Positions 1-64,000 of a stretch of 64,000 bases of DNA are shown here, one piece after another; within the stretch, counting starts at the first letter, position 1; each line of letters starts with the position of its first letter. The translations under genes were made by a program, and so were the position numbers. The notes beneath the pieces are model-generated. The model did no database searches. It saw nothing but the letters and a program-made list of their open reading frames with translations, and was not told where the DNA came from. Source of the DNA: Planctomycetota bacterium (lineage in GTDB: Bacteria; Planctomycetota; UBA1135); assembly GCA_002705055.1 (NCBI GenBank), contig PAHY01000033.1:62001-126000 (forward strand), written 5' to 3'.

Positions 1-111
1 GTACTCCCCGCCGAAGGGGAACTCGGCCTCGAGCGCAGCCTGGGCCGCGGCTGGATCGGACAGGTCCAGATTCTGGCAGAAGTCGAGGAGCGGCTTCAGA
101 CGATCCTGCAT
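1..111 (-). CDS. N-terminal fragment, unknown function (DUF4863-like?)
   Basis: The first 37 codons of a minus-strand gene are present and the rest lies beyond the left edge. The start is ATG at 111, six bases after a TATCCT hexamer. The fragment is acidic and helical in character, with a motif close to LDLSDPAAA and FPFGGEY. This loosely recalls the N-terminus of DUF4863 (4-hydroxylaminobenzoate lyase-like) proteins, but that is a weak memory-based match. The fragment is too short for a functional call. Confidence 0.5.
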   Translation of the reverse strand, partial: MQDRLKPLLDFCQNLDLSDPAAAQAALEAEFPFGGEY

Positions 112-117
112 CCGGGA

Positions 118-123
118 AGGATA
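118..123 (-). promoter_or_regulatory. -10-like hexamer TATCCT
   Basis: TATCCT lies exactly 6 nt upstream of the ATG at 111 on the minus strand, with no Shine-Dalgarno between. It fits the TANNNT-N4-9-start pattern seen throughout the window and suggests a leaderless transcript. Confidence 0.5.
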
Positions 124-152
124 CCCCCTCCCGGATTGCCTCGTCGCGGAAC

Positions 153-169
153 CCCTGCCATCGGCAGGG
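153..169 (-). terminator. Short hairpin after the Xaa-Pro aminopeptidase gene
   Basis: CCCTGCC and GGCAGGG form a perfect 7-bp stem around a 3-nt loop, 15 nt past the stop of the aminopeptidase gene. There is no long U-run, so intrinsic termination is possible but not certain. Confidence 0.4.
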
Positions 170-183
170 CTTCGGAGCGCGCG

Positions 184-1602
184 CTACTCGGCGCCGTCCC
201 AGGCCTGCGCGCGCAGCGCCTCGATTTCCTCGAGCTTGCGCGGGATCGACGAGGACAGAAGCTCGTATCCGTCCTCGGTGATCAGCACGACGTCCTCGAT
301 GCGCACCCCGATGCCCTCGTCGGGCAGGTAGATCCCCGGCTCGACCGTGAAGACCATGCCCGGCTCCAGGCGCTTGCGGTAGGCGCCGACGTCGTGGGTC
401 GCCATGCCCAGCCAGTGCGAAACCCCGTGCCACATCGGGCCGAAGCCACGATCGCGGATGACGCGCTGCGCCGCCGCGCCCACCTGGCCCAGCGTCGCGC
501 CTGGCTTGCAGAGCTCGAAGGCTGCCTCCTGTGCGTCGTAGACCGCCTGGTAGACCTCGGCCTGGCGCTTCGAGAACTTCTCGGCGACCGGCCAGGAGCG
601 CGAGATGTCGGCGACGTACTGCCGGTACTCGGCGCCGTAGTCGATCATCACCACGTGATCCTCCTCGAGCAGCTGGTTGGCCTGCGGGTAGTGCAGGATG
701 CAGGCCTGCGGGCCGCTGCCGACGATCGCGAGATAGGCCGGGCCCATCGCGCCGAGCTCGAGCATTTTGCCGGTCATGCGCGCGCCGACCTGCCACTCGT
801 ACTCGCCCGGGCGCGCGGTCTTCATCGCGTGCACGTGCGCGGCCCCGGAAATCTCGCAGGCGCGGCGCATCGCCTCGACCTCTTCCGGCGTCTTGACCAG
901 GCGCAGGTTGTCGAGCATCAGCGTCAGGTCCTGGACCTCGACTTCGTAGGTCTCGGCCAGCTTGCGGCCGAACTGATCGCCGCGGTTCGTCCGGCCGTCA
1001 AAGCGATCGTTCAGCACATCGGCCTTGGCCGACAGCAGGTTGTCGCGCGACATCATCCAGTTCTCGGCCGGCTGCCGCTGCACGTAGAAGGTCTTGTGCT
1101 TCGCCGCCAGCTTCTCAAGCAGCGCTTCGAGGTTGCCTGACTTCCCCGGGACGCCGTTCTTCGACAGCTTGGTGACCTTCTCGATGGTCGTGTACTGCCG
1201 CCCCTCTTCCGGGCTGATCAGATCGCCCAGCCAGCGCTCCTCCTGCGGATTGACCAGCGGCAGCAGCAGGTACTCTTCGCCGGTGCTCGGGACGCAGACG
1301 TAGACCGCGTTCGGGGTGGTGATCCCAGTGAAGTACCAGAAGTTGTTGTCCTGGCGGAACTCGCGGTAGTCGTTCTGGGCGCCGGCGCCGCGCAGGACGA
1401 TCACGCCGTCCTTGTCCTGAGCCTGCGCCAGGAAGGTCTCCATCAGCGCCTTGCGGCGAGCTTCATGCCATTCCTTGTTGAACAGGCCCTGGCCGCGGCC
1501 GTCCTCGGGCCATTGCTGGGCGGTCGCGTTCGGAGCGGTGGCGAGGAAGGCGGTCGAGGCGAGTGCCGACAGCAGCAGAGCAGACAGGCGAGGGGAAGCC
1601 AT
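184..1602 (-). CDS. Secreted Xaa-Pro aminopeptidase, M24B family
   Basis: This 472-residue protein has an N-terminal signal peptide of about 28 residues ending near NATA, so it should be exported. An aminopeptidase P N-terminal domain is followed by a pita-bread M24 domain. The expected metal ligands are visible: IDYGAEYRQYVADISR (two Asp), a His in the GVSHWLG stretch, and Glu in VEPGIYLPDEG and RIEDVVLI. The family removes the N-terminal residue from peptides with Pro in second position, using two Mn or Zn ions. Its gene is a single unit, divergent from the cysteine desulfurase. The ATG start follows a TAGACT hexamer by 6 nt. Confidence 0.9.
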   Translation of the reverse strand: MASPRLSALLLSALASTAFLATAPNATAQQWPEDGRGQGLFNKEWHEARRKALMETFLAQAQDKDGVIVLRGAGAQNDYREFRQDNNFWYFTGITTPNAVYVCVPSTGEEYLLLPLVNPQEERWLGDLISPEEGRQYTTIEKVTKLSKNGVPGKSGNLEALLEKLAAKHKTFYVQRQPAENWMMSRDNLLSAKADVLNDRFDGRTNRGDQFGRKLAETYEVEVQDLTLMLDNLRLVKTPEEVEAMRRACEISGAAHVHAMKTARPGEYEWQVGARMTGKMLELGAMGPAYLAIVGSGPQACILHYPQANQLLEEDHVVMIDYGAEYRQYVADISRSWPVAEKFSKRQAEVYQAVYDAQEAAFELCKPGATLGQVGAAAQRVIRDRGFGPMWHGVSHWLGMATHDVGAYRKRLEPGMVFTVEPGIYLPDEGIGVRIEDVVLITEDGYELLSSSIPRKLEEIEALRAQAWDGAE

Positions 1603-1608
1603 GGTCCA

Positions 1609-1614
1609 AGTCTA
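1609..1614 (-). promoter_or_regulatory. -10-like hexamer TAGACT
   Basis: TAGACT is separated from the ATG at 1602 by TGGACC only. This places the predicted transcription start at or beside the start codon. Confidence 0.5.
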
Positions 1615-1672
1615 CGCTGCCTGACCCCCTTCGTTGGGCTCGCGCTGCGCGGCGCGCGGCCGCCACGGCAAA

Positions 1673-2860
1673 ATGGTGCGCCGCGCCATGCTCTACCTCG
1701 ACCACGCCGCGACCGCTCCCCCTCTGCCCGAAGCCCTCGAGGCCTTCGCCCGGGCAGCCCGGGATGCCTACGCCAACCCCGGCTCACTGCACGGCTTGGG
1801 GGCGCAGGCGGCGCGCGCGCTCGAAGAGGCGCGCGGTGAGCTGAAGCGGGCGATGGGCGCGCGCGGCTACCGCGTCGTCCTGACGGCGACCGGCACCGAG
1901 GCGAACGACCTGGGGATCCGCGGCCTGGCGCGCGCGGTGAAGTCGAAGGTGGAGCGCGCTTCGGGCAAGCCGGCCCGCGTGCTGGTCTCCTCGATCGAAC
2001 ATCCCTGCTCGCTGCTCCCCGCACGCGCTTTGGCCGAGGAGGGCTTTGTGGTGGAGGAGATCGCGCCGGATGCCGCAGGTGTGGTGCGCGTCGAGGCGCT
2101 GCAGGATCGGCTCGATAGAGATGTCGCGCTGGTCAGTCTGCACTGGGCGAACAACGAGCTGGGATCCCTGCTGCCGATCGCCGAGCTGGTGCAGCAGACG
2201 CGCGCGGTCGCGCCGCATGCCGTCTTCCATACCGACGCGGTGCAGGCAGCCGGCAAGCGCGCCGAGAGCTTCGATTCACTGGGCGCGGATTCGATCGCCA
2301 TCGCCGCGCACAAGTTTGGCGGCGTCCGCGGATGCGCCGCGCTGTTCCTGCGCGAAGGCGCGCCGGAGCCGCTCCCTCTGAGCCTCGGCGGCGGCCACGA
2401 GGGAGGACTGCGCTCTGGCACCGAGAACGTGATGGGCGCGGTCGCCATGGCGGCGGCGGCAGGCGTGCGTCGGGCGCGGCTGAGCCAGGACCGGCGCTGC
2501 TATCTCGATCGTCGCGCCAAGCTGCTGGCGAGCCTGCGCGAAGCTGCGCCGGACGCAGTCGTCGTCGGGCCGCAGCGCGAGGAAGTCTGCCTCGGTTCGA
2601 TCTTGTCGATCGCCTTCCCCGGCACCGTCGCCGAGACGCTGCTCCATCTGCTCGAAGCCGAGGGCATCGCCTGCGGCAGCGGCAGCGCCTGCTCCAGCCA
2701 CGGCCACGGCCACACCGAGTCGGCCATCCTCACGGCGATCGAGTTGCCGCGGGAACTGCGCAACAGCGTGCTCCGCTTCAGCCTGGACGGCACCGAGTCG
2801 GACACGGAGCTCGCCGCCGTGGGCACGGCGCTGAGCCGCGCGCTCGAGCGCCTGCGCTAA
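1673..2860 (+). CDS. Cysteine desulfurase, NifS/IscS-type class V aminotransferase
   Basis: The enzyme uses PLP to take sulfur from cysteine for Fe-S clusters and thio-cofactors. The N-terminus reads YLDHAATAPP, typical of the family. The PLP lysine sits in AAHKFGGVRG, and the catalytic cysteine in the loop CGSGSACSSH. The ORF track starts at 1634, but that extension runs back into the promoter region of the divergent peptidase gene. ATG at 1673 or 1688 is more likely, because the conserved fold begins at MLYLDHAAT. No iscU, iscA or suf genes are adjacent. Such enzymes can also supply selenium for selenophosphate, which is worth noting given the selenoprotein candidates nearby; that link is inference. 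Confidence 0.92.
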   Translation: MVRRAMLYLDHAATAPPLPEALEAFARAARDAYANPGSLHGLGAQAARALEEARGELKRAMGARGYRVVLTATGTEANDLGIRGLARAVKSKVERASGKPARVLVSSIEHPCSLLPARALAEEGFVVEEIAPDAAGVVRVEALQDRLDRDVALVSLHWANNELGSLLPIAELVQQTRAVAPHAVFHTDAVQAAGKRAESFDSLGADSIAIAAHKFGGVRGCAALFLREGAPEPLPLSLGGGHEGGLRSGTENVMGAVAMAAAAGVRRARLSQDRRCYLDRRAKLLASLREAAPDAVVVGPQREEVCLGSILSIAFPGTVAETLLHLLEAEGIACGSGSACSSHGHGHTESAILTAIELPRELRNSVLRFSLDGTESDTELAAVGTALSRALERLR

Positions 2861-2868
2861 GTAGGTTC

Positions 2869-3879
2869 TCAGCCGGGGAACTGCAGCCCCAGCTTCTCCA
2901 TCTCGTGGCGTAGCGTGAGTGGCAGGCCTTCGAGCAGATCGCGCGGCTCGTACCCCAGCTCGCGCTTCGCTTTCGAGTTGTCGCCCAGGTAGGTCGCACG
3001 GGCCGCGACGCGCAGCGTTTCCGGGTGATAGTCGGGCGGCAGCTTCATCCACTGGAACGCCTGCATGAAGCCGGCGAGGAACCGCAGCAGGCCCGGACCC
3101 GCGGTGCGGCTGGGCGCCGGTACGCCGCAGATCTCTTCCATCAGCGAGAAGGCCTCGACCAGGCTGCAACGCTCGCCGCAGACGATGTACTTCTCGCCGG
3201 CGCGCCCGTGCTGCATGCCCAGGCGATGGGCCGTCGCCACGTCGTCGACGTAGGCCCAGCAGTACTCCGGCTTGGCCGGAATCAGCGGCAGCTTGCGACG
3301 TAGATAGTTGCGGATCATGCGGCCGATCGAGGAGTGATCGTCGGGGCCGTAGATCAGCCCGGGCATCGCCACCACCAGCGGTAGACCATCCTGCATCGCC
3401 TGCAATGCCAGACCATGCGCTTCGGCCTTGGTGGCGTCGTAGGCTGACAGGTGTGCGCCCTCGAAGTGGTAGCTCTCATCCACCATGACGCCCTCGGTAT
3501 CCGAGTTGACCGCCAGCGTGCTGGTGTAGACCCCCTTGGGGATCTGAAGCTCACCCATCAGGTCGAGCACGTTGCGCGTGCCATCGACGTTGATGCGCTC
3601 GGCCAGCTTGGCCTCGTGCGCCGTCGCGCCGACCTTGTACCAGGCAGCAAGGTGATAGACGCCGTCTGCGCCCTGCATGCCGGGCCGCATACTCTCGATG
3701 TCGGTGATGTCGCCTTCGGTGAAGTCGATCCGACCGGGAGCTTTGCTGGCGTATTCGGCCAGCGCCGCGCCCTTCGAGCTTGAGCGGACCAGCGCCACGA
3801 CTTCATCGCCCTGATCAAGCAGCTGGCGTGCCAGCGAGCCCCCGAGGAAGCCCGTCGCACCGGTGACGAAGACGCGCAT
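2869..3879 (-). CDS. NAD-dependent epimerase/dehydratase (extended SDR, dihydroflavonol reductase-like)
   Basis: A 336-residue Rossmann enzyme starting with VTGATGFLGGSLARQLL (the GxxGxxG nucleotide site). The catalytic Tyr-Lys pair is in SAYDATKAEA. The best-known relatives are dihydroflavonol-4-reductase-like and HpnA-like sugar or hopanoid reductases, so the substrate cannot be read from sequence. It is convergent with the cysteine desulfurase, 8 nt apart, and downstream of the ribonucleotide reductase. It has its own TAAACT hexamer 6 nt before the ATG, so independent transcription is likely. Confidence 0.85.
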   Translation of the reverse strand: MRVFVTGATGFLGGSLARQLLDQGDEVVALVRSSSKGAALAEYASKAPGRIDFTEGDITDIESMRPGMQGADGVYHLAAWYKVGATAHEAKLAERINVDGTRNVLDLMGELQIPKGVYTSTLAVNSDTEGVMVDESYHFEGAHLSAYDATKAEAHGLALQAMQDGLPLVVAMPGLIYGPDDHSSIGRMIRNYLRRKLPLIPAKPEYCWAYVDDVATAHRLGMQHGRAGEKYIVCGERCSLVEAFSLMEEICGVPAPSRTAGPGLLRFLAGFMQAFQWMKLPPDYHPETLRVAARATYLGDNSKAKRELGYEPRDLLEGLPLTLRHEMEKLGLQFPG

Positions 3880-3885
3880 CCCAAC

Positions 3886-3891
3886 AGTTTA
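3886..3891 (-). promoter_or_regulatory. -10-like hexamer TAAACT
   Basis: TAAACT lies 6 nt before the epimerase ATG at 3879, again with no ribosome-binding site between them. It sits directly after the hairpin that may end the ribonucleotide reductase transcript. Confidence 0.45.
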
Positions 3892-3921
3892 CGCCCGCAC
3901 CTTCAGAAGAAGATGCGGGCG
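3892..3921 (-). terminator. Hairpin after the ribonucleotide reductase gene
   Basis: CGCCCGCA and TGCGGGCG form a perfect 8-bp stem between the ribonucleotide reductase stop and the epimerase promoter. The T-tract is weak (TAAACTGTT), so this may be a partial terminator or an mRNA 3' end stabiliser. Confidence 0.45.
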
Positions 3922-3944
3922 CTTGGTCACAAAAGCTCAACAGA

Positions 3945-6545
3945 TCAGCACTGCGAGTAGCCACAGCCGTGGCACTTGCAGCAGCCTTCCTCGAAGGTGA
4001 GGGTGCCGCCTTCGCAGGACGGGCACTTGATCTTGAAGGCATTGCCCATGCCGGATCCGGCGCGGGCGCCGGCCTGCAGCGCGCCGCCGGGGTTGCCCTG
4101 CGGATCTTCCGAGAGCTGATCCGGATCGACTTCGCCGAGCAGAATCGCCTTGAGGCCGAAGTGCGCCTTGGCCTGCTGGTACTTGGCCAGCGCCTTGGCC
4201 AGGCCATCGGCCAGCGACATGATGCGGCCGTCCTTGGACGGGACCGACAGCGACGAGCCGATGCCTTCGAGCTGCTTGAGCGCCATCGACATTTCGCCGC
4301 CGCAGCGCAAGAACAGCGACAGCATGCGGCAGATGGCCTCGAGGTCGCTGTTGGCGACGTCGCCGCCCTTGCCGAGCTGCGCGAAGACCTCCATTTCGCG
4401 ATCCTTCTGCGCGTCGACCGAGATCTTGACGTGCATATTGCCGAAGGGCGTCATCTGACGCACGCGGATCGACGGCATGATCTCGGGGAGACGCACCGGA
4501 GCGATCGGCGTGTCGGCAGCCGGCGCCGGCGTGGCTGCGGCCTCTTCCTTCTGCTTGAGCGCCATCGGCTGCATATCGCGGCAGCCGTCGCGGTAGACGG
4601 TCACGCCCTTGCAGCCTTCGCGCCATGCCAGCAGGTAGGCGGTGCGCACGTCGTCTTCGCTCGACTCGTGCGGCAGGTTGATCGTCTTCGAGACCGCGTT
4701 GTCGATGTGCGACTGCCAGGCGGCCTGCATCAGGATGTGATCGCGCGGCACCACGTCGCGCGCGGTGACGAAGGTCGACTTGAGCTCGCTGGGCAGGTCC
4801 GACTCGCTGACGGTGCCGTCGGTGAGCGCCACGTCGATGACCGCGTCGATCTCGACCTCGGAGTAGCCGCGCTTCTCAAGCGCCTCGCGGAAGTCCGGCT
4901 GGACCTCGCGCATGACCACCGGCACGCCGTCGGCGTTCTTCATGACCTGGCGCTGGAAGGCCAGCGAGAACATCGGCTCGATGCCGCCCGAGCAGCCGGC
5001 GATGATCGAAATCGTGCCGGTCGGCGCCACGGTGCTGACGTGCGAGTTGCGCCGCGGCTTCTTGCCTTCGACCTGCGGCTTGGAACCTTCCCAAGCTTCG
5101 AAGGGGGCGCGGCCGTCTTCTTCGACCAGCGCTTCGCTGGCGCGGTAGGCGCCGTCGGTCAGCCGCTCGCTGAAGGTGCGCGCGACCTCGAAGCTCTTCT
5201 CCGAGCCGTAACGCACGCCCAGCTTGAACAGCAGATCGGCGAAGCCCATGACCCCCAGCCCGATGCGGCGCTCCTGGTTGGCGCGCTCGCGGATCTCGGG
5301 GATCGGGTAGTTGTTGATCGTGACGACGTCGTCGAGGAAGCGGGTGCAGTCCGCGACGGAGGTGTCGAACTCTTCCCAGTCGATGCGGTCCTTCCAGTCG
5401 GCCGCTTCGGGCGCGTTGTCCTTGTAGAACTTGCCGAGGTTGATCGAGCCCAGGTTGCAGGAACCGTAGGGCAGCAGCCACTGCTCGCCGCAAGGGTTGG
5501 TGGCCTCGTAGTCGCCCAGGTTCGGTACCTGGTTGTCGGCGTTCGCGCGATCGATGAACAGCATGCCCGGCTCGCCGTTCTTCCACGCATAGTGGATGAT
5601 CGAGTCCATGACCTCGCCGTAGTGGTAGTACTCGACACCTTCCGTCGGCGCGCCGGCGGCGTAGGCCTCGTAGTCGGCCTCCGAGATGCGCCGGCCCTCG
5701 ACCTTGCGCACCCAGCCCTTCTGACCGCTGCGCGGATTGACGATGACGATCGGCTCGTTGGGCGCGTCGACGACCTTCTGCATCCAGGCCTCGGTCACCG
5801 CGACCGAGACGTTGTAGTTGGTCCAGCGCGAGAGGTCGTCCTTGGCGCGCACGAACTCGACCACATCCGGGTGGTCACAGCGCATGACGCCCATGTTGGC
5901 GCCGCGCCGGAAGGCGCCCTGCTGGATCGACTCGGTGCCGGCTGAGAAGGTGTCGATGAAGGACAGCGGGCCGGAGGTGCGGCCGCCGCTCGAGGCCACT
6001 AGGTCGCCCTCGGGGCGCAGCCGCGAGAAGCTGAAGCCGGTGCCGCCGCCCGCCTTCTGAATGAGGGCGACGTGCTTGAGGGTCGTGAAGATGCCGTCGA
6101 TCGAATCTTCGACCGGGAGCACGAAGCAGGCCGAGAGCATGCCCATCTCGCGGCCGGCGTTCATCAGGGTCGGCGAGTTCGGGACGAAGACGCCGGTCGA
6201 CATCAGCTCGTAGAAGCGGCGCGCCCAGCGGTCGCCGACGCGCGGCTCGACCTGGAACTCGGGGGCGGCCACCGCCGCGGCGACGCGCCAGAACAGATCC
6301 TTGGGCTGCTCGCAGACCTCGCCGCTGACCTTGTCCTTGGCCAGATAACGGTTGGCGAGGACGGTGGCCGCGTTTTCCGTCAGCTGCGGCTCGGGCAGGT
6401 CGGCCGGGACCGAGGGGATCTCGAACAGGGCCGGCTGGCCATTGCTGGCCGGGCGGGTTGAGGAACGCTTCTTAGAAGAGGCCTTCGACCGGGTGCTGGT
6501 GCGTTTGCGGGAGGCAGAGCGGGGGGAGGATTTCTTCGCGTCCAT
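3945..6545 (-). CDS. nrdJ: Adenosylcobalamin-dependent (class II) ribonucleoside-diphosphate reductase
   Basis: This 866-residue enzyme makes deoxyribonucleotides without oxygen, using a cobalamin-generated thiyl radical. Visible family segments are MLSACFVLPVEDS, AGGGTGFSFSRLRP, NPCGEQ and YGSCNLGSINL in the barrel, and a C-terminal zinc-ribbon-like CPSC/CKCHGCGYSQC tail of the kind used to re-reduce the active site. I start at ATG 6545 (MDAKKSS); the longer ORF-track start reads into the divergent promoter of the SRPBCC gene. The first 40 residues are a Lys/Arg/Ser/Thr-rich tail that class II enzymes do not need. No nrdAB is present here. Confidence 0.92.
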   Translation of the reverse strand: MDAKKSSPRSASRKRTSTRSKASSKKRSSTRPASNGQPALFEIPSVPADLPEPQLTENAATVLANRYLAKDKVSGEVCEQPKDLFWRVAAAVAAPEFQVEPRVGDRWARRFYELMSTGVFVPNSPTLMNAGREMGMLSACFVLPVEDSIDGIFTTLKHVALIQKAGGGTGFSFSRLRPEGDLVASSGGRTSGPLSFIDTFSAGTESIQQGAFRRGANMGVMRCDHPDVVEFVRAKDDLSRWTNYNVSVAVTEAWMQKVVDAPNEPIVIVNPRSGQKGWVRKVEGRRISEADYEAYAAGAPTEGVEYYHYGEVMDSIIHYAWKNGEPGMLFIDRANADNQVPNLGDYEATNPCGEQWLLPYGSCNLGSINLGKFYKDNAPEAADWKDRIDWEEFDTSVADCTRFLDDVVTINNYPIPEIRERANQERRIGLGVMGFADLLFKLGVRYGSEKSFEVARTFSERLTDGAYRASEALVEEDGRAPFEAWEGSKPQVEGKKPRRNSHVSTVAPTGTISIIAGCSGGIEPMFSLAFQRQVMKNADGVPVVMREVQPDFREALEKRGYSEVEIDAVIDVALTDGTVSESDLPSELKSTFVTARDVVPRDHILMQAAWQSHIDNAVSKTINLPHESSEDDVRTAYLLAWREGCKGVTVYRDGCRDMQPMALKQKEEAAATPAPAADTPIAPVRLPEIMPSIRVRQMTPFGNMHVKISVDAQKDREMEVFAQLGKGGDVANSDLEAICRMLSLFLRCGGEMSMALKQLEGIGSSLSVPSKDGRIMSLADGLAKALAKYQQAKAHFGLKAILLGEVDPDQLSEDPQGNPGGALQAGARAGSGMGNAFKIKCPSCEGGTLTFEEGCCKCHGCGYSQC

Positions 6546-6631
6546 GGCAACCCGGCCAAAGGTAGAGGCCGACTCCAAGTCGTTCCAGAAGAACCATTGG
6601 AATCCGTCCACAAGCTCTCCACAGCGCGTCC

Positions 6632-6637
6632 TATGAG
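6632..6637 (+). promoter_or_regulatory. -10-like hexamer TATGAG
   Basis: TATGAG lies 5 nt before the ATG at 6643. It is a weaker member of the window-wide hexamer pattern. Confidence 0.35.
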
Positions 6638-6642
6638 AGGGC

Positions 6643-7158
6643 ATGAAGCCACCCTTCCCGGCCGGGACGCAGCGGGTCCAGTTCGAGACCTGGCTGCCGT
6701 ATCCACCCGATGAGGTCTGGCCGTTTTTCTGCGACCCGAAGAACCTCGAGCGGATCACCCCGCCGTGGCTGAACTTTCAGGTCGTCGACAGCAGCGGGCC
6801 ACTCGGTGCTGATACCACGATTGACTACAAGCTGCGCTTCCGGGGCATCCCGATGAAGTGGCGCACCCTGCTGCTGGAGTGGGAACCAGGGAAGAGGTTT
6901 GTGGACACCTCGCTCAAGGGGGCCTTCAAGATCTGGCACCACGAGCATCGCTTCGAGGCGGTCGACGGCGGCACCCGGATGACCGACACCGTCCATTACC
7001 TGGTGCCCTTCGGCTGGCTTGGCCGGACCTTCTCCGGCTGGATGGTGGCCCGCGATGTGCGCGCCATCTTCGCCTACCGCGAAAAGGTGATCCGCGAGAT
7101 CTTCCCGGCTCAGACCGCGAGCGCAGACGAACGCTCGAGCGCGGCGCTCAGTACCTGA
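6643..7158 (+). CDS. SRPBCC-family (START/Bet v1-like, cyclase/dehydrase) protein
   Basis: A 171-residue helix-grip protein. The N-terminal FETWLPYPPDEVWPFFCDP and the following NLERITPPW are characteristic of polyketide cyclase/dehydrase and CoxG-like SRPBCC proteins, which bind hydrophobic ligands in a deep cavity. No catalytic site can be assigned. It is divergent from nrdJ. Its last 49 nt overlap the 3' end of the convergent glycosyltransferase gene. Confidence 0.8.
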   Translation: MKPPFPAGTQRVQFETWLPYPPDEVWPFFCDPKNLERITPPWLNFQVVDSSGPLGADTTIDYKLRFRGIPMKWRTLLLEWEPGKRFVDTSLKGAFKIWHHEHRFEAVDGGTRMTDTVHYLVPFGWLGRTFSGWMVARDVRAIFAYREKVIREIFPAQTASADERSSAALST

Positions 7159-8144
7159 GCCGAGTCCAGGTCGACGCCGCAGCGGAAGTGTCCCTCCGGG
7201 CACTCGGGGTGGCCGTGGATCCCGCACGGACGGCAATCGAGGCCATCCACCTCGAGCACCAGGTCGCGCGGGCCGCGCGGGGCGAAGCCGAAGGCGGGGA
7301 TGGTGCTGCAGTAGACCGCGACCACCGGAATCCCGGCCGCGACGCCCAGGTGCATCGGCGCCGAGTCATTGCTGACCAGCGTGGCGCAGCGCTCGAGCAC
7401 CGCGGCGGATTCGCGCAGGCTGGTCTGCCCCGCGAGGTCGAGGCAGGGCGCGCAGCCGACCGGAAGCTGGGCGGCCGCGCGGATTTCGGCGCACAGGGCG
7501 GCGTCATCCGGGCCGCCGAGCAGGACGGTGGGCCGTCCGGCCCGAGCCATCCCGCCCAGCAGCTCGGCCCAGCGAACGGCCGGCCAGCGCTTGGTGGCCC
7601 AGATCGAACCCGGGGCCAGGGCGACGGGAGCCGCAGGCAGTTGCGCCAGCAACTCCTTAGCGCGGGCGCGCTCGGCCTCGCCGGGATACATCCGCGGGGC
7701 CTCCCAGGGACCGCCCCCGATCAGCTCGAGGTTGCGCTCGACCTCGTGGAGTTCCTTGCGGTAGCGTATTCGTTGCGTGTACAACCAGGCCGCGCTGGCA
7801 TTGTGAAAGCCGACACGCAGCGGGATTCCGGCCCAGCGCAGCAGCGCAGCGGTCCGCCAGGATCGATGGGAACAGATCGCACGGGCATATCGTTGCTGAC
7901 GCAACATTTTTGCCATCCGCCGCAACCCGCCGAGGCCGCGATCCGCCCCCCGCTTGTCGAAGACCCGCAGCTCGCGGATCTGAGGATGACCGGCGAGCAT
8001 CTGGGCCCCGCCCGGCCCGGCCAGAAAGTCGACGGGCTCGTCCGGCCAGCGGGCAGCCGCCGCCCGGACCAAGGGCTCGGCGCACAACACATCTCCCAGG
8101 AAGGAGGTGTCGACCAGCAGAGTGCCCCGGCGTTCGCTCACCAC
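7110..8144 (-). CDS. Glycosyltransferase family 9, ADP-heptose:LPS heptosyltransferase-like
   Basis: A 344-residue GT-B protein. It has the N-terminal strand TLLVDTSFLGDVLCAEPLV and the sugar-nucleotide region SNDSAPMHLGVAAGIPVVAVY, both typical of WaaF/WaaC/RfaQ-type enzymes that add heptose to lipopolysaccharide core on the cytoplasmic side. An outer membrane with LPS is therefore implied. The true substrate is unknown and no lpx or other waa gene is adjacent. The start is one of two consecutive GTG codons (8144 or 8141), just after TAGAAT. Confidence 0.85.
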   Translation of the reverse strand: MVSERRGTLLVDTSFLGDVLCAEPLVRAAAARWPDEPVDFLAGPGGAQMLAGHPQIRELRVFDKRGADRGLGGLRRMAKMLRQQRYARAICSHRSWRTAALLRWAGIPLRVGFHNASAAWLYTQRIRYRKELHEVERNLELIGGGPWEAPRMYPGEAERARAKELLAQLPAAPVALAPGSIWATKRWPAVRWAELLGGMARAGRPTVLLGGPDDAALCAEIRAAAQLPVGCAPCLDLAGQTSLRESAAVLERCATLVSNDSAPMHLGVAAGIPVVAVYCSTIPAFGFAPRGPRDLVLEVDGLDCRPCGIHGHPECPEGHFRCGVDLDSAQVLSAALERSSALAV

Positions 8145-8148
8145 ACGG

Positions 8149-8154
8149 ATTCTA
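8149..8154 (-). promoter_or_regulatory. -10-like hexamer TAGAAT
   Basis: TAGAAT lies 4 nt before the first GTG and 7 nt before the second GTG of the GT9 gene. The second spacing matches the window-wide pattern and favours a start at 8141. Confidence 0.5.
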
Positions 8155-8190
8155 GAGAGACTGCCCCCCTTAAGTGGGCTTTTTTGCCCT

Positions 8191-8251
8191 AAGTCATTTG
8201 AAACAAGTGACTTAACGTTTATTTTCTCAGCTGAGGGGGCCGAGCTGAGAA
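8191..8251 (-). terminator. Two tandem hairpins downstream of the HEXXH protein gene
   Basis: The region has two inverted repeats: TTCTCAGCT/AGCTGAGAA (9 bp, 10-nt loop, 8224-8251) and AAGTCATTTG/CAAGTGACTT (10 bp with one mismatch, AAA loop, 8191-8213). A T/A-rich stretch GGGCAAAAAAGCCC follows on the minus strand. They lie between two minus-strand genes and may terminate the upstream one. The 173-nt gap contains no ORF. Confidence 0.45.
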
Positions 8252-8317
8252 TTCACCCCGAAGTTACTACTAGGAAGTGATTTAGGACCGCGCGAGCACA
8301 CTGAAAGGGGCCAGATT

Positions 8318-9787
8318 CTAGTTGCGCGGGGCCAAGTACTCGAACAGCGAACCGGCCGGAAGGCGCAGCATCTCGCGGAGCGGAGCCTCGGGGTGGTCGG
8401 CGTGCCAGCGCCGGGCGGCGAGATAGCCCAGGAAGTAGCCGGTTCGGTCCGGATAGCTGCGCGGTCGGCGCGGTTCCTCCGGCTCGGCGCGGGCCTGCGG
8501 GCGCACCCGCAGTACGAACCACTCGCTCAGGTCCTGCTGGGAGGCGCGCGCCGCGAGGAAGTCGGCTGCGGCGAAGTCCTGGTAGGCCTGCGCGGTCGCG
8601 TAGTGCTCTGGGGTCCACATCAGCAGCTCATGGGGCTTGGCCTGGGGAAATACCTGGCCGGTCAGATAGACCGCCACGCCCTCGATCAGCATCGGATCCT
8701 GGGGCAGCGAGCCGAGCATGTCCTGCTGCAGGCAGTGCAGGAACTCGTGCACCAGCGCCATCCGAAACAGCTCCTTGCTGGGGAAGCAGGCCAGATTCAT
8801 GACCACGCGCGGGCGGCCGGTCGTCAGATCATCGCCGACCGTGCGCGCGTTCGTGGCCTGCGGACTGTCCAGCAACAGGAAGACCGTCGGCGCCGGGCGG
8901 CGGCCGACCCCGAAGCGGGCCTCGAGCGCCTGGTAGGTCGTCACGACCAGACTGCTCAGGTTCTCCTCGCGTGCCCAGGACAGGACCGCTCCCAGTTCGG
9001 TGCTGCGGCCACTCTGCAACGCGAGCAGTCGTTTGCGCGCGCGCTCGAGCGGCGACATCCAGGTGACCCGATCCAGCAGGTTCTGCTCTTCGCCGTACCC
9101 GGCCAGCAGACGGGCCGCGAGTTCAGCGCGTTCGGTGCGCGCGAGGTCGGCCGCGACCACGCGTGATTCAGGATCGAGGATCGCGAGCACCGCGCTGGCC
9201 GGATCGTGAACCAGCGGGCGGCGGATCCGCTCCAGCTGCAGCCGCTGCTGCATCGGCCAGCCCCAGTCGATCAGGATCTGACCCTCGCGGATCACGAAGT
9301 CGCCGACCTGCGCCACGTTGACGCTGGTCGTGAAGCACTGAAAGACTGCGTCGTCGTCGAGGCCGGTGAAGACGCAGAAGGGTGAGCCGTCTGCCCCGCG
9401 TCCGCCGTAGACCAGCCCGATCCCCGGCTCGAGCGGGCGATCCAGAAAGGAGGCCTCCGAACCCAGCTCGGGCAGCGTCAGCACCTTGGCGACTAGGTTG
9501 TCCTGCAGGTTGCCGACCACGAATAGCGGCCCCTGCAGCGTCTGCACATCCACTTCGCTCGCCGCCAGCTTGCGCCACTTGCGCCCCTGCAGATAGACCT
9601 CGCCGATGCGATCGATGCTGAGCTGACCGTACTGCTCGGTCTCGCCGTGGATCAGCGTCCAGATCGGTTCGGCCTCCTGCGCCGCCGGACCGGGGTCCTG
9701 CTGCTGGCCGCGCGCCAGCGCAGGAAGCGCCAACGCCAGCCAAAGGGAAAGCGTAAGCAGCGGAACGCGGAACACGGATGGCTTCAC
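8318..9787 (-). CDS. Secreted predicted metallopeptidase with HEXXH motif, family not recognised
   Basis: A 489-residue protein starting at GTG 9787, with a signal peptide (FRVPLLTLSLWLALALPALA). The C-terminal third contains ALVHEFLHCLQQ followed about 20 residues later by MLIEGVAVYL. This resembles the HEXXH plus downstream Glu arrangement of gluzincin zinc peptidases, so peptide hydrolysis is plausible. The N-terminal 250 residues match nothing I know. The ORF-track start at 9949 would put 54 non-secretory residues ahead of the signal peptide, so I reject it. It is divergent from the MATE transporter. Confidence 0.75.
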   Translation of the reverse strand: MKPSVFRVPLLTLSLWLALALPALARGQQQDPGPAAQEAEPIWTLIHGETEQYGQLSIDRIGEVYLQGRKWRKLAASEVDVQTLQGPLFVVGNLQDNLVAKVLTLPELGSEASFLDRPLEPGIGLVYGGRGADGSPFCVFTGLDDDAVFQCFTTSVNVAQVGDFVIREGQILIDWGWPMQQRLQLERIRRPLVHDPASAVLAILDPESRVVAADLARTERAELAARLLAGYGEEQNLLDRVTWMSPLERARKRLLALQSGRSTELGAVLSWAREENLSSLVVTTYQALEARFGVGRRPAPTVFLLLDSPQATNARTVGDDLTTGRPRVVMNLACFPSKELFRMALVHEFLHCLQQDMLGSLPQDPMLIEGVAVYLTGQVFPQAKPHELLMWTPEHYATAQAYQDFAAADFLAARASQQDLSEWFVLRVRPQARAEPEEPRRPRSYPDRTGYFLGYLAARRWHADHPEAPLREMLRLPAGSLFEYLAPRN

Positions 9788-9795
9788 ATCCGTCG

Positions 9796-9801
9796 ATCCT
9801 A
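9796..9801 (-). promoter_or_regulatory. -10-like hexamer TAGGAT
   Basis: TAGGAT lies 8 nt before the GTG at 9787. It supports that GTG as the true start, since upstream codons would fall inside or before the promoter. Confidence 0.5.
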
Positions 9802-9827
9802 GCCTGCCCTCGCTGCTTCGAACCGGG

Positions 9828-9833
9828 TAGAAT
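9828..9833 (+). promoter_or_regulatory. -10-like hexamer TAGAAT for the MATE leader
   Basis: TAGAAT at this position would start a transcript with a leader of about 115-120 nt before the MATE TTG start. It directly precedes the structured region described in the next entry. Confidence 0.45.
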
Positions 9834-9956
9834 CCCTTCCGCGTCCGAGGTCCCGGAGAGAATCGATGAACTTCTAACCCTGCCCCAGCGGGCATCAGCC
9901 CGCCGCCTTTCCGCTTCCTATTTCGGCCCGGGCAGGGCCACCGATTCACTCTCCGT
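9834..9956 (+). promoter_or_regulatory. Structured 5' leader of the MATE gene (riboswitch-like candidate)
   Basis: Three nested or consecutive pairings are visible by eye. P1 is CGGAGAGAATCG (9854-9865) with CGATT-ca-CTCTCCG (9942-9955), 12 bp with a 2-nt bulge. P2 is CCCTGCCC (9878-9885) with GGGCAGGG (9930-9937). P3 is GCGGGC-ATCA-GCCCGC (9888-9903). P1 ends one base before the TTG start, so folding should control ribosome access. A 3-codon ORF (ATG AAC TTC TAA) lies between the P1 and P2 5' strands. I cannot match it to a named riboswitch class. Confidence 0.55.
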
Positions 9957-11423
9957 TTGACTCACCCCACCACGTACGCCCCCGGTTCGCCGCGCCAGGT
10001 CCTGCACCTCGCCTGGCCGATCGGGGTTTCGATGATCTCCTTCACGCTGAAGGGCTTCATCGACATGCTGCTTGTCGGCCGCCTGGGCATCGAAGCGCTC
10101 GGCGCCGTCGGCCTGGCGTCGGTCATGGCCTGGACGCTGATGTCCTTCCCGCTCGGCATGCTGCGCGGGCAGCGACCGCTGGTCAGCCAGTACTTCGGCG
10201 CCGGCGACCGGATCGCGGCCTACTCCTACGGCATCCACGCCTTCTACCTGGCCGTCGCCTGGGGGTTGCTCAGTCTGCTGCTAGCCGGGCCGGTGGCGGT
10301 GCTGGTCATCGACCTCACCGGCAGCAAGCTCACCGCGGACGCCCGCGGCTTCGCCGTCGCCTATCTGGAAACCCGCCTGGTCTGGGCGGGCGCCTGGCTG
10401 ATGAACGTCAGCGTGGCCGAGTACCTGCGCGCCACCTCGCGGCCGCGTTACGGCATGGCCGCCGACCTGCTGGCCCACCCCACCAACGTCGCGCTGTCGT
10501 GGATCCTGATCTTCGGCCTGTTCGGCATGCCGGCGCTCGGCGTGCAGGGGGCGGCGCTCGGCACCGGCCTCGCCGACCTGCTGGCGCTTTGCCTCATGAT
10601 CTGGCTGGCGCGCCCGCGCAAAGCCACCGAAGGCGAGCCCTGGGCCTACCGCTGGCGGCGCATGAAGAAGGTGCTGGCGACCGGCATCACCGGCGGCGTG
10701 CAGTTCGTACTCGAGTCCGGTGCCTTCGCTCTGATCACTGCCATGATCGGCCTGCTGGGCACGACGGCGCTGGCGGTGCACCAGGCGGCGATTCAGCTGG
10801 TCCACCTGTCGATCATGCCGGCGATCGCGATCGCCGACGGCGGCGCCACCTTGATCGGCCAGTACATCGGCGAGAAGAAACCCGACTACGCCGAGCGTTC
10901 GCTGCACTCGGCCTTGCGGATCTGCGCGATCTTCATGGCCTGCATGGGCGTGGTCTACTTCTTCTTTGGTGAAGAGCTCGTCTCGGTCTTCCTCAAGAAG
11001 GACGAGGTCGACTACGAAGCCGCGCTCGCGCTCGGCGGCAAGGTCATGCTGGCCGCCGCGCTGTGGCAGCTGGGCGACTCCTATCAGGTGGCCTTCCGCT
11101 TCGGCCTGCGCGCCGCCGGCGACCACCACTGGGTCATGTACACCGGCATCCTGTGTTCCTGGGTGCTGTCGGTGCCGCTGGCCTGGGCGGTCGTGCACAT
11201 CTTCGACGGCAACCTGGCGCACGTCTGGTTCAGCTGGACGGCCGAGATCTTCCTGGGCGGCGCGATCTTCTGGTGGCGCTGGAAGTCCGGGGCTTGGCGC
11301 AACAAGCGCTTGGTCGAGGACGAACCCGCGGAAGCCCCCGCCGAGGTGCTCGCCGAACCGATTGCCCCGCTCGCCATGGTCGAGCCGCGCCCGCTCGCCA
11401 ACGAAGAGGAGCGGCAACCCTAA
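9957..11423 (+). CDS. MATE-family multidrug/toxin efflux transporter
   Basis: A 488-residue inner-membrane protein of about 12 transmembrane helices, close to the usual family length of about 450. The N-terminal HLAWPIGVSMISFTLKGFIDML and the GQRPLVSQYFGAGD segment are typical of MATE/NorM cation-coupled exporters. The C-terminal tail is hydrophilic and Glu/Pro-rich. The start is TTG at 9957; no ATG or GTG fits before the first helix. The strongly folded leader suggests control by a small molecule, but the substrate is unknown. Confidence 0.85.
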   Translation: MTHPTTYAPGSPRQVLHLAWPIGVSMISFTLKGFIDMLLVGRLGIEALGAVGLASVMAWTLMSFPLGMLRGQRPLVSQYFGAGDRIAAYSYGIHAFYLAVAWGLLSLLLAGPVAVLVIDLTGSKLTADARGFAVAYLETRLVWAGAWLMNVSVAEYLRATSRPRYGMAADLLAHPTNVALSWILIFGLFGMPALGVQGAALGTGLADLLALCLMIWLARPRKATEGEPWAYRWRRMKKVLATGITGGVQFVLESGAFALITAMIGLLGTTALAVHQAAIQLVHLSIMPAIAIADGGATLIGQYIGEKKPDYAERSLHSALRICAIFMACMGVVYFFFGEELVSVFLKKDEVDYEAALALGGKVMLAAALWQLGDSYQVAFRFGLRAAGDHHWVMYTGILCSWVLSVPLAWAVVHIFDGNLAHVWFSWTAEIFLGGAIFWWRWKSGAWRNKRLVEDEPAEAPAEVLAEPIAPLAMVEPRPLANEEERQP

Positions 11424-11440
11424 GGCTGCCGCTCCGGTTT
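11408..11440 (+). terminator. Hairpin overlapping the MATE stop codon
   Basis: GGAGCGGCA and TGCCGCTCC form a perfect 9-bp stem whose loop contains the MATE stop codon. A short T-rich stretch (GGTTTCG) follows. It lies between convergent genes and could act on both strands. Confidence 0.45.
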
Positions 11441-11455
11441 CGATGTGAACCGAGA

Positions 11456-12556
11456 CTAGCTGTCGATCTTCTCGAGCTTGTCGACCAGTTCCTTGGCGAT
11501 CCGCGTCGCTTCGTGGCCGTCGTGGCCGCGGTAGCGAATCTTGAAGTCGGCATCGAGCACGACAATCGTCGGCCAGCCGCGCACCATCCAGTCATCCGAG
11601 ATGGACCTCTCCCATCCCTCGGGGCTGTTCTGGAAGCTGCGCCAGTTCAGCTTCTCGCGTTCGATCGCCTTCTTGGCATCCTCGACGCTGTCACTGTTGA
11701 TTCCGATCAGAGCGAAAGGACGACCTTTCATTTCATCCACGAGCGACCGCTCGTGCGGGTACAGAGCCCGGCAAGGGCCTCACCAATCGCCCCAGAAGTC
11801 GACGAAGAGCACTTTGCCCTTGTAGTCGCTCAGGCTGAACTCCACGCCGTTCAGATCGGGCGCGGTGATGTCCGGCGCGGTCATGCCCATGCCGAAGACC
11901 TCGAGTACGGTCACTTCGCTGTCGAACGCGCGCTGCAGGCTTTCGTCCTGCACCTTCGCCAGCAGAGTCTGCATCTCCTTCTTCGCCAAGCGGAAGGCCT
12001 CGGTCTTCGGGCCGTTCTCCTTGAAGATCGGAGTCAGGCGCACCCAGGTCGCCCACGCGCGCACGAGCTCAGAGCTGGACTCCTTCTCGAGCTTGGCGAC
12101 CATCCCGGCAGCCTTCTCGGGGAAGATGTAGCTCATCGAGCTGAGCATCGGGCCGAGCGGCTCGAGCCCTGCGCTTGCGGCGTGCCGATCGAGCAGCGTG
12201 TTCCACGCTTCCGTCGCTTCCGACATCTGGCTGAACAGGCCGTTCTGCACGACCCAGACCAGATAGGGAACCGCCTGCTCGGTGCCCGCATGCTTGTTCG
12301 CGCCCTTCAGGAAGCGCGGCATGAAGTCGGCGAACGGGGGATCTGGATACTCGGTGACCGTCTCGCCGTTTTCCGCCGCGTCGGCGAACAGCTTCTGGAC
12401 ACCTTCCATCCAGGCCTGGTAGGCGGCGTCGTACTCGGCAGCGAGAACCTCGTAGTGCGTCTGCGCACTCGGCTCCTGCTGCGTCGCCACGGGCGCCGCG
12501 GGCTCCTGCCACGGCGCAGGCTGTGCCGCGAGGAGAAGGAAGGAGAGGGAAATCAT
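11456..12556 (-). CDS. Selenocysteine-containing TlpA/thioredoxin-like protein (UGA read-through)
   Basis: The ORF track shows two pieces (11780-12556 and 11456-11740), but they share a frame. They are separated by one TGA at 11780-11782 and 13 sense codons. Read through, this is one 366-residue exported protein: signal peptide (ISLSFLLLAAQ), about 200 residues of unknown helical domain, then a TlpA/ResA-type thioredoxin fold from about residue 220 with VLFVDFWGDW-U-GPCR. UGA occupies the first Cys of WCxxC, giving U-G-P-C. The cis-Pro loop GWPTIVVLD and the C-terminal helix are intact. A SECIS-like hairpin follows the UGA. The predicted role is thiol-disulfide exchange outside the cytoplasm. 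A sequencing error or pseudogene is the alternative. Confidence 0.85.
11738..11755 (-). promoter_or_regulatory. bSECIS-like hairpin of the TlpA-like selenoprotein
   Basis: CACGAGC-GGTC-GCTCGTG forms a perfect 7-bp stem with a GGUC apical loop. The loop begins at the 32nd nucleotide after the UGA at 11780-11782. Known bacterial SECIS elements lie just downstream of UGA inside the coding region, with a G at the start of a small apical loop; E. coli fdhF has GGUCU. The spacing is within the range described for bacteria. Confidence 0.75.
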
Positions 12557-12562
12557 CCCACC

Positions 12563-12568
12563 ATCCTA
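12563..12568 (-). promoter_or_regulatory. -10-like hexamer TAGGAT, overlapping a stop codon
   Basis: TAGGAT lies 6 nt before the ATG of the TlpA-like selenoprotein. Its first three bases are the TAG stop codon of the upstream response regulator. This suggests a separate leaderless promoter built on the stop codon. Confidence 0.5.
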
Positions 12569-13036
12569 GTCGGATGGCCCGGCGACGGATTCTTCGCGCT
12601 CCGTATCCGGCTGCGCCGCCTGCTCGAACCAGAACTCGCGCAGGCTCTGGAACGCCTCCACGAGCTCCGAGAAGTCCCCGGGCTTCACCAGATAGAAGCT
12701 GGCGTGTAGGCGATATGAGTCGGAGATGTCCTCCGGCGAGTCCGAGGTTGACAGAATGATCACCGGCAAGTCCATGGTCCGCTCATCCGCCCGTAGGCGG
12801 GCCAGGCAGGCCTTGCCGTTCAGCCGCGGCATGTTGAGGTCGAGCAGAACGAGGTCCGGCCGCGGAGCATCGGAATAAGGAGGTCGGCGAAACAGGTAAT
12901 CGAGAGCACGCTCGCCGTCGCCGACCGTAGCCAGGGTTCCCGGCAACCCAGCCTCTTCCATCGCAAGGGCTGTGAGGCGAGCGTCGGCGGGGTTGTCTTC
13001 GACGAGAAGGACATGATTGGCACGAAGTTCGGACAT
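12566..13036 (-). CDS. Response regulator, single receiver domain (Rcp1/CheY-like)
   Basis: A stand-alone receiver of about 156 residues. Acidic pocket VEDNPAD, phospho-acceptor Asp in VLLDLNMPRLNG, switch residues in ILSTSD, and Lys in YLVKPGD. There is no output domain, as in Rcp1-type regulators paired with PAS or phytochrome-like kinases. It is the last gene of the regulator-kinase-regulator set; ATG at 13036 is 8 nt past the kinase stop. ATG at 13051 in the same frame would overlap the kinase by 7 nt and is an alternative. Confidence 0.88.
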   Translation of the reverse strand: MSELRANHVLLVEDNPADARLTALAMEEAGLPGTLATVGDGERALDYLFRRPPYSDAPRPDLVLLDLNMPRLNGKACLARLRADERTMDLPVIILSTSDSPEDISDSYRLHASFYLVKPGDFSELVEAFQSLREFWFEQAAQPDTEREESVAGPSD

Positions 13037-13044
13037 CGTCTCGC

Positions 13045-14688
13045 TCAGCATGTGGAGGGACTCGCTGCGGGGCCTGCTTGCTGCTCTTCGGCAAGCTCGC
13101 TTAGGCGTGGAATCCGCACGCGGAAGCGCGCACCCTGCTTGTAGTCGGGATCCACCTCGATCGACCCGTGATGGTTCCGAGCGATCCGGCGACAGATCGC
13201 CAGGCCCATGCCGGTTCCTGCGTCTGGCCCTTTGGGATGCAGGCGACGAAACAACTGAAATACCTCTTCATGGTAGGCGGGCGCGATGCCCTCGCCGCGA
13301 TCGTCAAAACGAATCTCCACCTCTCCGTCGGCGTCACGCTCCGCAGTGATCCGAATGAACGCAGGCTTCCCGCCGCGATAGCGCAGCGAGTTGCCGATCA
13401 AGTTCTGGAATAGCTGAAAGAGCTGCGCTCGGCTTCCAAACACCGCGACCTGCAAGTCGAGCTCGACTTGGGCTTCTGCCTCGGCAACCGAATCAGCCAT
13501 GCCCGTGAGCACCTCCTCAGCGAGCTCCTGAAGCAGCACCCAGTCCGGGCGCGCTTCGTCGGAGCGGAGCCGCGAGTACTGCAGCACACCGGCCACCAGC
13601 GCACGAGCTCGGGTCGCGCCGTCGACGGCGACATCGACGAACTCCTTCGCTTCGGCATTCAAGGAGTCTCCGTGGCGACGCTCCAACAAAGTGAGATAGC
13701 TCGAAATCGTCCGCAGCGGCTCCTGCAGATCGTGGGACGCGATGTACGCGAACTGCTCCAGCGCCTCGTTGGAAGAGCGCAAATCTTCGGTCCGCTTCTC
13801 GACGCGGGATTCCAGCTCGCGATTCAGCTTCTTAAGCTCTGCTTCGAGCTTCTTCTGCTCCGCAATGTCCTGGATCACCGAGATGAAGTTATGCGGCTCA
13901 CCGTTCTCGTCGCGAACGAGCGAGACGGTCAAATTGGCCCAGAGATAGTGCCCATCAGCGTGGAGGTAGCGCTTCTCCATGCTGTACCGGTCGATCTCGC
14001 CGACGAGCACCTGGGCCACGCGCTCCTCGTCGGGCCCCAGGTCATCTGGATGAGTGATGTCCTGAAACGTCAGCTGACGCAGCTGCTCTGGCTCGTAGCC
14101 GAGCAGATCGGTGACCGCGCGGTTGAAGCGCAGCCAGGTGCCGTCCAGGCCGATGTGGGCGATGCCCACCGCGGTCTCCTCAAAGGTAACGCGGAATCGC
14201 CACTCGCTCTCGGCGAGTTCGCGCTGCAGCTCACGCTCCTGCGTGACGTCCACAAACACACCGGTCATGCGAACTGGTCGGCCCGCTGCGTCGCGGCGCA
14301 GCTTGCCGTAGCCCTGGATCTCCACAGATGGATCCGAGGCGAGGCGCAAGGTCGGCGTGAAGGGCACGTCGTTGCGAAAGGTGTGCCGCAGATGCTCGCG
14401 GGCTCGCTCGCGCGTCTCCCGCGTGATCAGCTTCGCGCCCGCCTTGGCGGTGCCGCCGAAGGAACCCTCGGGGACGCGAAAGATTCGCTTTAGGGCGGCG
14501 TCCCAATGCACGCGTCCGGTTTCGACCTCCCATACCCAAACGCCTGCTTCGAACGAACGCAGTGCCTCGTGCAGGTCCTCCGACTTTGCCTCACAATCAA
14601 GCCGCGCCCGACGACGACGGCGCGCGCGCAAGAGGAAGCCCAAGCCTCCGCCGAAGGCGGCGCCGAGAGCGACGGAGAGGACGTCCAT
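13045..14688 (-). CDS. PAS-domain sensor histidine kinase
   Basis: 547 residues starting at MDVLSVALG, a short membrane segment followed by Arg-rich residues. Two PAS domains follow; the second has the PAC-like end NFISVIQDIAEQ. Then a coiled segment, the HisKA box ASHDLQEPLRTISSYL with phospho-acceptor His, and the HATPase boxes QNLIGNSLRYRG, RFDDRGEGIAP and GTGMGLAI. Domain order resembles phytochrome-like kinases without the phytochrome core. The ORF-track extension to 15090 covers the upstream receiver gene in another frame and is rejected. It is flanked by two single-domain receivers, 5 and 8 nt away. Confidence 0.9.
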   Translation of the reverse strand: MDVLSVALGAAFGGGLGFLLRARRRRRARLDCEAKSEDLHEALRSFEAGVWVWEVETGRVHWDAALKRIFRVPEGSFGGTAKAGAKLITRETRERAREHLRHTFRNDVPFTPTLRLASDPSVEIQGYGKLRRDAAGRPVRMTGVFVDVTQERELQRELAESEWRFRVTFEETAVGIAHIGLDGTWLRFNRAVTDLLGYEPEQLRQLTFQDITHPDDLGPDEERVAQVLVGEIDRYSMEKRYLHADGHYLWANLTVSLVRDENGEPHNFISVIQDIAEQKKLEAELKKLNRELESRVEKRTEDLRSSNEALEQFAYIASHDLQEPLRTISSYLTLLERRHGDSLNAEAKEFVDVAVDGATRARALVAGVLQYSRLRSDEARPDWVLLQELAEEVLTGMADSVAEAEAQVELDLQVAVFGSRAQLFQLFQNLIGNSLRYRGGKPAFIRITAERDADGEVEIRFDDRGEGIAPAYHEEVFQLFRRLHPKGPDAGTGMGLAICRRIARNHHGSIEVDPDYKQGARFRVRIPRLSELAEEQQAGPAASPSTC

Positions 14689-14693
14689 GGCAC

Positions 14694-15050
14694 TCAGGCT
14701 GGCTGGTCGAAACGGAGTAACTGGTGAAGGTCGAGGGCCAAGGTGTCCAAGCTCTCCATCGACTTCGAATAGGCCCGATAGGGGAGCTGTCGCGGAACCT
14801 CGCCGCTCAACACGTAGATGGGCGTTTCCGCAGCGGCCTCTTTGAGAACCCCCAGATGGACGGTTCCCGATCGATCCGGCAGCCCAAGATCCGTGACGAC
14901 CACGTGAAAGGAATGGGAGCGCAGCGCGTCGGCGGCCGCCTGGGAATCGCGCACCCAATGCATGCGCAAATCGGGCATCTTCTCGCGGACAATCAGCTCG
15001 ACCAGACGCGCGTCCGACGGGTTGTCTTCCACCAGGAGAATGGAGTGCAT
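14694..15050 (-). CDS. Response regulator, single receiver domain
   Basis: A receiver of about 118 residues with LLVEDNPSD, the phospho-acceptor Asp in VVVTDLGLPDRSG, and YVLSGE near the switch. There is no DNA-binding domain. ATG at 15050 is preferred over an in-frame TTG at 15056. It is the first gene of the set and its stop is 5 nt before the kinase start, so translation is probably coupled. Having two receivers around one kinase suggests a phosphorelay or two competing outputs. Confidence 0.85.
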   Translation of the reverse strand: MHSILLVEDNPSDARLVELIVREKMPDLRMHWVRDSQAAADALRSHSFHVVVTDLGLPDRSGTVHLGVLKEAAAETPIYVLSGEVPRQLPYRAYSKSMESLDTLALDLHQLLRFDQPA

Positions 15051-15202
15051 GCCCAAGCGACCGTTGCCCTACAATGAACGGAAAGGCCAAAGAGAAACAA
15101 CCGGCTTCTCTTCTATCGGCACGAAACGGGCTGAATTTGCGGACAATTGCCCTTTCTCGGAACAGCCGAGGCAGCGGCTTGCCTCGTTGTGAGTCGCCGC
15201 AG

Positions 15203-15436
15203 CTACGCTAGGCCGGCCGAGCGGATGCGCTCTTCGACTTCGCCGGGGCGCGGGAAGCGGTCGCCTTCGGCGTGCTTCGAGAACAGCAGCTGACCATCGA
15301 CCGTGACGTCGAAGATGCCGCCGCCGCCGGCTTCCAGCTCGGCGTCGACCCCGAAGGCCTTCTTCAGTTCGGCCGCCAGACCGGCGGCTGTGGGCTGGTA
15401 GTTTCAGACCGAGCAGTACTTGATGTGGACCTGCAT
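15203..15436 (-). CDS. SelW-like (Rdx/SelT-SelW-SelH) selenoprotein with CxxU (UGA read-through)
   Basis: This gene is missing from the ORF track because codon 11 is TGA (15404-15406). Read as Sec it gives a complete 77-residue Rdx protein: MQVHIKYCSV-U-NY, then GVDAELEAGGGG, IFDVTVDGQLLFSKH and a C-terminal FPRPGEVEERI, stopping at TAG. The family has a thioredoxin-like fold with a CxxC or CxxU motif after the first strand and acts in redox control. The conserved sequence on both sides of the UGA argues against a chance stop. ATG follows TAAGGT by 6 nt. A SECIS-like hairpin follows the UGA. Confidence 0.88.
15372..15388 (-). promoter_or_regulatory. bSECIS-like hairpin of the SelW-like gene
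   Basis: GCCGCC-GGTCT-GGCGGC forms a perfect 6-bp stem with loop GGUCU, the same loop sequence as E. coli fdhF. The loop starts at nucleotide 22 after the UGA. The stem lies within the coding frame, as expected for bacteria. Confidence 0.78.
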
Positions 15437-15442
15437 GCGCCC

Positions 15443-15448
15443 ACCTTA
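15443..15448 (-). promoter_or_regulatory. -10-like hexamer TAAGGT
   Basis: TAAGGT lies 6 nt before the SelW-like ATG, with GGGCGC between them. It fits the leaderless pattern and supports this start. Confidence 0.45.
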
Positions 15449-15459
15449 AGCCGCCCGGG

Positions 15460-16599
15460 CTACTGCTTCACCAGCGAGAAGGTGCAGGCGCCCCAGAAAT
15501 AATGCAGCAGGGAGCCGCTCCAGACTTCGGTCACCGGACTGAGCGGACCCTCGAGTTCGATCGAGTCGCTGCCCAGCTGCGAGAAGGTGTCGTCCAGGCT
15601 GGCCGCAAAGCTGCTGTAGACCGCAGTCATGTCGGCGTCGCCGGCCACCAGTTCGACCGGGGTGCCGCCGAACTCGCCGAACTCGCCCGCGATCACCAGA
15701 CCGGTCGCGTCGAGCTCGAGGGTGAAGCTGGTCTCGCCGAAGACCGGGTGCGTCGCGGTGCCCGACCAGGCCCCGGCGATCTCGGCTTCGGTGCGCGGGA
15801 AAGCAGCCAGGTCGCGGCGCAGCACAAAGCTGCCGCTGTCGAGCGCGGAGCCGCCGAGGAAGGCGTCCTCGTAGCGCCAGGTGCCGCTGAGCGCGGTGCC
15901 CTGCGGGTTGAGCCCACCGATGAACTCATAGCGACGCAGCAGCGCGGTGCTCGCGACTTCGATCTCGAGCATCTCGCCGGCCACGCCGACGGTGAAGCTG
16001 TCAAACGGCAGTTGGAAGTTCCGTGCGCCGACCGCGACGAACTGCGGCGCGCCCGCGCCATCGGTTTCGAAGGAGGCCGCGTTGAGCGTGAGGTTGCCGG
16101 TCGAGAACAGCTCGCCCGACCAGGGGCCGACAAAGTCGAGCGTGTTCGGCACCGGGGAATCGGGGGTGGCCACGAAGGTGCCCGAGCCCACCAGCACGCC
16201 GCCCTCGCGGCGGGTCCAGCTGCCGGAGATGCGATCCTTGTCTTCGTCCATCTGCGCCGTCAGCGCGAGGCGCTGGATCCCGTTGCTTTGCGAGACCGTC
16301 AGGCTGAAGGCACCCGTGGTCGTCGCGAAGTCATCGGCGATCCGCACCGCGTACTCGCGGTAGCCCTCGCCGGCGCGCAGGAAGTTGCCGCTGCCCGCGA
16401 AGCGCAGGCCGAAGGCCAGATCGGCCTGGCCGCCGCCCTGATGAAACAGGGTGCCGCGCCACAGACCTGCGCGATCGGTCAGCGAGAAGGGATCCTGGGT
16501 CGATCCGCCGCCGCCGGAACCACCACCGGCCCGGCTGCTGCCCCCGCCCCCGCACGCTGTGAGGGAGAGGAGGACGAAGAGAAGGAGAATGCGCGACAA
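15460..16599 (-). CDS. Lipoprotein of unknown function with Gly-rich linker
   Basis: A 379-residue protein. The signal LSRILLLFVLLSLTAC ends in a lipobox (LTAC), followed by a Gly/Ser linker (GGGGSSRAGGGSGGGGST). The body consists of repeated beta-type segments with several W-x-G motifs (GLWRGTLF, GSWTRREG, GPWSGELF, GTWRYEDA, GAWSGTAT, EVWSGSLL), suggesting a beta barrel or beta-sandwich repeat of about 60-70 residues. I do not recognise a family. The start is TTG at 16599; the upstream half of the 738-residue ORF is antisense noise over the esterase gene. Confidence 0.75.
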   Translation of the reverse strand: MSRILLLFVLLSLTACGGGGSSRAGGGSGGGGSTQDPFSLTDRAGLWRGTLFHQGGGQADLAFGLRFAGSGNFLRAGEGYREYAVRIADDFATTTGAFSLTVSQSNGIQRLALTAQMDEDKDRISGSWTRREGGVLVGSGTFVATPDSPVPNTLDFVGPWSGELFSTGNLTLNAASFETDGAGAPQFVAVGARNFQLPFDSFTVGVAGEMLEIEVASTALLRRYEFIGGLNPQGTALSGTWRYEDAFLGGSALDSGSFVLRRDLAAFPRTEAEIAGAWSGTATHPVFGETSFTLELDATGLVIAGEFGEFGGTPVELVAGDADMTAVYSSFAASLDDTFSQLGSDSIELEGPLSPVTEVWSGSLLHYFWGACTFSLVKQ

Positions 16600-16707
16600 G
16601 GGAAGTGGATTGTGACACCGCCTCGGGCGTCCCGAAGCGCTCAAGTTTACCTCGGTTTTGGCTTTCGGTTGCCGAGCCTTCGGCCGAGACCCTGCGATCA
16701 TGCAGAC

Positions 16708-18117
16708 GTGACGGCCAGCCGCATCCTCTCCGCTTTTCTGCTGCTCGTTCTGCCGACCCTGGCCATCTCCGCGCCGCTCGCAGCCCAGGAACTGCAACTG
16801 GAGGCCTTCCCGAAGGATGGGCAGCTCTACCCCCGCCGCGCCGATGGCTGGGCGACGGTACAGATCGCCGGAGCGGTGCGGAGCCCCGGGTGGTCGCAGC
16901 TGGTCCTGCGGGTCGAGAAGCGGCAGGGTCTCGTCGAGGAGCAGGTGATCGACCTGAGCTACGCCGCCAGCGGCGCACCCTTCTCGACCACCACCGAGCT
17001 GCGCGCCGGCCTGCGCGACTATCACTTTCGGCTGGCTCTGCGCGGGGGCGGCGGCGAGCTGCCGGTCGCGGAGGCGCGCTCGGTCGTGGCCGGCGATGTG
17101 TTTCTGATCGGCGGGCAGTCGAACGCCGTCGCGCTGGACTACTGGAATGAGCAGCTCGCCAATCAGGATCAGAGCTGGTGGGTGCGCTCCTTCGGGACGC
17201 AGGCCCTGGGCGCGGTCGAGAGCCGCAACGATCAGACCTGGTACCTCGCCGAGGGCGAGCGACAGCGCAGTCGTGCCGCGGTCGGCGCGTGGGGTCTGGC
17301 CTTGGGCGCCAAGCTGGTGGAGCGGCTGGAAGTCCCGGTGGCGATCATCAACGGCGCCGTCGGCGGCACCGGGATCGTCGCCCATCTGCGCAACGACGCG
17401 GACCCGACCGACACCACGACCATCTACGGCCGCATGCTGTGGCGCGCCGAAGCCAGCGGGCTGCGCGAGCACGTCCGCGCGATCTTCTTCTACCAGGGCG
17501 AATCGGACGGTTCGCGCGCGGCCCTCTGGGGGCAGCGCTTCGACAAGCTGATCGCCGACTGGCGCGAGGACTATCCGCGCCTGCGCAAGATCTACCTGAT
17601 GCAGGTCCGCCAGGGCTGCGGCGTGCCGGCCGACAGCCTGATCTTCGAATCCCAGCGCGAGCTCCCGCTGCGCCATCCCGAGATCAGCCTGATGTCGACT
17701 TCAGCGCTGCCCGGGCACGACGGCTGCCACTACTTCCATGCCGGCTACGAAGCCCTCGCCACGCAGCTGGCGCGCCTCGCCGCGCGCGACTTCTACCGCC
17801 GCCCCTTCGGCCCCGAGATTCAGCCGCCCGATGCGATCGCGGCCTGGCGCGCCAACGCGGCAGGCGATCAGCTGCTGGTCGAGTTCGACGCCGCCGCCGT
17901 GGGGCTGCAGGCCCCGGCCGGAAGCGCAGCAGGCTTCGTGCTCGAGGACGGCGCCCAGGTGATCAGCATCCAGGTCCAGGGCCCGCGCCTGCTGCTGCAG
18001 CTCGACCGCCCGACCGCCGCAAGCTGGATCCGCTACATCGGCGTCGTCGGCTCCGGTGAAGTGATCCGCAACCACCTGGGGATCGGCGCGCTGCTCTTCG
18101 AGCTGCCGCTGAGCTAG
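16708..18117 (+). CDS. Secreted sialate O-acetylesterase-like (SASA, SGNH) esterase
   Basis: 469 residues with a signal peptide (RILSAFLLLVLPTLAISAPLAA). A beta-type N-terminal domain precedes an SGNH hydrolase core with the Ser nucleophile block IGGQSNAVA, the FFYQGESDG block and a C-terminal Asp-His block GHDGCHYF. This architecture removes acetyl groups from sialic acids or plant polysaccharides. The start is GTG at 16708; the first 402 codons of the track ORF are antisense to the lipoprotein gene. A clear paralogue is at 24350-25753. Confidence 0.85.
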   Translation: MTASRILSAFLLLVLPTLAISAPLAAQELQLEAFPKDGQLYPRRADGWATVQIAGAVRSPGWSQLVLRVEKRQGLVEEQVIDLSYAASGAPFSTTTELRAGLRDYHFRLALRGGGGELPVAEARSVVAGDVFLIGGQSNAVALDYWNEQLANQDQSWWVRSFGTQALGAVESRNDQTWYLAEGERQRSRAAVGAWGLALGAKLVERLEVPVAIINGAVGGTGIVAHLRNDADPTDTTTIYGRMLWRAEASGLREHVRAIFFYQGESDGSRAALWGQRFDKLIADWREDYPRLRKIYLMQVRQGCGVPADSLIFESQRELPLRHPEISLMSTSALPGHDGCHYFHAGYEALATQLARLAARDFYRRPFGPEIQPPDAIAAWRANAAGDQLLVEFDAAAVGLQAPAGSAAGFVLEDGAQVISIQVQGPRLLLQLDRPTAASWIRYIGVVGSGEVIRNHLGIGALLFELPLS

Positions 18118-18121
18118 TCGG

Positions 18122-19687
18122 TCACTTCGCGGCTTTCTTGACTGACGGCTGCGCATAGGGCGGCTCGTCGAACAGATTGCCGCGCAGGCGTGGGTCTTCC
18201 CAGCGCTCGAGCTCGGCGAAGAGCTGGCGCCGCAGCTGTTCGCGCAGCGCGTCGAACTTCGGGTCGCCGGCGCGATTCACCACCTGGTGCGGGTCGTCGG
18301 CCAGGATGTAGAGCTCTTCGGGCAGGCGTTGGCCAAAGCCAAGCTTCCAGTGCCAAGCGATGCTCTCGTCGGCCTGATTACGCACCATCCAGGCCTTGGT
18401 CGGGCTGGCATCGATGTCCGGGTAGGCCGCGTAGGTGTCGTTGGCCAGCTTGTCGAAGGGCAACTCAGCCTCTCCCTCAATCGGGTCGCCGTTTGGCGTG
18501 CGCTGATAGGTGAAGTTCAGGATCAGCAGCGCATCGGCCGTGCGGATTGCGCGCGAGGAGTAGCCCTGCAGTTCGGCGCGCCCGCGCCCCACGTGCCTCT
18601 CGCGGCCGATCAGCGCCCAGCCACGCAAGAGGCTGTGATCTGCCTCGCGCAGGGCGGGCAGCAGGTCCTGACCGTTCATGCCCTCGACCGCATCGACCCC
18701 CGCGGCCGCGAGGACCGTGGGCGCGACGTCGATCAGGGAAATCGGCTGCCCGACCACCTGCCCCGCCTTCACCTGGCCGGGCCAGCGCGCGGCAAACAGC
18801 ACGCGCGAGCCGAAGTCGTAGCAGTTGGTCTTGCCGCGCGGGAAGCCGGGCGCGCCGTGGTCGCCGGAGATGATGACCAGAGTGTTGTCCAGCTCTCCCA
18901 TCGCACGCAGTTCCTGCAGCAGCACGCCGCACGAGCGGTCAAAAGCCATCGCCTCGCCGAGGTAGTCCGCGAAGTCCTCGCGGATGACGGGGACGTCGGG
19001 CAGGAAGGGCGGCATCTTGCCCTGCAGCGCGTCCGGGTCGATCCCCCACAGCGCCTTGCCCGAGCCGCGCACCCACTTGCGGTGCGGGTTGGTGGGATGG
19101 AAGGAATACAGGAAGGGCTGACCCTCCTTGCGACCTTTGAGGAATGCGCGGAAGTTGGCGCGCACTTCCTCGTCGAGCAGTTGCTTGGCCGCCTCGATGT
19201 CTTCCTGCTTCGACACGAACTGCGAGTAGCCATTCACCCGCCGTCCGCCCGGCTGATAGGCCTTGCCGAAGTGCTGCCCTTTGACGTGATTCTTGTAGGT
19301 CAGCCCGACGTGATAGCCGGCGCGGCCCAGGATCTGCCCATAGCCGTCGACTTGCAGCCAGGGGTCGTCCGCTTCGCCGTACCAGTTGTGGTGCAGTTGC
19401 GAACAGGAGCCGTTGCGGAAGAAGTGCCGCCCGGAAACCAGCGCCGCGCGCGAGGGCGTGCACGAGGGCGCGCTGACAAAAGCGTTGGTCGCCAGCACGC
19501 CCTGCTCCGCGATCCAGTCGAAGTTCGGCGTCGCGATCGCGTCGTTGACCGACGGCCGCGCCTCGTCCGCATAGGCCGAGGCATAGCGCCCTAGATCATC
19601 CGCGAACAGAATCAGGATGTTCGGCCGCTCCGGCTCAGCCTCCTGAGCAGGCGCAGCAAACGCAGCGAGGACCCACGCGAGCCACAT
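18122..19687 (-). CDS. Secreted sulfatase (type I, formylglycine-dependent)
   Basis: 521 residues with an N-terminal signal (WLAWVLAAFAAPA). The metal site NILILFADDLG and the maturation motif CTPSRAALVSGR are present; the Cys would be converted to formylglycine. Further alkaline-phosphatase-fold motifs include ISGDHGAPGFPRGKT. It is predicted to cleave sulfate esters from polysaccharides or other compounds outside the cytoplasm. The stop is 4 nt from that of the convergent SASA esterase, so the pair may deal with decorated glycans, though co-function is inference. No activating enzyme gene is in this window. Confidence 0.93.
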   Translation of the reverse strand: MWLAWVLAAFAAPAQEAEPERPNILILFADDLGRYASAYADEARPSVNDAIATPNFDWIAEQGVLATNAFVSAPSCTPSRAALVSGRHFFRNGSCSQLHHNWYGEADDPWLQVDGYGQILGRAGYHVGLTYKNHVKGQHFGKAYQPGGRRVNGYSQFVSKQEDIEAAKQLLDEEVRANFRAFLKGRKEGQPFLYSFHPTNPHRKWVRGSGKALWGIDPDALQGKMPPFLPDVPVIREDFADYLGEAMAFDRSCGVLLQELRAMGELDNTLVIISGDHGAPGFPRGKTNCYDFGSRVLFAARWPGQVKAGQVVGQPISLIDVAPTVLAAAGVDAVEGMNGQDLLPALREADHSLLRGWALIGRERHVGRGRAELQGYSSRAIRTADALLILNFTYQRTPNGDPIEGEAELPFDKLANDTYAAYPDIDASPTKAWMVRNQADESIAWHWKLGFGQRLPEELYILADDPHQVVNRAGDPKFDALREQLRRQLFAELERWEDPRLRGNLFDEPPYAQPSVKKAAK

Positions 19688-19693
19688 GGCCCC

Positions 19694-19699
19694 ACCCTA
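19694..19699 (-). promoter_or_regulatory. -10-like hexamer TAGGGT
   Basis: TAGGGT lies 6 nt before the sulfatase ATG, between the tRNA 3' end and the gene. The spacing matches the other leaderless candidates. Confidence 0.45.
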
Positions 19700-19713
19700 C
19701 ACGCGGCGAGGGA

Positions 19714-19790
<77 letters not shown>

Positions 19791-19824
19791 AGCCGGCGCC
19801 GATTGTAATGGTGCGCAACTGGTT

Positions 19825-22050
19825 CTAGTCCTCTTCAGCCTCGGGCGCGACAGGGGTGCACCCGCCATCTTGTGTGACGAGAAAGACGCGAAGCTCGCCA
19901 TTGACCAGGACCCGAACCTGATAGCGCTCGATCGAGACTTCAAGATCCCGGATACTCGCCTCTTTCCCAATTGCTCGGAGCACAGCGGATCGCACCTGAC
20001 TCGGCATCGCTGGCACCGACAATCGTCGTTCGACCTCGACGACGTCGCCGCTCGCGCTGACACGGATGCGATGAAGTTCCGCGCCACGCCTCCCTTCGTT
20101 GAGCCAAAACCGCGCCCCCTTCTCCAACTGGGTTGTCCAACTACCGGGATCAGGCGGATCATCGAAGTAAGCTCGTGCGACCATTTGCACCGACCGTGGA
20201 GGAATGACCTGACTCCATGGGTCTAAGAGACGGCGCAGCTCTTCGAGATCTTCCCCGGGCTCCACTCTCTCAGAACCTAAGAGCATTTGGAATGGGGAGT
20301 CGCCCTCAGAAGTGAGCGCCATTGGATCCGCTCCTCCCCGAATGAGAACAAGCGCCGAGGCCGGCGAAGCATTGCGCTGAAGCGCATAGTGAAGTGCCGT
20401 TCTTCCGTCGTCGCTCCTCGCATGTGGATCTGCACCTGCGTCAAGCAGTGCCTCAATGACTCCAGCCCGCACGAAACTCGACGCTTCCATGAGCGGGGTC
20501 TCACCTCTCTCAGTACGCGCTTCGAGAGGGAAGCCGAAATCCAAGAGCGCCGTCAGGACTTCCAAGTCTTCGCAGTATCTAACCCAAGCATGAAGCGGCG
20601 TGATCCCTCGCGCTGGAGTCGATGGAATCTCGCCCGCATAAGCTAGGAGAAGCCGGACAGCCTCGACTGAATCACTGTGGGCTGCCGCATAAGAAACTGG
20701 CGATTCGAGATCCCCGTACAACCAAAAGGGATCGGCGCCCGCTTCCAAGAGTACGCGCATGGCTTCCAAGGCACCTGCACGAGATGCACATGATAAGGCA
20801 TGGCCAAGCTGGCCACGGCTCCACTCCACTTCGGGGTACGCCATCAACAACGCCTTGAGCAGCTCGCCTTGATGCCGTGCGAGTAAGCGCGACTTACCAT
20901 TCCCTACCCAGCGTTCTGCGTGGGCTGGACGCACGGCATGGAAGACCGAACTGGAGTAATCATCTGCCCCAGCGGACAATGCAGAGGCATGACTATTTGC
21001 CCTGACTCTTGGGTCCGATACACGGCCTGCGAGCCAGGACACGACCTCTGGGCTGTGGTTCGCCCCCATTGCGAGCATCAAGCACGACCAACCGTCTGCG
21101 GTCTTGCTGCCGAAATCCGCACCGGCCTGATGGAGCAACTTGAGAACCTCTACCGACTGCTGGTTCGCGCTTGCCACCAATGCGACAGTCATCCCCTCTT
21201 CTGCCATCTCACGAACCGAAGAGCCGCGGCTTAAGAGCAGTTGCAAGACCCTAGGGTTTGGGTTTGTGGCAGCAGCATGCAAGAGTGGAGTCCAGCCATA
21301 TCGGTCCGTATCGTTCAATTCGCCACCTACCCCAATCCAAAGCGCGACACAATCAGGATTCGGGTTGCTCGAAGCCGCGTGCATCAGGAGAGTCCAGTCT
21401 CTCCCTCCTCCACCCGGCTCAAGATCAGGGCAAGACTCAATCATGGCGGCAGTAATCTCCGGGTCATCCTGGTGAGCTGCCACCAACTCAAGTGCGTCCG
21501 CTCCGATTGCTGAGATCTGATCCACATGGAGGCCCTCGCCCTGAAGGAGCGTGATCACTTCAGCGCTATCGTTCCATGCAGAGGCATATGCAAGTGAGTC
21601 AAGGCCTGCAAAGGGGAACTCGTTCGCGTCCGCGCCTTGGGAAAGTAGTTCGCGAAGAATGCTTGGGTTCGAATTGAATGCCGCGGCGTAGTGCAATGCC
21701 GTGTGGCCAAGCACTCGCTCGCGCATTCGGGCGCGTTCGCCGGACTCCTCCCGAACTCTGACAATTCGCAACAGGCCATCGAGCGAGGGCTCGCGATCCG
21801 AGTTCACCCATGCGTAGATGGAGATGCGATCTTGCGCATTCGGATCCTCTCCCTCCGCGATCAACTTCTGAATCTCCGCCGGGTCATGGGCTTGCGCAGC
21901 CGCGATCATCAGCCGCGTGATTCCAAACCTCGACTCGAGCTCTTCACTCCACGTGACCGAGTCCTGTTGCTGAGAGATCCCCCCATGCTGCCAGCCGTCG
22001 AGGGCGGAGCACGAGAGGGCGAGGATGAAGCTGGAAAGCAGAATCGACAT
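19825..22050 (-). CDS. Exported ankyrin-repeat protein
   Basis: 741 residues with a hydrophobic N-terminus (SILLSSFILALSCSAL) that could be a signal or lipoprotein leader. Many ankyrin units of about 33 residues follow, with phrases such as GHTALHYAAAF, GWTPLLHAAA, GRTALHYALQ and GETPLMEAS, so it is a protein-binding solenoid. The last 120 residues are a separate beta-type domain containing DPPDPGSWTTQLEKG and ending before EAEED. Base composition is visibly less GC-rich than its neighbours and codon choice is less biased, which suggests transfer. A hairpin ends 3 nt before the ATG. Confidence 0.85.
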   Translation of the reverse strand: MSILLSSFILALSCSALDGWQHGGISQQQDSVTWSEELESRFGITRLMIAAAQAHDPAEIQKLIAEGEDPNAQDRISIYAWVNSDREPSLDGLLRIVRVREESGERARMRERVLGHTALHYAAAFNSNPSILRELLSQGADANEFPFAGLDSLAYASAWNDSAEVITLLQGEGLHVDQISAIGADALELVAAHQDDPEITAAMIESCPDLEPGGGGRDWTLLMHAASSNPNPDCVALWIGVGGELNDTDRYGWTPLLHAAATNPNPRVLQLLLSRGSSVREMAEEGMTVALVASANQQSVEVLKLLHQAGADFGSKTADGWSCLMLAMGANHSPEVVSWLAGRVSDPRVRANSHASALSAGADDYSSSVFHAVRPAHAERWVGNGKSRLLARHQGELLKALLMAYPEVEWSRGQLGHALSCASRAGALEAMRVLLEAGADPFWLYGDLESPVSYAAAHSDSVEAVRLLLAYAGEIPSTPARGITPLHAWVRYCEDLEVLTALLDFGFPLEARTERGETPLMEASSFVRAGVIEALLDAGADPHARSDDGRTALHYALQRNASPASALVLIRGGADPMALTSEGDSPFQMLLGSERVEPGEDLEELRRLLDPWSQVIPPRSVQMVARAYFDDPPDPGSWTTQLEKGARFWLNEGRRGAELHRIRVSASGDVVEVERRLSVPAMPSQVRSAVLRAIGKEASIRDLEVSIERYQVRVLVNGELRVFLVTQDGGCTPVAPEAEED

Positions 22051-22053
22051 AAG

Positions 22054-22088
22054 AGAGCCGCTCGAGACGATCTATCCCGAGCGGCTCT
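22054..22088 (-). terminator. 11-bp hairpin between the S8 peptidase gene and the ankyrin gene
   Basis: AGAGCCGCTCG and CGAGCGGCTCT form a perfect 11-bp stem with a 13-nt loop. It lies 22 nt after the peptidase stop and ends 3 nt before the ankyrin ATG. There is no proper U-run, so it may instead mask the ankyrin start. Confidence 0.5.
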
Positions 22089-22109
22089 GATTCTGACAGA
22101 CTTTCTTCG

Positions 22110-24275
22110 CTACGGCAGCACCGTGACGGGAACTGCTTCGCTGACGGTGCGGATGGTCGGGTCGCCGGCGCTGCTCTTGGTGTACATCGCCACCAGGAAA
22201 GTGCGGCCGACCAGGGCGCCGCTGTTGGGGATCTGCAGCGATGCGGTCGCCTCGCCGGCGGCGTTCAGATTGCCCGACATGCCGGGCAGGCCCGCGGTCA
22301 GCGCCCAGTAGGAATCGACCTTCATCGGCAGCGCGTAGCCATCGCCCAGCACGGCGATGTTGGGCAGTCCGGCGCCCGAGATGTGGGCCTGATAGTAGGT
22401 GTTGGGGCGATAGCGCGCTTCGAAGTCGAAGCTGATGGTCGCGCCGATCCGCGGCGCGCCGCCGACCTCGATCCGGGCTTCACCGCTGTCGTACTTGCTC
22501 GACCACGCCACCGCGAAGGGCTCCGTGCTGCCGTCAAAGCGCTGGCTGACAAAGCGGGCCGTGTACAGGCCCGTGCTGCTCGGCGTGAACTTGAGAATCT
22601 CGAAGGGGTTCGAGGCGTTGGCGCTGGATGCCACCGTATTCCCCGCCGGATCGAGGATGACCAGATCCAGATCCATGTTCAGCACATCGGTGCTGTACGA
22701 GGAGTTCGCGGTCGAGAACCACAGGCCGCAGACGCGCACCTCATTCCCCTGCGCGGCGCCGAAGCGCACCTCGTACGCGTTGTTGGCGTTGGCGAAGTCC
22801 GCCGCGCTCAGCATGGCGGTGTGGAAGTTGCCGTCGCGCGCCACGCGGTCGGCGGCGGAGGCATGCACCCCGCCGGCACCGTCGCGCTCCGAGAGCACGT
22901 CGTCGCCTTCGATGTTATGCCAGGCCGAAGCCATCAGGATAGCCTTCACCGCCTCCGGCTGGCCGCGCAGCGCCGGCTCGCGGGTTGCCAGCAGGGTGGC
23001 GACTCCGCAAGTCAGCGGACTGGCCGAAGAAGTGCCACCAAAACCGTTGTAGTAAGTCGAGGTACCAGTGGTGTCGACGTCGTCACCGGGGCTGGCGAGC
23101 TCGGGCTTCTCATGGCCCTCGGCCGGGTCCCAGTACGAGCTGTAGCTGGCCATCGCGTCGTTCGCCCAGCGCGCGTCATTGCTGTCGTTGTACGAACCCG
23201 AGTTGGTCGAGTTGTAGCCGTTGCCCGGCGTCGTCGTGTACGGCGTCGAGGAGTTGCCCTGGTTGCCGGTCGACTTGAACATCATCACGCCGAAGTTGCG
23301 GATGGTGTAGTCGAAGTAGCGGTCGAGGTAGACGATCTGTCCCTTGCTGCCGTTCCACCACGAGCAGTTGCCGAAGTCGATGCCGTTGTTGATCGCGGCG
23401 TTCCAGCTTGCGGGGGCGCCGCTGTCGCCGGTGCCATCCGCGCTGTAGATCTGTGGCAAGCCATAGGCGGCGCCGCGCAGGCTGCCGTCATCCATGGCGA
23501 TGTTGCCGGCGCAGGCGCTAGCATGCGAACCCACCGCGCCGTTGCCGTAGATCCAGATCACTGGCGGAAGATAGGGGTTGTTCTTGGTGACGTGGTCGGG
23601 GTCGTTGACCATCGTCTTCACCGGCGAGTTCGCCGCCGTCAGGCCCGATGCCCAGACCAGCGGGGTGCGCAGCGTGCCCTGCGCGTGCTCCTGCTCGGTG
23701 TACACCTCGGGGAAACAGTAGTAGGCCTCGTCGACCAAGGCGTGCCCGGCCGCGCGCCGCACCTCGCCCACCGGAAGCTCGACGTAGACCACCGGCCAGG
23801 CGGCGAGCAGTTGGGTCACGTTCCAGCCCTGCTCCCGGCAATGCTGGGCGAAGTCCGCGGTGCGCGCGGCGAACCAGGCCTCCGCGGCATCGCGGGCGTC
23901 GCGGCGCGCCTGCTCGACGCCCGCTCCGCCGGCCACCCCCGCATTAAGGATCGCGCGCCAGTCGGGGGCGTCCTCGCACTGCAGCCAGAACACCACCTCG
24001 ATGGTCTCGTCATCGCTGCGCTGCGCCAGCTGATCGAGCAGCTCCGGGGCCAGCTTGCCGTTCTGCTCCTGCCGCAGCCGATGCTCGGTCCGACGGAGCT
24101 GATCCACGTCCACCTCCATCCCATGCTGGTCGAGCGCGCGACGACGCACCAAGCCCACCTCGGGGTCGAGCCAACGCTGCTCCACGACGCTCCGCCCGAG
24201 CAGCGGAAACTCCCAACGCTGTTCAAGCAGCGGCTCCTGCTGGGCAAGGGGAAGGAGAATGAGGGCGGCAAACAT
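22110..24275 (-). CDS. Secreted subtilisin-like serine peptidase (S8)
   Basis: 721 residues with a short N-terminal signal (MFAALILLPLAQQ), a charged propeptide-like region to about residue 170, a peptidase domain, and a C-terminal beta region. The catalytic His block reads VGSHASACAGNIA, the oxyanion Asn is in FKSTGNQGN, and the Ser block is GFGGTSSASPLTCGVATLL. The Asp block is not canonical: MVNDPDH stands where a D-T/S-G motif is expected. The family cleaves extracellular proteins. It is divergent from the second SASA esterase and has TATTCT 8 nt before ATG. Confidence 0.85.
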   Translation of the reverse strand: MFAALILLPLAQQEPLLEQRWEFPLLGRSVVEQRWLDPEVGLVRRRALDQHGMEVDVDQLRRTEHRLRQEQNGKLAPELLDQLAQRSDDETIEVVFWLQCEDAPDWRAILNAGVAGGAGVEQARRDARDAAEAWFAARTADFAQHCREQGWNVTQLLAAWPVVYVELPVGEVRRAAGHALVDEAYYCFPEVYTEQEHAQGTLRTPLVWASGLTAANSPVKTMVNDPDHVTKNNPYLPPVIWIYGNGAVGSHASACAGNIAMDDGSLRGAAYGLPQIYSADGTGDSGAPASWNAAINNGIDFGNCSWWNGSKGQIVYLDRYFDYTIRNFGVMMFKSTGNQGNSSTPYTTTPGNGYNSTNSGSYNDSNDARWANDAMASYSSYWDPAEGHEKPELASPGDDVDTTGTSTYYNGFGGTSSASPLTCGVATLLATREPALRGQPEAVKAILMASAWHNIEGDDVLSERDGAGGVHASAADRVARDGNFHTAMLSAADFANANNAYEVRFGAAQGNEVRVCGLWFSTANSSYSTDVLNMDLDLVILDPAGNTVASSANASNPFEILKFTPSSTGLYTARFVSQRFDGSTEPFAVAWSSKYDSGEARIEVGGAPRIGATISFDFEARYRPNTYYQAHISGAGLPNIAVLGDGYALPMKVDSYWALTAGLPGMSGNLNAAGEATASLQIPNSGALVGRTFLVAMYTKSSAGDPTIRTVSEAVPVTVLP

Positions 24276-24283
24276 AGGAATCC

Positions 24284-24289
24284 AGAATA
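24284..24289 (-). promoter_or_regulatory. -10-like hexamer TATTCT
   Basis: TATTCT lies 8 nt before the S8 peptidase ATG, in the 74-nt divergent region shared with the SASA esterase. Confidence 0.45.
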
Positions 24290-24349
24290 GTTGGAAACCG
24301 TGACTCCGTGGGCGCCGTCCACTAGATCCGCCCGGCTCGGCCTTCCTCC

Positions 24350-25753
24350 ATGCGCACCCTCATCCCCTCCTGTCTTTCTCTGCTCGCCCTCGGCCTGACC
24401 GCCGCAATCGCCCCCGCGCAGGTCGCGTTCGATACCTTCCCGGCTGACGGTCAGCTTTACCCGCGCGATGCGCAGGACCAGGCCCTGGCCGCCGTGGCCG
24501 GACGCGTGACCGAGGCCGGCTGGGACCGCGCGCGCGTCGTGCTGCTCGCCGACGGCGTGCAGACCCACGAGCAGACTGCCCCGCTCCAGTACACGAACGG
24601 CGAGGCACCCTTCGCTTTCCAGGTGCCGCTCATCGCCGGCCTGATCGATTACCAGGTCGAGCTGCAGCTAATCGGCAATGGGGCGCAGCAGCAGGTCGGA
24701 CTGGCCCAGTACCTCTGCTGCGGCGACGTCTTCCTGGTCAACGGGCAGTCCAACGCCAACGCCGGCGACGCCTGGGACGAGAACCGCGCCAACGATCTTC
24801 AGAGCCGCTGGATTCGCAGCTGGGGGACGACCAGCGTCGTGCCCAACCAGCTGCCCAAGTTCATGAAGTGGTTCATCGCCGATGGCGAGAACGACTCGCC
24901 GCGCGGCGCGGTCGGCGCCTGGTCGCTGGCGCTGGCTTCGCAGATCGTGAAGCGCGCCGAGGTGCCGGTGGCGATCCTCAACGGCTCGGTCGGCGCCACG
25001 CCGATTCACTGGCATATGCGGGTCGACACCAACCCCGGCGACCTGGGCACGATCTACGGCCGCCTGCTGTGGCGCGCCGAGCACGCCGGCCTGCGTCAGC
25101 ACGCGCGCGCGATGTTCTGGTACCAGGGCGAGGCCAACGGCGGGCCGAGCGCCGCCAACTACGGCGCTCAGTTTGACCGGCTGATCGAGGACTGGCACAA
25201 GGACTTCCCCGCCCTGGAGAAGGTCTACCTCATGCAGGTCCGCCAGGGCTGTGGCGTCGACGGCCAGTCAGACATCTACGAGGTCCAGCGCCAGATCGCC
25301 CAGCGCCACCCCGAGGTCCAGCTGATGTCGACCACCGCGCTGCCGGCGCACGACGGCTGCCACTTCTACACCGGCGGCTACCGCACCCTGGCTGCGCACC
25401 TCACGCGCCTGGTCGCCCGCGATTTCTACCAGCGCCCCTTCGGCCCCGCGATTGAGCCGCCGGACGTGCTCGCCGCCTCGCGCGCCAGCATCGCCGGCGA
25501 CCTGCTGCGCGTCGAACTGGACGCCGCCGCGGTCGGCATGGTGATCGAACCGGGCGCGCAGGCCGATTTCCAACTTGCTGACGGCGCGCAGGTGATCGAC
25601 ATCCAGGTGCAGGGGCAGGATCTGCTGCTCCAGCTCGACCGAGGCACCAGCAGCACCACGTTGCGCTACGTCGGCCACAGCGGCAACGACGGCGGCCGGA
25701 TCATGAACGTCCTGGGCGTCGGCCTGCTCACCTTTGAGGTCCCGCTGAACTAG
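24350..25753 (+). CDS. Secreted sialate O-acetylesterase-like (SASA, SGNH) esterase, paralogue
   Basis: 467 residues with a signal peptide (SLLALGLTAAIAPAQ). The same layout as the 16708-18117 protein: an N-terminal beta domain with FPADGQLYPRD, the Ser block LVNGQSNANAG, FWYQGEANGG, MQVRQGCGV, and the Asp-His block AHDGCHFY. The C-terminal domain is also shared. Long identical stretches show a duplication. It probably de-acetylates extracellular glycans; the substrate is unknown. The copies are split by the sulfatase, ankyrin and S8 genes. Confidence 0.85.
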   Translation: MRTLIPSCLSLLALGLTAAIAPAQVAFDTFPADGQLYPRDAQDQALAAVAGRVTEAGWDRARVVLLADGVQTHEQTAPLQYTNGEAPFAFQVPLIAGLIDYQVELQLIGNGAQQQVGLAQYLCCGDVFLVNGQSNANAGDAWDENRANDLQSRWIRSWGTTSVVPNQLPKFMKWFIADGENDSPRGAVGAWSLALASQIVKRAEVPVAILNGSVGATPIHWHMRVDTNPGDLGTIYGRLLWRAEHAGLRQHARAMFWYQGEANGGPSAANYGAQFDRLIEDWHKDFPALEKVYLMQVRQGCGVDGQSDIYEVQRQIAQRHPEVQLMSTTALPAHDGCHFYTGGYRTLAAHLTRLVARDFYQRPFGPAIEPPDVLAASRASIAGDLLRVELDAAAVGMVIEPGAQADFQLADGAQVIDIQVQGQDLLLQLDRGTSSTTLRYVGHSGNDGGRIMNVLGVGLLTFEVPLN

Positions 25754-25788
25754 TGCCACGCCGCCGCGGCGGAGCGCGCCCCGCCAGC

Positions 25789-25794
25789 TAGAAT
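25789..25794 (+). promoter_or_regulatory. -10-like hexamer TAGAAT
   Basis: TAGAAT lies 9 nt before the ATG at 25804 of the TIGR03546-like gene. This is one of the clearest examples of the pattern. Confidence 0.5.
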
Positions 25795-25803
25795 GCACAG
25801 GCG

Positions 25804-26340
25804 ATGTTGGCATTCCTGCGACAGCTCGCGCGCGCTCTGACGGGCAAAGTCGATGCCCTCGAGTTCGCGCTCGGCGTCTTCTTCGGGACCTGGCTCGGCC
25901 TACTGCCGATGCACGAGGTCGATCCCGGCACCGGCATCCTCGGCCTCAACGGCCTGTGGCTGCTGGTCCTGTTCCTCTTCCTGCTGCTGAAGGCCTCCAT
26001 CCCGGTGGGCGTCGTCTTCGCCGCGCTGGTGCAGGCGCTCGGGATCGCCTTCCTCGATGAGCTCGCTTTCGGCTTCGGCCAGAGCACCCTCGATGGCATG
26101 GGCCCGGACGGCGCCGCCGCCGGCTGGTACGCGAGCATGCCTTCGCTGCAGCTGCACACCTATTGGGGCTTCGGCGCCGCCGTGTTTGGCTTCGTCGCCG
26201 CGCTGCTGCTGACGATCCCGCTCTACTTCGTGTTCAAGAAGAAGCTGCCCGCCTGGCGCGAGCGCTTCGGTCAATCTCGCCTCGCCCAAGCCCTGTCCGG
26301 CTTCTTCGTGTTCCGCGCGCTGCGCTTCCTGCTCCGATGA
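25804..26340 (+). CDS. TIGR03546-like inner membrane protein
   Basis: 178 residues with about four hydrophobic segments (LALGVFFGTWLGLLP, LWLLVLFLFLLLKASIPVG, and a C-terminal pair). Content and context match TIGR03546, a family that as I recall is almost always next to TIGR03545. The function is unknown. Its stop overlaps the start of the next gene by 1 nt (ATGA), so the two are translationally coupled. Confidence 0.75.
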   Translation: MLAFLRQLARALTGKVDALEFALGVFFGTWLGLLPMHEVDPGTGILGLNGLWLLVLFLFLLLKASIPVGVVFAALVQALGIAFLDELAFGFGQSTLDGMGPDGAAAGWYASMPSLQLHTYWGFGAAVFGFVAALLLTIPLYFVFKKKLPAWRERFGQSRLAQALSGFFVFRALRFLLR

Positions 26341-27776
26341 AGATCTTCCGCAAAGGTTTCGTCGTCCTGCTCGTGACCCTGACGGTCCTGCTGGTTCTGA
26401 TCGCGGCGTTTGCCGGGGATCCGCTCTTCGCCGGCGCGCTCCGCGCCTACGGCCCGCAGGCGGTCGGCCAGCCGCTCGAGTTCGAAGACGCTGGTCTGTC
26501 GATCCTCGGCGGCTCGGCGCACATCGATGGCCTGGAAGTAGGCGCCCCCGCCGAACCCCTGGCTGAGATCGCCAGCTTCGTCTTCGACGCCGATGCCCTG
26601 GCCCTCCTGGGTGGGCGCATCGCCATTGAACAGGCTTCGCTCGGCAAGACGCACCTGCGCCTGATCGTCGACGAGAACGGCAAGCTCGGTTTCGACCCGG
26701 GCCCGCCGCCGCCGGAGGCCGAGCCGACCCCGGGCAAGAAGCCGCCGGTCAAGGAAGAGGAGCGCGTGCCCGCTGAGGACCGCGACCTGGTGCAGATCGT
26801 CGAGGAACTGTGGGAACGCTACGAGACCTACAAGGAGTACTACGACGAGTACGGCGGCGTCTTCGGCGGAGGCGAAGAGCAGGCCGAGGAGGTCGCCAAG
26901 AGCCGGGCCAAGTGGCCGGGCCGGCCGGCCTACCTCGATCCGGGCGCCGGGCAGACCGCGGCCGAGGCCGGCTTCTTCTGGCTGCAGAAGGCCGAAGTCG
27001 CCGACTTCAGCTGGGAAACGCTCGATAAGCGCACCGGCAAGGAGCTGCTGCCGGCCATCGCCAGCGGCACGATCCGTCTGCAGAACCTGGGTTCGCCGCC
27101 GCTCGGCGAGGACGGCGCGGTCACCACGCCAGCCAGCCTGATCGATGTCGCCGCCGTGCTTGGTGGCGAGGGCGGCAATCTGCTGATGTCACTCGAGCTG
27201 CCGCGTGACGGCAGCTTGAACGGCATGCAGCTGCAGCTGACCGACCTGCCCATCGACGCGCTGCGCAACGCCATCCACGGCTCGCTGCCCTACGACCTCA
27301 CGGGCGGCGTCTTTGACATGGTCGGCGATCTGCGCTTTTCAAGCGGCGCGCTTCAGGGCGAAGTGCGCCTACAGTTGCGCGGCGCGCAGCTGCAGCCCCG
27401 CGCGGGCTCGCCGGAGGTCCTGGGCGTCAAGCCGCAGGAGTTCTGCTCGGTGCTCAACCGTGCGCTGGGGTCGCAGCCGGTCGAGTTCGTGTTTGGCCTG
27501 GGCGGCACGCCCACCGACCCGAGCTTCGAGCTGAAGGATGCCACCGATCTCGACGACCTGATCCTCGACGCCGTCGTCGACGAAGCCGAGGCGCGCCTGC
27601 GCGCCGAAGCGGAGGCCAAGAAGGCTGAGCTCGAACAGAAGGCCGAAGAGAAGAAGAGCGAACTCGAGCAGAAGGCCAAGGAGGAGATCGGCGAAAAGGC
27701 CAACGAGCTCCTCGGCGACAAAGCCAAGAAGGGTCTGGGCGGACTGCTGGGCGGCAAGAAGAAGGGCGGCGGCTGA
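26337..27776 (+). CDS. TIGR03545-like protein, AsmA-like, with Lys/Glu coiled tail
   Basis: 479 residues starting at ATG 26337 in an ATGA overlap with the previous gene. One N-terminal membrane anchor (FVVLLVTLTVLLVLIAAF) precedes a region resembling the start of AsmA/lipid-transfer-like proteins (LEFEDAGLSILGGSAHIDGLEV). A charged linker rich in Glu and Pro follows, then a second beta-rich domain, and a C-terminal coiled coil of alternating Lys and Glu ending in a Gly/Lys tail. The pairing with the TIGR03546-like gene supports the family call. A role in envelope lipid handling is only inference. Confidence 0.72.
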   Translation: MKIFRKGFVVLLVTLTVLLVLIAAFAGDPLFAGALRAYGPQAVGQPLEFEDAGLSILGGSAHIDGLEVGAPAEPLAEIASFVFDADALALLGGRIAIEQASLGKTHLRLIVDENGKLGFDPGPPPPEAEPTPGKKPPVKEEERVPAEDRDLVQIVEELWERYETYKEYYDEYGGVFGGGEEQAEEVAKSRAKWPGRPAYLDPGAGQTAAEAGFFWLQKAEVADFSWETLDKRTGKELLPAIASGTIRLQNLGSPPLGEDGAVTTPASLIDVAAVLGGEGGNLLMSLELPRDGSLNGMQLQLTDLPIDALRNAIHGSLPYDLTGGVFDMVGDLRFSSGALQGEVRLQLRGAQLQPRAGSPEVLGVKPQEFCSVLNRALGSQPVEFVFGLGGTPTDPSFELKDATDLDDLILDAVVDEAEARLRAEAEAKKAELEQKAEEKKSELEQKAKEEIGEKANELLGDKAKKGLGGLLGGKKKGGG

Positions 27777-27794
27777 TCCCGGCGGGAAGCGCGC

Positions 27795-28190
27795 CTAGCC
27801 GCCCAGCTCGCTTGGTTCTTCCGGAACCAGCGGCTGCCACAGCTCGATCTTGTTGCCCTCCGGGTCCAGGAACCAGCCGAAGCGGCCGTAGGACTCGTTC
27901 AGCACCTCGCCCACCAGCGTGGCGCCGCCGGCCTCGACCTGCGCCAGCGCGCCATCCAGGTCGTCGACCATCAGGTTGATCATGAAGGGCTGGTCGCTGG
28001 GCGCGAAGTAATCGGTATCCGCCTTGAACAGCGAGAACACCGTCGCCCCGCCCGGCGGCACCGTCGACGGCTGAAACGCAGCGTAGAAACCGTGCATCTC
28101 GATGCCGAGGTGCTCGGCGTACCAGGCGGCGAGCTTCGCCTGATCCTGCGCTTTGAAGAACACCCCACCGACACCGAGAGCTTTGGCCAT
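27795..28190 (-). CDS. VOC-superfamily (glyoxalase/bleomycin-resistance-like) protein
   Basis: 131 residues of paired beta-alpha-beta-beta-beta units: GVGGVFFKAQDQAKLAAWY, then FMINLMVDDLDGAL and ESYGRFGWFLDPEGNKIELWQP. The last segment carries the usual metal-ligand Glu position. It could be a lyase, dioxygenase or binding protein; the substrate is not predictable. ATG at 28190 gives the standard family length. The longer track start would add an unrelated 28-residue N-terminus across the upstream terminator. Confidence 0.85.
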   Translation of the reverse strand: MAKALGVGGVFFKAQDQAKLAAWYAEHLGIEMHGFYAAFQPSTVPPGGATVFSLFKADTDYFAPSDQPFMINLMVDDLDGALAQVEAGGATLVGEVLNESYGRFGWFLDPEGNKIELWQPLVPEEPSELGG

Positions 28191-28227
28191 GGCTCGACCG
28201 TAGCCCTGCCCGGCGCCGCCCAGGGCA

Positions 28228-28258
28228 CAAAAAAACCCGGACCAAAAGGCCCGGGTTT
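28228..28258 (-). terminator. Rho-independent terminator
   Basis: On the minus strand AAACCCGG pairs with CCGGGTTT around a loop that adds further CC/GG pairing, followed by a run of seven T. It lies about 95 nt past the stop of the secreted protein at 28353. Confidence 0.75.
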
Positions 28259-28352
28259 GGAGGGGGAATGCCACGGATTCCTCCGCAGCTCGATCAGATT
28301 AGGGTCCGCCACCTCGCGTGGGGCAGAAAATCTGCCGAAAGTTGTCGGTGCA

Positions 28353-29306
28353 CTAGTTGATGACCGTGGCCACCCCATTGCTCAGGGTGCAGCTTGCGAA
28401 GTCGAGCGCCTGGAACCAGACGCGCACACCCGAAGCCGACGGCGGCACGTTGCCGCTGTACGAGAAGTCGCCGTTCGCATCGTTGGTGCCCAGCGCCAGA
28501 ACCTTGACCGGTGCCGAAAGGTCGACCGACAGCGTGCCACAGACGCCCGTGTTCAGACTGGTGGGGCCAGGACCGCGCAGCGAGTAGGCCATGCCCACGC
28601 GGCCACCCGGCGTCCCGTAGCTGGTCTTCAGGTTGCCGACCTGGCCGGCATTCAGCGTGCTGACCGTCAGGGTGAAGTCGTTCCCGATCTTGGCAAGGGT
28701 GATGGGATCGCAGGAAGAGTTCAGCGTCTCAAAACGCAACGCGGTGACGGTCGCCCCCGCCGGGACGCCCAGCGAGTCCAGGTCGATCTCGACCGAGTAG
28801 ACGTCTGCGCCGTAAGGGCCGGCGCCTCCGTAGAAGTACGCCTCACTGGTGCAGTAGACGCCGACTGCCATGTCGGCGACGACCGAGGCGGCGAAGCCGT
28901 CGTAGTCGGTACGGATTGCGTAAGAACCGACGTCGTACACCGAATCCAGCATCGCGATGTCCGGCCCGGCGTTGTTCGTCACGCCGCTGGCAAACTTCAC
29001 TTCGATGACCGTGCCGACGTCCGCATTCGCGTAGCCGGCGTCCTCCACCGGCATCGAGGTCATGGCCTCTTCGATCGTCACAGGAACATTGACCACGTTG
29101 AGCCAGTTGAAGATGGAGCCGCCACCCGCGATGAGCGAGGCGGTGTCCGGCGCCACCAGGTCGGCGGTGCTCTGGATGCCGTTCTGCATCAGCTGCGGGC
29201 CGATCGCTGGTCCGGAGAGCGGCGGGTTGTGCGCGGATTGTGCAGTGGCCAAGGCGCTGAGCGCCGCGAAGGCCAGGGGAGCCAGGGACAGGGGAGAGTT
29301 GTTCAT
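28353..29306 (-). CDS. Secreted protein of unknown function, paralogue A
   Basis: About 317 residues with a signal peptide (LSLAPLAFAALSALATA). It is mostly beta in character. Landmarks shared with the next gene are STADLVAPDTASLIAGGG, TIEEAMTSMPV, DVGSYAIRTDYDGF, ALRFETLNSSCDPI, and the end LDFASCTLSNGVATVIN. Conserved Cys pairs fit an extracytoplasmic protein. I do not recognise the family. The two genes are a tandem duplication. The track start at 29312 (MIMNN) is also possible. Confidence 0.75.
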   Translation of the reverse strand: MNNSPLSLAPLAFAALSALATAQSAHNPPLSGPAIGPQLMQNGIQSTADLVAPDTASLIAGGGSIFNWLNVVNVPVTIEEAMTSMPVEDAGYANADVGTVIEVKFASGVTNNAGPDIAMLDSVYDVGSYAIRTDYDGFAASVVADMAVGVYCTSEAYFYGGAGPYGADVYSVEIDLDSLGVPAGATVTALRFETLNSSCDPITLAKIGNDFTLTVSTLNAGQVGNLKTSYGTPGGRVGMAYSLRGPGPTSLNTGVCGTLSVDLSAPVKVLALGTNDANGDFSYSGNVPPSASGVRVWFQALDFASCTLSNGVATVIN

Positions 29307-29310
29307 GATC

Positions 29311-29334
29311 AAAAAGTGGGGTCAGATCCCAAAA
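29311..29334. repeat. Short imperfect palindrome, REP-like
   Basis: AAAAAGTGGGGTCAGATCCCAAAA just upstream of the secreted-protein start has an imperfect GGGGTC/GATCCC palindrome flanked by A-runs. Similar GTGGGGTC/GACCCC motifs accompany REP-associated Y1 transposases in other bacteria, from memory. No second copy was noticed in this window. Confidence 0.3.
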
Positions 29335-29373
29335 CGGGGAGAAGTCCAAACTAGCGCGGAATCCACGCCTGTT

Positions 29374-29406
29374 GGGCTTTCCCCGCAAGAAACGCGGAAA
29401 GCGCCC
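29374..29406 (-). terminator. Bulged hairpin after paralogue B
   Basis: On the minus strand GGGCGCTTTCCGC pairs with GCGGGGAAAGCCC apart from small bulges, 24 nt past the stop of the upstream gene. No T-run follows, so it may be a 3' stability hairpin or a leader element of the next gene. Confidence 0.35.
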
Positions 29407-29430
29407 ACTTCACGAAAGATAGAGCCGTGA

Positions 29431-30330
29431 TCAGTTGATGAACGTGGCGACGCCCGGGCTCAGCGTGCAGCTCGCGAGGTCCAAAGCCTGCAGCCAGATG
29501 GCGGTCCCGGCAGCCGATGCCGGGATGCTGGACGAGAAGACGAACTCGCCGTTCGGGTCATTCGTCCCCGTGACTAGGGTCGTGATCGGCAGCGACAGCT
29601 CGACCGAAAGCGAGCCACAGGCCCCGACGCTGAGGCTCGACGGACCCGGTCCGGTCAGCGAGTAGGCCACCCCGACCGCTCCGCCGGGGGTGCCGCCGCA
29701 GGTCTGCACGCCACCCTTCAGCCCGGCGTCCAGCTGCGTCACTCCCAACCAGAAGCCGTCGTGCACGCGCGCCAGGCCGATCGGGTCGCACTGGTTGTCG
29801 AGCGTCTCGAATCGAAGTTCATGCACCACTGCACCCGGCGGAATCGCAAAGGACGCGAGGTCGACCTCGAGCGAGACCACATCGGCCGAGGTCGTGCTTC
29901 CGGTCACTTCATAGAAGTAGGTCTCGGTTCCAATCGAGCTTCCGGTGGCCATGTTGACGATGACCTGGGTCGTGAAGCCGTCGTAGTCGGTGGTCAGCCG
30001 ATAGTTGCCGACGTCGTACTGACCATCGATGATCGCGAAGTCGACGCCCGGTCGGTTGACCACGCCGTAATCAAACTCGACCGAGATCACGGTGCTCTTC
30101 ACCGCGTTGGCATAGCCGCCGTGCTGCACCGGCATGATGGTCATCGCCTCTTCCAGCGTGAGCGGAGCGTTGACTACGTGAAGCCAACCAAAGGACGGGC
30201 CTCCTCCTGCCAGCAGCGCCGCAGAATCTGGTGCCACCAGATCGCTGGTACTACGAGACTGGGCCGACGCATGCGATGCGCCGGCCCAGATCAGGAGGAT
30301 CGCCCACAGAGCGTGGATACGAACCTGCAT
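29431..30330 (-). CDS. Secreted protein of unknown function, paralogue B
   Basis: 299 residues with a signal peptide (ALWAILLIWAGASHASA). The same layout as its neighbour: TSDLVAPDSAALLAGGG, TLEEAMTIMPV, DVGNYRLTTDYDGF, ELRFETLDNQCDPI, and the end LDLASCTLSPGVATFIN. Predicted all-beta and exported; function unknown. It has its own promoter-like TAGGCT, built on the stop codon of the M14 peptidase gene upstream. Confidence 0.75.
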   Translation of the reverse strand: MQVRIHALWAILLIWAGASHASAQSRSTSDLVAPDSAALLAGGGPSFGWLHVVNAPLTLEEAMTIMPVQHGGYANAVKSTVISVEFDYGVVNRPGVDFAIIDGQYDVGNYRLTTDYDGFTTQVIVNMATGSSIGTETYFYEVTGSTTSADVVSLEVDLASFAIPPGAVVHELRFETLDNQCDPIGLARVHDGFWLGVTQLDAGLKGGVQTCGGTPGGAVGVAYSLTGPGPSSLSVGACGSLSVELSLPITTLVTGTNDPNGEFVFSSSIPASAAGTAIWLQALDLASCTLSPGVATFIN

Positions 30331-30339
30331 CGTGAGTTC

Positions 30340-30345
30340 AGCCTA
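30340..30345 (-). promoter_or_regulatory. -10-like hexamer TAGGCT, overlapping a stop codon
   Basis: TAGGCT lies 9 nt before the ATG at 30330. Its TAG is the stop codon of the carboxypeptidase gene. Confidence 0.5.
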
Positions 30346-32751
30346 CTGGATAGGCAGGCTCACGGGGTTGGTGAATGCGGCATCGGCGCCGTTGTAGTCC
30401 ACCACCGCCTGCAGATGCACCGTGCGGCCCTGCAGCGCGGGGTCGTTGGGCACGTTGGCGGCGAAGCGCGCGCGGCCCTGGCCATCGAGCGCGCCGGACT
30501 GCAGCACCTTGTAGTTGCCGAGGTAGAACTCGCCCGCGATGCCGCCGACCGAGTTCCCGGCCGTGCGCTGGAAGCTGTAAGCCAGCGTCCACGACTTGCT
30601 CGCCTGACCATCGAAGAACAGATAGACCGGCTCGCCGATCCGGGCCGCACCCAGGACACCGAGCGTCGGCAGCGAGCTGTAGGTGCTCAGCTGCACATCG
30701 TCGATCACGCCCTCGGTCAGGTCGTTGTTCGGATCATCGGCCACGGTCACGCGCAGGCGCATCGCGTCGCTCAGCGCGAGGTAGTCTTCGAGTCGGAAGC
30801 TGCGCTCCTGCCAGTTGTTGGCATTGCCGGTTGCCTCGAGCTGCGTCCAGCTTGCGCCGTCGTCGTTCGAGACTTCGACGACCATCTCGTCGTCCTGGGC
30901 GCTGCCCGGAAGGTTGGCGAACCAGCGCGCGTAGGACAGCGACACGGAATCGAACTCGCCGGCCGCGAAGCGCGGCGAGGTGAGGATGGTCGTGCCATCG
31001 ACGTCGTTGGTGCCGGCGCTGCCGCCGGCGGCTGCGCCCGTCACCCAGGCGCGCGTGCCCGTACCGTTCGGGTTGTCGCTGCCGGGCTGCACCGTCTGAC
31101 CGCCGCTGGTGGTCTGCTGCGGCACGGCGCGTTCCCATGACCAGTTGGTGCTGTTGCTGCTCGACCAGCCGAAATCATCCTGCATGTTGTCGTGGAACAG
31201 CACGCGCGGGCGGCCCAGCTGGAAGTCGATCGTCTGCACGTCGACGAAGCCGTCCCAATCGAGGTTGAGCTCGAGCTCGTAGACCTGGCCCACGTCCATC
31301 CCCGCATCGAAGTCGACGGTGAAAGCGGACAGCGCCAGCGTCTGCTGCTGGCCGATGTTCATGTTCGAGGCGCCGCCGCTGACCGTGATCAGCGGGTTGC
31401 TGGCCTGCAGCGTGGCGTTGCCCACCAGCGTGATCGCGCCGTAGTTGCGCACCACCGGCTGCACCGCCCAGCTCTCGCCCGGCTCGGGGTAGATGTCGCC
31501 GTTGCCGGAAATCTCCGACCAGCTCAGATCCACCAGGTCGGCCCAGGCGCCGGTCCACTTGGCGACCAGCATGTAGGGCGGGATCGCATCCGCGGTCAGC
31601 GCCGGAATGCGCGACGGGTTGGGCCAGAAGCCATCGCCTGAGTTGCCGATCTCTGGGGTGAAGGCGTAGGTGCCATGCGCGCCATAGTGATAGTCATCGC
31701 TGACCCCGTTGGCGGTGTACAGCACCTCCCACGCGGTGCCGTAGACCCAGCCGTTGTCCGCGGTCTGCTCGACCGACCAGTTACGGAACTGCTGGTTCTC
31801 ACTGGTGTAGACCGTCGAGTAACCCCAGGGGTAGATCCACAGATCCGAATAGGTGTGGGCCGACACCGACATCGCCGGCGTCTGCACCGCGAGCAGGTCG
31901 CGAATGGCCTGCGTCTCCGGCTCGGAGAAGGGCGCCGAACCGCGATAGGTCTCGCTGCTCTGGCTGCCGCTCGAGCCGTTCCACTGCGAGCCCCATTCCC
32001 AGTCGTAGTTGCGGTTCAGGTCGACGCCGTAGCTGCCGCGACGGTTCTTCCGCCACAGACCGCCGCCGTTCGGGTTGGTCTGGCGGTTGTACTCGTACCC
32101 GTCCGGGTTGACGCAGGGAATGAACAGCACGTTGCGCGTCTCGACGATGCGGGTCACGTCCGAAATCACGCCGTAGTTGCTCGCGAGGTGGTCGGCGAAC
32201 TGCAGCAGCGATTCGCCGGACATCGGCTCGCGGGCGTGGTGGATCGCATCAAACCAGGCCACCGGCTTGGCCGGATCGTGCACCGTCGGCGTGGTGCTGA
32301 TGCGCATCGCGTAGATCTCGCGGCCCTGGATCGACTGACCGATCGAGAATTTCGGCGAGACCAGCCCCGGGTAAGTCGCCGCGAGGCGGTCCATCTCCTG
32401 GTGGATCTCGGCCAGGGTGCGGAAGCCGCCCATCGAGCCCACCGAGTTCCGCCCCAGGTCGAGACGAGCGCGCTCCTCGTAGAAGCTGGCGAGGTCTTCG
32501 ATCTCGACCTCGAAGATGAAGCCGCGCTGGCGCAGGAGCTCCTGCTCGGCGTCGGTCGCGTAGACCACCGCGTGATCGTGCAGCCCGTGGGCATGGTGAT
32601 CGTCCACGTCGTGGCACAGATCGTTGAGCAGACGCAGCTCCGCGTCGCTGTGGATCTCGACCTCAATCAGGTCTTTGATGGGTTGGCGCTCGAGGGCGCC
32701 GCCTTGGTCGGGCGCAGTCTGAAGCGCCAGCAGAATGGTTGCCGTCAACAT
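30343..32751 (-). CDS. Secreted zinc carboxypeptidase (M14)
   Basis: 802 residues starting at MLTATILLALQTA. A propeptide-like region precedes the M14 domain (residues about 105-400). The zinc ligands are in DAIHHAREPMSGE and VSAHTYSDLW, the Arg/Asn pocket in VDLNRNYDWEW, and the general-base Glu region in FTPEIGNSGDGFWP. Beta domains follow, resembling CARDB-like and MAM-like modules (GWSSSNSTNWSWERAVP). It removes C-terminal residues from extracellular peptides. The longer track start carries no signal features. Confidence 0.9.
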   Translation of the reverse strand: MLTATILLALQTAPDQGGALERQPIKDLIEVEIHSDAELRLLNDLCHDVDDHHAHGLHDHAVVYATDAEQELLRQRGFIFEVEIEDLASFYEERARLDLGRNSVGSMGGFRTLAEIHQEMDRLAATYPGLVSPKFSIGQSIQGREIYAMRISTTPTVHDPAKPVAWFDAIHHAREPMSGESLLQFADHLASNYGVISDVTRIVETRNVLFIPCVNPDGYEYNRQTNPNGGGLWRKNRRGSYGVDLNRNYDWEWGSQWNGSSGSQSSETYRGSAPFSEPETQAIRDLLAVQTPAMSVSAHTYSDLWIYPWGYSTVYTSENQQFRNWSVEQTADNGWVYGTAWEVLYTANGVSDDYHYGAHGTYAFTPEIGNSGDGFWPNPSRIPALTADAIPPYMLVAKWTGAWADLVDLSWSEISGNGDIYPEPGESWAVQPVVRNYGAITLVGNATLQASNPLITVSGGASNMNIGQQQTLALSAFTVDFDAGMDVGQVYELELNLDWDGFVDVQTIDFQLGRPRVLFHDNMQDDFGWSSSNSTNWSWERAVPQQTTSGGQTVQPGSDNPNGTGTRAWVTGAAAGGSAGTNDVDGTTILTSPRFAAGEFDSVSLSYARWFANLPGSAQDDEMVVEVSNDDGASWTQLEATGNANNWQERSFRLEDYLALSDAMRLRVTVADDPNNDLTEGVIDDVQLSTYSSLPTLGVLGAARIGEPVYLFFDGQASKSWTLAYSFQRTAGNSVGGIAGEFYLGNYKVLQSGALDGQGRARFAANVPNDPALQGRTVHLQAVVDYNGADAAFTNPVSLPIQ

Positions 32752-32778
32752 GGGCGATGCGGAGGGGAAAAGACAAGC

Positions 32779-32806
32779 CCCGGGCATAGTGCACACCTTG
32801 CCCGGG
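32779..32806 (-). terminator. Hairpin between the small lipoprotein gene and the M14 gene
   Basis: GCCCGGG and CCCGGGC pair across a 14-nt loop, and on the minus strand a T-rich stretch (CTTGTCTTTTCC) follows. It probably ends the small lipoprotein transcript. The rest of this 160-nt gap shows no ORF. Confidence 0.4.
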
Positions 32807-32914
32807 CACGAGAGGGTCTCGCTTCAAGTGGACCCCAAGATTCCCCCGCGGGTTCCGAGGAATCAAGCCCGCGTCCGGGCGGCCGTGCGCCGCCGATTGC
32901 CCTCCGCCGAAGCC

Positions 32915-33223
32915 CTAGCCGTCGCTTTCTTCCGGCTCGTCATCCGCGCCGCCGAACAGCGGGCTGCCGAACAGCGGATCCACCGCCTGGCCTTCCGGGA
33001 ACAGACCCTCCGGCGGCGGGACGTAGGTGTCCTCGTCGAATCGCTTCTCTTCGTCGCGGTCCCACAGCGCGGGCGCGCGCGGCTCCTTCGGGATGTACAC
33101 CACCTCGTAACCCGGCGCCACAGCGAGCGGGAGATCCGGCTCGGGGTTGTCGAGGGTGCAGGCCGGCAGACTGAGCCACACGGCGAGGCCAGCCAGCGTC
33201 GGGAGGAGTGAGTTTCGCTTCAT
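32915..33223 (-). CDS. Small lipoprotein of unknown function
   Basis: 102 residues. A basic start (MKRNSLLPTLAG), hydrophobic core and lipobox LSLPAC indicate outer-surface lipid anchoring. The mature part is acidic and Pro-rich (EEKRFDEDTYVPPPEGLF) and ends in DDEPEESDG, probably disordered. The 521-residue track ORF extends far upstream over the HAD and amidase genes on the opposite strand; only this C-terminal part looks like a gene. Confidence 0.72.
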   Translation of the reverse strand: MKRNSLLPTLAGLAVWLSLPACTLDNPEPDLPLAVAPGYEVVYIPKEPRAPALWDRDEEKRFDEDTYVPPPEGLFPEGQAVDPLFGSPLFGGADDEPEESDG

Positions 33224-33286
33224 GGTGCGATGCAGGGAGGAAGACGCCCTGCTGCGATTGTAGAATCTGTTCGGTTCGAAACCACG

Positions 33287-34015
33287 ATGGCTCGTCCCCC
33301 CATCAAAGCCCTTTTCCTCGACGCTGGTAAGACCCTGCTCACCGAGCAGGATCCGCGGCACGTGATTTATGCGCGCCTGGCGGCCGATTTTGGGGGCCAG
33401 GAGGACCCAGAAGCCACCCTCGAGTCCATGTCGCGGGCGTTCGCCGAACTCCCGCAGATCATCGAAGGCCACTTCCGCTTCAGCCTGGAGTGGTTCCGTG
33501 CTTTCAACGCGCGCGTGCTGGGCGAGCAGGGGGTCCCGGAGGCCCGCTGGGACGCGGCACACGAGCGCGTGGTCGAGGTGTTCGAAGACCCCGCGACCTA
33601 TCGCCTTTACGAGGACGTCCTGCCCTTCCTTGAGGGAATTCGCGAGCGGGGCCTGATTGTCGGCATCGTTTCGAACTGGTCCGAGCGCCTCCCGGCGCTG
33701 TGCCAGGGCCTCGGCATCGCCGATCTGGTCCATTTCGTGATCGCCAGCGCCGACATCAAGGCCGAAAAACCCGAGCGCGAGTGCTTCCACCGGGCGCTGT
33801 TCCGGGCCGGCACCCCCGGCGAAGAGACCGTCCACGTCGGCGATCACCCGCTGCGCGATGCCAAAGGCGCCCTCGACGCCGGGCTGCGCGCCGTCCTGCT
33901 CCAGCGCGACCCCGAATCCACCGTGGTCGGCCCCGAGGACGTCACGGTGATCCAGGGCCTGGACGAGTTGCTGCCGCTGCTGCCGGCCGCCGAGGCCAGC
34001 ACGCCGAGCGTTTAG
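33287..34015 (+). CDS. HAD-superfamily hydrolase
   Basis: 242 residues, IA-type cap. Motif I reads ALFLDAGKTLL, where the second Asp of the usual DxDxT is Gly (DxGxT). Motif II is VGIVSNWSERL, motif III IKAEKPERECF, motif IV VHVGDHPLRDAKGA. Members act on small phosphates, but the motif I change may lower or abolish phosphatase activity, as in some HDHD3-like proteins. It sits directly before the two NAD synthetase genes. Confidence 0.85.
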   Translation: MARPPIKALFLDAGKTLLTEQDPRHVIYARLAADFGGQEDPEATLESMSRAFAELPQIIEGHFRFSLEWFRAFNARVLGEQGVPEARWDAAHERVVEVFEDPATYRLYEDVLPFLEGIRERGLIVGIVSNWSERLPALCQGLGIADLVHFVIASADIKAEKPERECFHRALFRAGTPGEETVHVGDHPLRDAKGALDAGLRAVLLQRDPESTVVGPEDVTVIQGLDELLPLLPAAEASTPSV

Positions 34016-34018
34016 GCT
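34013..34018 (+). promoter_or_regulatory. -10-like hexamer TAGGCT, overlapping a stop codon
   Basis: TAGGCT lies 9 nt before the amidase ATG at 34028. Its TAG is the stop codon of the HAD gene, so the amidase-nadE pair may be transcribed independently of it. Confidence 0.5.
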
Positions 34019-34027
34019 ATCGGCTGG

Positions 34028-34912
34028 ATGTCTGTCCAAGTCGCCCTCTGCCAGCTCCGTCCGGTGCTCGGCGACGCGGCCCAGAACCTGGCGGCGCACC
34101 ACGCCTGGCTGGACCGCGCGATCGAGCACGAAGCGGGGCTCGCGATTTTCCCCGAACTGTCCCTGCACGGGTATTTCCTGCGCGACCTCACCCAGGAGGT
34201 CGCCGTGCCCGTGGATCACCAGGTGGTCCAGGATCTGGTCGCGCGTTCCCGCGACTGCAGCCTGGTCTTCGGCTTCGTCGAGGAGAGCCCCGATCACCGC
34301 TTCTACAACAGCGTGGTCTTCGCCGAGGACGGCGAGGTCAAGCACGTCCACCGCAAGGTGCACCTGCCGGACTACGGGATCTTCGAAGAAGGACGCTACT
34401 TCGCGGCCGGCAATGAGATCGGCGTGGTGCAGTCCAAGCACGGCCGCTTCGGGCTGCTGATCTGCGAAGACGCCTGGCATCTCTCGACCGGCTGGCTGCA
34501 GTTCGTGCAGGGCGCCGATGCGCTGATCCTGCCTTCGGCTTCGCCGGCGCGCGGGGTCGACACTGAGGAATCAGAGCTGTCCTCGCAGGCCAGCTGGCAC
34601 ACCCTGGTCGCGGCGCACGCGCTGTTCTTCCAGAGCTGGGTCTTTCACTGCAACCGGGTCGGCTTCGAAGACGGCGCGATGTTCTGGGGCGGCTCGAGCG
34701 TGCTGGATCCGTTCGGCGACCGCGTGGCGCACGCCGGCCAGGACGAAGAGCTCATCCTGGCCAAGATGGACACCGGCCCGCTGCGCCGCGCGCGGATGGC
34801 GACGCCGCTGCGCCGCGACGCCAAGCCGGACCTGGTCCGCCGCGAGATCGCGCGCCTGCTGCGCGATCCGGATGCGCTCGAAGCTGGCAAACCGGACAGC
34901 GACGCCTCATGA
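34028..34912 (+). CDS. Nitrilase-superfamily amidase, probable glutaminase subunit of NAD synthetase
   Basis: 294 residues with the Glu-Lys-Cys triad in place: IFPELSLHGYF, HRKVHLPDYGIF and LLICEDAWHLS. In fused glutamine-dependent NadE this domain releases ammonia from glutamine; here it is a separate polypeptide. The next gene is nadE, overlapping by ATGA, which supports the glutaminase role, though another carbon-nitrogen substrate is possible. Confidence 0.85.
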   Translation: MSVQVALCQLRPVLGDAAQNLAAHHAWLDRAIEHEAGLAIFPELSLHGYFLRDLTQEVAVPVDHQVVQDLVARSRDCSLVFGFVEESPDHRFYNSVVFAEDGEVKHVHRKVHLPDYGIFEEGRYFAAGNEIGVVQSKHGRFGLLICEDAWHLSTGWLQFVQGADALILPSASPARGVDTEESELSSQASWHTLVAAHALFFQSWVFHCNRVGFEDGAMFWGGSSVLDPFGDRVAHAGQDEELILAKMDTGPLRRARMATPLRRDAKPDLVRREIARLLRDPDALEAGKPDSDAS

Positions 34913-35760
34913 GCCTGCCTCCCCCGCCGCGCTGTCAGGTCGAACTGGCCGAGCGGGTGCTGTGCGCCTTCCTGCGGGAAGAGACCCAGAAGGTCGGCTT
35001 TCAGCGCGCGGTGCTCGGGCTCTCGGGCGGAATCGACAGCGCGTTGGTCGTCGAACTCGCCGCGCGCGCGATCGGGCCGGAGCAGGTGCTCGCGGTGGCG
35101 ATGCCCTATCGCACCAGCCATCCCGATTCGCTGCGGCTGGCGGAGGAATCGGCGGCGCATGCCGGCGTCGCCCTGGAGGTGGTCGACATCTCGGATGCCG
35201 CCGACGCCCACATGGCCGCGGTGCCCGGCCTGGCCGAGGACATGAGCGAGCTGGGCAAGCTGCGCAAGGGCAACATCATGTCGCGCACCCGGATGATCAC
35301 GCTGTTCGATCGTTCGGCGCGTGACCACGCCCTGGTCTATGGCACCTCGAACAAGACCGAGCTGATGCTCGGCTACGGCACGATCTACGGCGATATGGCC
35401 TCGGGGATCAATCCGATCGGCGATCTGTACAAATCGCAGGTCTACGCGCTGTCGCGCCACCTGGGCGTCCCGCAGGAGATCGTCGATCGCGCCCCCAGCG
35501 CCGACCTCTGGGAAGGCCAGACGGACGAGGACGAGATCGGCCACAGCTACGACACCGTCGACGCCTATCTCCACTACTCGATCGATCGGCGCTTCAACCG
35601 CAGCGAGCTGATCCGGCTGGGTTTTGAGCCCGAGCTGATCGATCGGCTGCAGCGCCGGGTCCGCCACAATCAGTACAAGCGGCGGCCTCCGATCATCGCC
35701 AAGCTGGCGGCGCGCACGGTCAACCTGGACTATCGCTACGCCCGCGACTGGGGCGTTTGA
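34909..35760 (+). CDS. nadE: NAD+ synthetase
   Basis: 283 residues. The ATP pyrophosphatase P-loop LGLSGGIDSALV, the SNKTELMLGYGTIYGDM block and the GDLYKSQVYALSR block are typical of NadE, which amidates deamido-NAD at the last step of NAD synthesis. The length is that of the ammonia-dependent form without a fused glutaminase. Coupling to the upstream amidase by an ATGA overlap suggests a split, glutamine-using enzyme. Confidence 0.93.
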   Translation: MSLPPPPRCQVELAERVLCAFLREETQKVGFQRAVLGLSGGIDSALVVELAARAIGPEQVLAVAMPYRTSHPDSLRLAEESAAHAGVALEVVDISDAADAHMAAVPGLAEDMSELGKLRKGNIMSRTRMITLFDRSARDHALVYGTSNKTELMLGYGTIYGDMASGINPIGDLYKSQVYALSRHLGVPQEIVDRAPSADLWEGQTDEDEIGHSYDTVDAYLHYSIDRRFNRSELIRLGFEPELIDRLQRRVRHNQYKRRPPIIAKLAARTVNLDYRYARDWGV

Positions 35761-35791
35761 CCGCGCGGCCCGAAACGGCCGATAGAAACCC

Positions 35792-36730
35792 GTGGCTTCG
35801 CTCAAGCAACGCATCAAGGCGATCGCCCCGGTGGGACTCACCCACTGGGCGAAGACGCGCGCGCAGCATGCGAGGCTGAAGCGGTCCGGCGCGGCCGAGG
35901 CTCTGGCCGCCGCGCAGCCGGCCGAGGCCCGCCTGCCGCTGGACGCGCTGCGCGAGCTGGCCGCGGAGTTCCCGCCGCCCCCGAGCATCGACTGGGAGGG
36001 CGAGGCCTGCGTCGCCGCCTCGGCGGAGCTGGGCCAGACCCGGGTGCAGTGGATGCGCAAGTTCCTGGGCAGTCGGCTGAGCCCGGGCGCGCGCTGCCTG
36101 GAACTGGGTGCCGGCGATGGCGCGGTCGCCAGCGCGCTGGCGCAGACCGGCGTCCAGGTGCTCGCGGTCGACATCCAGCGCGGCGTCTTCGACGAGACCG
36201 GCCTGCACACCCACGTCGACTTCCTGGAAGCCGACGTCGAGAAGCTCGAGGCCGTCGAGGACGATCGCTTCGACCTGGTCTACTCCTTTGATTCAGTCGA
36301 GCACTTCGGCAACCCGGAGGCCGCGCTCGCGGAGGCGCTGCGCGTCACGCGGCCGGGCGGCTACGTCTACCTGCGCTTCGGCCCCCTGTATGACGCGCCG
36401 GATGGCAAACACCTCGGCGACCGCCTCGGCGTACCCTACGCCGGGGTGCTCTGCGAGGACGAGACCATCGATGCGCTGATGGCCGAGCAGGGTCGCGATC
36501 CGATCAATCACGAGTACTGCAATCACTGGCCGCTCGCGCGCTACCGCGAGCTGTTTGCGCCGCGGCCGGAACGCTACGAGATCGTGCGCGCCTTCGATCA
36601 CCTCGACCTGTCCGCGGTCGAGCTGATCGCCCGCTTCCCGGAGGTCTTCCGTCGTCGCGCCGCGATGGTGGATGCCTTCCTCGTCAACGTGATCGAAATC
36701 CTGCTGCGCAAGCCGACGCAGCCGCGCTGA
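35792..36730 (+). CDS. SAM-dependent methyltransferase, class I
   Basis: 312 residues. Motif I CLELGAGDGAVASAL, an acidic end of strand 2 in VLAVDIQRG, and FDLVYSFDSVEHFGNPE with a motif-like ALRVTRPGGYVYLR, as in UbiE/type-11 methyltransferases. GTG start at 35792. It is followed 3 nt later by a GT61 glycosyltransferase, so it could methylate a glycan or its precursor; the substrate is unknown. Confidence 0.8.
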   Translation: MASLKQRIKAIAPVGLTHWAKTRAQHARLKRSGAAEALAAAQPAEARLPLDALRELAAEFPPPPSIDWEGEACVAASAELGQTRVQWMRKFLGSRLSPGARCLELGAGDGAVASALAQTGVQVLAVDIQRGVFDETGLHTHVDFLEADVEKLEAVEDDRFDLVYSFDSVEHFGNPEAALAEALRVTRPGGYVYLRFGPLYDAPDGKHLGDRLGVPYAGVLCEDETIDALMAEQGRDPINHEYCNHWPLARYRELFAPRPERYEIVRAFDHLDLSAVELIARFPEVFRRRAAMVDAFLVNVIEILLRKPTQPR

Positions 36731-36732
36731 TC

Positions 36733-37992
36733 ATGTCGCGTCTGTCGGTGGCACTGCGCGCGCGTCTGCGCCCGACCTGGTACCGGCTCAAGCGCGCCGG
36801 CTATCGAATGCAGCTGCGGGCGGAGCGGCGCCGACGCGCGAGTCGTACGTATCAGCCGCAGGCCACGGACGGCCCGCTGGATCCGCCGGCCCGCACGGCC
36901 ACGACCGCAGCCGCCGCGTCATCCATGCAGGACGGTGTGAAGCGGCGGATCGTGGTGGATCCGCCCCAGCTGCTGCGCCGCGACCGCCCACCCCGGACGA
37001 TCGAAACCGAGCTGCACCCGCACTTTCAGTTCGACCTTGAGCACGAGGTGCCCGAGATGGCGGTCTGCGAGCTTCCGCATGGCCGCGTCTGGGGAGAGAC
37101 CGGAGCCATCGTCACCGCCGAGAATGTGCTGCTCGAAGATCTCTCGATCGCCTGGCAGCAGGACGACAAGTCGCGCGGCCAGCATCCGATCTTCGCCAAC
37201 TGGCGTTACCACCCGGTGCACCCGCTGCCGGGCCGCGCCGCCGCGCTGACCACCGACGGCGCGCAGCTCTACTACCACTGGCTGTTTCAGCTGCTGCCGC
37301 GGCTCGACCTGCTCGAGCGTGCCGGCATCGCGCTTGATTCCGTGGACCACTTCATCGTCAACCGCGCCACGCAGCCTTTCGAGCTCGACACCCTGGCGCG
37401 GCTCGGCATTCCGCGCGAGAAGCTGGTCGAGACGCGCGTTCACCCGCAGGTCTCCGCGGAGCTGCTGCTGGCTCCGTCCATCCCCCTGCACGGCAGCCAG
37501 TTCTCGCAGCCGCTGGTCGACTTCGTGCGCGGCCGACTCGCCGGTCTACCGCGCGCGCAGGAGTGCCAGCCGGGCGCGCGCCGCCTTTACCTGACCCGCG
37601 CGGGCGCCGGCTACCGCCACGTGGTCAACGAAGCGGAAGTGCGCGAGCGCGTGCTGGCCCGCGGCTTTGAAGCGATCGCGCTGGAAGAGCTGCGCTTCGA
37701 GGAGCAGGTTCAGGTCATGAGCGAAGCCGGCGTCGTGCTGGGGCCGCACGGCGGCGGCATGAGCAACACGGTCTTCTGCGCAGCGGGCACGCGTGTGGCC
37801 GAGATCTTCTCGCAGGAGTACGTCGCGCCCTGGTTCTGGTTTCTGGCCAACATCACCGGCGTCGACTACCACTACATGATCGACGCCGCCGCGCCGCGGC
37901 CCGAGCTCGCCGAACGCTGGAACCTCGGCGCGAGCATGCAGGTGGATCTGAGCAAGCTGGATCGCCTGCTCGATCAGCTGGACACAGCCTGA
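36733..37992 (+). CDS. Glycosyltransferase family 61 (DUF563) protein
   Basis: 419 residues. A basic N-terminus of about 60 residues precedes the GT61 core: TTDGAQLYYHWLFQLLPRLD, a TRAGAGYRHVVNE segment, and the C-terminal VLGPHGGGMSNTVFC with VAEIFSQEY. GT61 enzymes transfer xylose, GlcNAc or other sugars. It forms a likely operon with the methyltransferase and ends 19 nt inside the convergent sulfotransferase gene. A surface-glycan role is inference. Confidence 0.85.
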   Translation: MSRLSVALRARLRPTWYRLKRAGYRMQLRAERRRRASRTYQPQATDGPLDPPARTATTAAAASSMQDGVKRRIVVDPPQLLRRDRPPRTIETELHPHFQFDLEHEVPEMAVCELPHGRVWGETGAIVTAENVLLEDLSIAWQQDDKSRGQHPIFANWRYHPVHPLPGRAAALTTDGAQLYYHWLFQLLPRLDLLERAGIALDSVDHFIVNRATQPFELDTLARLGIPREKLVETRVHPQVSAELLLAPSIPLHGSQFSQPLVDFVRGRLAGLPRAQECQPGARRLYLTRAGAGYRHVVNEAEVRERVLARGFEAIALEELRFEEQVQVMSEAGVVLGPHGGGMSNTVFCAAGTRVAEIFSQEYVAPWFWFLANITGVDYHYMIDAAAPRPELAERWNLGASMQVDLSKLDRLLDQLDTA

Positions 37993-38993
37993 TCGGGCCA
38001 CAGTCCGAGCAGCTCGGAGGGCGCGATGATCGCCGAGATCTCCTCGATCTGCTGCGCGTCCAGGTCCTTGCGCCAGCGCTGCACCGCTTCCTTCGGATCG
38101 CGATGGACGCCGTGCTGCTTCTTCTCGTCCGACGCGAAAGCCTGGTGACGCGTGCCGGCGGTCGAGGCATCGATGAACTCGCGGACCGCGTCTTCGAGCG
38201 GCCAGCCCAGGAAGGCGAAGGCCTGCTCCGCGCTGCCGAGAGGATCGGCGGCAAAGCCTTCGTGCGTCACGACCAGCCCCTGCGGGTGCGCCGCGGTGAA
38301 GCGCGCCAGAGGCTCGGTCTGAATCCGCCAGCGCAGCGCTTCGAAGGCGGCCTCGGACATCGCCTCCAGCTCCGCCGGGGAGTAGGCGCGCATGCCGGGC
38401 AGCTCGCCCTCCAGCTCCGCGGTCAATTCGGCGACCCGCTGCAGCGCGTGCGCCGGACGGAACTCGGCCGCGGCGGTCTTGTGATAGAAGCGCAGCGAGG
38501 AGGACACGCTGGCAAAGGGCCCGCGCAGCACCGCCATCAGCTTCGGGTCCAGCGCCTCGCACAGCGCCGGCAGCTTCTCGTTCGGAAAGTTGACCTGCTT
38601 GGTCAGCACCCAATCGCCGTCGCGCAGCTTAGGCCGCCCGTACCAGTGATAGATGCCCCGCAGCGCCGGGATCGCCTTACCCAGCTGCCAGCTGGCGCGC
38701 AGCATCGCCGGCGGCTGGGGCCGACAGCTCTTGCGCAGGAAAGGCGGATAGTCGACGTCATGGACGCAGCCGCGCACCAGTCGGTCGTAGTCGATGCGTG
38801 CCTGCTCCGCCGCCTGCTCGCCCAGCGCATCCTGCCAGGCGGTGTAAGCACGGTTCTTGCCCGGGTTGAACGGCTCGTCCTTGTAGACGCAGCCCGAGAA
38901 GCGATTCAGGATCTGCGCGATCCACGTGGTCCCCGAGCGCCCCCTTCCGAGCAGGAAGGCGTGCTGAATCTTGGCGGCTGCGGGCGCGGACAT
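37974..38993 (-). CDS. PAPS-dependent sulfotransferase
   Basis: 339 residues with the 5'-phosphosulfate loop FLLGRGRSGTTWIAQIL near the N-terminus and a later MAVLRGPFASVSSSLRFY block that resembles the 3'-phosphate site. It transfers sulfate from PAPS to a carbohydrate, lipid or peptide. The adjacent GT61 and methyltransferase suggest a sulfated glycan. A 73-nt three-way-junction-like leader precedes the ATG. Confidence 0.85.
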   Translation of the reverse strand: MSAPAAAKIQHAFLLGRGRSGTTWIAQILNRFSGCVYKDEPFNPGKNRAYTAWQDALGEQAAEQARIDYDRLVRGCVHDVDYPPFLRKSCRPQPPAMLRASWQLGKAIPALRGIYHWYGRPKLRDGDWVLTKQVNFPNEKLPALCEALDPKLMAVLRGPFASVSSSLRFYHKTAAAEFRPAHALQRVAELTAELEGELPGMRAYSPAELEAMSEAAFEALRWRIQTEPLARFTAAHPQGLVVTHEGFAADPLGSAEQAFAFLGWPLEDAVREFIDASTAGTRHQAFASDEKKQHGVHRDPKEAVQRWRKDLDAQQIEEISAIIAPSELLGLWPDQAVSS

Positions 38994-38996
38994 GCG

Positions 38997-39069
38997 TGGC
39001 AGGATCCCGGGCGCACCCGGGCCTTCTTCATCGGCCTGAACCGGGGATGCGCTTCAGGCCATCCTGCCA
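38997..39069 (-). promoter_or_regulatory. Three-way-junction leader of the sulfotransferase gene
   Basis: A closing stem TGGCAGGAT/ATCCTGCCA (9 bp) encloses two hairpins: GGCCTGAA/TTCAGGCC (8 bp, 12-nt loop) and CCCGGG/CCCGGG (6 bp, 4-nt loop), joined by an 11-nt purine-rich linker. The closing stem ends 3 nt before the sulfotransferase ATG. The 83-nt gap between the genes holds almost nothing else. Confidence 0.5.
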
Positions 39070-39075
39070 GGGGGA

Positions 39076-39501
39076 CTACTCTTCCTGATCGGCAATCAGC
39101 TGCGCGCAGAGCGCCTCGATCTCCGCCGCGCTCGGAGCCTCATCCTGCAGCGGGCCCAACTCGCGCAGACGGCGAAACTCCTCGAGGTTGGAGGATTCCG
39201 CAAAGCAGCCAGCCTGCGGGGCCTGACTGGAGGCCGGCTGCCCCAGCGGCACCTGGCCATGGGGCTGCGGCGCGTTCAGCGAGCGCCGCGCATAGTCACA
39301 GACGTCCAGCGTGCGCGACAGATTGCGGTGCATGCGTGTCAGGCGCTCGGCCTGTTCCGCATGTTTGGCAGGGGCAGACGATGCCTTGTGCTGGGCAAGC
39401 CGCAGCACGGCGATCAAGGAGTCGAGACGAGCAAGCATCTCCGCGCGATAGCGCGGGTCGGCGAGACGCCCCCGGGGAGAGCGGGACGGGCGTTCTTCCA
39501 T
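39076..39501 (-). CDS. Hypothetical protein, helical and charged
   Basis: 141 residues, no signal or membrane segment. The middle is a likely coiled helix (AEQAERLTRMHRNLSRTLDVCDYARRSL), then a Gln/Pro-rich linker, and an acidic helical end (APSAAEIEALCAQLIADQEE). I do not recognise it. A long antisense ORF runs across the same region, but this frame has the more natural composition. A TAGCCT hexamer lies about 20 nt before the ATG. Confidence 0.5.
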   Translation of the reverse strand: MEERPSRSPRGRLADPRYRAEMLARLDSLIAVLRLAQHKASSAPAKHAEQAERLTRMHRNLSRTLDVCDYARRSLNAPQPHGQVPLGQPASSQAPQAGCFAESSNLEEFRRLRELGPLQDEAPSAAEIEALCAQLIADQEE

Positions 39502-39565
39502 GGCAACAGGGAATCACCGGAAGGCTACCCCGGGACCCGCTCAGCCGCGCGAAAACGCCGCGAGC

Positions 39566-40609
39566 TCAGACCTTCATCGACTCGAGGAACAGCACCAGGT
39601 CGCCGCTGGGCACCGGGCCGATCGAGTAGACCCAATGGTTATGGATCTGGCCTTCGATCAGGGTGACGCCGGTGTCGACCGATTCGAACAGGGTCAGCGC
39701 CTTGACCGGAGTGTCGCCGACCTTCTGGGCCGGGCCGCGATATTCCTGCGCGATCGCGACCGAACGGACGCCGTCGCTCATCAGCGTGAGCAGCATGTTG
39801 CTGCGTCCGGCGAACAGTGTCTGCGCGTGCAGCAGCTTCTCGTCGCGGTTCAGGAAGCCGGCGCCCGTCGACTCAATGACGAGCGGATCGAAACCTAGCT
39901 GACCGGCAGCTCCGCTGCCATCGTAGACCTCGGTGTCGACGTTGGCGGTCGCCCATTCGACGCCGCTCAGCGCGGGGCTGTAGTCCACCGTCGTCGCGTA
40001 CGAAGACAGGATCGGAACTCCGTCCGGATCCTCGATCGTCCAGCCGAGCAGCACCTCGGTGCTGGCATCGACATCCAGGACGATGTCGCCGATGTGGTAC
40101 TTCGAATCCAGGTGGTAGCGGTTCACCGGAATGCCGGCCACCGAGTAGCTGCCGGGCACGCTGTACCAGTCGTAGTTGCGGCTGGCGAGCGCGTTGTCGC
40201 GCACCACCGGGCCGCGGTACTTGGCGAGGAAGAACTGGCGCTGGTGATGCTGGAACTTCTCGGCCTGGCTGGCCACCGTCCACACCCCGCTGCCATCGGA
40301 GATCGAATCCAGCAGCAGCGCGAACTGACCCGCGCCATCGGCGTACAGGTCTTCGCGCAGTGCCTGCGCCAGGGTGCCTTGATCGTAGATGTGCACTTCG
40401 CTGCGCATCTTCAGCAGCGCTTCATAGGGCGCCACGATCTGGGGCATTTCCGAAAGCAGCGTGCCGCCCGGCAGACCCGGGCCATTGCTTTCGAGGCTCT
40501 CCTGCTCTTCGCCGCTGGTGTTGCTTTCGTAGCTGTAGGCGTCCGGCCGGCAGCTAACAAGCGACAAGGCAAAAGTACCCAGCGCGATCCAGGAGAGCGG
40601 GCGGATCAC
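39566..40609 (-). CDS. Lipoprotein in sigma-factor operon, possible RseB-like sensor
   Basis: 347 residues. The signal WIALGTFALSLVSC ends in a lipobox, then an acidic linker, then a long beta-type region with phrases such as FFLAKYRGPVVRDN, YHIGDIVLDVDASTEVLLGWTI and YRGPAQKVGD. Those segments recall the LolA/RseB fold of MucB/RseB, which senses envelope stress beside an anti-sigma factor, but the match is by eye. It overlaps the anti-sigma gene by 4 nt and is third in the operon. Confidence 0.7.
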   Translation of the reverse strand: MIRPLSWIALGTFALSLVSCRPDAYSYESNTSGEEQESLESNGPGLPGGTLLSEMPQIVAPYEALLKMRSEVHIYDQGTLAQALREDLYADGAGQFALLLDSISDGSGVWTVASQAEKFQHHQRQFFLAKYRGPVVRDNALASRNYDWYSVPGSYSVAGIPVNRYHLDSKYHIGDIVLDVDASTEVLLGWTIEDPDGVPILSSYATTVDYSPALSGVEWATANVDTEVYDGSGAAGQLGFDPLVIESTGAGFLNRDEKLLHAQTLFAGRSNMLLTLMSDGVRSVAIAQEYRGPAQKVGDTPVKALTLFESVDTGVTLIEGQIHNHWVYSIGPVPSGDLVLFLESMKV

Positions 40610-41097
40610 TGGGCTCCCCCTCGTTCAAGCGGGGCGCCGAAGCCGCGGGCGAGCGACTGGGCACCTTCGCTGAGCTCATCTGCCGAGACACGCACCATCA
40701 GCACCTTCTCGGCGGCGGCGTTCTTCGCGGCAAGATACGCGCCGGGATCTACCGGAGCGGTTTCGGTGCTCGACCACGGGCCGAGCATGATGCTGCCGAC
40801 CACCAGGACGGCGGCCGCCGCGGCGCGCGGCAGCGTCAGCCGGAACGGGAAGGCCAGCACCGGGCGGGTGAGCTGCCGGACTTCGGCGCGCACGCGCTCT
40901 TCCAGCTCGGCGGGAGCCTGCGCGGCTCCGAACAGGGCCATCTCCACCCGGTCGCGCAGCTCGGCGGGCGCGCTGACCTGACCCAAACGCGCGAGTCGCA
41001 CGCGATCCGCCAACTCGGACGGGGCGCGAACATCGCCGAGAGCCCGGAGGGAGTCCTCCAGTTCCTGCGGCAGCGCGTTGTGTTCTTCGGGGTTCAT
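40606..41097 (-). CDS. Anti-sigma-factor-like membrane protein with internal repeats
   Basis: 163 residues. The cytoplasmic half has three near-copies of a 20-residue unit (APSELADRVRLARLG, APAELRDRVEMALFG, APAELEERVRAEVR), then one membrane helix (AAAAAVLVVGSIMLGPW) and a short outer domain. Position and topology (18 nt past the sigma-factor gene) suggest an anti-sigma factor, but the usual zinc-binding HxxxCxxC is absent. Confidence 0.75.
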   Translation of the reverse strand: MNPEEHNALPQELEDSLRALGDVRAPSELADRVRLARLGQVSAPAELRDRVEMALFGAAQAPAELEERVRAEVRQLTRPVLAFPFRLTLPRAAAAAVLVVGSIMLGPWSSTETAPVDPGAYLAAKNAAAEKVLMVRVSADELSEGAQSLARGFGAPLERGGAQ

Positions 41098-41115
41098 GGG
41101 TCGAGGGAGAGAATG

Positions 41116-41715
41116 TCAAGCGCGACCAGCATCGTGATGGCGCTCGAGGTAAGCGCGCAAAGCAGCATGCGCGCGGTTGAGCCGGGACTTCACCGTGCCG
41201 AGGTTGCAGTCGAGCACCTCGGAGATCTCCTCGTAGCTGAGCCCTTCGATGTATCGCAGGGTGAGCAGACTGGAGAAGCGGGGATTGATGTTGGCGAGTG
41301 CGCGACGGACCTGCTCGTGCTCTTCGGCGCGTTGCACCTCGGCGAGCGGGCCGTTCACGTCCGGTTCGACTGCCGTTTCGGCGAGCCACTCGGCGTCTTC
41401 TCCGACGCGGGTCTGCACGCCCGCGCGCGGCGCGTCGAGACGGCGGCGGCGGATGTCGATCGCGGCGTTGACCGCGATGCGGTAGACCCAGCTGGAGAAC
41501 CGGCTGCGGCCCTGAAAGTCGCCGATCCGCCGGGCCAGGGTGACCAGAGTCTCCTGGGCGGCATCGAGGGCGTCTTCCTGGTTGCCACAGACGCGCAAAC
41601 AGATGGTGAAAACCCGATCCTGGTAAAGAGCGAAAACGCGCTGGAAGGCACGTTCGAACTCCTCGCCTTCCGCCGCCTGGCAGGCTTGAACCAGCTCAAG
41701 ATCAGGATCAGACAC
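41116..41715 (-). CDS. ECF-type RNA polymerase sigma factor
   Basis: 199 residues from GTG 41715. Region 2 contains CGNQEDALDAAQETLVTLARRIGDF and FSSWVYRIAVNAAIDIRRRR. Region 4 reads LRYIEGLSYEEISEVLDCNLGTVKSRLNRAHAALR. An Ala/Glu-rich linker separates them. It directs transcription of a stress or envelope regulon and is followed by the anti-sigma-like gene. The track start (41814) lies inside the upstream terminator, so it is rejected. Confidence 0.9.
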   Translation of the reverse strand: MSDPDLELVQACQAAEGEEFERAFQRVFALYQDRVFTICLRVCGNQEDALDAAQETLVTLARRIGDFQGRSRFSSWVYRIAVNAAIDIRRRRLDAPRAGVQTRVGEDAEWLAETAVEPDVNGPLAEVQRAEEHEQVRRALANINPRFSSLLTLRYIEGLSYEEISEVLDCNLGTVKSRLNRAHAALRAYLERHHDAGRA

Positions 41716-41766
41716 AGGAGTTCGCGCTTTGGACGGCCTTACAGGGCAGGGAGTTCCGAAATGTAT

Positions 41767-41803
41767 CAAAAAAAACAACCCGATCGCGGGGCAGCGATCG
41801 GGT
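41767..41803 (-). terminator. Rho-independent terminator
   Basis: A perfect 10-bp stem ACCCGATCGC/GCGATCGGGT with a 6-nt loop, followed on the minus strand by TTGTTTTTTTT. It ends the thrombospondin-3 protein gene that stops at 41840. Confidence 0.85.
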
Positions 41804-41839
41804 CGGTCGGGCAAGCAGCCCGAGGGAAGAAAGTCGCAA

Positions 41840-42727
41840 TCAGTTGAGCAGAGACAGGATGTCGATGCCGATCACGATATCGAGCACCGAGGAATCGCAG
41901 CCTGGCAGGCAGATCGCGCCCGCAAGTGGGTCGCACTGTGCCTCAGAGACCTGGTACTCGACCTTGCCACCGGGCAGATATGCCGTGGGGACAAGGGTTT
42001 GCACACAAACCTCGTCGGGGTCGCCGCTGGGCAGCTGGCCGCCCGGCTCGACCGGGAAGACGCCGCCGCCACCACCGTTGGTGTTGATGAGGTCTTCGCG
42101 CAGCTGGCAGAGCACCTGATTGAGGTGCAGCAGCTGAACGGAAGCATCGAGGATCTGGCCGTCCACGTTGGCGGCAAGGCCGATCCCCATGCTGGCCTGG
42201 GCGGTGAAGACCGAAGCCGGCATAGACAAGCTCATGGTCTTGACTTTCCAGCCGGGGTGGACACCATCCCGGATTCCGGCCTGGAAAACAGTGTGGCGCA
42301 GCTCGCTGAAGCCTGCCTGGCCAGTGCCGCCCGGAGTCGCCCAGGCGAACAGCAGATCCTTCACTTGGGTCTGCGAGTAGGCCGCGATCTGGAAGACCAT
42401 CTCGTCGCCACTCTGGTAGATGTCCAGGTAGAGACGCGGCTCGGCGGGGAAGGAAGTGAGGCTATCCGCCTTGAGCGGGTCGGACCCCAGGAGGAACTCC
42501 TCGAAGTCGTCGATGCCGTCGAAATCGGTATCGGCGTTCGCGTGCTGGGTGCCCAGACGGGCCTCGAGCGCGTCGTGCAAGCCATCGCCGTCGGAGTCGA
42601 GGCCCACGGCGTAACTCCCACCATTCGCCCGCAAAACAGCGCTTTCGGGCGCCATTCCGGGGAGAAGTGCGAGCGCGGCTGCGGCCAAAGCGACCGGCGC
42701 GATCGAACGGGAATGGGGATGGAACAT
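41840..42727 (-). CDS. Secreted protein with thrombospondin type 3-like calcium repeats
   Basis: 295 residues with a signal (PVALAAAALALLPGMA). Early calcium-binding repeats DSDGDGLHDALE and DTDFDGIDDFEEFLLGSDP have the EF-like D-x-D-x-D-G pattern. The remainder is a beta-type domain of unknown family, with a Gly/Pro linker and two Cys pairs near the end (CDPLAGAICLPGCDSS). Probably a calcium-stabilised surface or secreted protein. A TAGACT hexamer lies 38 nt before the ATG. Confidence 0.78.
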   Translation of the reverse strand: MFHPHSRSIAPVALAAAALALLPGMAPESAVLRANGGSYAVGLDSDGDGLHDALEARLGTQHANADTDFDGIDDFEEFLLGSDPLKADSLTSFPAEPRLYLDIYQSGDEMVFQIAAYSQTQVKDLLFAWATPGGTGQAGFSELRHTVFQAGIRDGVHPGWKVKTMSLSMPASVFTAQASMGIGLAANVDGQILDASVQLLHLNQVLCQLREDLINTNGGGGGVFPVEPGGQLPSGDPDEVCVQTLVPTAYLPGGKVEYQVSEAQCDPLAGAICLPGCDSSVLDIVIGIDILSLLN

Positions 42728-42954
42728 GTTGGGAAAGACGCTCCCGGGCAGGAGCGCTGCAACCAGTCTAGACCAAGTGACCCGACCGGATTGAAAAATC
42801 CTAGCCCGCAGCAGGGTAGGAGTTACCCGAATTCGGGGTCATTCCAGCAACGTCACCCCGGCTCAGAACGCGGCAAAAAAGCCCCCGGGCCGCGCTCCGC
42901 GGTCGGACGCCCCTCGCTATCCTGTGCCCCCCTCGTGGGACAGCAAGCCGCGAT

Positions 42955-43031
42955 GCACCCGTAGCTCAGTTGGATAGAGCGACAGCCTCCGAAGCTGTAG
43001 GCCGCACGTTCGAATCGTGCCGGGTGCACCA
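42955..43031 (+). tRNA. tRNA-Arg (CCG)
   Basis: A 77-nt cloverleaf with encoded CCA. Acceptor stem GCACCCG/CGGGTGC, D-arm TAGCTCAGTTGGATAGAGC, anticodon arm ACAGC-CTCCGAA-GCTGT with anticodon CCG (reads CGG), T-arm GCACGTTCGAATCGTGC. The 228-nt stretch before it holds the leader of the minus-strand protein gene, a small CGCTCC/GGAGCG hairpin, and nothing else that I can see. Confidence 0.96.
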
Positions 43032-43080
43032 CTCCTTCCCCCGCCACGCGGCGCTCCCGGGAAGTCGAGAGAATCCGGCT

Positions 43081-43086
43081 TAGAGT
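43081..43086 (+). promoter_or_regulatory. -10-like hexamer TAGAGT
   Basis: TAGAGT lies 6 nt before the GTG at 43093. The GGAGG inside the spacer is too near the start for normal ribosome binding, so leaderless initiation is more likely. Confidence 0.45.
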
Positions 43087-43092
43087 GGAGGC

Positions 43093-43995
43093 GTGCGATT
43101 CCCCTCGACCCGCTCCCTCCAGGCCCTGCGCCACGCGGCCGCAGGCATCCTCGGCCTCGCCGTTCTCAGCCTGAGCAGCCCCCAGGCCGCGGCCCAGCAG
43201 CTCGACCTGGAGCACTGCATCTGCTTCGGCGACAGCCTGACCAACAACGACTTCCTCGGTCTGGTCTACGGCAACCCGCAGAGCCTCTATGACAAGGACC
43301 CCTTCGAGGCGATGTTCGCCAAGTCCGCTCCGGGCGGCGCGACCCTGAACAGCTTCGCTCTGGCCGGCGCGACCTCGCGCGATCTGGCGGGACAGATCAA
43401 TACCTACGAAGCGCTCGAGTTCCTGTTCCTCGCGCCGACCGCGACGCTCTTCCAAATCGAGATCGGCGGCAACGACTTCCTCGACAACGTGCAGCTGCTC
43501 GGATCAGCTGCGCCGGGTCAGAACGCCACCGCCGACGCCGTCGTGAACCGCGTGCTCGGACGATTGGAGTCGGCGCTGAAGCGGCTGCGCCCGCGCCAAG
43601 GAGTCGAGATGGTGCTCTGGACCATCCCCGACATCACGATCACTCCCGAGTGGCTCGGTCGCCTGAACGCGACGCAGATCGCCAACATTCGCGCGCACAC
43701 CAAGCGCGCCAATGATCGGATTCGGATGTTCCGCGGCCGTCCGCGCGTTGCGGTCCTGGACTTCGAGAAGCTGCAGGTCGCCGTGGTGAATAACCCGCCG
43801 GTGATTCAGGGCAATCCGCTCATCCCGCCGCCGTCCTTCGGCGACTACGACGATCTTCATGCCGACGGCGTCCATCCGACCGCAGTCGCCAATGCGCTGA
43901 TCGCCAACGCCATGATCGACCTGCTGAACGGCAAGTTCGGGACTAGCTTCCCGTTCTACTCCGCCCAGGAGCTGGCAGACCTGGCGCGTTTCTAG
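43093..43995 (+). CDS. Secreted GDSL/SGNH-family lipase or esterase
   Basis: 300 residues with a signal peptide (GILGLAVLSLSSPQAAA). Block I CFGDSLTNNDF has the Ser nucleophile; block III is IEIGGNDF; block V is LHADGVHPTAVAN with catalytic Asp and His. GDSL hydrolases cleave lipids, acyl groups or polysaccharide esters. GTG start. It is convergent with the next gene, with a 4-nt overlap. Confidence 0.9.
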   Translation: MRFPSTRSLQALRHAAAGILGLAVLSLSSPQAAAQQLDLEHCICFGDSLTNNDFLGLVYGNPQSLYDKDPFEAMFAKSAPGGATLNSFALAGATSRDLAGQINTYEALEFLFLAPTATLFQIEIGGNDFLDNVQLLGSAAPGQNATADAVVNRVLGRLESALKRLRPRQGVEMVLWTIPDITITPEWLGRLNATQIANIRAHTKRANDRIRMFRGRPRVAVLDFEKLQVAVVNNPPVIQGNPLIPPPSFGDYDDLHADGVHPTAVANALIANAMIDLLNGKFGTSFPFYSAQELADLARF

Positions 43996-45056
43996 TCGCG
44001 CCGACCGTCGCGGATCGGATAGTCCGGGATCCAGCCGCGATACGGGGCAAGCTGCAGATCCGCCTGCGCCGCCTTGCGGCGCGCAAACAGCGCTTCGGCA
44101 TCGCGGCGCAGGTTGCCGTACTGCCCGCGCAGGTTGTCGTGGCGGTCACCACGCCCGTCGGGGATGCCGTCCAGGTCCAGGCCGAAAACCCGCACCATCA
44201 GGGTGCCCACCCATGCGCCGTCGCGATCACGGATCGGCTCGTAAACGTCATAGCCGGCGAGCCAGTGCAGATCGCTTCCGGTCCCGTGCAGAAAGAGAGC
44301 CGGGCGGCCGTCCTCCAGCAGGCGGTTCAGGGTGTGCAGATGAAACTCGGCGGTCGAGAACGGGAAGGGCAGGTCGAACTCGAAGTCGATGTCGAGGCTC
44401 GCTGCGATCAGCCGCCCTTCCTCGTCGCGCTGCTGCAGCGCGCTGTTCAGGTCGACCTCGATGCGCTCCCAGTCATGCTTGCGGTGGGACCAGTAGCTGT
44501 CGTAGTCCGCTTCGGCCTGCTTGATCGCCGCCAGATCGGCGAGCACGATCTGCGCGATCTGCTCGACCTCCCGGTCGGCCTTTGCCTCGGCCCAGTCGTT
44601 CTTGCCGAACTTCCACTGCTTGCCGAAGTGCATGCCGTGACGCTGCCCGGAACTGCGCGGGTTCCACTTGCGCCCGTACAGATCCCAGGCGCTCAGCAGA
44701 TGGCGCAGGCGCGCCTCGTCCTTCTCCGGGACCTTGTCCTCGATCTGAGCCAACACCCTCTTACTGGTGTCCTTGGTCCATCCGCCGGCCTGCATCTGAC
44801 GCACCAGGTCTCCCAGCCAGAGTTCGGGCTGACCGTTCTGAGCGAGCAGGATCGGCTTGCGCGCCAGCGCGAAAATGGCTTCCTCAAACTCGACCCCCGG
44901 ATAGGGCGTGCCGTCGGAGCGATGGCGCGGGAACTCCCAGGAGGCATCGAAGCCCCGGCCCCGCAGCTCGGCAGCGGAGACCACCCGAGGCGTGACCGCC
45001 AGCGGGTCCTGCGGGGCGGCCTGAGCGGCAAGAAGGGCGAGGGCAAAAGAAAGCAT
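43992..45056 (-). CDS. Exported protein of unknown function
   Basis: 354 residues with a short signal (LSFALALLAAQAAPQ). Rich in Trp, Arg and Asp. Segments that may be conserved include AWDLYGRKWNPRSSGQRHGMHFG, FEFDLPFPFSTAEFHLHTL and DLDGIPDGRGDRHDNLRGQYGNLR. I do not recognise a family and see no clear catalytic motif; the two clusters HRKHDWERIEVD and FHLHTLNRL could bind metal. It has a GATAGA element 6 nt before the ATG. Confidence 0.7.
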   Translation of the reverse strand: MLSFALALLAAQAAPQDPLAVTPRVVSAAELRGRGFDASWEFPRHRSDGTPYPGVEFEEAIFALARKPILLAQNGQPELWLGDLVRQMQAGGWTKDTSKRVLAQIEDKVPEKDEARLRHLLSAWDLYGRKWNPRSSGQRHGMHFGKQWKFGKNDWAEAKADREVEQIAQIVLADLAAIKQAEADYDSYWSHRKHDWERIEVDLNSALQQRDEEGRLIAASLDIDFEFDLPFPFSTAEFHLHTLNRLLEDGRPALFLHGTGSDLHWLAGYDVYEPIRDRDGAWVGTLMVRVFGLDLDGIPDGRGDRHDNLRGQYGNLRRDAEALFARRKAAQADLQLAPYRGWIPDYPIRDGRRD

Positions 45057-45062
45057 CCCTCT

Positions 45063-45068
45063 TCTATC
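45063..45068 (-). promoter_or_regulatory. -10-like hexamer GATAGA
   Basis: GATAGA lies 6 nt before the ATG at 45056. The first base differs from the T of the pattern, so this is a weaker case. Confidence 0.3.
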
Positions 45069-45168
45069 GGCTGGCCCGCCTCGATTCTGGCCCTTTGGCC
45101 CCCTGGGGCCGAATTCCGCGGGCTGAATCGCCTCAAGTCGGGCCTGAGGCGGCCGTCAAGGCTCCAGG

Positions 45169-46410
45169 ATGTCTGCCCTCCTCGCCTCCGCTGCGGTCGC
45201 CGCTTGGCTGGCCGCCCCCCAGCAGGTGACTCCTCACCCGAACCCCGAGCCTGCGCGCACGACCTACCAGGAACTGCCGGCCGGCAAGTGGGTCGAGCAC
45301 CCGACCACCGGGATCTGGTACGGCCTGACCGAAGCCACCGACTGGCGCGCGGCCGAAGCCTCGGCCCAGCAGATGGGAGGCCACCTGGTGACGATTCGCT
45401 CGATGGAGCAGCTCGACTGGCTGCGCGAGCAATTCGGCACCGAGAAGCTCTGGATCGGACTCAGCGACAGCGGCGAGGAAGCGGTCTTCACCTGGGCAAG
45501 CGGCGAAGTCTGCGATTTCCGCTTCTGGTCCTGGGGTTGCCCGGACAACTTCGGCCTGGGCGAGAGCTACGTCTACATGAATCACAGCTACTTCGGCGAC
45601 TGGAACGACTCCGGCGCGCCGGAAAGCCCCGAGCTCGAGCTGCGGGGCATCGTGGAACTTCCGCACCCGCCCGGCGACTACGACGGCGACGGTCTGTCGG
45701 ATGACCTTGAGCGGGTGCTGGGCAGCGACCCCGCCGACTTCGACAGCGATGACGACGGCCTGAGCGACTTCGAAGAGCACCGCGGCTGGGGCGCCGGCAA
45801 CTGGCGCACCGACCCAACCGCATTCGATACCGATCAGGACGGACTCTCGGATGGGCAGGAAGGCGGCCGCGCGCAAGGCGTCGAGCCGGACCGGCTGCGC
45901 GATATCCCGGGCACGAACCTGGCCGTCTTCCGGCCCGATGAGGATCCGGAAAGCACGACCGACCCGACGCGGCCGGACAGCGATCTGGATGGCGCCCTCG
46001 ATGGCGAGGAAGACCTCGACCACGATGGCGTGCGCGACTCCGATGAGACCGACCCGCTCGACTCGGGCGACCAGGGCCTGAAGCTGCGCTCGGATTCGTG
46101 GCAGGACCGCGACGAAGCGCTGCTCGAGATCGTCGGCGCCGAGCCCGGCGCCAACATCACGATCTACGCGGCCCGCTGCGTGCGCACGATGCAGTCCGGG
46201 ACGTCCACCTTGGACCTGATCGATGAGCCGGCCATCACCCTGGCCTCGCGTCGCGCGAATACTCGCGGCCAGGCGCAGTGGGTCGTGCGCGGCACGCAAT
46301 GGATCAGCGCGCAAGGTCCGGTCTGGCTGCAGGCAGTGGAAGTGAATCGCGACGGCCTGCGTCGGATCACCCTGCCGCTGCTGGCGACGGACTCGCCTTC
46401 CGGCTCGTAG
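45169..46410 (+). CDS. Secreted C-type-lectin-domain protein with thrombospondin-3 repeats
   Basis: 413 residues with an N-terminal signal (LLASAAVAAWLAA). A C-type lectin-like domain (residues about 30-165) has GGHLVTIRSMEQLDWL, KLWIGLSDSGEEAVFTWASGE and the end YFGDWNDSGAPE. Six or so calcium repeats of the type DYDGDGLSDDLE, DSDDDGLSDFEE, DTDQDGLSDGQE and DSDLDGALDGEED follow, then a C-terminal beta domain. It probably binds carbohydrate or the cell surface in a calcium-dependent way. Confidence 0.85.
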   Translation: MSALLASAAVAAWLAAPQQVTPHPNPEPARTTYQELPAGKWVEHPTTGIWYGLTEATDWRAAEASAQQMGGHLVTIRSMEQLDWLREQFGTEKLWIGLSDSGEEAVFTWASGEVCDFRFWSWGCPDNFGLGESYVYMNHSYFGDWNDSGAPESPELELRGIVELPHPPGDYDGDGLSDDLERVLGSDPADFDSDDDGLSDFEEHRGWGAGNWRTDPTAFDTDQDGLSDGQEGGRAQGVEPDRLRDIPGTNLAVFRPDEDPESTTDPTRPDSDLDGALDGEEDLDHDGVRDSDETDPLDSGDQGLKLRSDSWQDRDEALLEIVGAEPGANITIYAARCVRTMQSGTSTLDLIDEPAITLASRRANTRGQAQWVVRGTQWISAQGPVWLQAVEVNRDGLRRITLPLLATDSPSGS

Positions 46411-46416
46411 GCGAAC

Positions 46417-46617
46417 CTAGACCCGACGCGTCTCCTTGGACGCGGCAGCGGCCTCGGAGTCCGGATGCGGAGCCTGCTCCAGTTCGCGAGGCTGCTCGCG
46501 CGCGGGCTCCGGCTGGGCACCTGCCGGAAGCAGGTACAGCGCGAAGGCAACGACGGGCACTGCCGCCAACAGGGGCAGCGCGCTGCGCAGTGAAATTGCA
46601 GATCGAGAACGGGGCAT
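46417..46617 (-). CDS. Small membrane protein, unknown function
   Basis: 66 residues starting at MPRSRSAIS. A basic N-terminus precedes one membrane helix (ALPLLAAVPVVAFALYLLPAG), with a Pro/Glu/Ala-rich charged tail likely outside. The shorter start is preferred over the track start at 46713, which lies inside the inverted repeat upstream. Nothing in the sequence shows a role. Confidence 0.55.
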   Translation of the reverse strand: MPRSRSAISLRSALPLLAAVPVVAFALYLLPAGAQPEPAREQPRELEQAPHPDSEAAAASKETRRV

Positions 46618-46665
46618 GAGACGGGGCCGGTTGGAGTGACCGCGCTTCGCAAACCATCGTGGGAT

Positions 46666-46728
46666 GGCTGAACGGCGCTTCCAAGTCCTTTTTTTGCTTC
46701 CGAATGGGATCAAGCGCGCCGTTCAGCC
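46666..46728. repeat. 13-bp perfect inverted repeat with a 37-nt T-rich loop
   Basis: GGCTGAACGGCGC (46666-46678) and GCGCCGTTCAGCC (46716-46728) are exact reverse complements. Pairing can continue by two bases with a 2-nt bulge. The loop contains CCTTTTTTTGC. It lies between the small membrane protein gene and the HEAT-repeat gene, which diverge, and could be a regulatory site, a bidirectional structure or a mobile-element remnant. Confidence 0.5.
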
Positions 46729-46761
46729 CGCGATAAGGGAACGACCCGTTTCCCCCCAGTC

Positions 46762-48630
46762 ATGTTCCAAAAGCTGTTTCCTGCGATTCCCATCGCGCTG
46801 GCGACTGTCCTCACGGCATCCAGCTTGCGCGCCCAGGAGCCCGTCGTGCCGCCATCCTTGCCCGGCCCGGCTCCGATCACCGATCCACGTCCGCTTTCCT
46901 TCCGCCAAATCGAGTGGGACTTCGGCGCGGAGACCAGCTGGCAGCGCTGGTGGGCGCTCGAACGCGAGCGCTTCCTGGACCTCCGTCGTCTCGCGCGACG
47001 CGGCGCCGGACGCACCGACGGCGAACTGATCGGCGGCGTGTGGGCGAGCCGCGTGGAAGACACCGACGCCCCGACGCGTGCCCAGAAGGAGTATCTGATT
47101 CACCCGGGGATCGAACGCCTGCGCGACAAGGTGCGTGATCTGGATGTGCAGTCGGAAGGCCTGATCGCGCTCGGACGACTCAGCATGTTTGAAGAGCTGA
47201 GCGTCGAGACGATGCGCGATTACCTGCGCGCTCCTTCCCAGGACCTCGCGCACTCTGCCGTGCTGGGCCTCGGCCTGCTCGGCGATGAGCTTGCCTGGAG
47301 TTCGCTGCGCAGCCTGATGGTGGATGACGCGAACGGTCGTTGGCTGGTCGCCAACCAAGCCGGCGTCCCGACCACGACCCGCGCCTGGGCTGCTCTGGCC
47401 ACGGGCATCGGAGTCTCGCAGTGGGGCGAGCGCGCTCAGGAAGAGGCGGTCGCGGTGCTGCTGCAGGCGGCCCAGGCGGCGGATAGCCTCCCCGAGCTGC
47501 AGGCTTCGGCGCTGATCGCCCTCGGCATGGTGCCGGCGCGCGAAGAGTCGACGCAGTTCGAATCGCTGCTCGGCATGCTGCACGACAGCGGCCTGAACCA
47601 GTCGGTCCGCGCGATGGTGCCCGCCGCGCTGGCGCGGAGCGCGCAAGGCGTGAAAGACCGCATGGAAGTCGCCCGCGAAGAGCTGCTCGGTCAGCTCACC
47701 GGTAGCCAGGCCGCCACGGTGCGTCAGGCTGCGATCCGCGCGCTCGCCCTGGTCCCGAACCAGAACATGGAAGCGGACCATCTGGCGGTGGAGGCTCTGC
47801 GCAAGCTGAGCCTGCAGGCACGCACGCCGGAGGAGCGCCACTTCGCCGCGCTCGCTCTCGCGGAGATCGCGGCGCAGATCCAGGACGTCAAGGAGATCGA
47901 AGAGATCGCCGCCGCTCTGGTCGCGCAGCTGGGCGACGGCTCGCCGGAGCACGCCGCCTGGGCCGCGATCGGCCTGGGAGTGCTGGGTTATGAACAGCCG
48001 CTTTGGGCCGGCATCTCGCAGGTCCGCGCCGAGCGTGCGCTGCTCGCGGCGCTGGTAGACGGCAAGGCCGAGGAACTGCGTGGCGCAGCCGCCATCGCCC
48101 TGGGACTGATCGGCCAGCAGAATGCGGCGCCGACCCTGATGCAGATCCTGCAAGACGGGGATCACCCCAGCCTGCGCGGTCATGCGGCCGTCGCGCTGGG
48201 CCTGCTGGGCGCGCAGGACGCGGAGGAAGTGCTGCTCAAGCAGCTCGCATCGAGCGCACATCGCCCGACGCTGCTGGAGCAGACCACGATCGGCCTGGCG
48301 CTGCTGGGCTCCGATGAGCTGCACAGCCGCCTGCTCGACATGCTCGCGCCCGAGGAGGGCGTGCTGCCGACGCTCGCCGAGGTGACGGCGGCGTCGCGCG
48401 GCATCGCGCTGATCGGCGACGCGCGCACCGCACCTTTCCTGCTGACGGCGATGGACAATGAATCGTTGACGCACAAGTCGCGCGCCCTCGCCGCGCGCGC
48501 CCTCGGCTATCTCGCCGACTCCGACAGCACGCCTTGGCAGCTGCGCATGATGCCTGGATTGCATCACCTCGCCGTGCCATCGAGCGTGCTCGATTGGGAG
48601 TCAGGCAACGGGGTGCTGGACCGACGCTAA
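46762..48630 (+). CDS. Secreted HEAT-like repeat protein
   Basis: 622 residues with a signal peptide (PIALATVLTASSLRA). After about 100 residues the protein is an array of helical repeats of 35-40 residues, with phrases such as AVLGLGLLGDELA, SALIALGMVPA, AALALAEIAAQI, AAIGLGVLGYE, AAIALGLIGQQNA and AAVALGLLGAQDA. HEAT/PBS-type solenoids bind other proteins; no catalytic residues are visible. It is a single gene with a strong terminator. Confidence 0.82.
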   Translation: MFQKLFPAIPIALATVLTASSLRAQEPVVPPSLPGPAPITDPRPLSFRQIEWDFGAETSWQRWWALERERFLDLRRLARRGAGRTDGELIGGVWASRVEDTDAPTRAQKEYLIHPGIERLRDKVRDLDVQSEGLIALGRLSMFEELSVETMRDYLRAPSQDLAHSAVLGLGLLGDELAWSSLRSLMVDDANGRWLVANQAGVPTTTRAWAALATGIGVSQWGERAQEEAVAVLLQAAQAADSLPELQASALIALGMVPAREESTQFESLLGMLHDSGLNQSVRAMVPAALARSAQGVKDRMEVAREELLGQLTGSQAATVRQAAIRALALVPNQNMEADHLAVEALRKLSLQARTPEERHFAALALAEIAAQIQDVKEIEEIAAALVAQLGDGSPEHAAWAAIGLGVLGYEQPLWAGISQVRAERALLAALVDGKAEELRGAAAIALGLIGQQNAAPTLMQILQDGDHPSLRGHAAVALGLLGAQDAEEVLLKQLASSAHRPTLLEQTTIGLALLGSDELHSRLLDMLAPEEGVLPTLAEVTAASRGIALIGDARTAPFLLTAMDNESLTHKSRALAARALGYLADSDSTPWQLRMMPGLHHLAVPSSVLDWESGNGVLDRR

Positions 48631-48650
48631 GAAGCTGGTCTGAAGCACGG

Positions 48651-48683
48651 AAGGGGGGCAGCCGGATGGCTGCCCCCCTTTTT
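48651..48683 (+). terminator. Rho-independent terminator (possibly bidirectional)
   Basis: A perfect 13-bp stem AAGGGGGGCAGCC/GGCTGCCCCCCTT, 4-nt loop, then TTTTTCG. It lies between the convergent HEAT protein gene and the giant A2M gene. Confidence 0.88.
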
Positions 48684-48702
48684 CGTGTGCGCAAGGCGTG
48701 GC

Positions 48703-51700
48703 CTATTTCGCGCGCGTCTGCCCCACCGAAACGCCCTTGCGTTCACGCTGCATCTCTTCACTCAGGCGCTGCGCACGGCCGGCCTGGTTCTCGACGTTGA
48801 AGCGGAACACGTTGTCCAGGTAGTCTCCTGCCTCGAGCTGCTGCAGGCCCTGCGTCCGGGGCGCACCGGACTGCCCCGGGGTCGAAGGCGTGGAGGGAGT
48901 TGCCGGCGGAGGCGGTCCCACCCGCGTGCCACGGAAGAAGGCGTAGTGATGGTCGTCGTAGCGCGCGATCACCGTCGTGGTGCCCGCGACGCCTTCCGCG
49001 ACGAACATGCCGCGCGGATCGGTGCGACCAGTGACGAAGTCCCCGCCTTGACTGCCGACCACGCGCACATCCACGTCGCGCACGAAGCCTTCCTTCTTGC
49101 GGTCCAGCGCCTGAATCCGCAGGCGGCGCGCTCCCAGGTCCTCTTCCACTTCCAGCTCGATGTCACTGACCAACACCAGGCCGGAGGTGTGCAGCTCGTC
49201 GCCGCGGCAGATCACCAGGTAGGCACCCGGATCATCCAACTTGAGCCGCACCTGCTCCTTGGCCTCGCGCATGCCGGTCTCGCTGTCGAGCTTGACCTGC
49301 TTGCGCTGGGTCGGCGCGATGCCGGCCAGGTTGACGGCGGTGATCTGCGAGAGGTTGCGCTCACGCAGGTAGAGGGTCATTAGATCGACGCGATAGACCA
49401 GCAGCTCTGCCTCGCCGATGTTGCGATAGCGCAGCTCGATCTCGGCCGCCTTGCCCGGTTGCACCTCGGTCACCTCGTCAAAGCCGATCTGCTTGGCGCG
49501 GAAACCAGCCAGCACTTCGCGTGCGTCGGCGAAGACGGTCTCGACCTGCGAGTAGTACTCGGCGGCCTCGTCGAACTTGCGCTTGGCGTGGTGGATCTGC
49601 GCCAGAATGTAGAGCGCGAGCTCGCGGTTCTCACTCGGCTTGGTCGATCCATCCGGCGCCTCGTAGCGCGCCTCGACGATGTTCCGCAAGGTGCGCACGG
49701 CGTTGTCTTCCTTGCCCAGGTACCACTGCGCAACCGCCTCGCTGTAGCGGAAGGCATCCTTGAAGCGCGGCTTGGCGTAGCGCCCGGAGAACTCCTGCGC
49801 GAGCACCACGCCCGTTTCGAAGTCTTCCAGATCGAGGAAGGCTGCGACCAGGTTGAGGCCGGCCTCGGGAGCGAGCGGATCCTCGTGGTAGATCGCCAGG
49901 AAGCGCTGCAGCAGCGCGATGCCCGCCTTGGTCAGTTCGGCTCGGCCCAGCTTGCTGGCCACCAGCCCCGGGACCTCATGCGCGCGCGGCGCGAGCGTGA
50001 GCAGCTTGTCCGAAAGCGTCAGATAGGTCTCGACGACCACCGGCAGATCCGGGAACTCGAGCCACAGCCGCTCGAGGACGCCAATCGCCCCCGAAGGCTC
50101 GCCTTGCGCCTCGAGCGTTCCGGCGACCTTCAGATCCTTGCCGAAGCTCTCCTCAATCGTCGCGCGGAAGATGAGCAGCGCCCGCTCGTACTCTTCCAGC
50201 TCGCGGTAGGCGCGTCCGACCGACAGCACCTTGTCGAAGGGGATGTTGAGCGCCGGATCCTTCTCCTTGAGCACCTCGAAGTAGCGCACCACCTCGTTGG
50301 CCGTCCCGCGATCGATCGCCAGGAACAGCAGCTTGCCGGCCGCCATCGCCAGGTTGCGATCCCGCAGGTTCGAGCCGAAGCCGTCGTAGAGCTGCGTGAG
50401 CAAGCCGTAGGCCATTTCTTCGTCGCCCTGCTCCAGCGCTGCGAGGCCCAGGTGATAGAGCTCATCGGGCGTGGCGCGGTAGTCATCCGTGCTGGCGCGA
50501 CCGCGCGGCAGCACCGTGAGCTCGGCCGGCTGACCCAGCGCGAAGCGCGAAGGATCGGCGAGGTCGTCGATGCGCACCGGCAGCGTGCGGTACGAACCGG
50601 GCACGGTGCCGATCAGCTTGTACTCCATCCAGCCGCTGCCGCGGTGCTGGCCCAGATACACGACCAGTTCGTGGTCGCGGATCTGGAAGCGATCGAAGTT
50701 GCCGCGCACGCTGTCCGGGAGCACGTGCGTGCCCGCCGGAAGCGGAACGCGCATCGCCAAGTACGGCCAATCGGACTCCTCACGCAGGTCGCGCGGCGAG
50801 TGATACCACTGCAGATTCACTCGGGAGGCTCCACCCCTCTCCAGCTCGCTGACCTCGTTGTGCCAGCCTTCGCCCGAGCGTTCGAGCACGCCGAAGCCGG
50901 TCTGAATCCGGCGCCCCGCGTACAGCGGCTGCTCGGCTTCATAGAGGTGGCGCGTCACGCGGAAGTCGCGGTGACTCCGCTCACTCAGGTCGCGGGTGAA
51001 GGCGCGCAGGGTCGCCTGGAAGTACGGGCGGCTGCGGCCACGCACCTCAAGTCGAACGCGGACGCGGTCGGCGTCGATGCCATCGGTGGAGAAGCCGTTG
51101 AACTCGCCCTTCTTCAGCTCGATCTCCATCGAGCTGCCGTCGATCTCGACGATGACCGAGACATCGCCCGGCTCCGGCTGGCTGGCGGCCACCCAATTCG
51201 CGACGGCGGCGGTGGCGATGCCCCGCCCGCGATCTTCAAACCAGGGACGATGATCCAGCAGCCAATCCATGGCCTGACGGGTCGCTTCGCTGCGCGGCAT
51301 CGCTTCCTGCAGAACCAGCGCGGCGAGCGCCGTCATCTCCAGGCGGCTGCGATGGAAGGCGCGGTTCGCGACCACCGAGGCGCCTTGCTGCCCATCGACC
51401 TTGGTCGCCAGCAGCTCGGCGATCTCCACGGCCATCGGGCGCCGGTCCATCTCGAGCAGCGCCAGCGCGGTATAGGCCAGCGCGGCCGGGCTGAGCTCAT
51501 TGCGCAGCCGGTGCAGGCGGTTGGCCGTGCCGAAGTCGCCGCGACCGTGCAGAGCCAGAGCGTAGAGCAGCACGGCTTTGCGTTCGTTCTCGCGCTGACT
51601 GGCCGCTTGGAAGGAAGCCAGCAGGTACTGCGTGCCGCGGTCTGCCGCCTGGGCGGCGACCGGAATCCCCAGCGTGCGTGCAGCGGCCAGCGCCTGCATG

Positions 51701-54700
51701 ACGCGCGCGCTGGTTTCCGGCTCGGACTGCTGGCCGTCGCCACCACTCCAGCTCCAGCCGCCGTCCTCGTTCTGGCGGGCGATCAGCGCCACCGTCAGCG
51801 ACTCTGCGCGTTCGCGCAGCGCCTGCGCCTGGGGGTGTGCATTGCCCAGGGATTCGAGCATCGCCAAAGCGCGCGTCGCGCCCACGAGGCGCGAAGCCGT
51901 CGCCACCTGGGTGGAAACGATCCGCTTCTGGCGCAGCTCGTAGAGCGACGCGCGGTCCATGGCGGCGTCCACGACCAGGTCGGCGAGGTCGCTGCCAAAG
52001 CTCAGCTCCAGGATGCGGTCGCGGTAGTCGGCGCCAGCAGGCAAGCTGAGTTCAAACACGCTCTCGGAGCTGAGCACACCGCTGGCAAAGTCGGCGACCT
52101 CCATGCCCCAGGGACGCACCACGACTTCGTCGGCGGCGCTCGCCAGGAGCTCCGTCTCCCCGAATCGACCGATCGCCTCCAGCTCGAACCGCAGCGAGTC
52201 AATCAGCGGCACGCCGGCATCGAAGCCGAAGGAAACCTCGGCCTGGGAACCGGCCTCGACCGCGACCTGCATCGGCAAGGTCTGCTCGAAGCCCTCGTTG
52301 AGGATGCGCAGGCGCAGCTCGGCTTCGCCATCTTGCTCGGTCAGATTGTGGACCCGAGCCAGCACCACCGGGCGATCGCCTTCGGTGAGCGTCCGCGGGG
52401 TACGCATCTCAACGAAGAACGGCGCCCGCGAGATCAGCGATGCCGTGGCTTCGCCGAAGTGATCCTGTTCGCCCACACCGCGCGCGGTGAGGCGCCATGC
52501 CGTGCTGCGCTCAGGCATCGTGAAGCGCAGCTCAGCGAGGCCCTCGTCATTGGAGACGACGGCCGGGGTCCAGAAAGCGAGGCCATCGTCGATCCAGCTG
52601 ACCATCTCGCCGGCCGCGGCCTCTTCCATCTCGAACATCTCCTCGAGGCCAAGTCCGAACTTGTTGGCGTACTTGGCGCGACCACGGCCAGCGCGGCCGC
52701 CGAACTTCCCGCCAGCGCCGCCGCCGATCCCGATCGTCTCGTTCCACATCTCGCTGGCAAAGTCCGCGTTGGGATCGATGCGCGGCGCGGCGAAGTACGC
52801 CCCGGCCGAAGGCTCGAGACCAGCGCTCAGCCGCACCGATTCGCGTTCGACCGGCTCAAACGCATCGAAAGCCATCTGCTGCTGCAGCTCGGAGCGCAGG
52901 ACCGCGCGGTCCCGTTCCCACTCCTCGCTGGCCTGCGCCCGGCGCTGCTCCGCGAGCAGAACTTCGGCGATGTCCTCCGTCCGCCCTTGGTAACGGAACT
53001 CACAGGAGCTGGTGGTCTGGAAGCCGACGAAGCGCCGCGCGTCCTGCGCGAAGTAGCCGTCGATGCTCGGAAGACCTTCGGCAAACTGCGCGAAGACCGA
53101 CTCATCGACCACCGCCAGCGAGACCTCGGCGCGCACCGGGTTGCCGAGCTCGTCCACGATCTCGAGGTCGACGACCGCCTCTTCGCCCGGCTGGACTTCC
53201 TCCTGACGCGGCTTGACCGCGACGCGCAGGCGGCGCTCCAGCTCAAAGTCGCTGGCCGCCGTGTGGAAGCGGTTGCCATCCATCAGCGCGAGGCTCAAGC
53301 GGAAGTTCGGTGCGAGCTTCGCGTCCATCACCAGGGACAGCGGATTGACTCCCTGCTCCAGTTCCAGCAGGCGGTACTGCAGGATGCGCTCTCCCTCGAG
53401 GGTGAGCAGCGCCAGCCCGGACTCGGTGCGGTTGACCAGACGAAGGTCCAGGTCAGAGCCGACCGGAAGCGTGTTGCTGTCCGCGAGGATGCGCAGCCGC
53501 TGCGCATCGGCCTCGCCGGAGACGAACAGCGTCGTCTCGGCGACCACCGGGTTCCCGAAGCGATCCAGACCCCGCGCGCGGACGATGTAGTTGCCGCCCT
53601 CTTCCAGCTGAAGCGGCAAGGAGGCTTGGCCGCGTTCGTCGGTGGAGACCTCTGCTTCGGTGGTGGTGATGTCTGCCCAGCCACCCTGTGCATTCAGGAC
53701 GCGATGCAGCACCTCGACCGCCAGATCGCGCGCGACCGGTTCGCCCGCGGCGTCGCTGGTGAAGAGCTTGACGTCAAAGCTCGAGCCCGCCAGGACCACC
53801 GTGTGGTCGGCGCGCAGCCCGATCGAGTAGCCCAGCTCGGAAACTGGAACACCGGCGCTGATCTGCACCCCTTCTTCGGGGAGCGCCGCCGAAACCTGCA
53901 GGAAGCGCGAGCCGACGAGGTCGCGCGTCTCCACCTGGAACGGGAAACGACCCTCCGCATCGGTGCGCGCATGAAGCTCGCGGCCATCCGGCAGGCGCAG
54001 ATGCAGCGGCGTGTCCACGATCGGTTCGCCGTAGTAGTAGTTGGCCTGAGCGACCCCGTGCACCACCTCGCCGCGGTAATAGACCGGCTGGTCAAACTCG
54101 ATGTCGAGGGCGACCGTCTTCAGCTCAAACTCCTGAACCTGGAAGCGGCCCTGGTAAGTCGCGCCGGATGGGCGCGACAGACGCACCGTCCAAGTCCCCA
54201 GCGGCGCCGCCAGCGGCAGGATCAGCTCATCGTGCACCGTGCCGAACTCGCTCAGCGCGAGTCGCCGCGAACGCACCAGCCGGCCCTCGCTGTCCAGCAC
54301 CTCGGCGAGGTACTCGGTCCCCGCTTCGAACCCAAAGCGACCGTCCACGACCTCGCGCAGCACACCGCGCCAATGAACGCGCTGGCCCGGGCGATAGGCG
54401 CTGCGGTCGGGGTAGACGTAACCGCGCGGCTGCAGGCCCTGCGACAGGCTGAGCGACGCGACCGACAGACCATCCGACGCGTAGTGGCCGTCCTCCTGCG
54501 CGAGCACGCGCAGCTCGGGGCGCTCCACCAGGTCAGAAAGTTCCAGACGTGCGACGCCATCGCGCGCGGTCTCGAGCACGTGCAGGCTCGGCGCACCCCC
54601 GGCGGGATCCGGCAGCGCAAGCAACACTTCCACACCCGAGGCGGGCTTCTGCTTGACCATGTCCTGCACGTAGACGAAGAACTCGCGGCGCGAGGACTTC

Positions 54701-56778
54701 ACGATCATGTCCAGATCGCTGCGCACGACCAGCGTCGTGGCGCGACGCTCGCCGTCATCGACCGAAACCGCCCAGACGCCCGCCTCTTCGATCGGCAGAT
54801 CGATCTGCTGACGAATCGGCTTGTACTCCTCGTAATCCTCCACCGCGACGGTCAGCGTGCGATCCGCCGCGATCAGATCCAGGTCGAGATCCTCGATGCG
54901 CTGGTGCGTCAGATGCTTGCGGAAGTACGCCTGCAGGTCGAGGCGGTACAAGCGCACCGTCAGCTCCTCGGTGTTGCGCAGCTGCACCGCCACCTGGGCC
55001 GTCTCATGGCTGCGCCACACGCGCGGCGTCTCGACCGCGAGGGTGGTCTCGGTCATCGCCGCCAGGCGCTCGCGCGCGGCATGCTGATGCGCGCCAAAGT
55101 TGCACTGGGTGTAGGCGTGGATCGCCTCTTCCAGTTCCTGGAGTTCGTTCTCGTACAGCACCCCGATCGAATAAAGCGCATGCGAGGCTTCGTTCGTGTT
55201 CGGGTACTTGCGCGCGAGACGCTGCCAGGTGTCGATCGCCGAGCGCCAGGAAGGCAGGGCCTGCTCCTGCGCGTCGGGCTGTTCGCCCAGCAACGCGCGC
55301 GCCTCATCGGCGTGCATCTTGCCCAGATCAAAGGCGATCCGGCGGGCGCGCGGGTCGAGCGGATACTTGACCAGGAAACCCTGCCAAGCGATGCGAGCAG
55401 CAACCCACTCCTTCCTGGAGCGATGCAGCTCGCCGATCGCGTATTCGGCGTCGATGGTCGCCTGCTGCGCTTCCGCCCACTCGGCGCCGGTCGGGTAGCG
55501 ACCGACGTAATCTTGGAAGACCGGGATGGCCTCGGCCGGCTGGCCCAGCGCGACGAGCATCTGGCCTTGGCGGAACAGCGCCAGCTGGCGATAACGCGCG
55601 TTGCCTTCGATCGTCTCCTGGTCCAGTCCTTGCGGATCTTCCCAGGCGATCATCTTCGCGTAGGCCGCGCGCGCTTCTTCAAAGCGCGCCGCCTCGCGGT
55701 AGGCCTCGGCGATGTCGAAGTGGGCGCGCCCCACCTGCCGGTGCTCCGGCATGGCCTGAATCAGACGCTCCAGGGCTGCGACGCGCAGCGCGAGCTGCTG
55801 GCCATTGCCGCTGTAGGTCTGAGCAATCGCGTAGCGCGCGCGTCCTTCGTACTCGGCGGCCTGCTTGCGCGTTTCCTCGTCGGCGCTCTCCAGGAAGCGA
55901 CCCAGTTCCTTGGCGAAGCCGTCCGCTTCCCCGGCGCGGGCATCACTGAGAAGCGCGACCAGATCTTCCAGCGCGTAGCGAGACGGCAGCGTCTCGCCCA
56001 GCTGCTTCAGCACTTCGGCGAGCTGCAAGCGAGCTTCCAGAGCGCGCAGCCCGGTCACCTCCAGCTTCTCCCCGAACTCGGCGAGGTAGACCTGCCAGGC
56101 GCCGCGCGCGGCGTTCCAGTTGGCCAGCTTCTCGGCGCAGTTCGCGATGCCCCAGGACGCCTCCGCGCGCTGCGCGGGCGGGACCTCGAGCTCGAGTACC
56201 TTCTGGTACAGGGTCCAGGCGCGGCCGTATTCCGGCTCGGGCATGCCCGGCTGGTTCGGATCGCGCGGCGTTGCCAGGAGCCGAGCAAAGCGCAGATAGA
56301 TCTCCGCCAGCTCGCTTTGCCGCTCCGCCGAAAGCAGCCGCTCGGCCTCGGCCTCGTAGATCGCCTCGGCTTCCGCCATCCGCCCGGCGGCGCGCAGCAG
56401 ATCGGCGCGGAAGAAGCGCGCCTTGTGCACCCAGGGCCCTTCGCCGAACTCGGCCTGGACCCGATCCAGCGCCCGCAGCGCCTCGTCCATCCGATCGCCC
56501 TCGGCGAGCACGCGCGCCTTCAGATAGAGCCAGCCGTCCGCCTGTTCGGCGTCGCGCTCGATCAGCGCGTCCAGCTGGCGCAGCGCCTTCGAGGTCTCGC
56601 CGGACATCATCGCCTGACGCAGCGCCTCCGGAATCGGCGGCAGTCCGTCCTGAGCCTGCTGCTCCTCGGCCGGCCGCGGGTCCTCGGCCGAGTTCTGCGC
56701 CGCCCCGAGGGCCTGGCTACTCCCGGACAGAGCGAGGATCAGAAGAAGAAAGAACCGGCAAATGAGCGATTGGTACAT
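48703..56778 (-). CDS. Giant secreted TPR/alpha-2-macroglobulin-family protein
   Basis: 2691 residues from ATG 56778, with a signal peptide (FFLLLILALSGSSQALG). Residues about 50-600 are TPR-like helical repeats. Macroglobulin-type beta domains follow, including the Gly-rich GIGGGAGGKFGGRAGRGR insert and the A2M signature region around WIDDGLAFWTPAVVSNDEG. A helical domain (NEDGGWSWSGGD) resembles the thioester-domain barrel, but the CGEQ/CLEQ thioester motif is absent. Residues about 2110-2450 are again TPR-like, and a last macroglobulin-like beta region ends with ERKGVSVGQTRAK. Thioester-free bacterial A2M proteins are thought to trap or inhibit peptidases, or act in cell-surface complexes; the role here is unknown. 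Confidence 0.85.
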   Translation of the reverse strand: MYQSLICRFFLLLILALSGSSQALGAAQNSAEDPRPAEEQQAQDGLPPIPEALRQAMMSGETSKALRQLDALIERDAEQADGWLYLKARVLAEGDRMDEALRALDRVQAEFGEGPWVHKARFFRADLLRAAGRMAEAEAIYEAEAERLLSAERQSELAEIYLRFARLLATPRDPNQPGMPEPEYGRAWTLYQKVLELEVPPAQRAEASWGIANCAEKLANWNAARGAWQVYLAEFGEKLEVTGLRALEARLQLAEVLKQLGETLPSRYALEDLVALLSDARAGEADGFAKELGRFLESADEETRKQAAEYEGRARYAIAQTYSGNGQQLALRVAALERLIQAMPEHRQVGRAHFDIAEAYREAARFEEARAAYAKMIAWEDPQGLDQETIEGNARYRQLALFRQGQMLVALGQPAEAIPVFQDYVGRYPTGAEWAEAQQATIDAEYAIGELHRSRKEWVAARIAWQGFLVKYPLDPRARRIAFDLGKMHADEARALLGEQPDAQEQALPSWRSAIDTWQRLARKYPNTNEASHALYSIGVLYENELQELEEAIHAYTQCNFGAHQHAARERLAAMTETTLAVETPRVWRSHETAQVAVQLRNTEELTVRLYRLDLQAYFRKHLTHQRIEDLDLDLIAADRTLTVAVEDYEEYKPIRQQIDLPIEEAGVWAVSVDDGERRATTLVVRSDLDMIVKSSRREFFVYVQDMVKQKPASGVEVLLALPDPAGGAPSLHVLETARDGVARLELSDLVERPELRVLAQEDGHYASDGLSVASLSLSQGLQPRGYVYPDRSAYRPGQRVHWRGVLREVVDGRFGFEAGTEYLAEVLDSEGRLVRSRRLALSEFGTVHDELILPLAAPLGTWTVRLSRPSGATYQGRFQVQEFELKTVALDIEFDQPVYYRGEVVHGVAQANYYYGEPIVDTPLHLRLPDGRELHARTDAEGRFPFQVETRDLVGSRFLQVSAALPEEGVQISAGVPVSELGYSIGLRADHTVVLAGSSFDVKLFTSDAAGEPVARDLAVEVLHRVLNAQGGWADITTTEAEVSTDERGQASLPLQLEEGGNYIVRARGLDRFGNPVVAETTLFVSGEADAQRLRILADSNTLPVGSDLDLRLVNRTESGLALLTLEGERILQYRLLELEQGVNPLSLVMDAKLAPNFRLSLALMDGNRFHTAASDFELERRLRVAVKPRQEEVQPGEEAVVDLEIVDELGNPVRAEVSLAVVDESVFAQFAEGLPSIDGYFAQDARRFVGFQTTSSCEFRYQGRTEDIAEVLLAEQRRAQASEEWERDRAVLRSELQQQMAFDAFEPVERESVRLSAGLEPSAGAYFAAPRIDPNADFASEMWNETIGIGGGAGGKFGGRAGRGRAKYANKFGLGLEEMFEMEEAAAGEMVSWIDDGLAFWTPAVVSNDEGLAELRFTMPERSTAWRLTARGVGEQDHFGEATASLISRAPFFVEMRTPRTLTEGDRPVVLARVHNLTEQDGEAELRLRILNEGFEQTLPMQVAVEAGSQAEVSFGFDAGVPLIDSLRFELEAIGRFGETELLASAADEVVVRPWGMEVADFASGVLSSESVFELSLPAGADYRDRILELSFGSDLADLVVDAAMDRASLYELRQKRIVSTQVATASRLVGATRALAMLESLGNAHPQAQALRERAESLTVALIARQNEDGGWSWSGGDGQQSEPETSARVMQALAAARTLGIPVAAQAADRGTQYLLASFQAASQRENERKAVLLYALALHGRGDFGTANRLHRLRNELSPAALAYTALALLEMDRRPMAVEIAELLATKVDGQQGASVVANRAFHRSRLEMTALAALVLQEAMPRSEATRQAMDWLLDHRPWFEDRGRGIATAAVANWVAASQPEPGDVSVIVEIDGSSMEIELKKGEFNGFSTDGIDADRVRVRLEVRGRSRPYFQATLRAFTRDLSERSHRDFRVTRHLYEAEQPLYAGRRIQTGFGVLERSGEGWHNEVSELERGGASRVNLQWYHSPRDLREESDWPYLAMRVPLPAGTHVLPDSVRGNFDRFQIRDHELVVYLGQHRGSGWMEYKLIGTVPGSYRTLPVRIDDLADPSRFALGQPAELTVLPRGRASTDDYRATPDELYHLGLAALEQGDEEMAYGLLTQLYDGFGSNLRDRNLAMAAGKLLFLAIDRGTANEVVRYFEVLKEKDPALNIPFDKVLSVGRAYRELEEYERALLIFRATIEESFGKDLKVAGTLEAQGEPSGAIGVLERLWLEFPDLPVVVETYLTLSDKLLTLAPRAHEVPGLVASKLGRAELTKAGIALLQRFLAIYHEDPLAPEAGLNLVAAFLDLEDFETGVVLAQEFSGRYAKPRFKDAFRYSEAVAQWYLGKEDNAVRTLRNIVEARYEAPDGSTKPSENRELALYILAQIHHAKRKFDEAAEYYSQVETVFADAREVLAGFRAKQIGFDEVTEVQPGKAAEIELRYRNIGEAELLVYRVDLMTLYLRERNLSQITAVNLAGIAPTQRKQVKLDSETGMREAKEQVRLKLDDPGAYLVICRGDELHTSGLVLVSDIELEVEEDLGARRLRIQALDRKKEGFVRDVDVRVVGSQGGDFVTGRTDPRGMFVAEGVAGTTTVIARYDDHHYAFFRGTRVGPPPPATPSTPSTPGQSGAPRTQGLQQLEAGDYLDNVFRFNVENQAGRAQRLSEEMQRERKGVSVGQTRAK

Positions 56779-56951
56779 TCCTGAAAGCTTGTTTCTGGGC
56801 GGGCGGGGCGCTTCGGGCGGAGCGCGGTTCCAGCCTAACGGGTGGAGGCCCTGCCTGGGTTCGACCCTTTCCCAACGCCGAGGCCCGCCGCGACTTGGGT
56901 GCATTTCCGGCTCCGGGCAGAGGACGCTGGAAATCGTCCCCTCCCCCGATC

Positions 56952-56957
56952 TAGACT
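56952..56957 (+). promoter_or_regulatory. -10-like hexamer TAGACT
   Basis: TAGACT lies 7 nt before the GTG at 56965 of the MarR-type gene. It supports that start over the earlier ATG at 56842. Confidence 0.5.
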
Positions 56958-56964
56958 CGCCCCC

Positions 56965-57627
56965 GTGATCAGTCCCTCGAAGCCCAGCAAGGCCCTGGCC
57001 CCGGTCGACTCGCCCCCGGCGAAGACCGAGTCAGCCGACGCCAAGACGCTCGCCGAGCGTCGCGGTGTGGACCCTGCCGTGCTCGAGGAACAGGCCGGGC
57101 AGCAGACCGAGGCCAAGCCGGCCCGTCAGCTCAGCGAGCCCCCGCAGGTGCAGCCTGAAACCCGGGCCGCCTCCAGCTCCGCCGCGCGCGAAATCGGCGG
57201 CAATTGCATCGGCTTCCGTCTGCGCCTGCTCGACCGCGTGGTGGCGCGCATCTATGACGATGCATTGCGCGCACATGAGCTGCGCCGCACCCAGCTCGAC
57301 CTGCTGGCCGCGCTGCAGCGCTTTGGCCCGGCCTCGCCGGCCCAGCTGATCCGCATCCTCGGTCTCGAGAAGTCTTCGCTGTCGCGCAATCTGCGCCGAC
57401 TGATCAAGCGCGACTTCGTCGCCGAGCTGCCCGGCGCGGATCGCCGCTGCCATCTGCTCGACCTCACCGAAGATGGTCACCGTCAGCTCAGCTCGGCCCT
57501 CCCGGATTGGCAGCGCGCCCAGACCGAGGTCGAACAACTACTCGGCGACGAATCCGGCGAAGCGATCCGTCGCATGGCGCGTCACTACTGGCAGTCGACC
57601 AGCCAGGCGGAAGAGTCCGCCCGCTAG
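56965..57627 (+). CDS. MarR-family-like winged-helix transcriptional regulator
   Basis: 220 residues from GTG 56965. The first 80 residues are Pro/Ala/Glu-rich and likely disordered, unusual for MarR. The winged-helix core reads AHELRRTQLDLLAALQRFG, ASPAQLIRILGLEKSSLSRNLRRLIKRDFV and the wing ADRRCHLLDLTEDGHRQL. MarR proteins bind palindromic operators as dimers and often sense aromatic or oxidative ligands. The gene ends with a 4-nt overlap against the convergent DUF389 gene. Its target is unknown. Confidence 0.8.
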   Translation: MISPSKPSKALAPVDSPPAKTESADAKTLAERRGVDPAVLEEQAGQQTEAKPARQLSEPPQVQPETRAASSSAAREIGGNCIGFRLRLLDRVVARIYDDALRAHELRRTQLDLLAALQRFGPASPAQLIRILGLEKSSLSRNLRRLIKRDFVAELPGADRRCHLLDLTEDGHRQLSSALPDWQRAQTEVEQLLGDESGEAIRRMARHYWQSTSQAEESAR

Positions 57628-58613
57628 ATCCACCAGGCGATCGCGAGCGTCGCCAGCAGGGACGCGCCCCAGAAGATCAGCGCGGCATGCGCAAGCCGCA
57701 CGGATGCGCGCTGCTCCCACCAGGTGCGCGGCCGCACGCGACGCCAAAGGAAGACGCACACGGCCGAGAGGTTGACGCACACCACGTTGGCCCAGATCAG
57801 CATCGCGGCCCGACCGGCGAGCGCGAACTCACCTGAGGTCAGGAACAGCGCCGCCGTCGCGAGCGGCGGCAGCAGCGCGACGGCGACCATGACCCCGACT
57901 AGCGTGGCGGACACACCCGACGTGAACGCCAGCGCGCCCGCGGCGCCGGAAGCCAGCGCGAGCAGCAGGTCGGATGGACTGACTTTTGCGCGCGCAGCGA
58001 GCTCGCCGATGCTGGGGTCGGCCTCGTAGACCAGGCCGAGCACGAGCACCGACAGCAGCGCCAGCACCACTCCTTCCAGGTTGCGCACCAGCGACTGCCG
58101 CAGCAGCTTGCGATCGCCCAAGGTCGTCGCCAGCGCGAGCGCCATGTTGGGACCCAGGAGCGGCGCGATCACCATGGCGCCGATCACGACCGCGGGACTG
58201 TCCTGGACCAGTCCGATGGTCGCCACGATGGCCGAGAGGACGACCGTGGTGCGATAGACCGGGCCGCCTTCCACGCTGGCGCGCAGCGTGGCTTGCAGCT
58301 CTTCGCGGGCAATCCGCCTCGCTTGCTGGGCCTTCTCCTCATCGCTGGGCGATTCGATCTGCTCGCCTTGGGGCGTCGGCAACACCGCCGCGACCGGCAG
58401 CACGACTGCGTGGAAGCTGATGTCGCCGGACAGCTGCTTCTGCAGACCATCCAGCACGGATTCGACCTCGTCCGCTGCGACGACGATGCGATGCAGCGAA
58501 CTGCCATCGGGGCCATCGAACCAGCTCCAGATCGGCACCCGCTCCCCCAGCACTTCCTTGAGAATCTCTCGCCCCCGTTCGGGGAGGCGAATCTCGAGGC
58601 AGCGCTGCGTCAT
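57624..58613 (-). CDS. DUF389 (TIGR00341) inner membrane protein
   Basis: 329 residues. An N-terminal soluble domain (about 100 residues) precedes the DUF389 membrane core with VVLSAIVATIGLVQDSPAVVIGAMVIAPLLGP, the hallmark of the family, and several further helices. The function is not established; members resemble transporters. It may be co-transcribed with the upstream peptidase gene, but it has its own TAAACC element 6 nt before the ATG. Confidence 0.88.
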   Translation of the reverse strand: MTQRCLEIRLPERGREILKEVLGERVPIWSWFDGPDGSSLHRIVVAADEVESVLDGLQKQLSGDISFHAVVLPVAAVLPTPQGEQIESPSDEEKAQQARRIAREELQATLRASVEGGPVYRTTVVLSAIVATIGLVQDSPAVVIGAMVIAPLLGPNMALALATTLGDRKLLRQSLVRNLEGVVLALLSVLVLGLVYEADPSIGELAARAKVSPSDLLLALASGAAGALAFTSGVSATLVGVMVAVALLPPLATAALFLTSGEFALAGRAAMLIWANVVCVNLSAVCVFLWRRVRPRTWWEQRASVRLAHAALIFWGASLLATLAIAWWI

Positions 58614-58619
58614 GACCGG

Positions 58620-58625
58620 GGTTTA
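58620..58625 (-). promoter_or_regulatory. -10-like hexamer TAAACC, overlapping a stop codon
   Basis: TAAACC lies 6 nt before the DUF389 ATG; its TAA is the stop of the upstream M28 peptidase gene. The last base departs from the TANNNT pattern. Confidence 0.35.
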
Positions 58626-60134
58626 CTCCGACTCGGACTGCGAAGCGAGCGCCGCCTGCTCGCAGTTGGCGAAGATCGACAGCCAGTACGCCATCGTGAC
58701 CGCGCCGAGCTGCAGCTCGCGCGGGTTCACGTTGTCGAGCCGGTCGAGCGCGCTGTGGTGGTAATCGAAGTAGCGCTCGTCGTTGACCTTGAGGCTCGAG
58801 ACAAAGCAGCCGTAATCACGCAGCGGCCCGATATCGGCGCCGCCGCCGCCGGCGAACAGGCGCTCGGCGCCGACGGATGACAGCGGGAAGCCGAGGGGCT
58901 GCAGCCGATCGATCACATCACGCGGCCGAGCGAGACCGATGCCGCGCGGGCCGAGACCGCCGCTATCCGATTCCATCGCCACGAAGTGCGCGCCCCCCTC
59001 GCCGTGCTTGGCCGCGTAGCCGCGTGCACCCGCCAGCCCGTTCTCCTCGTTGGCGAACAGTACAACGCGGATCGTGCGCCGCGGGCGGAAGCCGTTTTCG
59101 ATCAGTAGGCGTGCGGCCTCGACCGATTGCACGCAGCCGGCGCCGTCATCGTGCGCGCCGACCCCGGTCTCCCAGGCATCGAGGTGTCCGCCGACCACGA
59201 CAAGCTCATCGCGCAGGTCGCCGCCGGGAATCTCGCCGATGACGTTCCACTGTTCGACGTCCGGCAGGGTCTCGGCTTCCAGCTCGAGCGTGACGCGCAC
59301 GGTTCCCTGCTTCAGCGCGGCCGAGAGTTTGTCGGCCGAAATCAAGCCCAACGCGGCGGCCGGAATCTTGTCGCCGTCTTCGTCGTAGCCCATCGCCCCG
59401 GTGTGCGGGTAGTCGTCCAGCTTGGTGCTCATCGAGCGCACCAGCACGCCGACCGCGCCGTGCTTGACCGCCTCGCGCGCGCCCCGGGTGCGCTGGCCGA
59501 CCGCTTCACCGTAAGCGGCGCCGGTGGTGCGCGCGGTGGCGCGCATCGGCCGATTGAAGAACGCGATCTTGCCGCTCAGCGCGTCGCCGATGTCGGCCAG
59601 GCCCTCAAGGCCGTCGACCTCAACCACTTCCGCGGTGATCCCACCCGGGCCGGTGCCGATCGTGCCGCCCAAGGCGGTGACCGCGAGATCGATCCGGCTG
59701 CCATCGGCAGCCTCTGCGACGCAGCGCTCGACCTCGCCGCGCACCCAGCGAGGCACCATGACGGGCTCCAGCCGGACGTTCTCCAGTCCAGCCTGGATCA
59801 TCGTGTCGAAGGCCCAGTCCGCCGCCTTCTCGTAACCCGCCGAACCCGACAGCCGCTTGGGGGCCACGGTGCAGAGCTCGGTCAGGTACTGCCAGGCGCG
59901 GCCCGACGACAGACCGCGGTCGAGCAGCCAGTTGCCGCGCTCGCGCAGCTCTTCATCGGCCGGGATCGACATGGCCGCGCGATCCCACGCGCCGGTCGGC
60001 GGCGCAGCGCCGCCCGCCGGGGCTCCGGCTTCGGGCTCTTCGGCCTGAGTCGGATTCCCTTCCGCCTCGGCGCCCGTCTCATCGGAACACGCGCCGAGCA
60101 GGCCGAGAAGCAACAGGAGGGCGGCGTTTCTCAT
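58623..60134 (-). CDS. Lipoprotein M28-family zinc peptidase
   Basis: 503 residues. The signal RNAALLLLLGLLGACSD has a lipobox (LGAC); a short acidic linker follows. The di-zinc M28 core reads VVVGGHLDAWETGVGAHDDGAG, then VLFANEENGLAGARGYA and FVAMESDSGG, with a late His in FDYHHSALD. A PA-like inserted domain sits between N-terminus and core. It hydrolyses peptide N-termini or gamma-carboxylated substrates outside the cytoplasm. Starting at ATG 60134 excludes 190 antisense-like codons of the track ORF. Confidence 0.9.
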   Translation of the reverse strand: MRNAALLLLLGLLGACSDETGAEAEGNPTQAEEPEAGAPAGGAAPPTGAWDRAAMSIPADEELRERGNWLLDRGLSSGRAWQYLTELCTVAPKRLSGSAGYEKAADWAFDTMIQAGLENVRLEPVMVPRWVRGEVERCVAEAADGSRIDLAVTALGGTIGTGPGGITAEVVEVDGLEGLADIGDALSGKIAFFNRPMRATARTTGAAYGEAVGQRTRGAREAVKHGAVGVLVRSMSTKLDDYPHTGAMGYDEDGDKIPAAALGLISADKLSAALKQGTVRVTLELEAETLPDVEQWNVIGEIPGGDLRDELVVVGGHLDAWETGVGAHDDGAGCVQSVEAARLLIENGFRPRRTIRVVLFANEENGLAGARGYAAKHGEGGAHFVAMESDSGGLGPRGIGLARPRDVIDRLQPLGFPLSSVGAERLFAGGGGADIGPLRDYGCFVSSLKVNDERYFDYHHSALDRLDNVNPRELQLGAVTMAYWLSIFANCEQAALASQSESE

Positions 60135-60143
60135 CACGCCGCG

Positions 60144-60149
60144 ATCATA
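60144..60149 (-). promoter_or_regulatory. -10-like hexamer TATGAT
   Basis: TATGAT, one base from the textbook TATAAT, lies 9 nt before the peptidase ATG at 60134. It fits in the 20-nt gap after the preceding gene. Confidence 0.5.
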
Positions 60150-60154
60150 GGCGC

Positions 60155-60571
60155 TCAGGCGCGACGCAATGCCTCGGCCTCGAGCTTCCGGGTCTCGGCC
60201 TGGCGATAGCGCGTGCGCATCACCGGATAGAGCCCGCCGAAGACGGCCGACATGATCAAACCCAAGAGCAGGAAAGGGTAGTAGACGACGTAAGGCTGGC
60301 CGACGAGGAGCCCGACCAGGCCCGCGGCGAGCAGAACCACGCCGACCACCGCCGTCACCAGGAAGGCCGGCAGGACAAAGCCGCGCCCTTTGCCCTGCTG
60401 AGCAAGCGGGCCGCCGACGCCGCCCAGGATGCCGCCCAGCACGCCGACGCCGGCGCCGCCATAGGCGCCCAGGTAGACGCCAAATTCCTCGGAGAACCAG
60501 GGCGCGACCTCGTTTGCGGCTTCGGTCTGGCTCAGGAGCAGGTCGGAAATCAGGGAGAGCGTGTCGATCAT
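60155..60571 (-). CDS. Small multi-pass membrane protein, unknown
   Basis: 138 residues with about three or four hydrophobic segments, including GAYGGAGVGVLGGILGGVGG (Gly-rich) and FLVTAVVGVVLLAAGLVGLLVG. A charged C-terminal helix (RYRQAETRKLEAEALRR) follows. It starts 4 nt inside the DUF2089 gene (ATGA-type overlap), so the two are coupled and may form a regulator-membrane pair. Family unknown to me. Confidence 0.72.
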   Translation of the reverse strand: MIDTLSLISDLLLSQTEAANEVAPWFSEEFGVYLGAYGGAGVGVLGGILGGVGGPLAQQGKGRGFVLPAFLVTAVVGVVLLAAGLVGLLVGQPYVVYYPFLLLGLIMSAVFGGLYPVMRTRYRQAETRKLEAEALRRA

Positions 60572-60909
60572 GAGGACGAGGGAGGCGCAGACTCAGGCGC
60601 CTCGAGGAGAGAACGGTGCAGAGCAAGCAGCTCGCGAGCGGCTGCCGGAGTGATCGAACCCGTCTCGACCAGATCCGCCAGCTTGTTCGCCAGCAGATCC
60701 TCACCCCCCTCGCCGCGAAGCGCCTCGACGCGCTCGATCAGTCGATCGAGGCGCGCACGGATGGTGGGGTAGGAGACCCCATAGCTATTCGCCAGGGCCT
60801 TCAACGATCCCGACACCAGCACGAACTCGAGCAGCAGATCCTGCTCGGCCGGCTGAAGCCGTTGGAAGACGTCGAGGGGAGGGCGCGGAGTCATGGGCGC
60901 GGGTTCCAT
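60568..60909 (-). CDS. DUF2089-family helix-turn-helix protein
   Basis: 113 residues with LQPAEQDLLLEFVLVSGSLKALANSYGVSYPTIRARLDRLIERVE, the DUF2089 helix-turn-helix core. It lacks the N-terminal zinc-finger part seen in some members and ends in a Ser/Pro tail. It is probably a small DNA-binding regulator of the downstream membrane protein and perhaps the M28 peptidase. The first or second Met (MEPAP or MTPRP) could be the start. Confidence 0.8.
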   Translation of the reverse strand: MEPAPMTPRPPLDVFQRLQPAEQDLLLEFVLVSGSLKALANSYGVSYPTIRARLDRLIERVEALRGEGGEDLLANKLADLVETGSITPAAARELLALHRSLLEAPESAPPSSS

Positions 60910-60954
60910 CAGGCTACGCCGCGACCTTTGATATTGTTTAGTTTTTCTTTCGTT

Positions 60955-62097
60955 TTATGAAAGCTCGTCCAGGATCGCCTTCCTTCGTGCCAGCCGCATC
61001 CGCCGATCGATCACGTCCAGTGCACGCACCGCGTATTCCTGGCTGGTGTACACCTGCTTCATCACCGGCTCGTCCTCACGCTGCGCTAAATCCCCGACGA
61101 CAAAGAGGTTCGGGACACTGGTCTCGCCCCGGGCGTCGATGCGCACGTGCCGCTCCTGCTGCGGGCGGCCCTCATCGCCGAGCTGCGCCCCCAGCTGAAC
61201 CGCCAGATCGTTGTAGGTGCAATAAAGCCCCATCGAGACCAGCCCCCACTCCGCATCCACCTCGCTGCCATCCTCGAGCTGGATCGGCTGGAGCCGATCC
61301 GAGCCCGCGTCGATCGCCGTGATCCGGCTGCGATGGACTGCGACTCCGTAGTGCTCCAGCAGGCGCGCGGAGTCAGCGCTCCAGCCGGGTTCCTCGCCGT
61401 TGGTCAGCACCGCGGCAGCCGAGGCGTAGCGCTCGTGCAGCATCATCGCGATCTGCGCCGTGGTCTCGGAGGCTCCGATCACCGCGACCTTCTGTCCACG
61501 GGTCAGGTGACCCTCGCAACGAATGCAGTAGAGGACCTGCTCGCGGTTCGCCGCGGGGTAGATCCACTTGATGTCATCCTTCACCTCGCCCTTGCGCGTG
61601 GTCTTCAGGATCTCGGGCTGCCGATCCATGACCCCGGTCGCCAGCACCAGATGGGGCGCCCGGTAGGTCCGTCCATCGACCGTCACCTGGAAGCTGCCGT
61701 CCTCGCTGCGCCGCGCCTCGGTCGCCGTGTCTTCGAGCTGGTCGACGTACTGCCCATACCCCTCGACGATGCGCTCGACCGCGTTGTCGACAATGTCGCG
61801 GGTGGAGATGGGCAGATGCGGCGCGGCGTCCAGCGCAGCCCGCGCTTCGGCATGAGCCTCGCCGCGCAGCAGCTTGCGCACCTTCTTGCGCACGATGCCA
61901 TCGTGCACTCCGATCATGTTGTCGATGTTGTAGACCCACTGCGCGCGCGAGCGCTTCGCGTCGAGCTTGCTGCCACGAATCCACAAGGTGCGGTGCAGGT
62001 ACTGCGCAGCGCGCAGCGCGGCGGCCGAGCCGGCAATGCCACCGCCCACGACGATGACTTCGTAGGAGGAATCGGGATCAGGTGGGGATGCAGCCAT
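60955..62097 (-). CDS. FAD-dependent NAD(P)/thioredoxin-reductase-like oxidoreductase
   Basis: 380 residues starting at ATG 62097. The FAD-binding Rossmann motif is VIVVGGGIAGSAAALRAAQ, the NAD(P) domain has VAVIGASETTAQIA, and the late FAD motif is NLFVVGDLAQ. In the TrxR-like position it has YCIRCEGHL, a CxxC close to the redox cysteines of thioredoxin reductase. Its usual partner thioredoxin is not adjacent. It could reduce a dithiol partner, possibly the TlpA-like or SelW-like proteins, but this is speculation. It is divergent from the enolase-like gene. Confidence 0.8.
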   Translation of the reverse strand: MAASPPDPDSSYEVIVVGGGIAGSAAALRAAQYLHRTLWIRGSKLDAKRSRAQWVYNIDNMIGVHDGIVRKKVRKLLRGEAHAEARAALDAAPHLPISTRDIVDNAVERIVEGYGQYVDQLEDTATEARRSEDGSFQVTVDGRTYRAPHLVLATGVMDRQPEILKTTRKGEVKDDIKWIYPAANREQVLYCIRCEGHLTRGQKVAVIGASETTAQIAMMLHERYASAAAVLTNGEEPGWSADSARLLEHYGVAVHRSRITAIDAGSDRLQPIQLEDGSEVDAEWGLVSMGLYCTYNDLAVQLGAQLGDEGRPQQERHVRIDARGETSVPNLFVVGDLAQREDEPVMKQVYTSQEYAVRALDVIDRRMRLARRKAILDELS

Positions 62098-62115
62098 GGA
62101 ATCGTGCGGCGAGCG

Positions 62116-62121
62116 TAGCCT
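62116..62121 (+). promoter_or_regulatory. -10-like hexamer TAGCCT
   Basis: TAGCCT lies 6 nt before the ATG at 62128. It overlaps a TACGCT element on the minus strand that may serve the divergent oxidoreductase gene. Confidence 0.45.
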
Positions 62122-62127
62122 GTCGGC

Positions 62128-63231
62128 ATGAGCAGCTGGGATCGACTTCGTGAACTCGAGCTTGATGTGACAGAGGTCCGGCTCGAAGAGCTGCAGCTCG
62201 CGGTGCGATCCAACTGGACCCGGCGCACACGGCTGGTGAGGCTCGCGGGGCCGGATGCCACGGGCGCGGTGCTGCACGGCGCCGGCGAGGACGTCAGCTG
62301 GAATGAGGTCGAGGAGGCCGAGGTCTTCGCGCTGTACCCGCGCGATCTGCTGTGCTTCCGAGGCAGTCTGGCGGAGTGGTGCGCGCGCCTCGATGCCCGC
62401 GAAGCGACGCCGGCCTACCAGATGCTCGCGCGAGCACGTCGCTCCGAGGCGGACTACCTGCGCTGGGCGCTTGAATCGGCAGCCATGGAACTCGCGTTGC
62501 GCCAGCAGCGCCAATGCCTGAGCACGCTGCTCGATCGCACCCCGAAGCCGCTGCGCTTCTGCCTTTCGATGGGCCTCGGTGAGCCGCCCTCCACTTCGAC
62601 CCTGCAGGCCTGGCTGAAGCACGGCGCCTACACCTTCAAGCTCGACGCCGCGTCCAGCTGGAGCGAGCCGCTGATCTCAGAACTCCGTGCCACCGGCGCC
62701 GTCGCCGTGGTCGATCTGAAGGCCTACTACCACGACACGCCGGTCGATCAGCCGGTCGACCCCGCGCTCTATCAGCGGGTCCGCGACGGGCTGCCCGATG
62801 CCCTCATCGAGGATGCGCTCCCCGACGACTCCACGCGCGCGCTGCTGCAGCCCGCGGCGGCGCGGCTCAGCTGGGATGCCCCCATCCACGCCGTGGAGGA
62901 TGTCGCGCGGGTGGTCCCCGCCGCCTGGGGCACACCGCGCTGGATGAACATCAAGCCCAGCCGCTTCGGCAGCTGGCAGAAGCTGCTCGCGATGTACGAG
63001 TGGGCCGAACGCGAGGCGGTGCAGCTCTACGGCGGAGGCCAGTTTGAACTCGGCATCGGTCGGCAGCATGCGCAGGCGCTCGCCTCTCTGTTCCATCCCG
63101 AAGCCGCCAACGACCTCGCGCCGATCGCGTTTCACCAGGCCAAGCCGCAGGCCGGGCTGGCCGTCGACACGGTGCAAGCGAGCGAACTCAGCCAGACCGC
63201 GTGGCTCGCAGTTCCTGATAGGCCTGATTGA
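62128..63231 (+). CDS. Enolase-superfamily-like protein
   Basis: 367 residues. The C-terminal half resembles the enolase/mandelate racemase/o-succinylbenzoate synthase barrel: AYTFKLDAASSW, VAVVDLKAYYH, then MNIKPSRFGSWQKLLAMYEWAE and GGQFELGIGRQHAQALASLF. The order of Lys, Asp and Lys blocks fits a metal-assisted abstraction of an alpha proton, but I cannot confirm every ligand. The N-terminal capping region is divergent. No menaquinone or sugar-acid gene is adjacent. It ends 44 nt inside the convergent DnaJ gene. Confidence 0.6.
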   Translation: MSSWDRLRELELDVTEVRLEELQLAVRSNWTRRTRLVRLAGPDATGAVLHGAGEDVSWNEVEEAEVFALYPRDLLCFRGSLAEWCARLDAREATPAYQMLARARRSEADYLRWALESAAMELALRQQRQCLSTLLDRTPKPLRFCLSMGLGEPPSTSTLQAWLKHGAYTFKLDAASSWSEPLISELRATGAVAVVDLKAYYHDTPVDQPVDPALYQRVRDGLPDALIEDALPDDSTRALLQPAAARLSWDAPIHAVEDVARVVPAAWGTPRWMNIKPSRFGSWQKLLAMYEWAEREAVQLYGGGQFELGIGRQHAQALASLFHPEAANDLAPIAFHQAKPQAGLAVDTVQASELSQTAWLAVPDRPD

Positions 63232-64000
63232 TCTCGCTCATGCGCGCATGGGCGGCCTGGGCCATCGCCGGGCCGAGGTGCGCGACGCGATCGGGGTGAT
63301 GCTCCATGGCCAGCCGCAGATAGGCGCGCCGCACCTCCGCCCAGGGTGCGCCCTGCTGCAGCCCGAGAATCTCCCAGGCATCCTGTCGGACCGGCCGAGC
63401 GCCAAACCAGGCTTCGACCTCGGGGGCGGCCATGCCAAGCACCTCGGCGCACTGATAGATCACTTCCACCTCGCGCGCGCACTGCCGCGCATCAGTGCGC
63501 GCGACCTGGGCCATCAGGCTCAGGAGCAGTGGAGTGTCGACCGGACGCAGGCGCGCGCGCAGTCCGAGCAGCGCGGCCTGGAGCTCGGCCTCGCTCGGCG
63601 CTTCGGGTACCTGCCGGCCCGGATCGATGCGCTCCCACAGGCTGGCTTCGTCGTGATGCAACAGATAGAGCGCCCGCCGCACCGACTGCCACTCCTCTTC
63701 ACTGGTGACGCCATCCGCCTGGGCCACGGCCCGCAGCAGGCTCACCACCCAGGTCGCCAGCTGCACCCGCTCCGCCTCTTCGGCACGGGTCATGGCGTGC
63801 AGCTTGCCACGCTGACGCGCCGCGAACTCGGCCGTCGTCAGGCCGATCGCGGCGAGCGCATCGCTGAGCCAGATCGTCGGCCCCAGTCGAGGCAGGAACA
63901 GCGCCAGCGAGGCCAGCCGCAGCGCGCGCAGGAAGCGAAATCGACCCAGCCACCAAGCGGCGCTGCGCCAGGCGCCCCGACGCAGACAGGGGGTGCAGCC
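63188..64000 (-). CDS. TerB/DnaJ-domain protein, 5' end beyond the window
   Basis: The track shows 201 residues from an internal Met, but the frame stays open for 69 more codons to the right edge (…LRLASLALFLPRLGPTIWLSDALAAIGL…). The real protein therefore starts outside and probably has an N-terminal membrane or helical region. The middle has a TerB-like helical domain (VVSLLRAVAQADGVTSEEEW). The C-terminus is a J domain (AWEILGLQQGAPWAEVRRAYLRLAMEHHPDR) with the HPD motif that stimulates DnaK. This order recalls DjlA, a membrane-anchored co-chaperone. Confidence 0.78.
   Translation of the reverse strand, partial: GCTPCLRRGAWRSAAWWLGRFRFLRALRLASLALFLPRLGPTIWLSDALAAIGLTTAEFAARQRGKLHAMTRAEEAERVQLATWVVSLLRAVAQADGVTSEEEWQSVRRALYLLHHDEASLWERIDPGRQVPEAPSEAELQAALLGLRARLRPVDTPLLLSLMAQVARTDARQCAREVEVIYQCAEVLGMAAPEVEAWFGARPVRQDAWEILGLQQGAPWAEVRRAYLRLAMEHHPDRVAHLGPAMAQAAHARMSEINQAYQELRATRSG

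Follow-up and report, generated by a model that had tools for sequence, protein, structure and literature searches.

A folded leader with a three-codon upstream ORF ahead of a Planctomycetota MATE exporter gene: a candidate element of translational control

The leader and its genomic context

The window (the whole 64,000-nucleotide stretch analysed here) comes from assembly G000 (3.85 Mb), whose closest named relatives are uncultured Planctomycetota. It carries a gene for a MATE exporter, a protein whose nearest solved chains are Aq128 and NorM, and this gene is preceded by a leader, on the other side of which lies a divergent gene (Table 1). The TTG at 9957 is the sole in-frame ATG, GTG or TTG from the upstream in-frame stop to the conserved core of the MATE protein. 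Bacteria use TTG as a normal, if less frequent, start codon, and inspection of the sequence ahead of it revealed no Shine-Dalgarno (SD) sequence, either in the window or in L003, the homologous leader described below. A TAGAAT element upstream of the leader, pointed out by an earlier reading made from the sequence only, is indeed found there; no recognisable -35 precedes it, and the putative promoter at 9828-9833 is placed by its -10 element alone. On the minus strand, between 9780 and 9830, a TAGGAT about 10 bases before a GTG marks a possible divergent leaderless start, and the GTG gene encodes a signal-peptide-bearing protein with weak GldB similarity, below the Pfam cut-off. No intrinsic terminator was found in the leader. 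It is present in a single copy in its genome and is absent from plasmids, and we thus rejected its interpretation as a repeated or mobile element.

Table 1. Features of the leader and of the MATE gene (window positions)
Feature	Position	Strand	Basis and remarks
-10 promoter element TAGAAT	9828..9833	+	Putative, from conserved position; L003 has TAGGAT there
P1 5' strand CGGAGAGAATCG	9854..9865	+	Predicted minimum free energy (MFE) fold; holds the mini-ORF SD
Mini-ORF SD GGAGAG	9855..9860	+	Within the P1 5' strand; ensemble pairing 0.95-1.0; L003 has AGGAG at this position
Three-codon upstream ORF (mini-ORF) ATG AAC TTC TAA (MNF, stop)	9866..9877	+	Sequence; stop 9875-9877
P2 domain	9878..9937	+	8 bp, 9878-9885 with 9930-9937; starts directly behind the mini-ORF stop
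P3 hairpin GCGGGC-AUCA-GCCCGC	9888..9903	+	6 bp, 9888-9893 with 9898-9903
Short element CC-UAUUUC-GG	9917..9926	+	Sequence conservation only; CCC-UAUGUUUC-GGGG in L003; outside the window MFE fold
P1 3' strand	9942..9955	+	MFE fold; 2-nt bulge A9948-C9949; ends one base ahead of TTG 9957
MATE exporter gene	9957..11423	+	TTG start without own SD; Pfam MatE 2.3e-43, TIGR00797 3.4e-59

Predicted fold of the leader

The MFE fold of 9834-9956 (-47.3 kcal/mol) reproduces the nested three-stem architecture proposed in the sequence-only reading, i.e., a P1 of 12 bp with a 2-nt bulge (9854-9865 with 9942-9955), an 8-bp P2 and a 6-bp P3. P1 ends on its 3' side at 9955, with a single base left ahead of the TTG, and the three-codon ORF lies in the 5' part (9866-9877), as that reading had also described; the TTG is located 19 nt downstream of P2. 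Its claim of a strong structure held only in part. The fold has a z of -2.99, with one of 200 shuffles equally good, but 55% of the 123-nt segments of this GC-rich window are at least as stable and the L003 leader, taken in full, is no more stable than its own shuffles (z = +0.17). Taken alone, the stability of the leader fold is modest evidence. The top fold of the plus-strand scan lies elsewhere, at 22018-22140 (z -4.7 to -5.4), where a long GC-rich hairpin sits between two minus-strand genes, for an ankyrin-repeat protein and a subtilisin-like protease; it is probably a terminator-like intergenic hairpin.

At the gathering threshold, the Rfam search of the window returned tRNAs only. Under permissive settings, the best weak match was mir-554 (24.3 bits, for a threshold of 100), which we attribute to chance because it is far under the threshold, on the other strand and from a microRNA family. 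Hence the Rfam comparison, one of the checks put forward with the original description, gave no family match, whether strict or permissive.

Conservation of the leader among MATE orthologues

Our family sample comprises 26 genomes, with incomplete assemblies, and a MATE orthologue was found in 24 of the 25 others. Among these orthologues, a similar leader precedes the gene only in G008 (L003, also L042). The L003 MATE protein belongs to a different genus and is 63% identical to that of the window. The gene upstream is a co-oriented membrane-protein gene in L003 and the divergent gene in the window; since these neighbours differ, the leader appears to travel with MATE. Its conservation ahead of an orthologue from another genus, despite a different upstream gene, supports its reading as a structured, MATE-specific cis-regulatory leader. 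This is the part of the earlier riboswitch-like description that stands, while ligand sensing is unsupported. In G008, a direct repeat of about 30 bases (CCCTCTAGCACCGGCCGGCTGGT, L042:2209-2265) lies where the gene preceding MATE ends and takes in the stop codon of that gene.

The window and L003 leaders share, in the same order, TAGRAT; GGAG; ATG followed by two codons and a stop; ACCCTGCC; P3, with six pairs in both; CTATnTTTCGG; GGCAGG; and TTGACT, the TTGAC at the MATE start being also found in L005, a third orthologue. Their global similarity was matched by none of 3000 dinucleotide shuffle pairs, and their best local score in 47 of 3000 shuffles. The P2 core (CCUGCC/GGCAGG) is present in both, and L003 has an extra segment of about 25 nt inside P2. 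The search for covariation that had been suggested bears on these two homologues only: the P3 of L003 (GCGGAC-CUCG-GUCCGC) does carry one compensatory change, from G-C to A-U, but the P2 core is invariant, one such pair is equalled in 243 of 500 shuffle controls, and two sequences cannot reach significance. The covariance model R1 and its pair counts come from an edited L003 row, with the insert removed and Ns added, and are fit for searching, not for covariation counts. P1 is conserved neither in sequence nor in register between the two leaders; as both its letters and its register differ in L003, we rejected P1 as a sequence-conserved helix.

Pattern and covariance-model searches of a 392-genome phylum sample gave no credible leader match. 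Among the other pattern matches obtained at the class or phylum level, the P2 partner was missing at the proper spacing or the match fell inside an open frame; the other model matches were weak, lay mostly within open reading frames and did not precede MATE genes. Two further genome contig scans revealed no new leader-bearing relatives, and DNA BLAST with the L003 leader returned chance-level matches only.

These results bear directly on the possibility of a ligand-sensing riboswitch, in which a metabolite or drug would bind P2/P3, stabilise or open P1, and thereby switch MATE translation. Such a device would fit a structured leader ahead of an exporter, the conservation of the P2/P3 core and of the UAUUUCGG stretch, and an SD held in P1, as in translational riboswitches. 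However, we consider it very doubtful, given the lack of any Rfam match, the existence of two members only among the 26 family genomes and of no credible one in the phylum sample, the single compensatory pair, the lack of a conserved aptamer-like junction beyond P2/P3, the segment added inside P2 of L003, and the fact that L005, the closest clade member besides L003, is devoid of the domain altogether.

The mini-ORF and its pairing with the MATE start

The mini-ORF starts with ATG and has exactly three codons in the window, in L003 (ATG CGC GTC TGA, MRV) and in L005 (ATG ATC GCC TAA, MIA). The peptides MNF, MRV and MIA have nothing in common except Met. In the G000 genome, SD-driven three-codon ORFs number 12, as compared with 9 for a reversed-pattern control, so that a genome-wide habit of such ORFs, not clearly enriched, was rejected. 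As they are rare, the placement of the mini-ORF at the orthologous position in both genomes is more likely to reflect shared ancestry under constraint than chance. Of all parts of the leader, we regard the three-codon ORF, touched on only briefly in the sequence-only reading, as the one that is conserved best and tells most.

We also compared the predicted pairing of the mini-ORF SD with the MATE start region in each leader against 300 shuffles in which only the stretch from the mini-ORF stop to the MATE start was permuted. This pairing reaches 0.99 in the window (null mean 0.22, 0/300 shuffles) and 0.97 in L003 (null mean 0.15, 2/300 shuffles), and it is made with different letters, i.e., GGAGAG/CUCUCC and AGGAGU/GCUCUU, respectively. 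In the predicted folds, the helix that holds the SD borders the TTG of the window and covers that of L003. What is conserved, as modelled, is thus the relation between the mini-ORF SD and the MATE start region, and not the letters of P1. Judged on the sequences, conservation, through the global similarity and this retained pairing, is better evidence than fold stability.

The leader could also be an inherited, non-functional, GC-rich stretch common to two related genomes, whose fold would be a by-product. Indeed, a z of -3 or below is found in 1.7% (27/1558) of the 123-nt segments of the window, and the fold of the L003 leader is unexceptional. We nevertheless hold this to be unlikely, because the SD, the mini-ORF frame, P2 and P3 persist where the proteins are only 63% identical, and because the SD still pairs with the start region although the letters differ.

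Mini-ORFs across the MATE clade

In the maximum-likelihood tree, the window, L003 and L005 fall in one starred MATE clade (97/92), in which L003 pairs with L005 as its sister (98/86). L005 lacks the domain and reads ATG ATC GCC TAA GAA TTG, with 3 nt from the mini-ORF stop to the TTG. Given this sister placement, the ancestor of the clade probably carried the domain, with a loss in L005, or else the domain arose twice.

More broadly, an ATG mini-ORF, or an apparent one, ends at positions -8 to +5 of the MATE start in 11 of 24 relatives, for 2.0 expected when the 60 bases upstream of MATE are shuffled, a count inflated by relatedness, with seven of the eleven coming from two genera of one subclade. 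At least one of the eleven, that of L009, may instead be the tail of a gene lying upstream. The mini-ORF stop overlaps the MATE start in L004, L006, L007, L010-L012, L014, L017 and L018. In L004, L006, L007, L010, L011 and L014, the mini-ORFs have exactly eight codons, with differing peptides and a TGA overlapping the ATG or TTG of MATE; in L009 and L013, the MATE start shares an ATGA with a reading frame that enters from upstream and may be a real gene in each. If the coupling proposed below is right, it would suggest that this MATE family commonly relies on coupled translation.

A possible mechanism of translational control

We propose, with a probability of about one half, that the leader is a translational control element that couples MATE to the mini-ORF, a coupling which the domain would close or bridge. 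The strong SD would load ribosomes onto the three-codon mini-ORF, whose stop abuts the P2/P3 domain, and the MATE TTG would depend on ribosomes delivered from there. When P1 is formed, the mini-ORF SD and the bases before or over the TTG would be held in one helix and both starts would be off. A ribosome on the mini-ORF would open P1 and free the TTG, and MATE would then be started by the terminating ribosome or by a newly bound one, P2/P3 staying folded and shortening the distance. In this scheme, we infer the translation of the mini-ORF, its necessity for MATE, and the bridging of P2/P3 rather than its melting.

The computed support consists of the parts themselves, their conservation in L003, the SD-to-start pairing found twice, the adjacency of stop and start in L005 and the mini-ORF overlaps in the family. 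The linear gap from the mini-ORF stop to the MATE start is 79 nt in the window and 100 nt in L003, and it would be bridged only with P2 folded. With no SD at the TTG and a coupling that fades as the distance grows, ribosomes would have to reach this start otherwise than by a simple 79-nt scan. Against coupling stand the presence of the domain in two leaders only, the unremarkable whole fold of L003 and the unconserved P1 register. The delivery of ribosomes by short upstream ORFs is an established idea in bacteria, and in a library screen, a structure right behind the stop codon lowered coupling (PMC12548453). Since structure placed there reduces coupling, the domain may serve, by analogy, to damp MATE translation.

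The same parts could be assembled differently. In a translational attenuator of the erm/cat type, an antibiotic or starvation would stall the ribosome on the mini-ORF, P1 would stay open and MATE would be induced. In the predicted folds, the leader ORF does have an SD of its own and a helix blocks the region of the downstream start, with a multidrug-type exporter behind. On the other hand, the MATE start thus freed has no SD, so that no downstream SD is sequestered, the three peptides are alike only in Met, and three residues are very short for a stalling peptide; we find this quite unlikely.

Programmed bypassing would have the ribosome hop from codon 3 over the domain into the MATE frame and produce an N-terminally extended protein. 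A TTC in the MATE frame (9945-9947) repeats the third codon TTC, L003 has GTC then GTT, at a different distance from the TTG, and the third codon is followed by a stop, like the take-off codon of T4 gene 60 (PMC11194080). However, the chance of matching codons in both leaders is estimated at a few percent, gene 60 needs a long nascent peptide, its sliding drops beyond 56 nt for a gap of about 70 nt here (PMC11194080), and L005 offers no gap to hop, which makes bypassing highly improbable.

A last, speculative and rather improbable option, drawn by analogy, is a bacterial counterpart of ribosome shunting, in which a ribosome would end the three-codon ORF, cross the folded domain without unwinding it, and start at a non-AUG codon. 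In that case, L005 would represent a natural form that does without the domain and has its stop and start next to each other.

Comparison with known systems

The erm and cat translational attenuators possess a leader ORF with its own SD, a helix closing the downstream start and a gene of the resistance type, all of which recur here, with the differences that the helix hides the SD of the leader ORF itself, that the downstream start has no SD, and that the ORF has three codons only. The guanidine-IV riboswitch is found before MATE exporter genes. Our leader differs from it (PMC7736828) in matching no Rfam family of any kind.

As in T4 gene 60 bypassing (PMC11194080), a stop lies right behind the possible take-off codon, a hairpin occupies the gap and a matching codon, a possible landing site, is found downstream; unlike it, the leader has no nascent-peptide signal, a longer gap and an alternative start codon. 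With the ribosome shunt of plant pararetroviruses (PMC5902531), it shares a short upstream ORF ending before a stable stem, a start just behind, which is non-AUG, and a peptide whose sequence is not conserved. The window has the corresponding geometry (stop at 9875-9877, P2 from 9878, then the TTG), and this is a matter of geometry only; the viral process involves eukaryotic cap-dependent scanning and a much larger stem-loop, and no bacterial case of shunting was found in the literature searched. We would thus speak of resemblance, not of membership.

With the short-upstream-ORF coupling described in bacteria (PMC12548453), the leader would share a short ORF that takes up the ribosome and hands it on to a gene lacking its own SD, and the overlap of stop and start occurs in our relatives; what differs is the folded domain of 79-100 nt between stop and start in the window and L003. 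We file the leader as a new version of short-ORF translational coupling or attenuation. If this is right, ribosome delivery by a tiny upstream ORF and sequestration of the start site would be joined in one compact leader, and the natural series formed by L005, which has no domain, by the window and L003, which have one, and by the relatives with overlapping stop and start would allow one to test the crossing of the domain by a post-termination ribosome.

Follow-up and report, generated by a model that had tools for sequence, protein, structure and literature searches.

The element described here lies between two genes of the minus strand in a 64,000-nucleotide stretch of DNA, hereafter the window, from a Planctomycetota bacterium. 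Upstream, in the direction of reading, is a gene for a 141-aa protein (positions 39076 to 39501), and downstream is a sulfotransferase gene of 339 aa (37974 to 38993) that starts with ATG and matches the Pfam families Sulfotransfer_1 (6.3e-08) and Sulfotransfer_3 (6.5e-07). Neither Pfam nor NCBIfam has a match for the 141-aa protein, which is found in 38 of the 41 genomes searched, its own included. The intergenic gap is 82 nt long and, on the minus strand, consists of a 6-nt spacer after the stop codon of the 141-aa gene, a 73-nt element (38997 to 39069), three further bases (38994 to 38996) and then the sulfotransferase ATG (38993 to 38991). Upstream of the 141-aa gene on the same strand are an ECF sigma factor gene (41116 to 41814), a 163-aa gene and a 347-aa gene, the whole group spanning 39076 to 41814. 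The 163-, 347- and 141-aa genes also stand together at two other loci (L008 and L021).

The element is predicted to fold as a three-way junction. In the orientation of the mRNA, the closing stem of 9 bp is formed by a 5′ arm, TGGCAGGAT, at 39061 to 39069 and a 3′ arm, ATCCTGCCA, at 38997 to 39005; read on the plus strand, 38997 to 39005 pairs with 39061 to 39069 in the same 9 bp, again as TGGCAGGAT with ATCCTGCCA. The first hairpin (39033 to 39060) has 8 bp, a mismatch, 2 further bp and a loop of 6. It is followed by 11 unpaired, purine-rich bases, GATGAAGAAGG, at 39022 to 39032, which carry an out-of-frame ATG. The second hairpin (39006 to 39021) pairs CCCGGG with CCCGGG over 6 bp and has a 4-nt loop, TGCG, which we take to be a UNCG loop on the minus strand only. 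The strands joining the three stems are 0, 11 and 0 nt long. Because the 9-, 8- and 6-bp stems are all perfectly Watson-Crick paired, pairing by itself leaves undecided both the strand and whether the element acts as RNA or DNA. Both flanking genes lie on the minus strand, which is thus the mRNA strand, and the predicted fold is −43.9 kcal/mol on that strand versus −41.4 kcal/mol on the plus strand. A sequence-only reading had described a three-way junction with these stem lengths that nearly fills the gap and ends 3 nt before the sulfotransferase start, and sequence and fold bear out its coordinates, its stems and its extent (73 of the 82 nt).

We compared the stability of the element with shuffled sequences and with a sample of the genome. 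The 73-nt element has a z-score of −3.95 and was equalled in stability by one of 200 shuffles, and among 20,000 shuffles of the whole 82-nt gap 57 were as stable, 80 were branched and 3 were both, figures that somewhat overstate its rarity because the gap was picked after the whole window had been viewed. The genome sample comprised the first 20 contigs (380 kb) and the window, 444 kb in all, from a genome that is about 85% complete; its genes were called with a short codon-usage script checked against the window only. In this GC-rich genome, a 73-nt stretch at or below −41.4 kcal/mol occurs in 17 of 108 sampled gaps, and the gap containing the element is fifth of 57 tandem gaps by energy per base. 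Looser three-way junctions number 83 in the 444 kb, all but 8 of them inside called genes, versus about 61 in Markov sequence. The fold is real as a prediction and its pairing is better than chance, but it is less exceptional within its own genome.

Searches for copies returned the element itself and no other. No second copy was found in its own genome with either the whole element as DNA or the 28-nt hairpin with 3 mismatches, in an assembly about 85% complete and by searches that strongly diverged copies would escape. A pattern search for the closing stem says little, since its spacing of 20 to 50 bases and two of its Cs misfit the element and made it blind even to the element itself. Similar DNA was not detectable in the other 153 genomes of the class (154 including its own), and no homologous intergenic region or element was found across the class or before sulfotransferase homologues. 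These homologues are few and distant within the order, the best being 32% identical, and their upstream regions show no evident common element, a weak comparison in which several starts are doubtful and at least one locus (L047) is a spurious match. Rfam returned nothing above the gathering score, the best hit being at chance level (13 bits, with 42 needed), and a scan of the genome contigs gave one partial, unrelated-looking match. The absence of homologues is a missing comparison and says nothing against compensatory change in the stems. A repeat family of the REP or MITE type is rejected because the genome holds one copy.

The gene order in related bacteria gives the locus a history. At 12 of the related loci that were read, the gene behind the 141-aa gene is nadE, on the facing strand and mostly in a tail-to-tail arrangement; at 9 of the 12, no more than about 50 nt separate the ends of the matches to nadE and to the 141-aa gene. 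At L023 the sequence past the 141-aa stop codon runs directly into the end of nadE, and at L013 and L020 the end of nadE is about 700 nt farther away. Most of these loci have the nitrilase gene ahead of nadE, and several have the 347-aa gene ahead of the 141-aa gene. In the window, a module (35792 to 38993) comprising a methyltransferase gene (35792 to 36730), a GT61 glycosyltransferase gene (36733 to 37992) and the sulfotransferase gene separates nadE from the 141-aa gene. The simplest reading of this gene order is an insertion on this lineage, loss in the other lineages being formally possible, and the sulfotransferase gene appears to have come to lie next to the 141-aa gene recently. Since the module stands between two usually adjacent genes, the element lies at one of the two apparent insertion junctions. 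A three-gene glycan-type module set between otherwise neighbouring convergent genes would carry more weight if the fold serves to fit the new gene into a host operon.

The start region of the sulfotransferase gene is ordinary, ranking 115 of 250 for structure and 133 of 250 for accessibility. It has no Shine-Dalgarno motif, and no sigma-70-like promoter was found nearby in a scan limited to that promoter type. Two ATGs occur in the gap and neither leads to the sulfotransferase: that at 39062 encodes MA and then a stop, and that at 39031 opens 41 aa out of frame. A longer coding sequence was considered and rejected; the frame is open for 20 codons upstream (359 aa) but has no usable in-frame start.

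We measured the excess of folding over shuffles after stop codons across the 444-kb sample, using 40-nt windows moved in 10-nt steps. In tandem gaps of 25 to 150 nt (61 genes), the excess peaks 30 to 40 nt past the stop codon at −2.8 kcal/mol. Where the next gene is on the opposite strand (24 genes) it reaches −5.8 kcal/mol at the same distance, and in tandem gaps shorter than 25 nt (83 genes) it is about zero. This excess includes transcription terminators, and the pattern does not by itself single out insulation. The element shows an excess of −8.1 at +30; its values are negative from +20 to +60, strong only at +30, and positive at 0 and +10. In position and strength it agrees with the genome pattern. 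The fold had also been called unexplained by its neighbours, a description that does not wholly hold: it begins 6 nt past the stop codon of the 141-aa gene, in a genome where folding follows stop codons generally when the next gene is not close. Strong hairpins that run up to or nearly to the downstream ATG are present in other tandem gaps of the genome as well (L041:283-348 and L043:11017-11088).

A comparable feature has been described as the ribosome termination structure, or RTS (Chemla et al. 2020, PMC7518266). Its role was published from a synthetic E. coli operon, together with a dependence of post-stop folding on gap length across bacteria that was proposed to stop re-initiation (PMC7518266). 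The likeness lies in a stable mRNA structure soon after a stop codon with the next gene at least 25 nt away, and at the genome level in the same dependence on gap length in our sample. The 40-nt window of the element at +30 folds at −18.1 kcal/mol, within the RTS threshold of −6 or lower, which is an easy one at this GC content. An RTS should also be more stable than randomised sequence in successive windows that begin directly at the stop, whereas the element has its negative values from +20 on, in a scan whose window step and randomisation may differ from those of the paper (PMC7518266). In contrast to the RTS, the excess here lies about 30 nt past the stop rather than 5. The element is also branched and reaches the next start codon.

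The best explanation, which we hold with about even confidence, would be that the element is an ordinary, lineage-specific post-stop structure of the 141-aa gene and most likely insulates two genes on one transcript. The 141-aa and sulfotransferase genes would be transcribed together, and a stable mRNA structure would form right after the 141-aa stop codon. Such a structure could discourage re-initiation by ribosomes that have just terminated (the element itself holds two spurious ATGs), and it may shield the upstream message at its 3′ end. Translation of the sulfotransferase would then either begin independently, with no Shine-Dalgarno sequence, or stay at a low level. The analysis shows a predicted fold beyond chance and a post-stop pattern across the sample; we infer that the structure forms in cells and insulates the genes, and that one transcript covers both. 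Its three arms are probably incidental. Against an insulator stands the extent of the structure, which runs on until 3 nt short of the downstream ATG, more than insulation needs. A lone well-paired intercistronic structure without demonstrated conservation, the element has little significance as it stands. It illustrates that, where a genome is GC-rich, a strong fold in a short gap needs to be judged against the post-stop pattern of that same genome.

One alternative is translational coupling by RNA unfolding, in which the structure closes the sulfotransferase initiation region until a ribosome ending at the 141-aa stop opens it. The front edge of the terminating ribosome would reach the 5′ arm, and the downstream gene would be translated only when the upstream gene is. 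The geometry would allow this, with a stop codon 6 nt before and an ATG 3 nt after the closing stem in a tandem gap of 82 nt, and with no Shine-Dalgarno motif at the downstream gene; coupled pairs with positive spacing are known, such as rpmI-rplT at +52 nt (PMC12548453). The element resembles such systems in having a structure between the stop and start of tandem genes, but differs in that, in the predicted fold, its start codon is unpaired and of ordinary accessibility. Coupling is also most efficient at short gaps (PMC12548453), in a reporter screen the next gene was expressed less when structure directly followed the stop codon (PMC7518266), and the sulfotransferase is apparently a recent neighbour of the 141-aa gene. 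We judge coupling unlikely. A narrower possibility, a lineage-specific cis-acting RNA that ties translation of the newly acquired sulfotransferase to translation of the resident gene upstream of its insertion site, appears distinctly improbable.

A transcription terminator or attenuator behind the 141-aa gene, which is the last of its strand in the relatives, is about as unlikely as coupling. It would have to be a hairpin without a U-tract. The facing arrangement with nadE makes this a natural place for a terminator, and small hairpins are present there in a few relatives (L007 and L017). GC-rich hairpins past a stop codon are likewise what the element shares with an intrinsic (Rho-independent) terminator. 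On the coding strand, however, the closing stem is followed by CGCATGTCC and not by a U-tract, which is at variance with the definition of an intrinsic terminator, and the sole call resembling a terminator falls within the element but on the plus strand. Among 34 strong post-stop hairpins in the sample, 15 have a T-rich tail, which makes a canonical terminator unlikely here; the other 19 have none, so that about half of such hairpins share this feature with the element. The scan that found no sigma-70-like promoter for the sulfotransferase also weighs against termination ahead of that gene, within the promoter type it covered.

That the gap is GC-rich and pairs merely by chance, without function, we judge slightly less likely again. 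This would be in keeping with the 17 of 108 gaps that are about as stable and with the 61 loose three-way junctions expected per Markov sample against 83 observed, but stability and architecture came together in only 3 of the 20,000 shuffles. It is very unlikely that the element is what remains of a mobile or recombination palindrome after the methyltransferase-GT61-sulfotransferase module was inserted: the element does lie at a junction of the apparent insertion between nadE and the 141-aa gene, but it is single in the genome, there is no matching arm at the other junction of the module (35761 to 35791), and the module has no transposase. Least likely of all is a riboswitch that senses a ligand, or another cis-regulatory RNA dedicated to the sulfotransferase. 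A three-way junction immediately before a start codon speaks for this, but the element is a single copy with no Rfam match and no conserved relatives, and its joining strands and perfect stems leave little room for a ligand-binding core.

The sequence-only reading had implied a dedicated structured RNA of this kind and had proposed looking for homologous copies. Its fold, extent and position stand, and the search of genome and class yielded the element itself only; with position as the one point in its favour, a special regulatory role for the sulfotransferase is not supported. A third copy of TGGCAGGAT is present on the minus strand inside the sulfotransferase gene (38829 to 38837), as part of a 17/20 match to the element's 5′ side. 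Pairing between this copy and the 3′ arm of the element would be possible, but the copy is probably there by chance.
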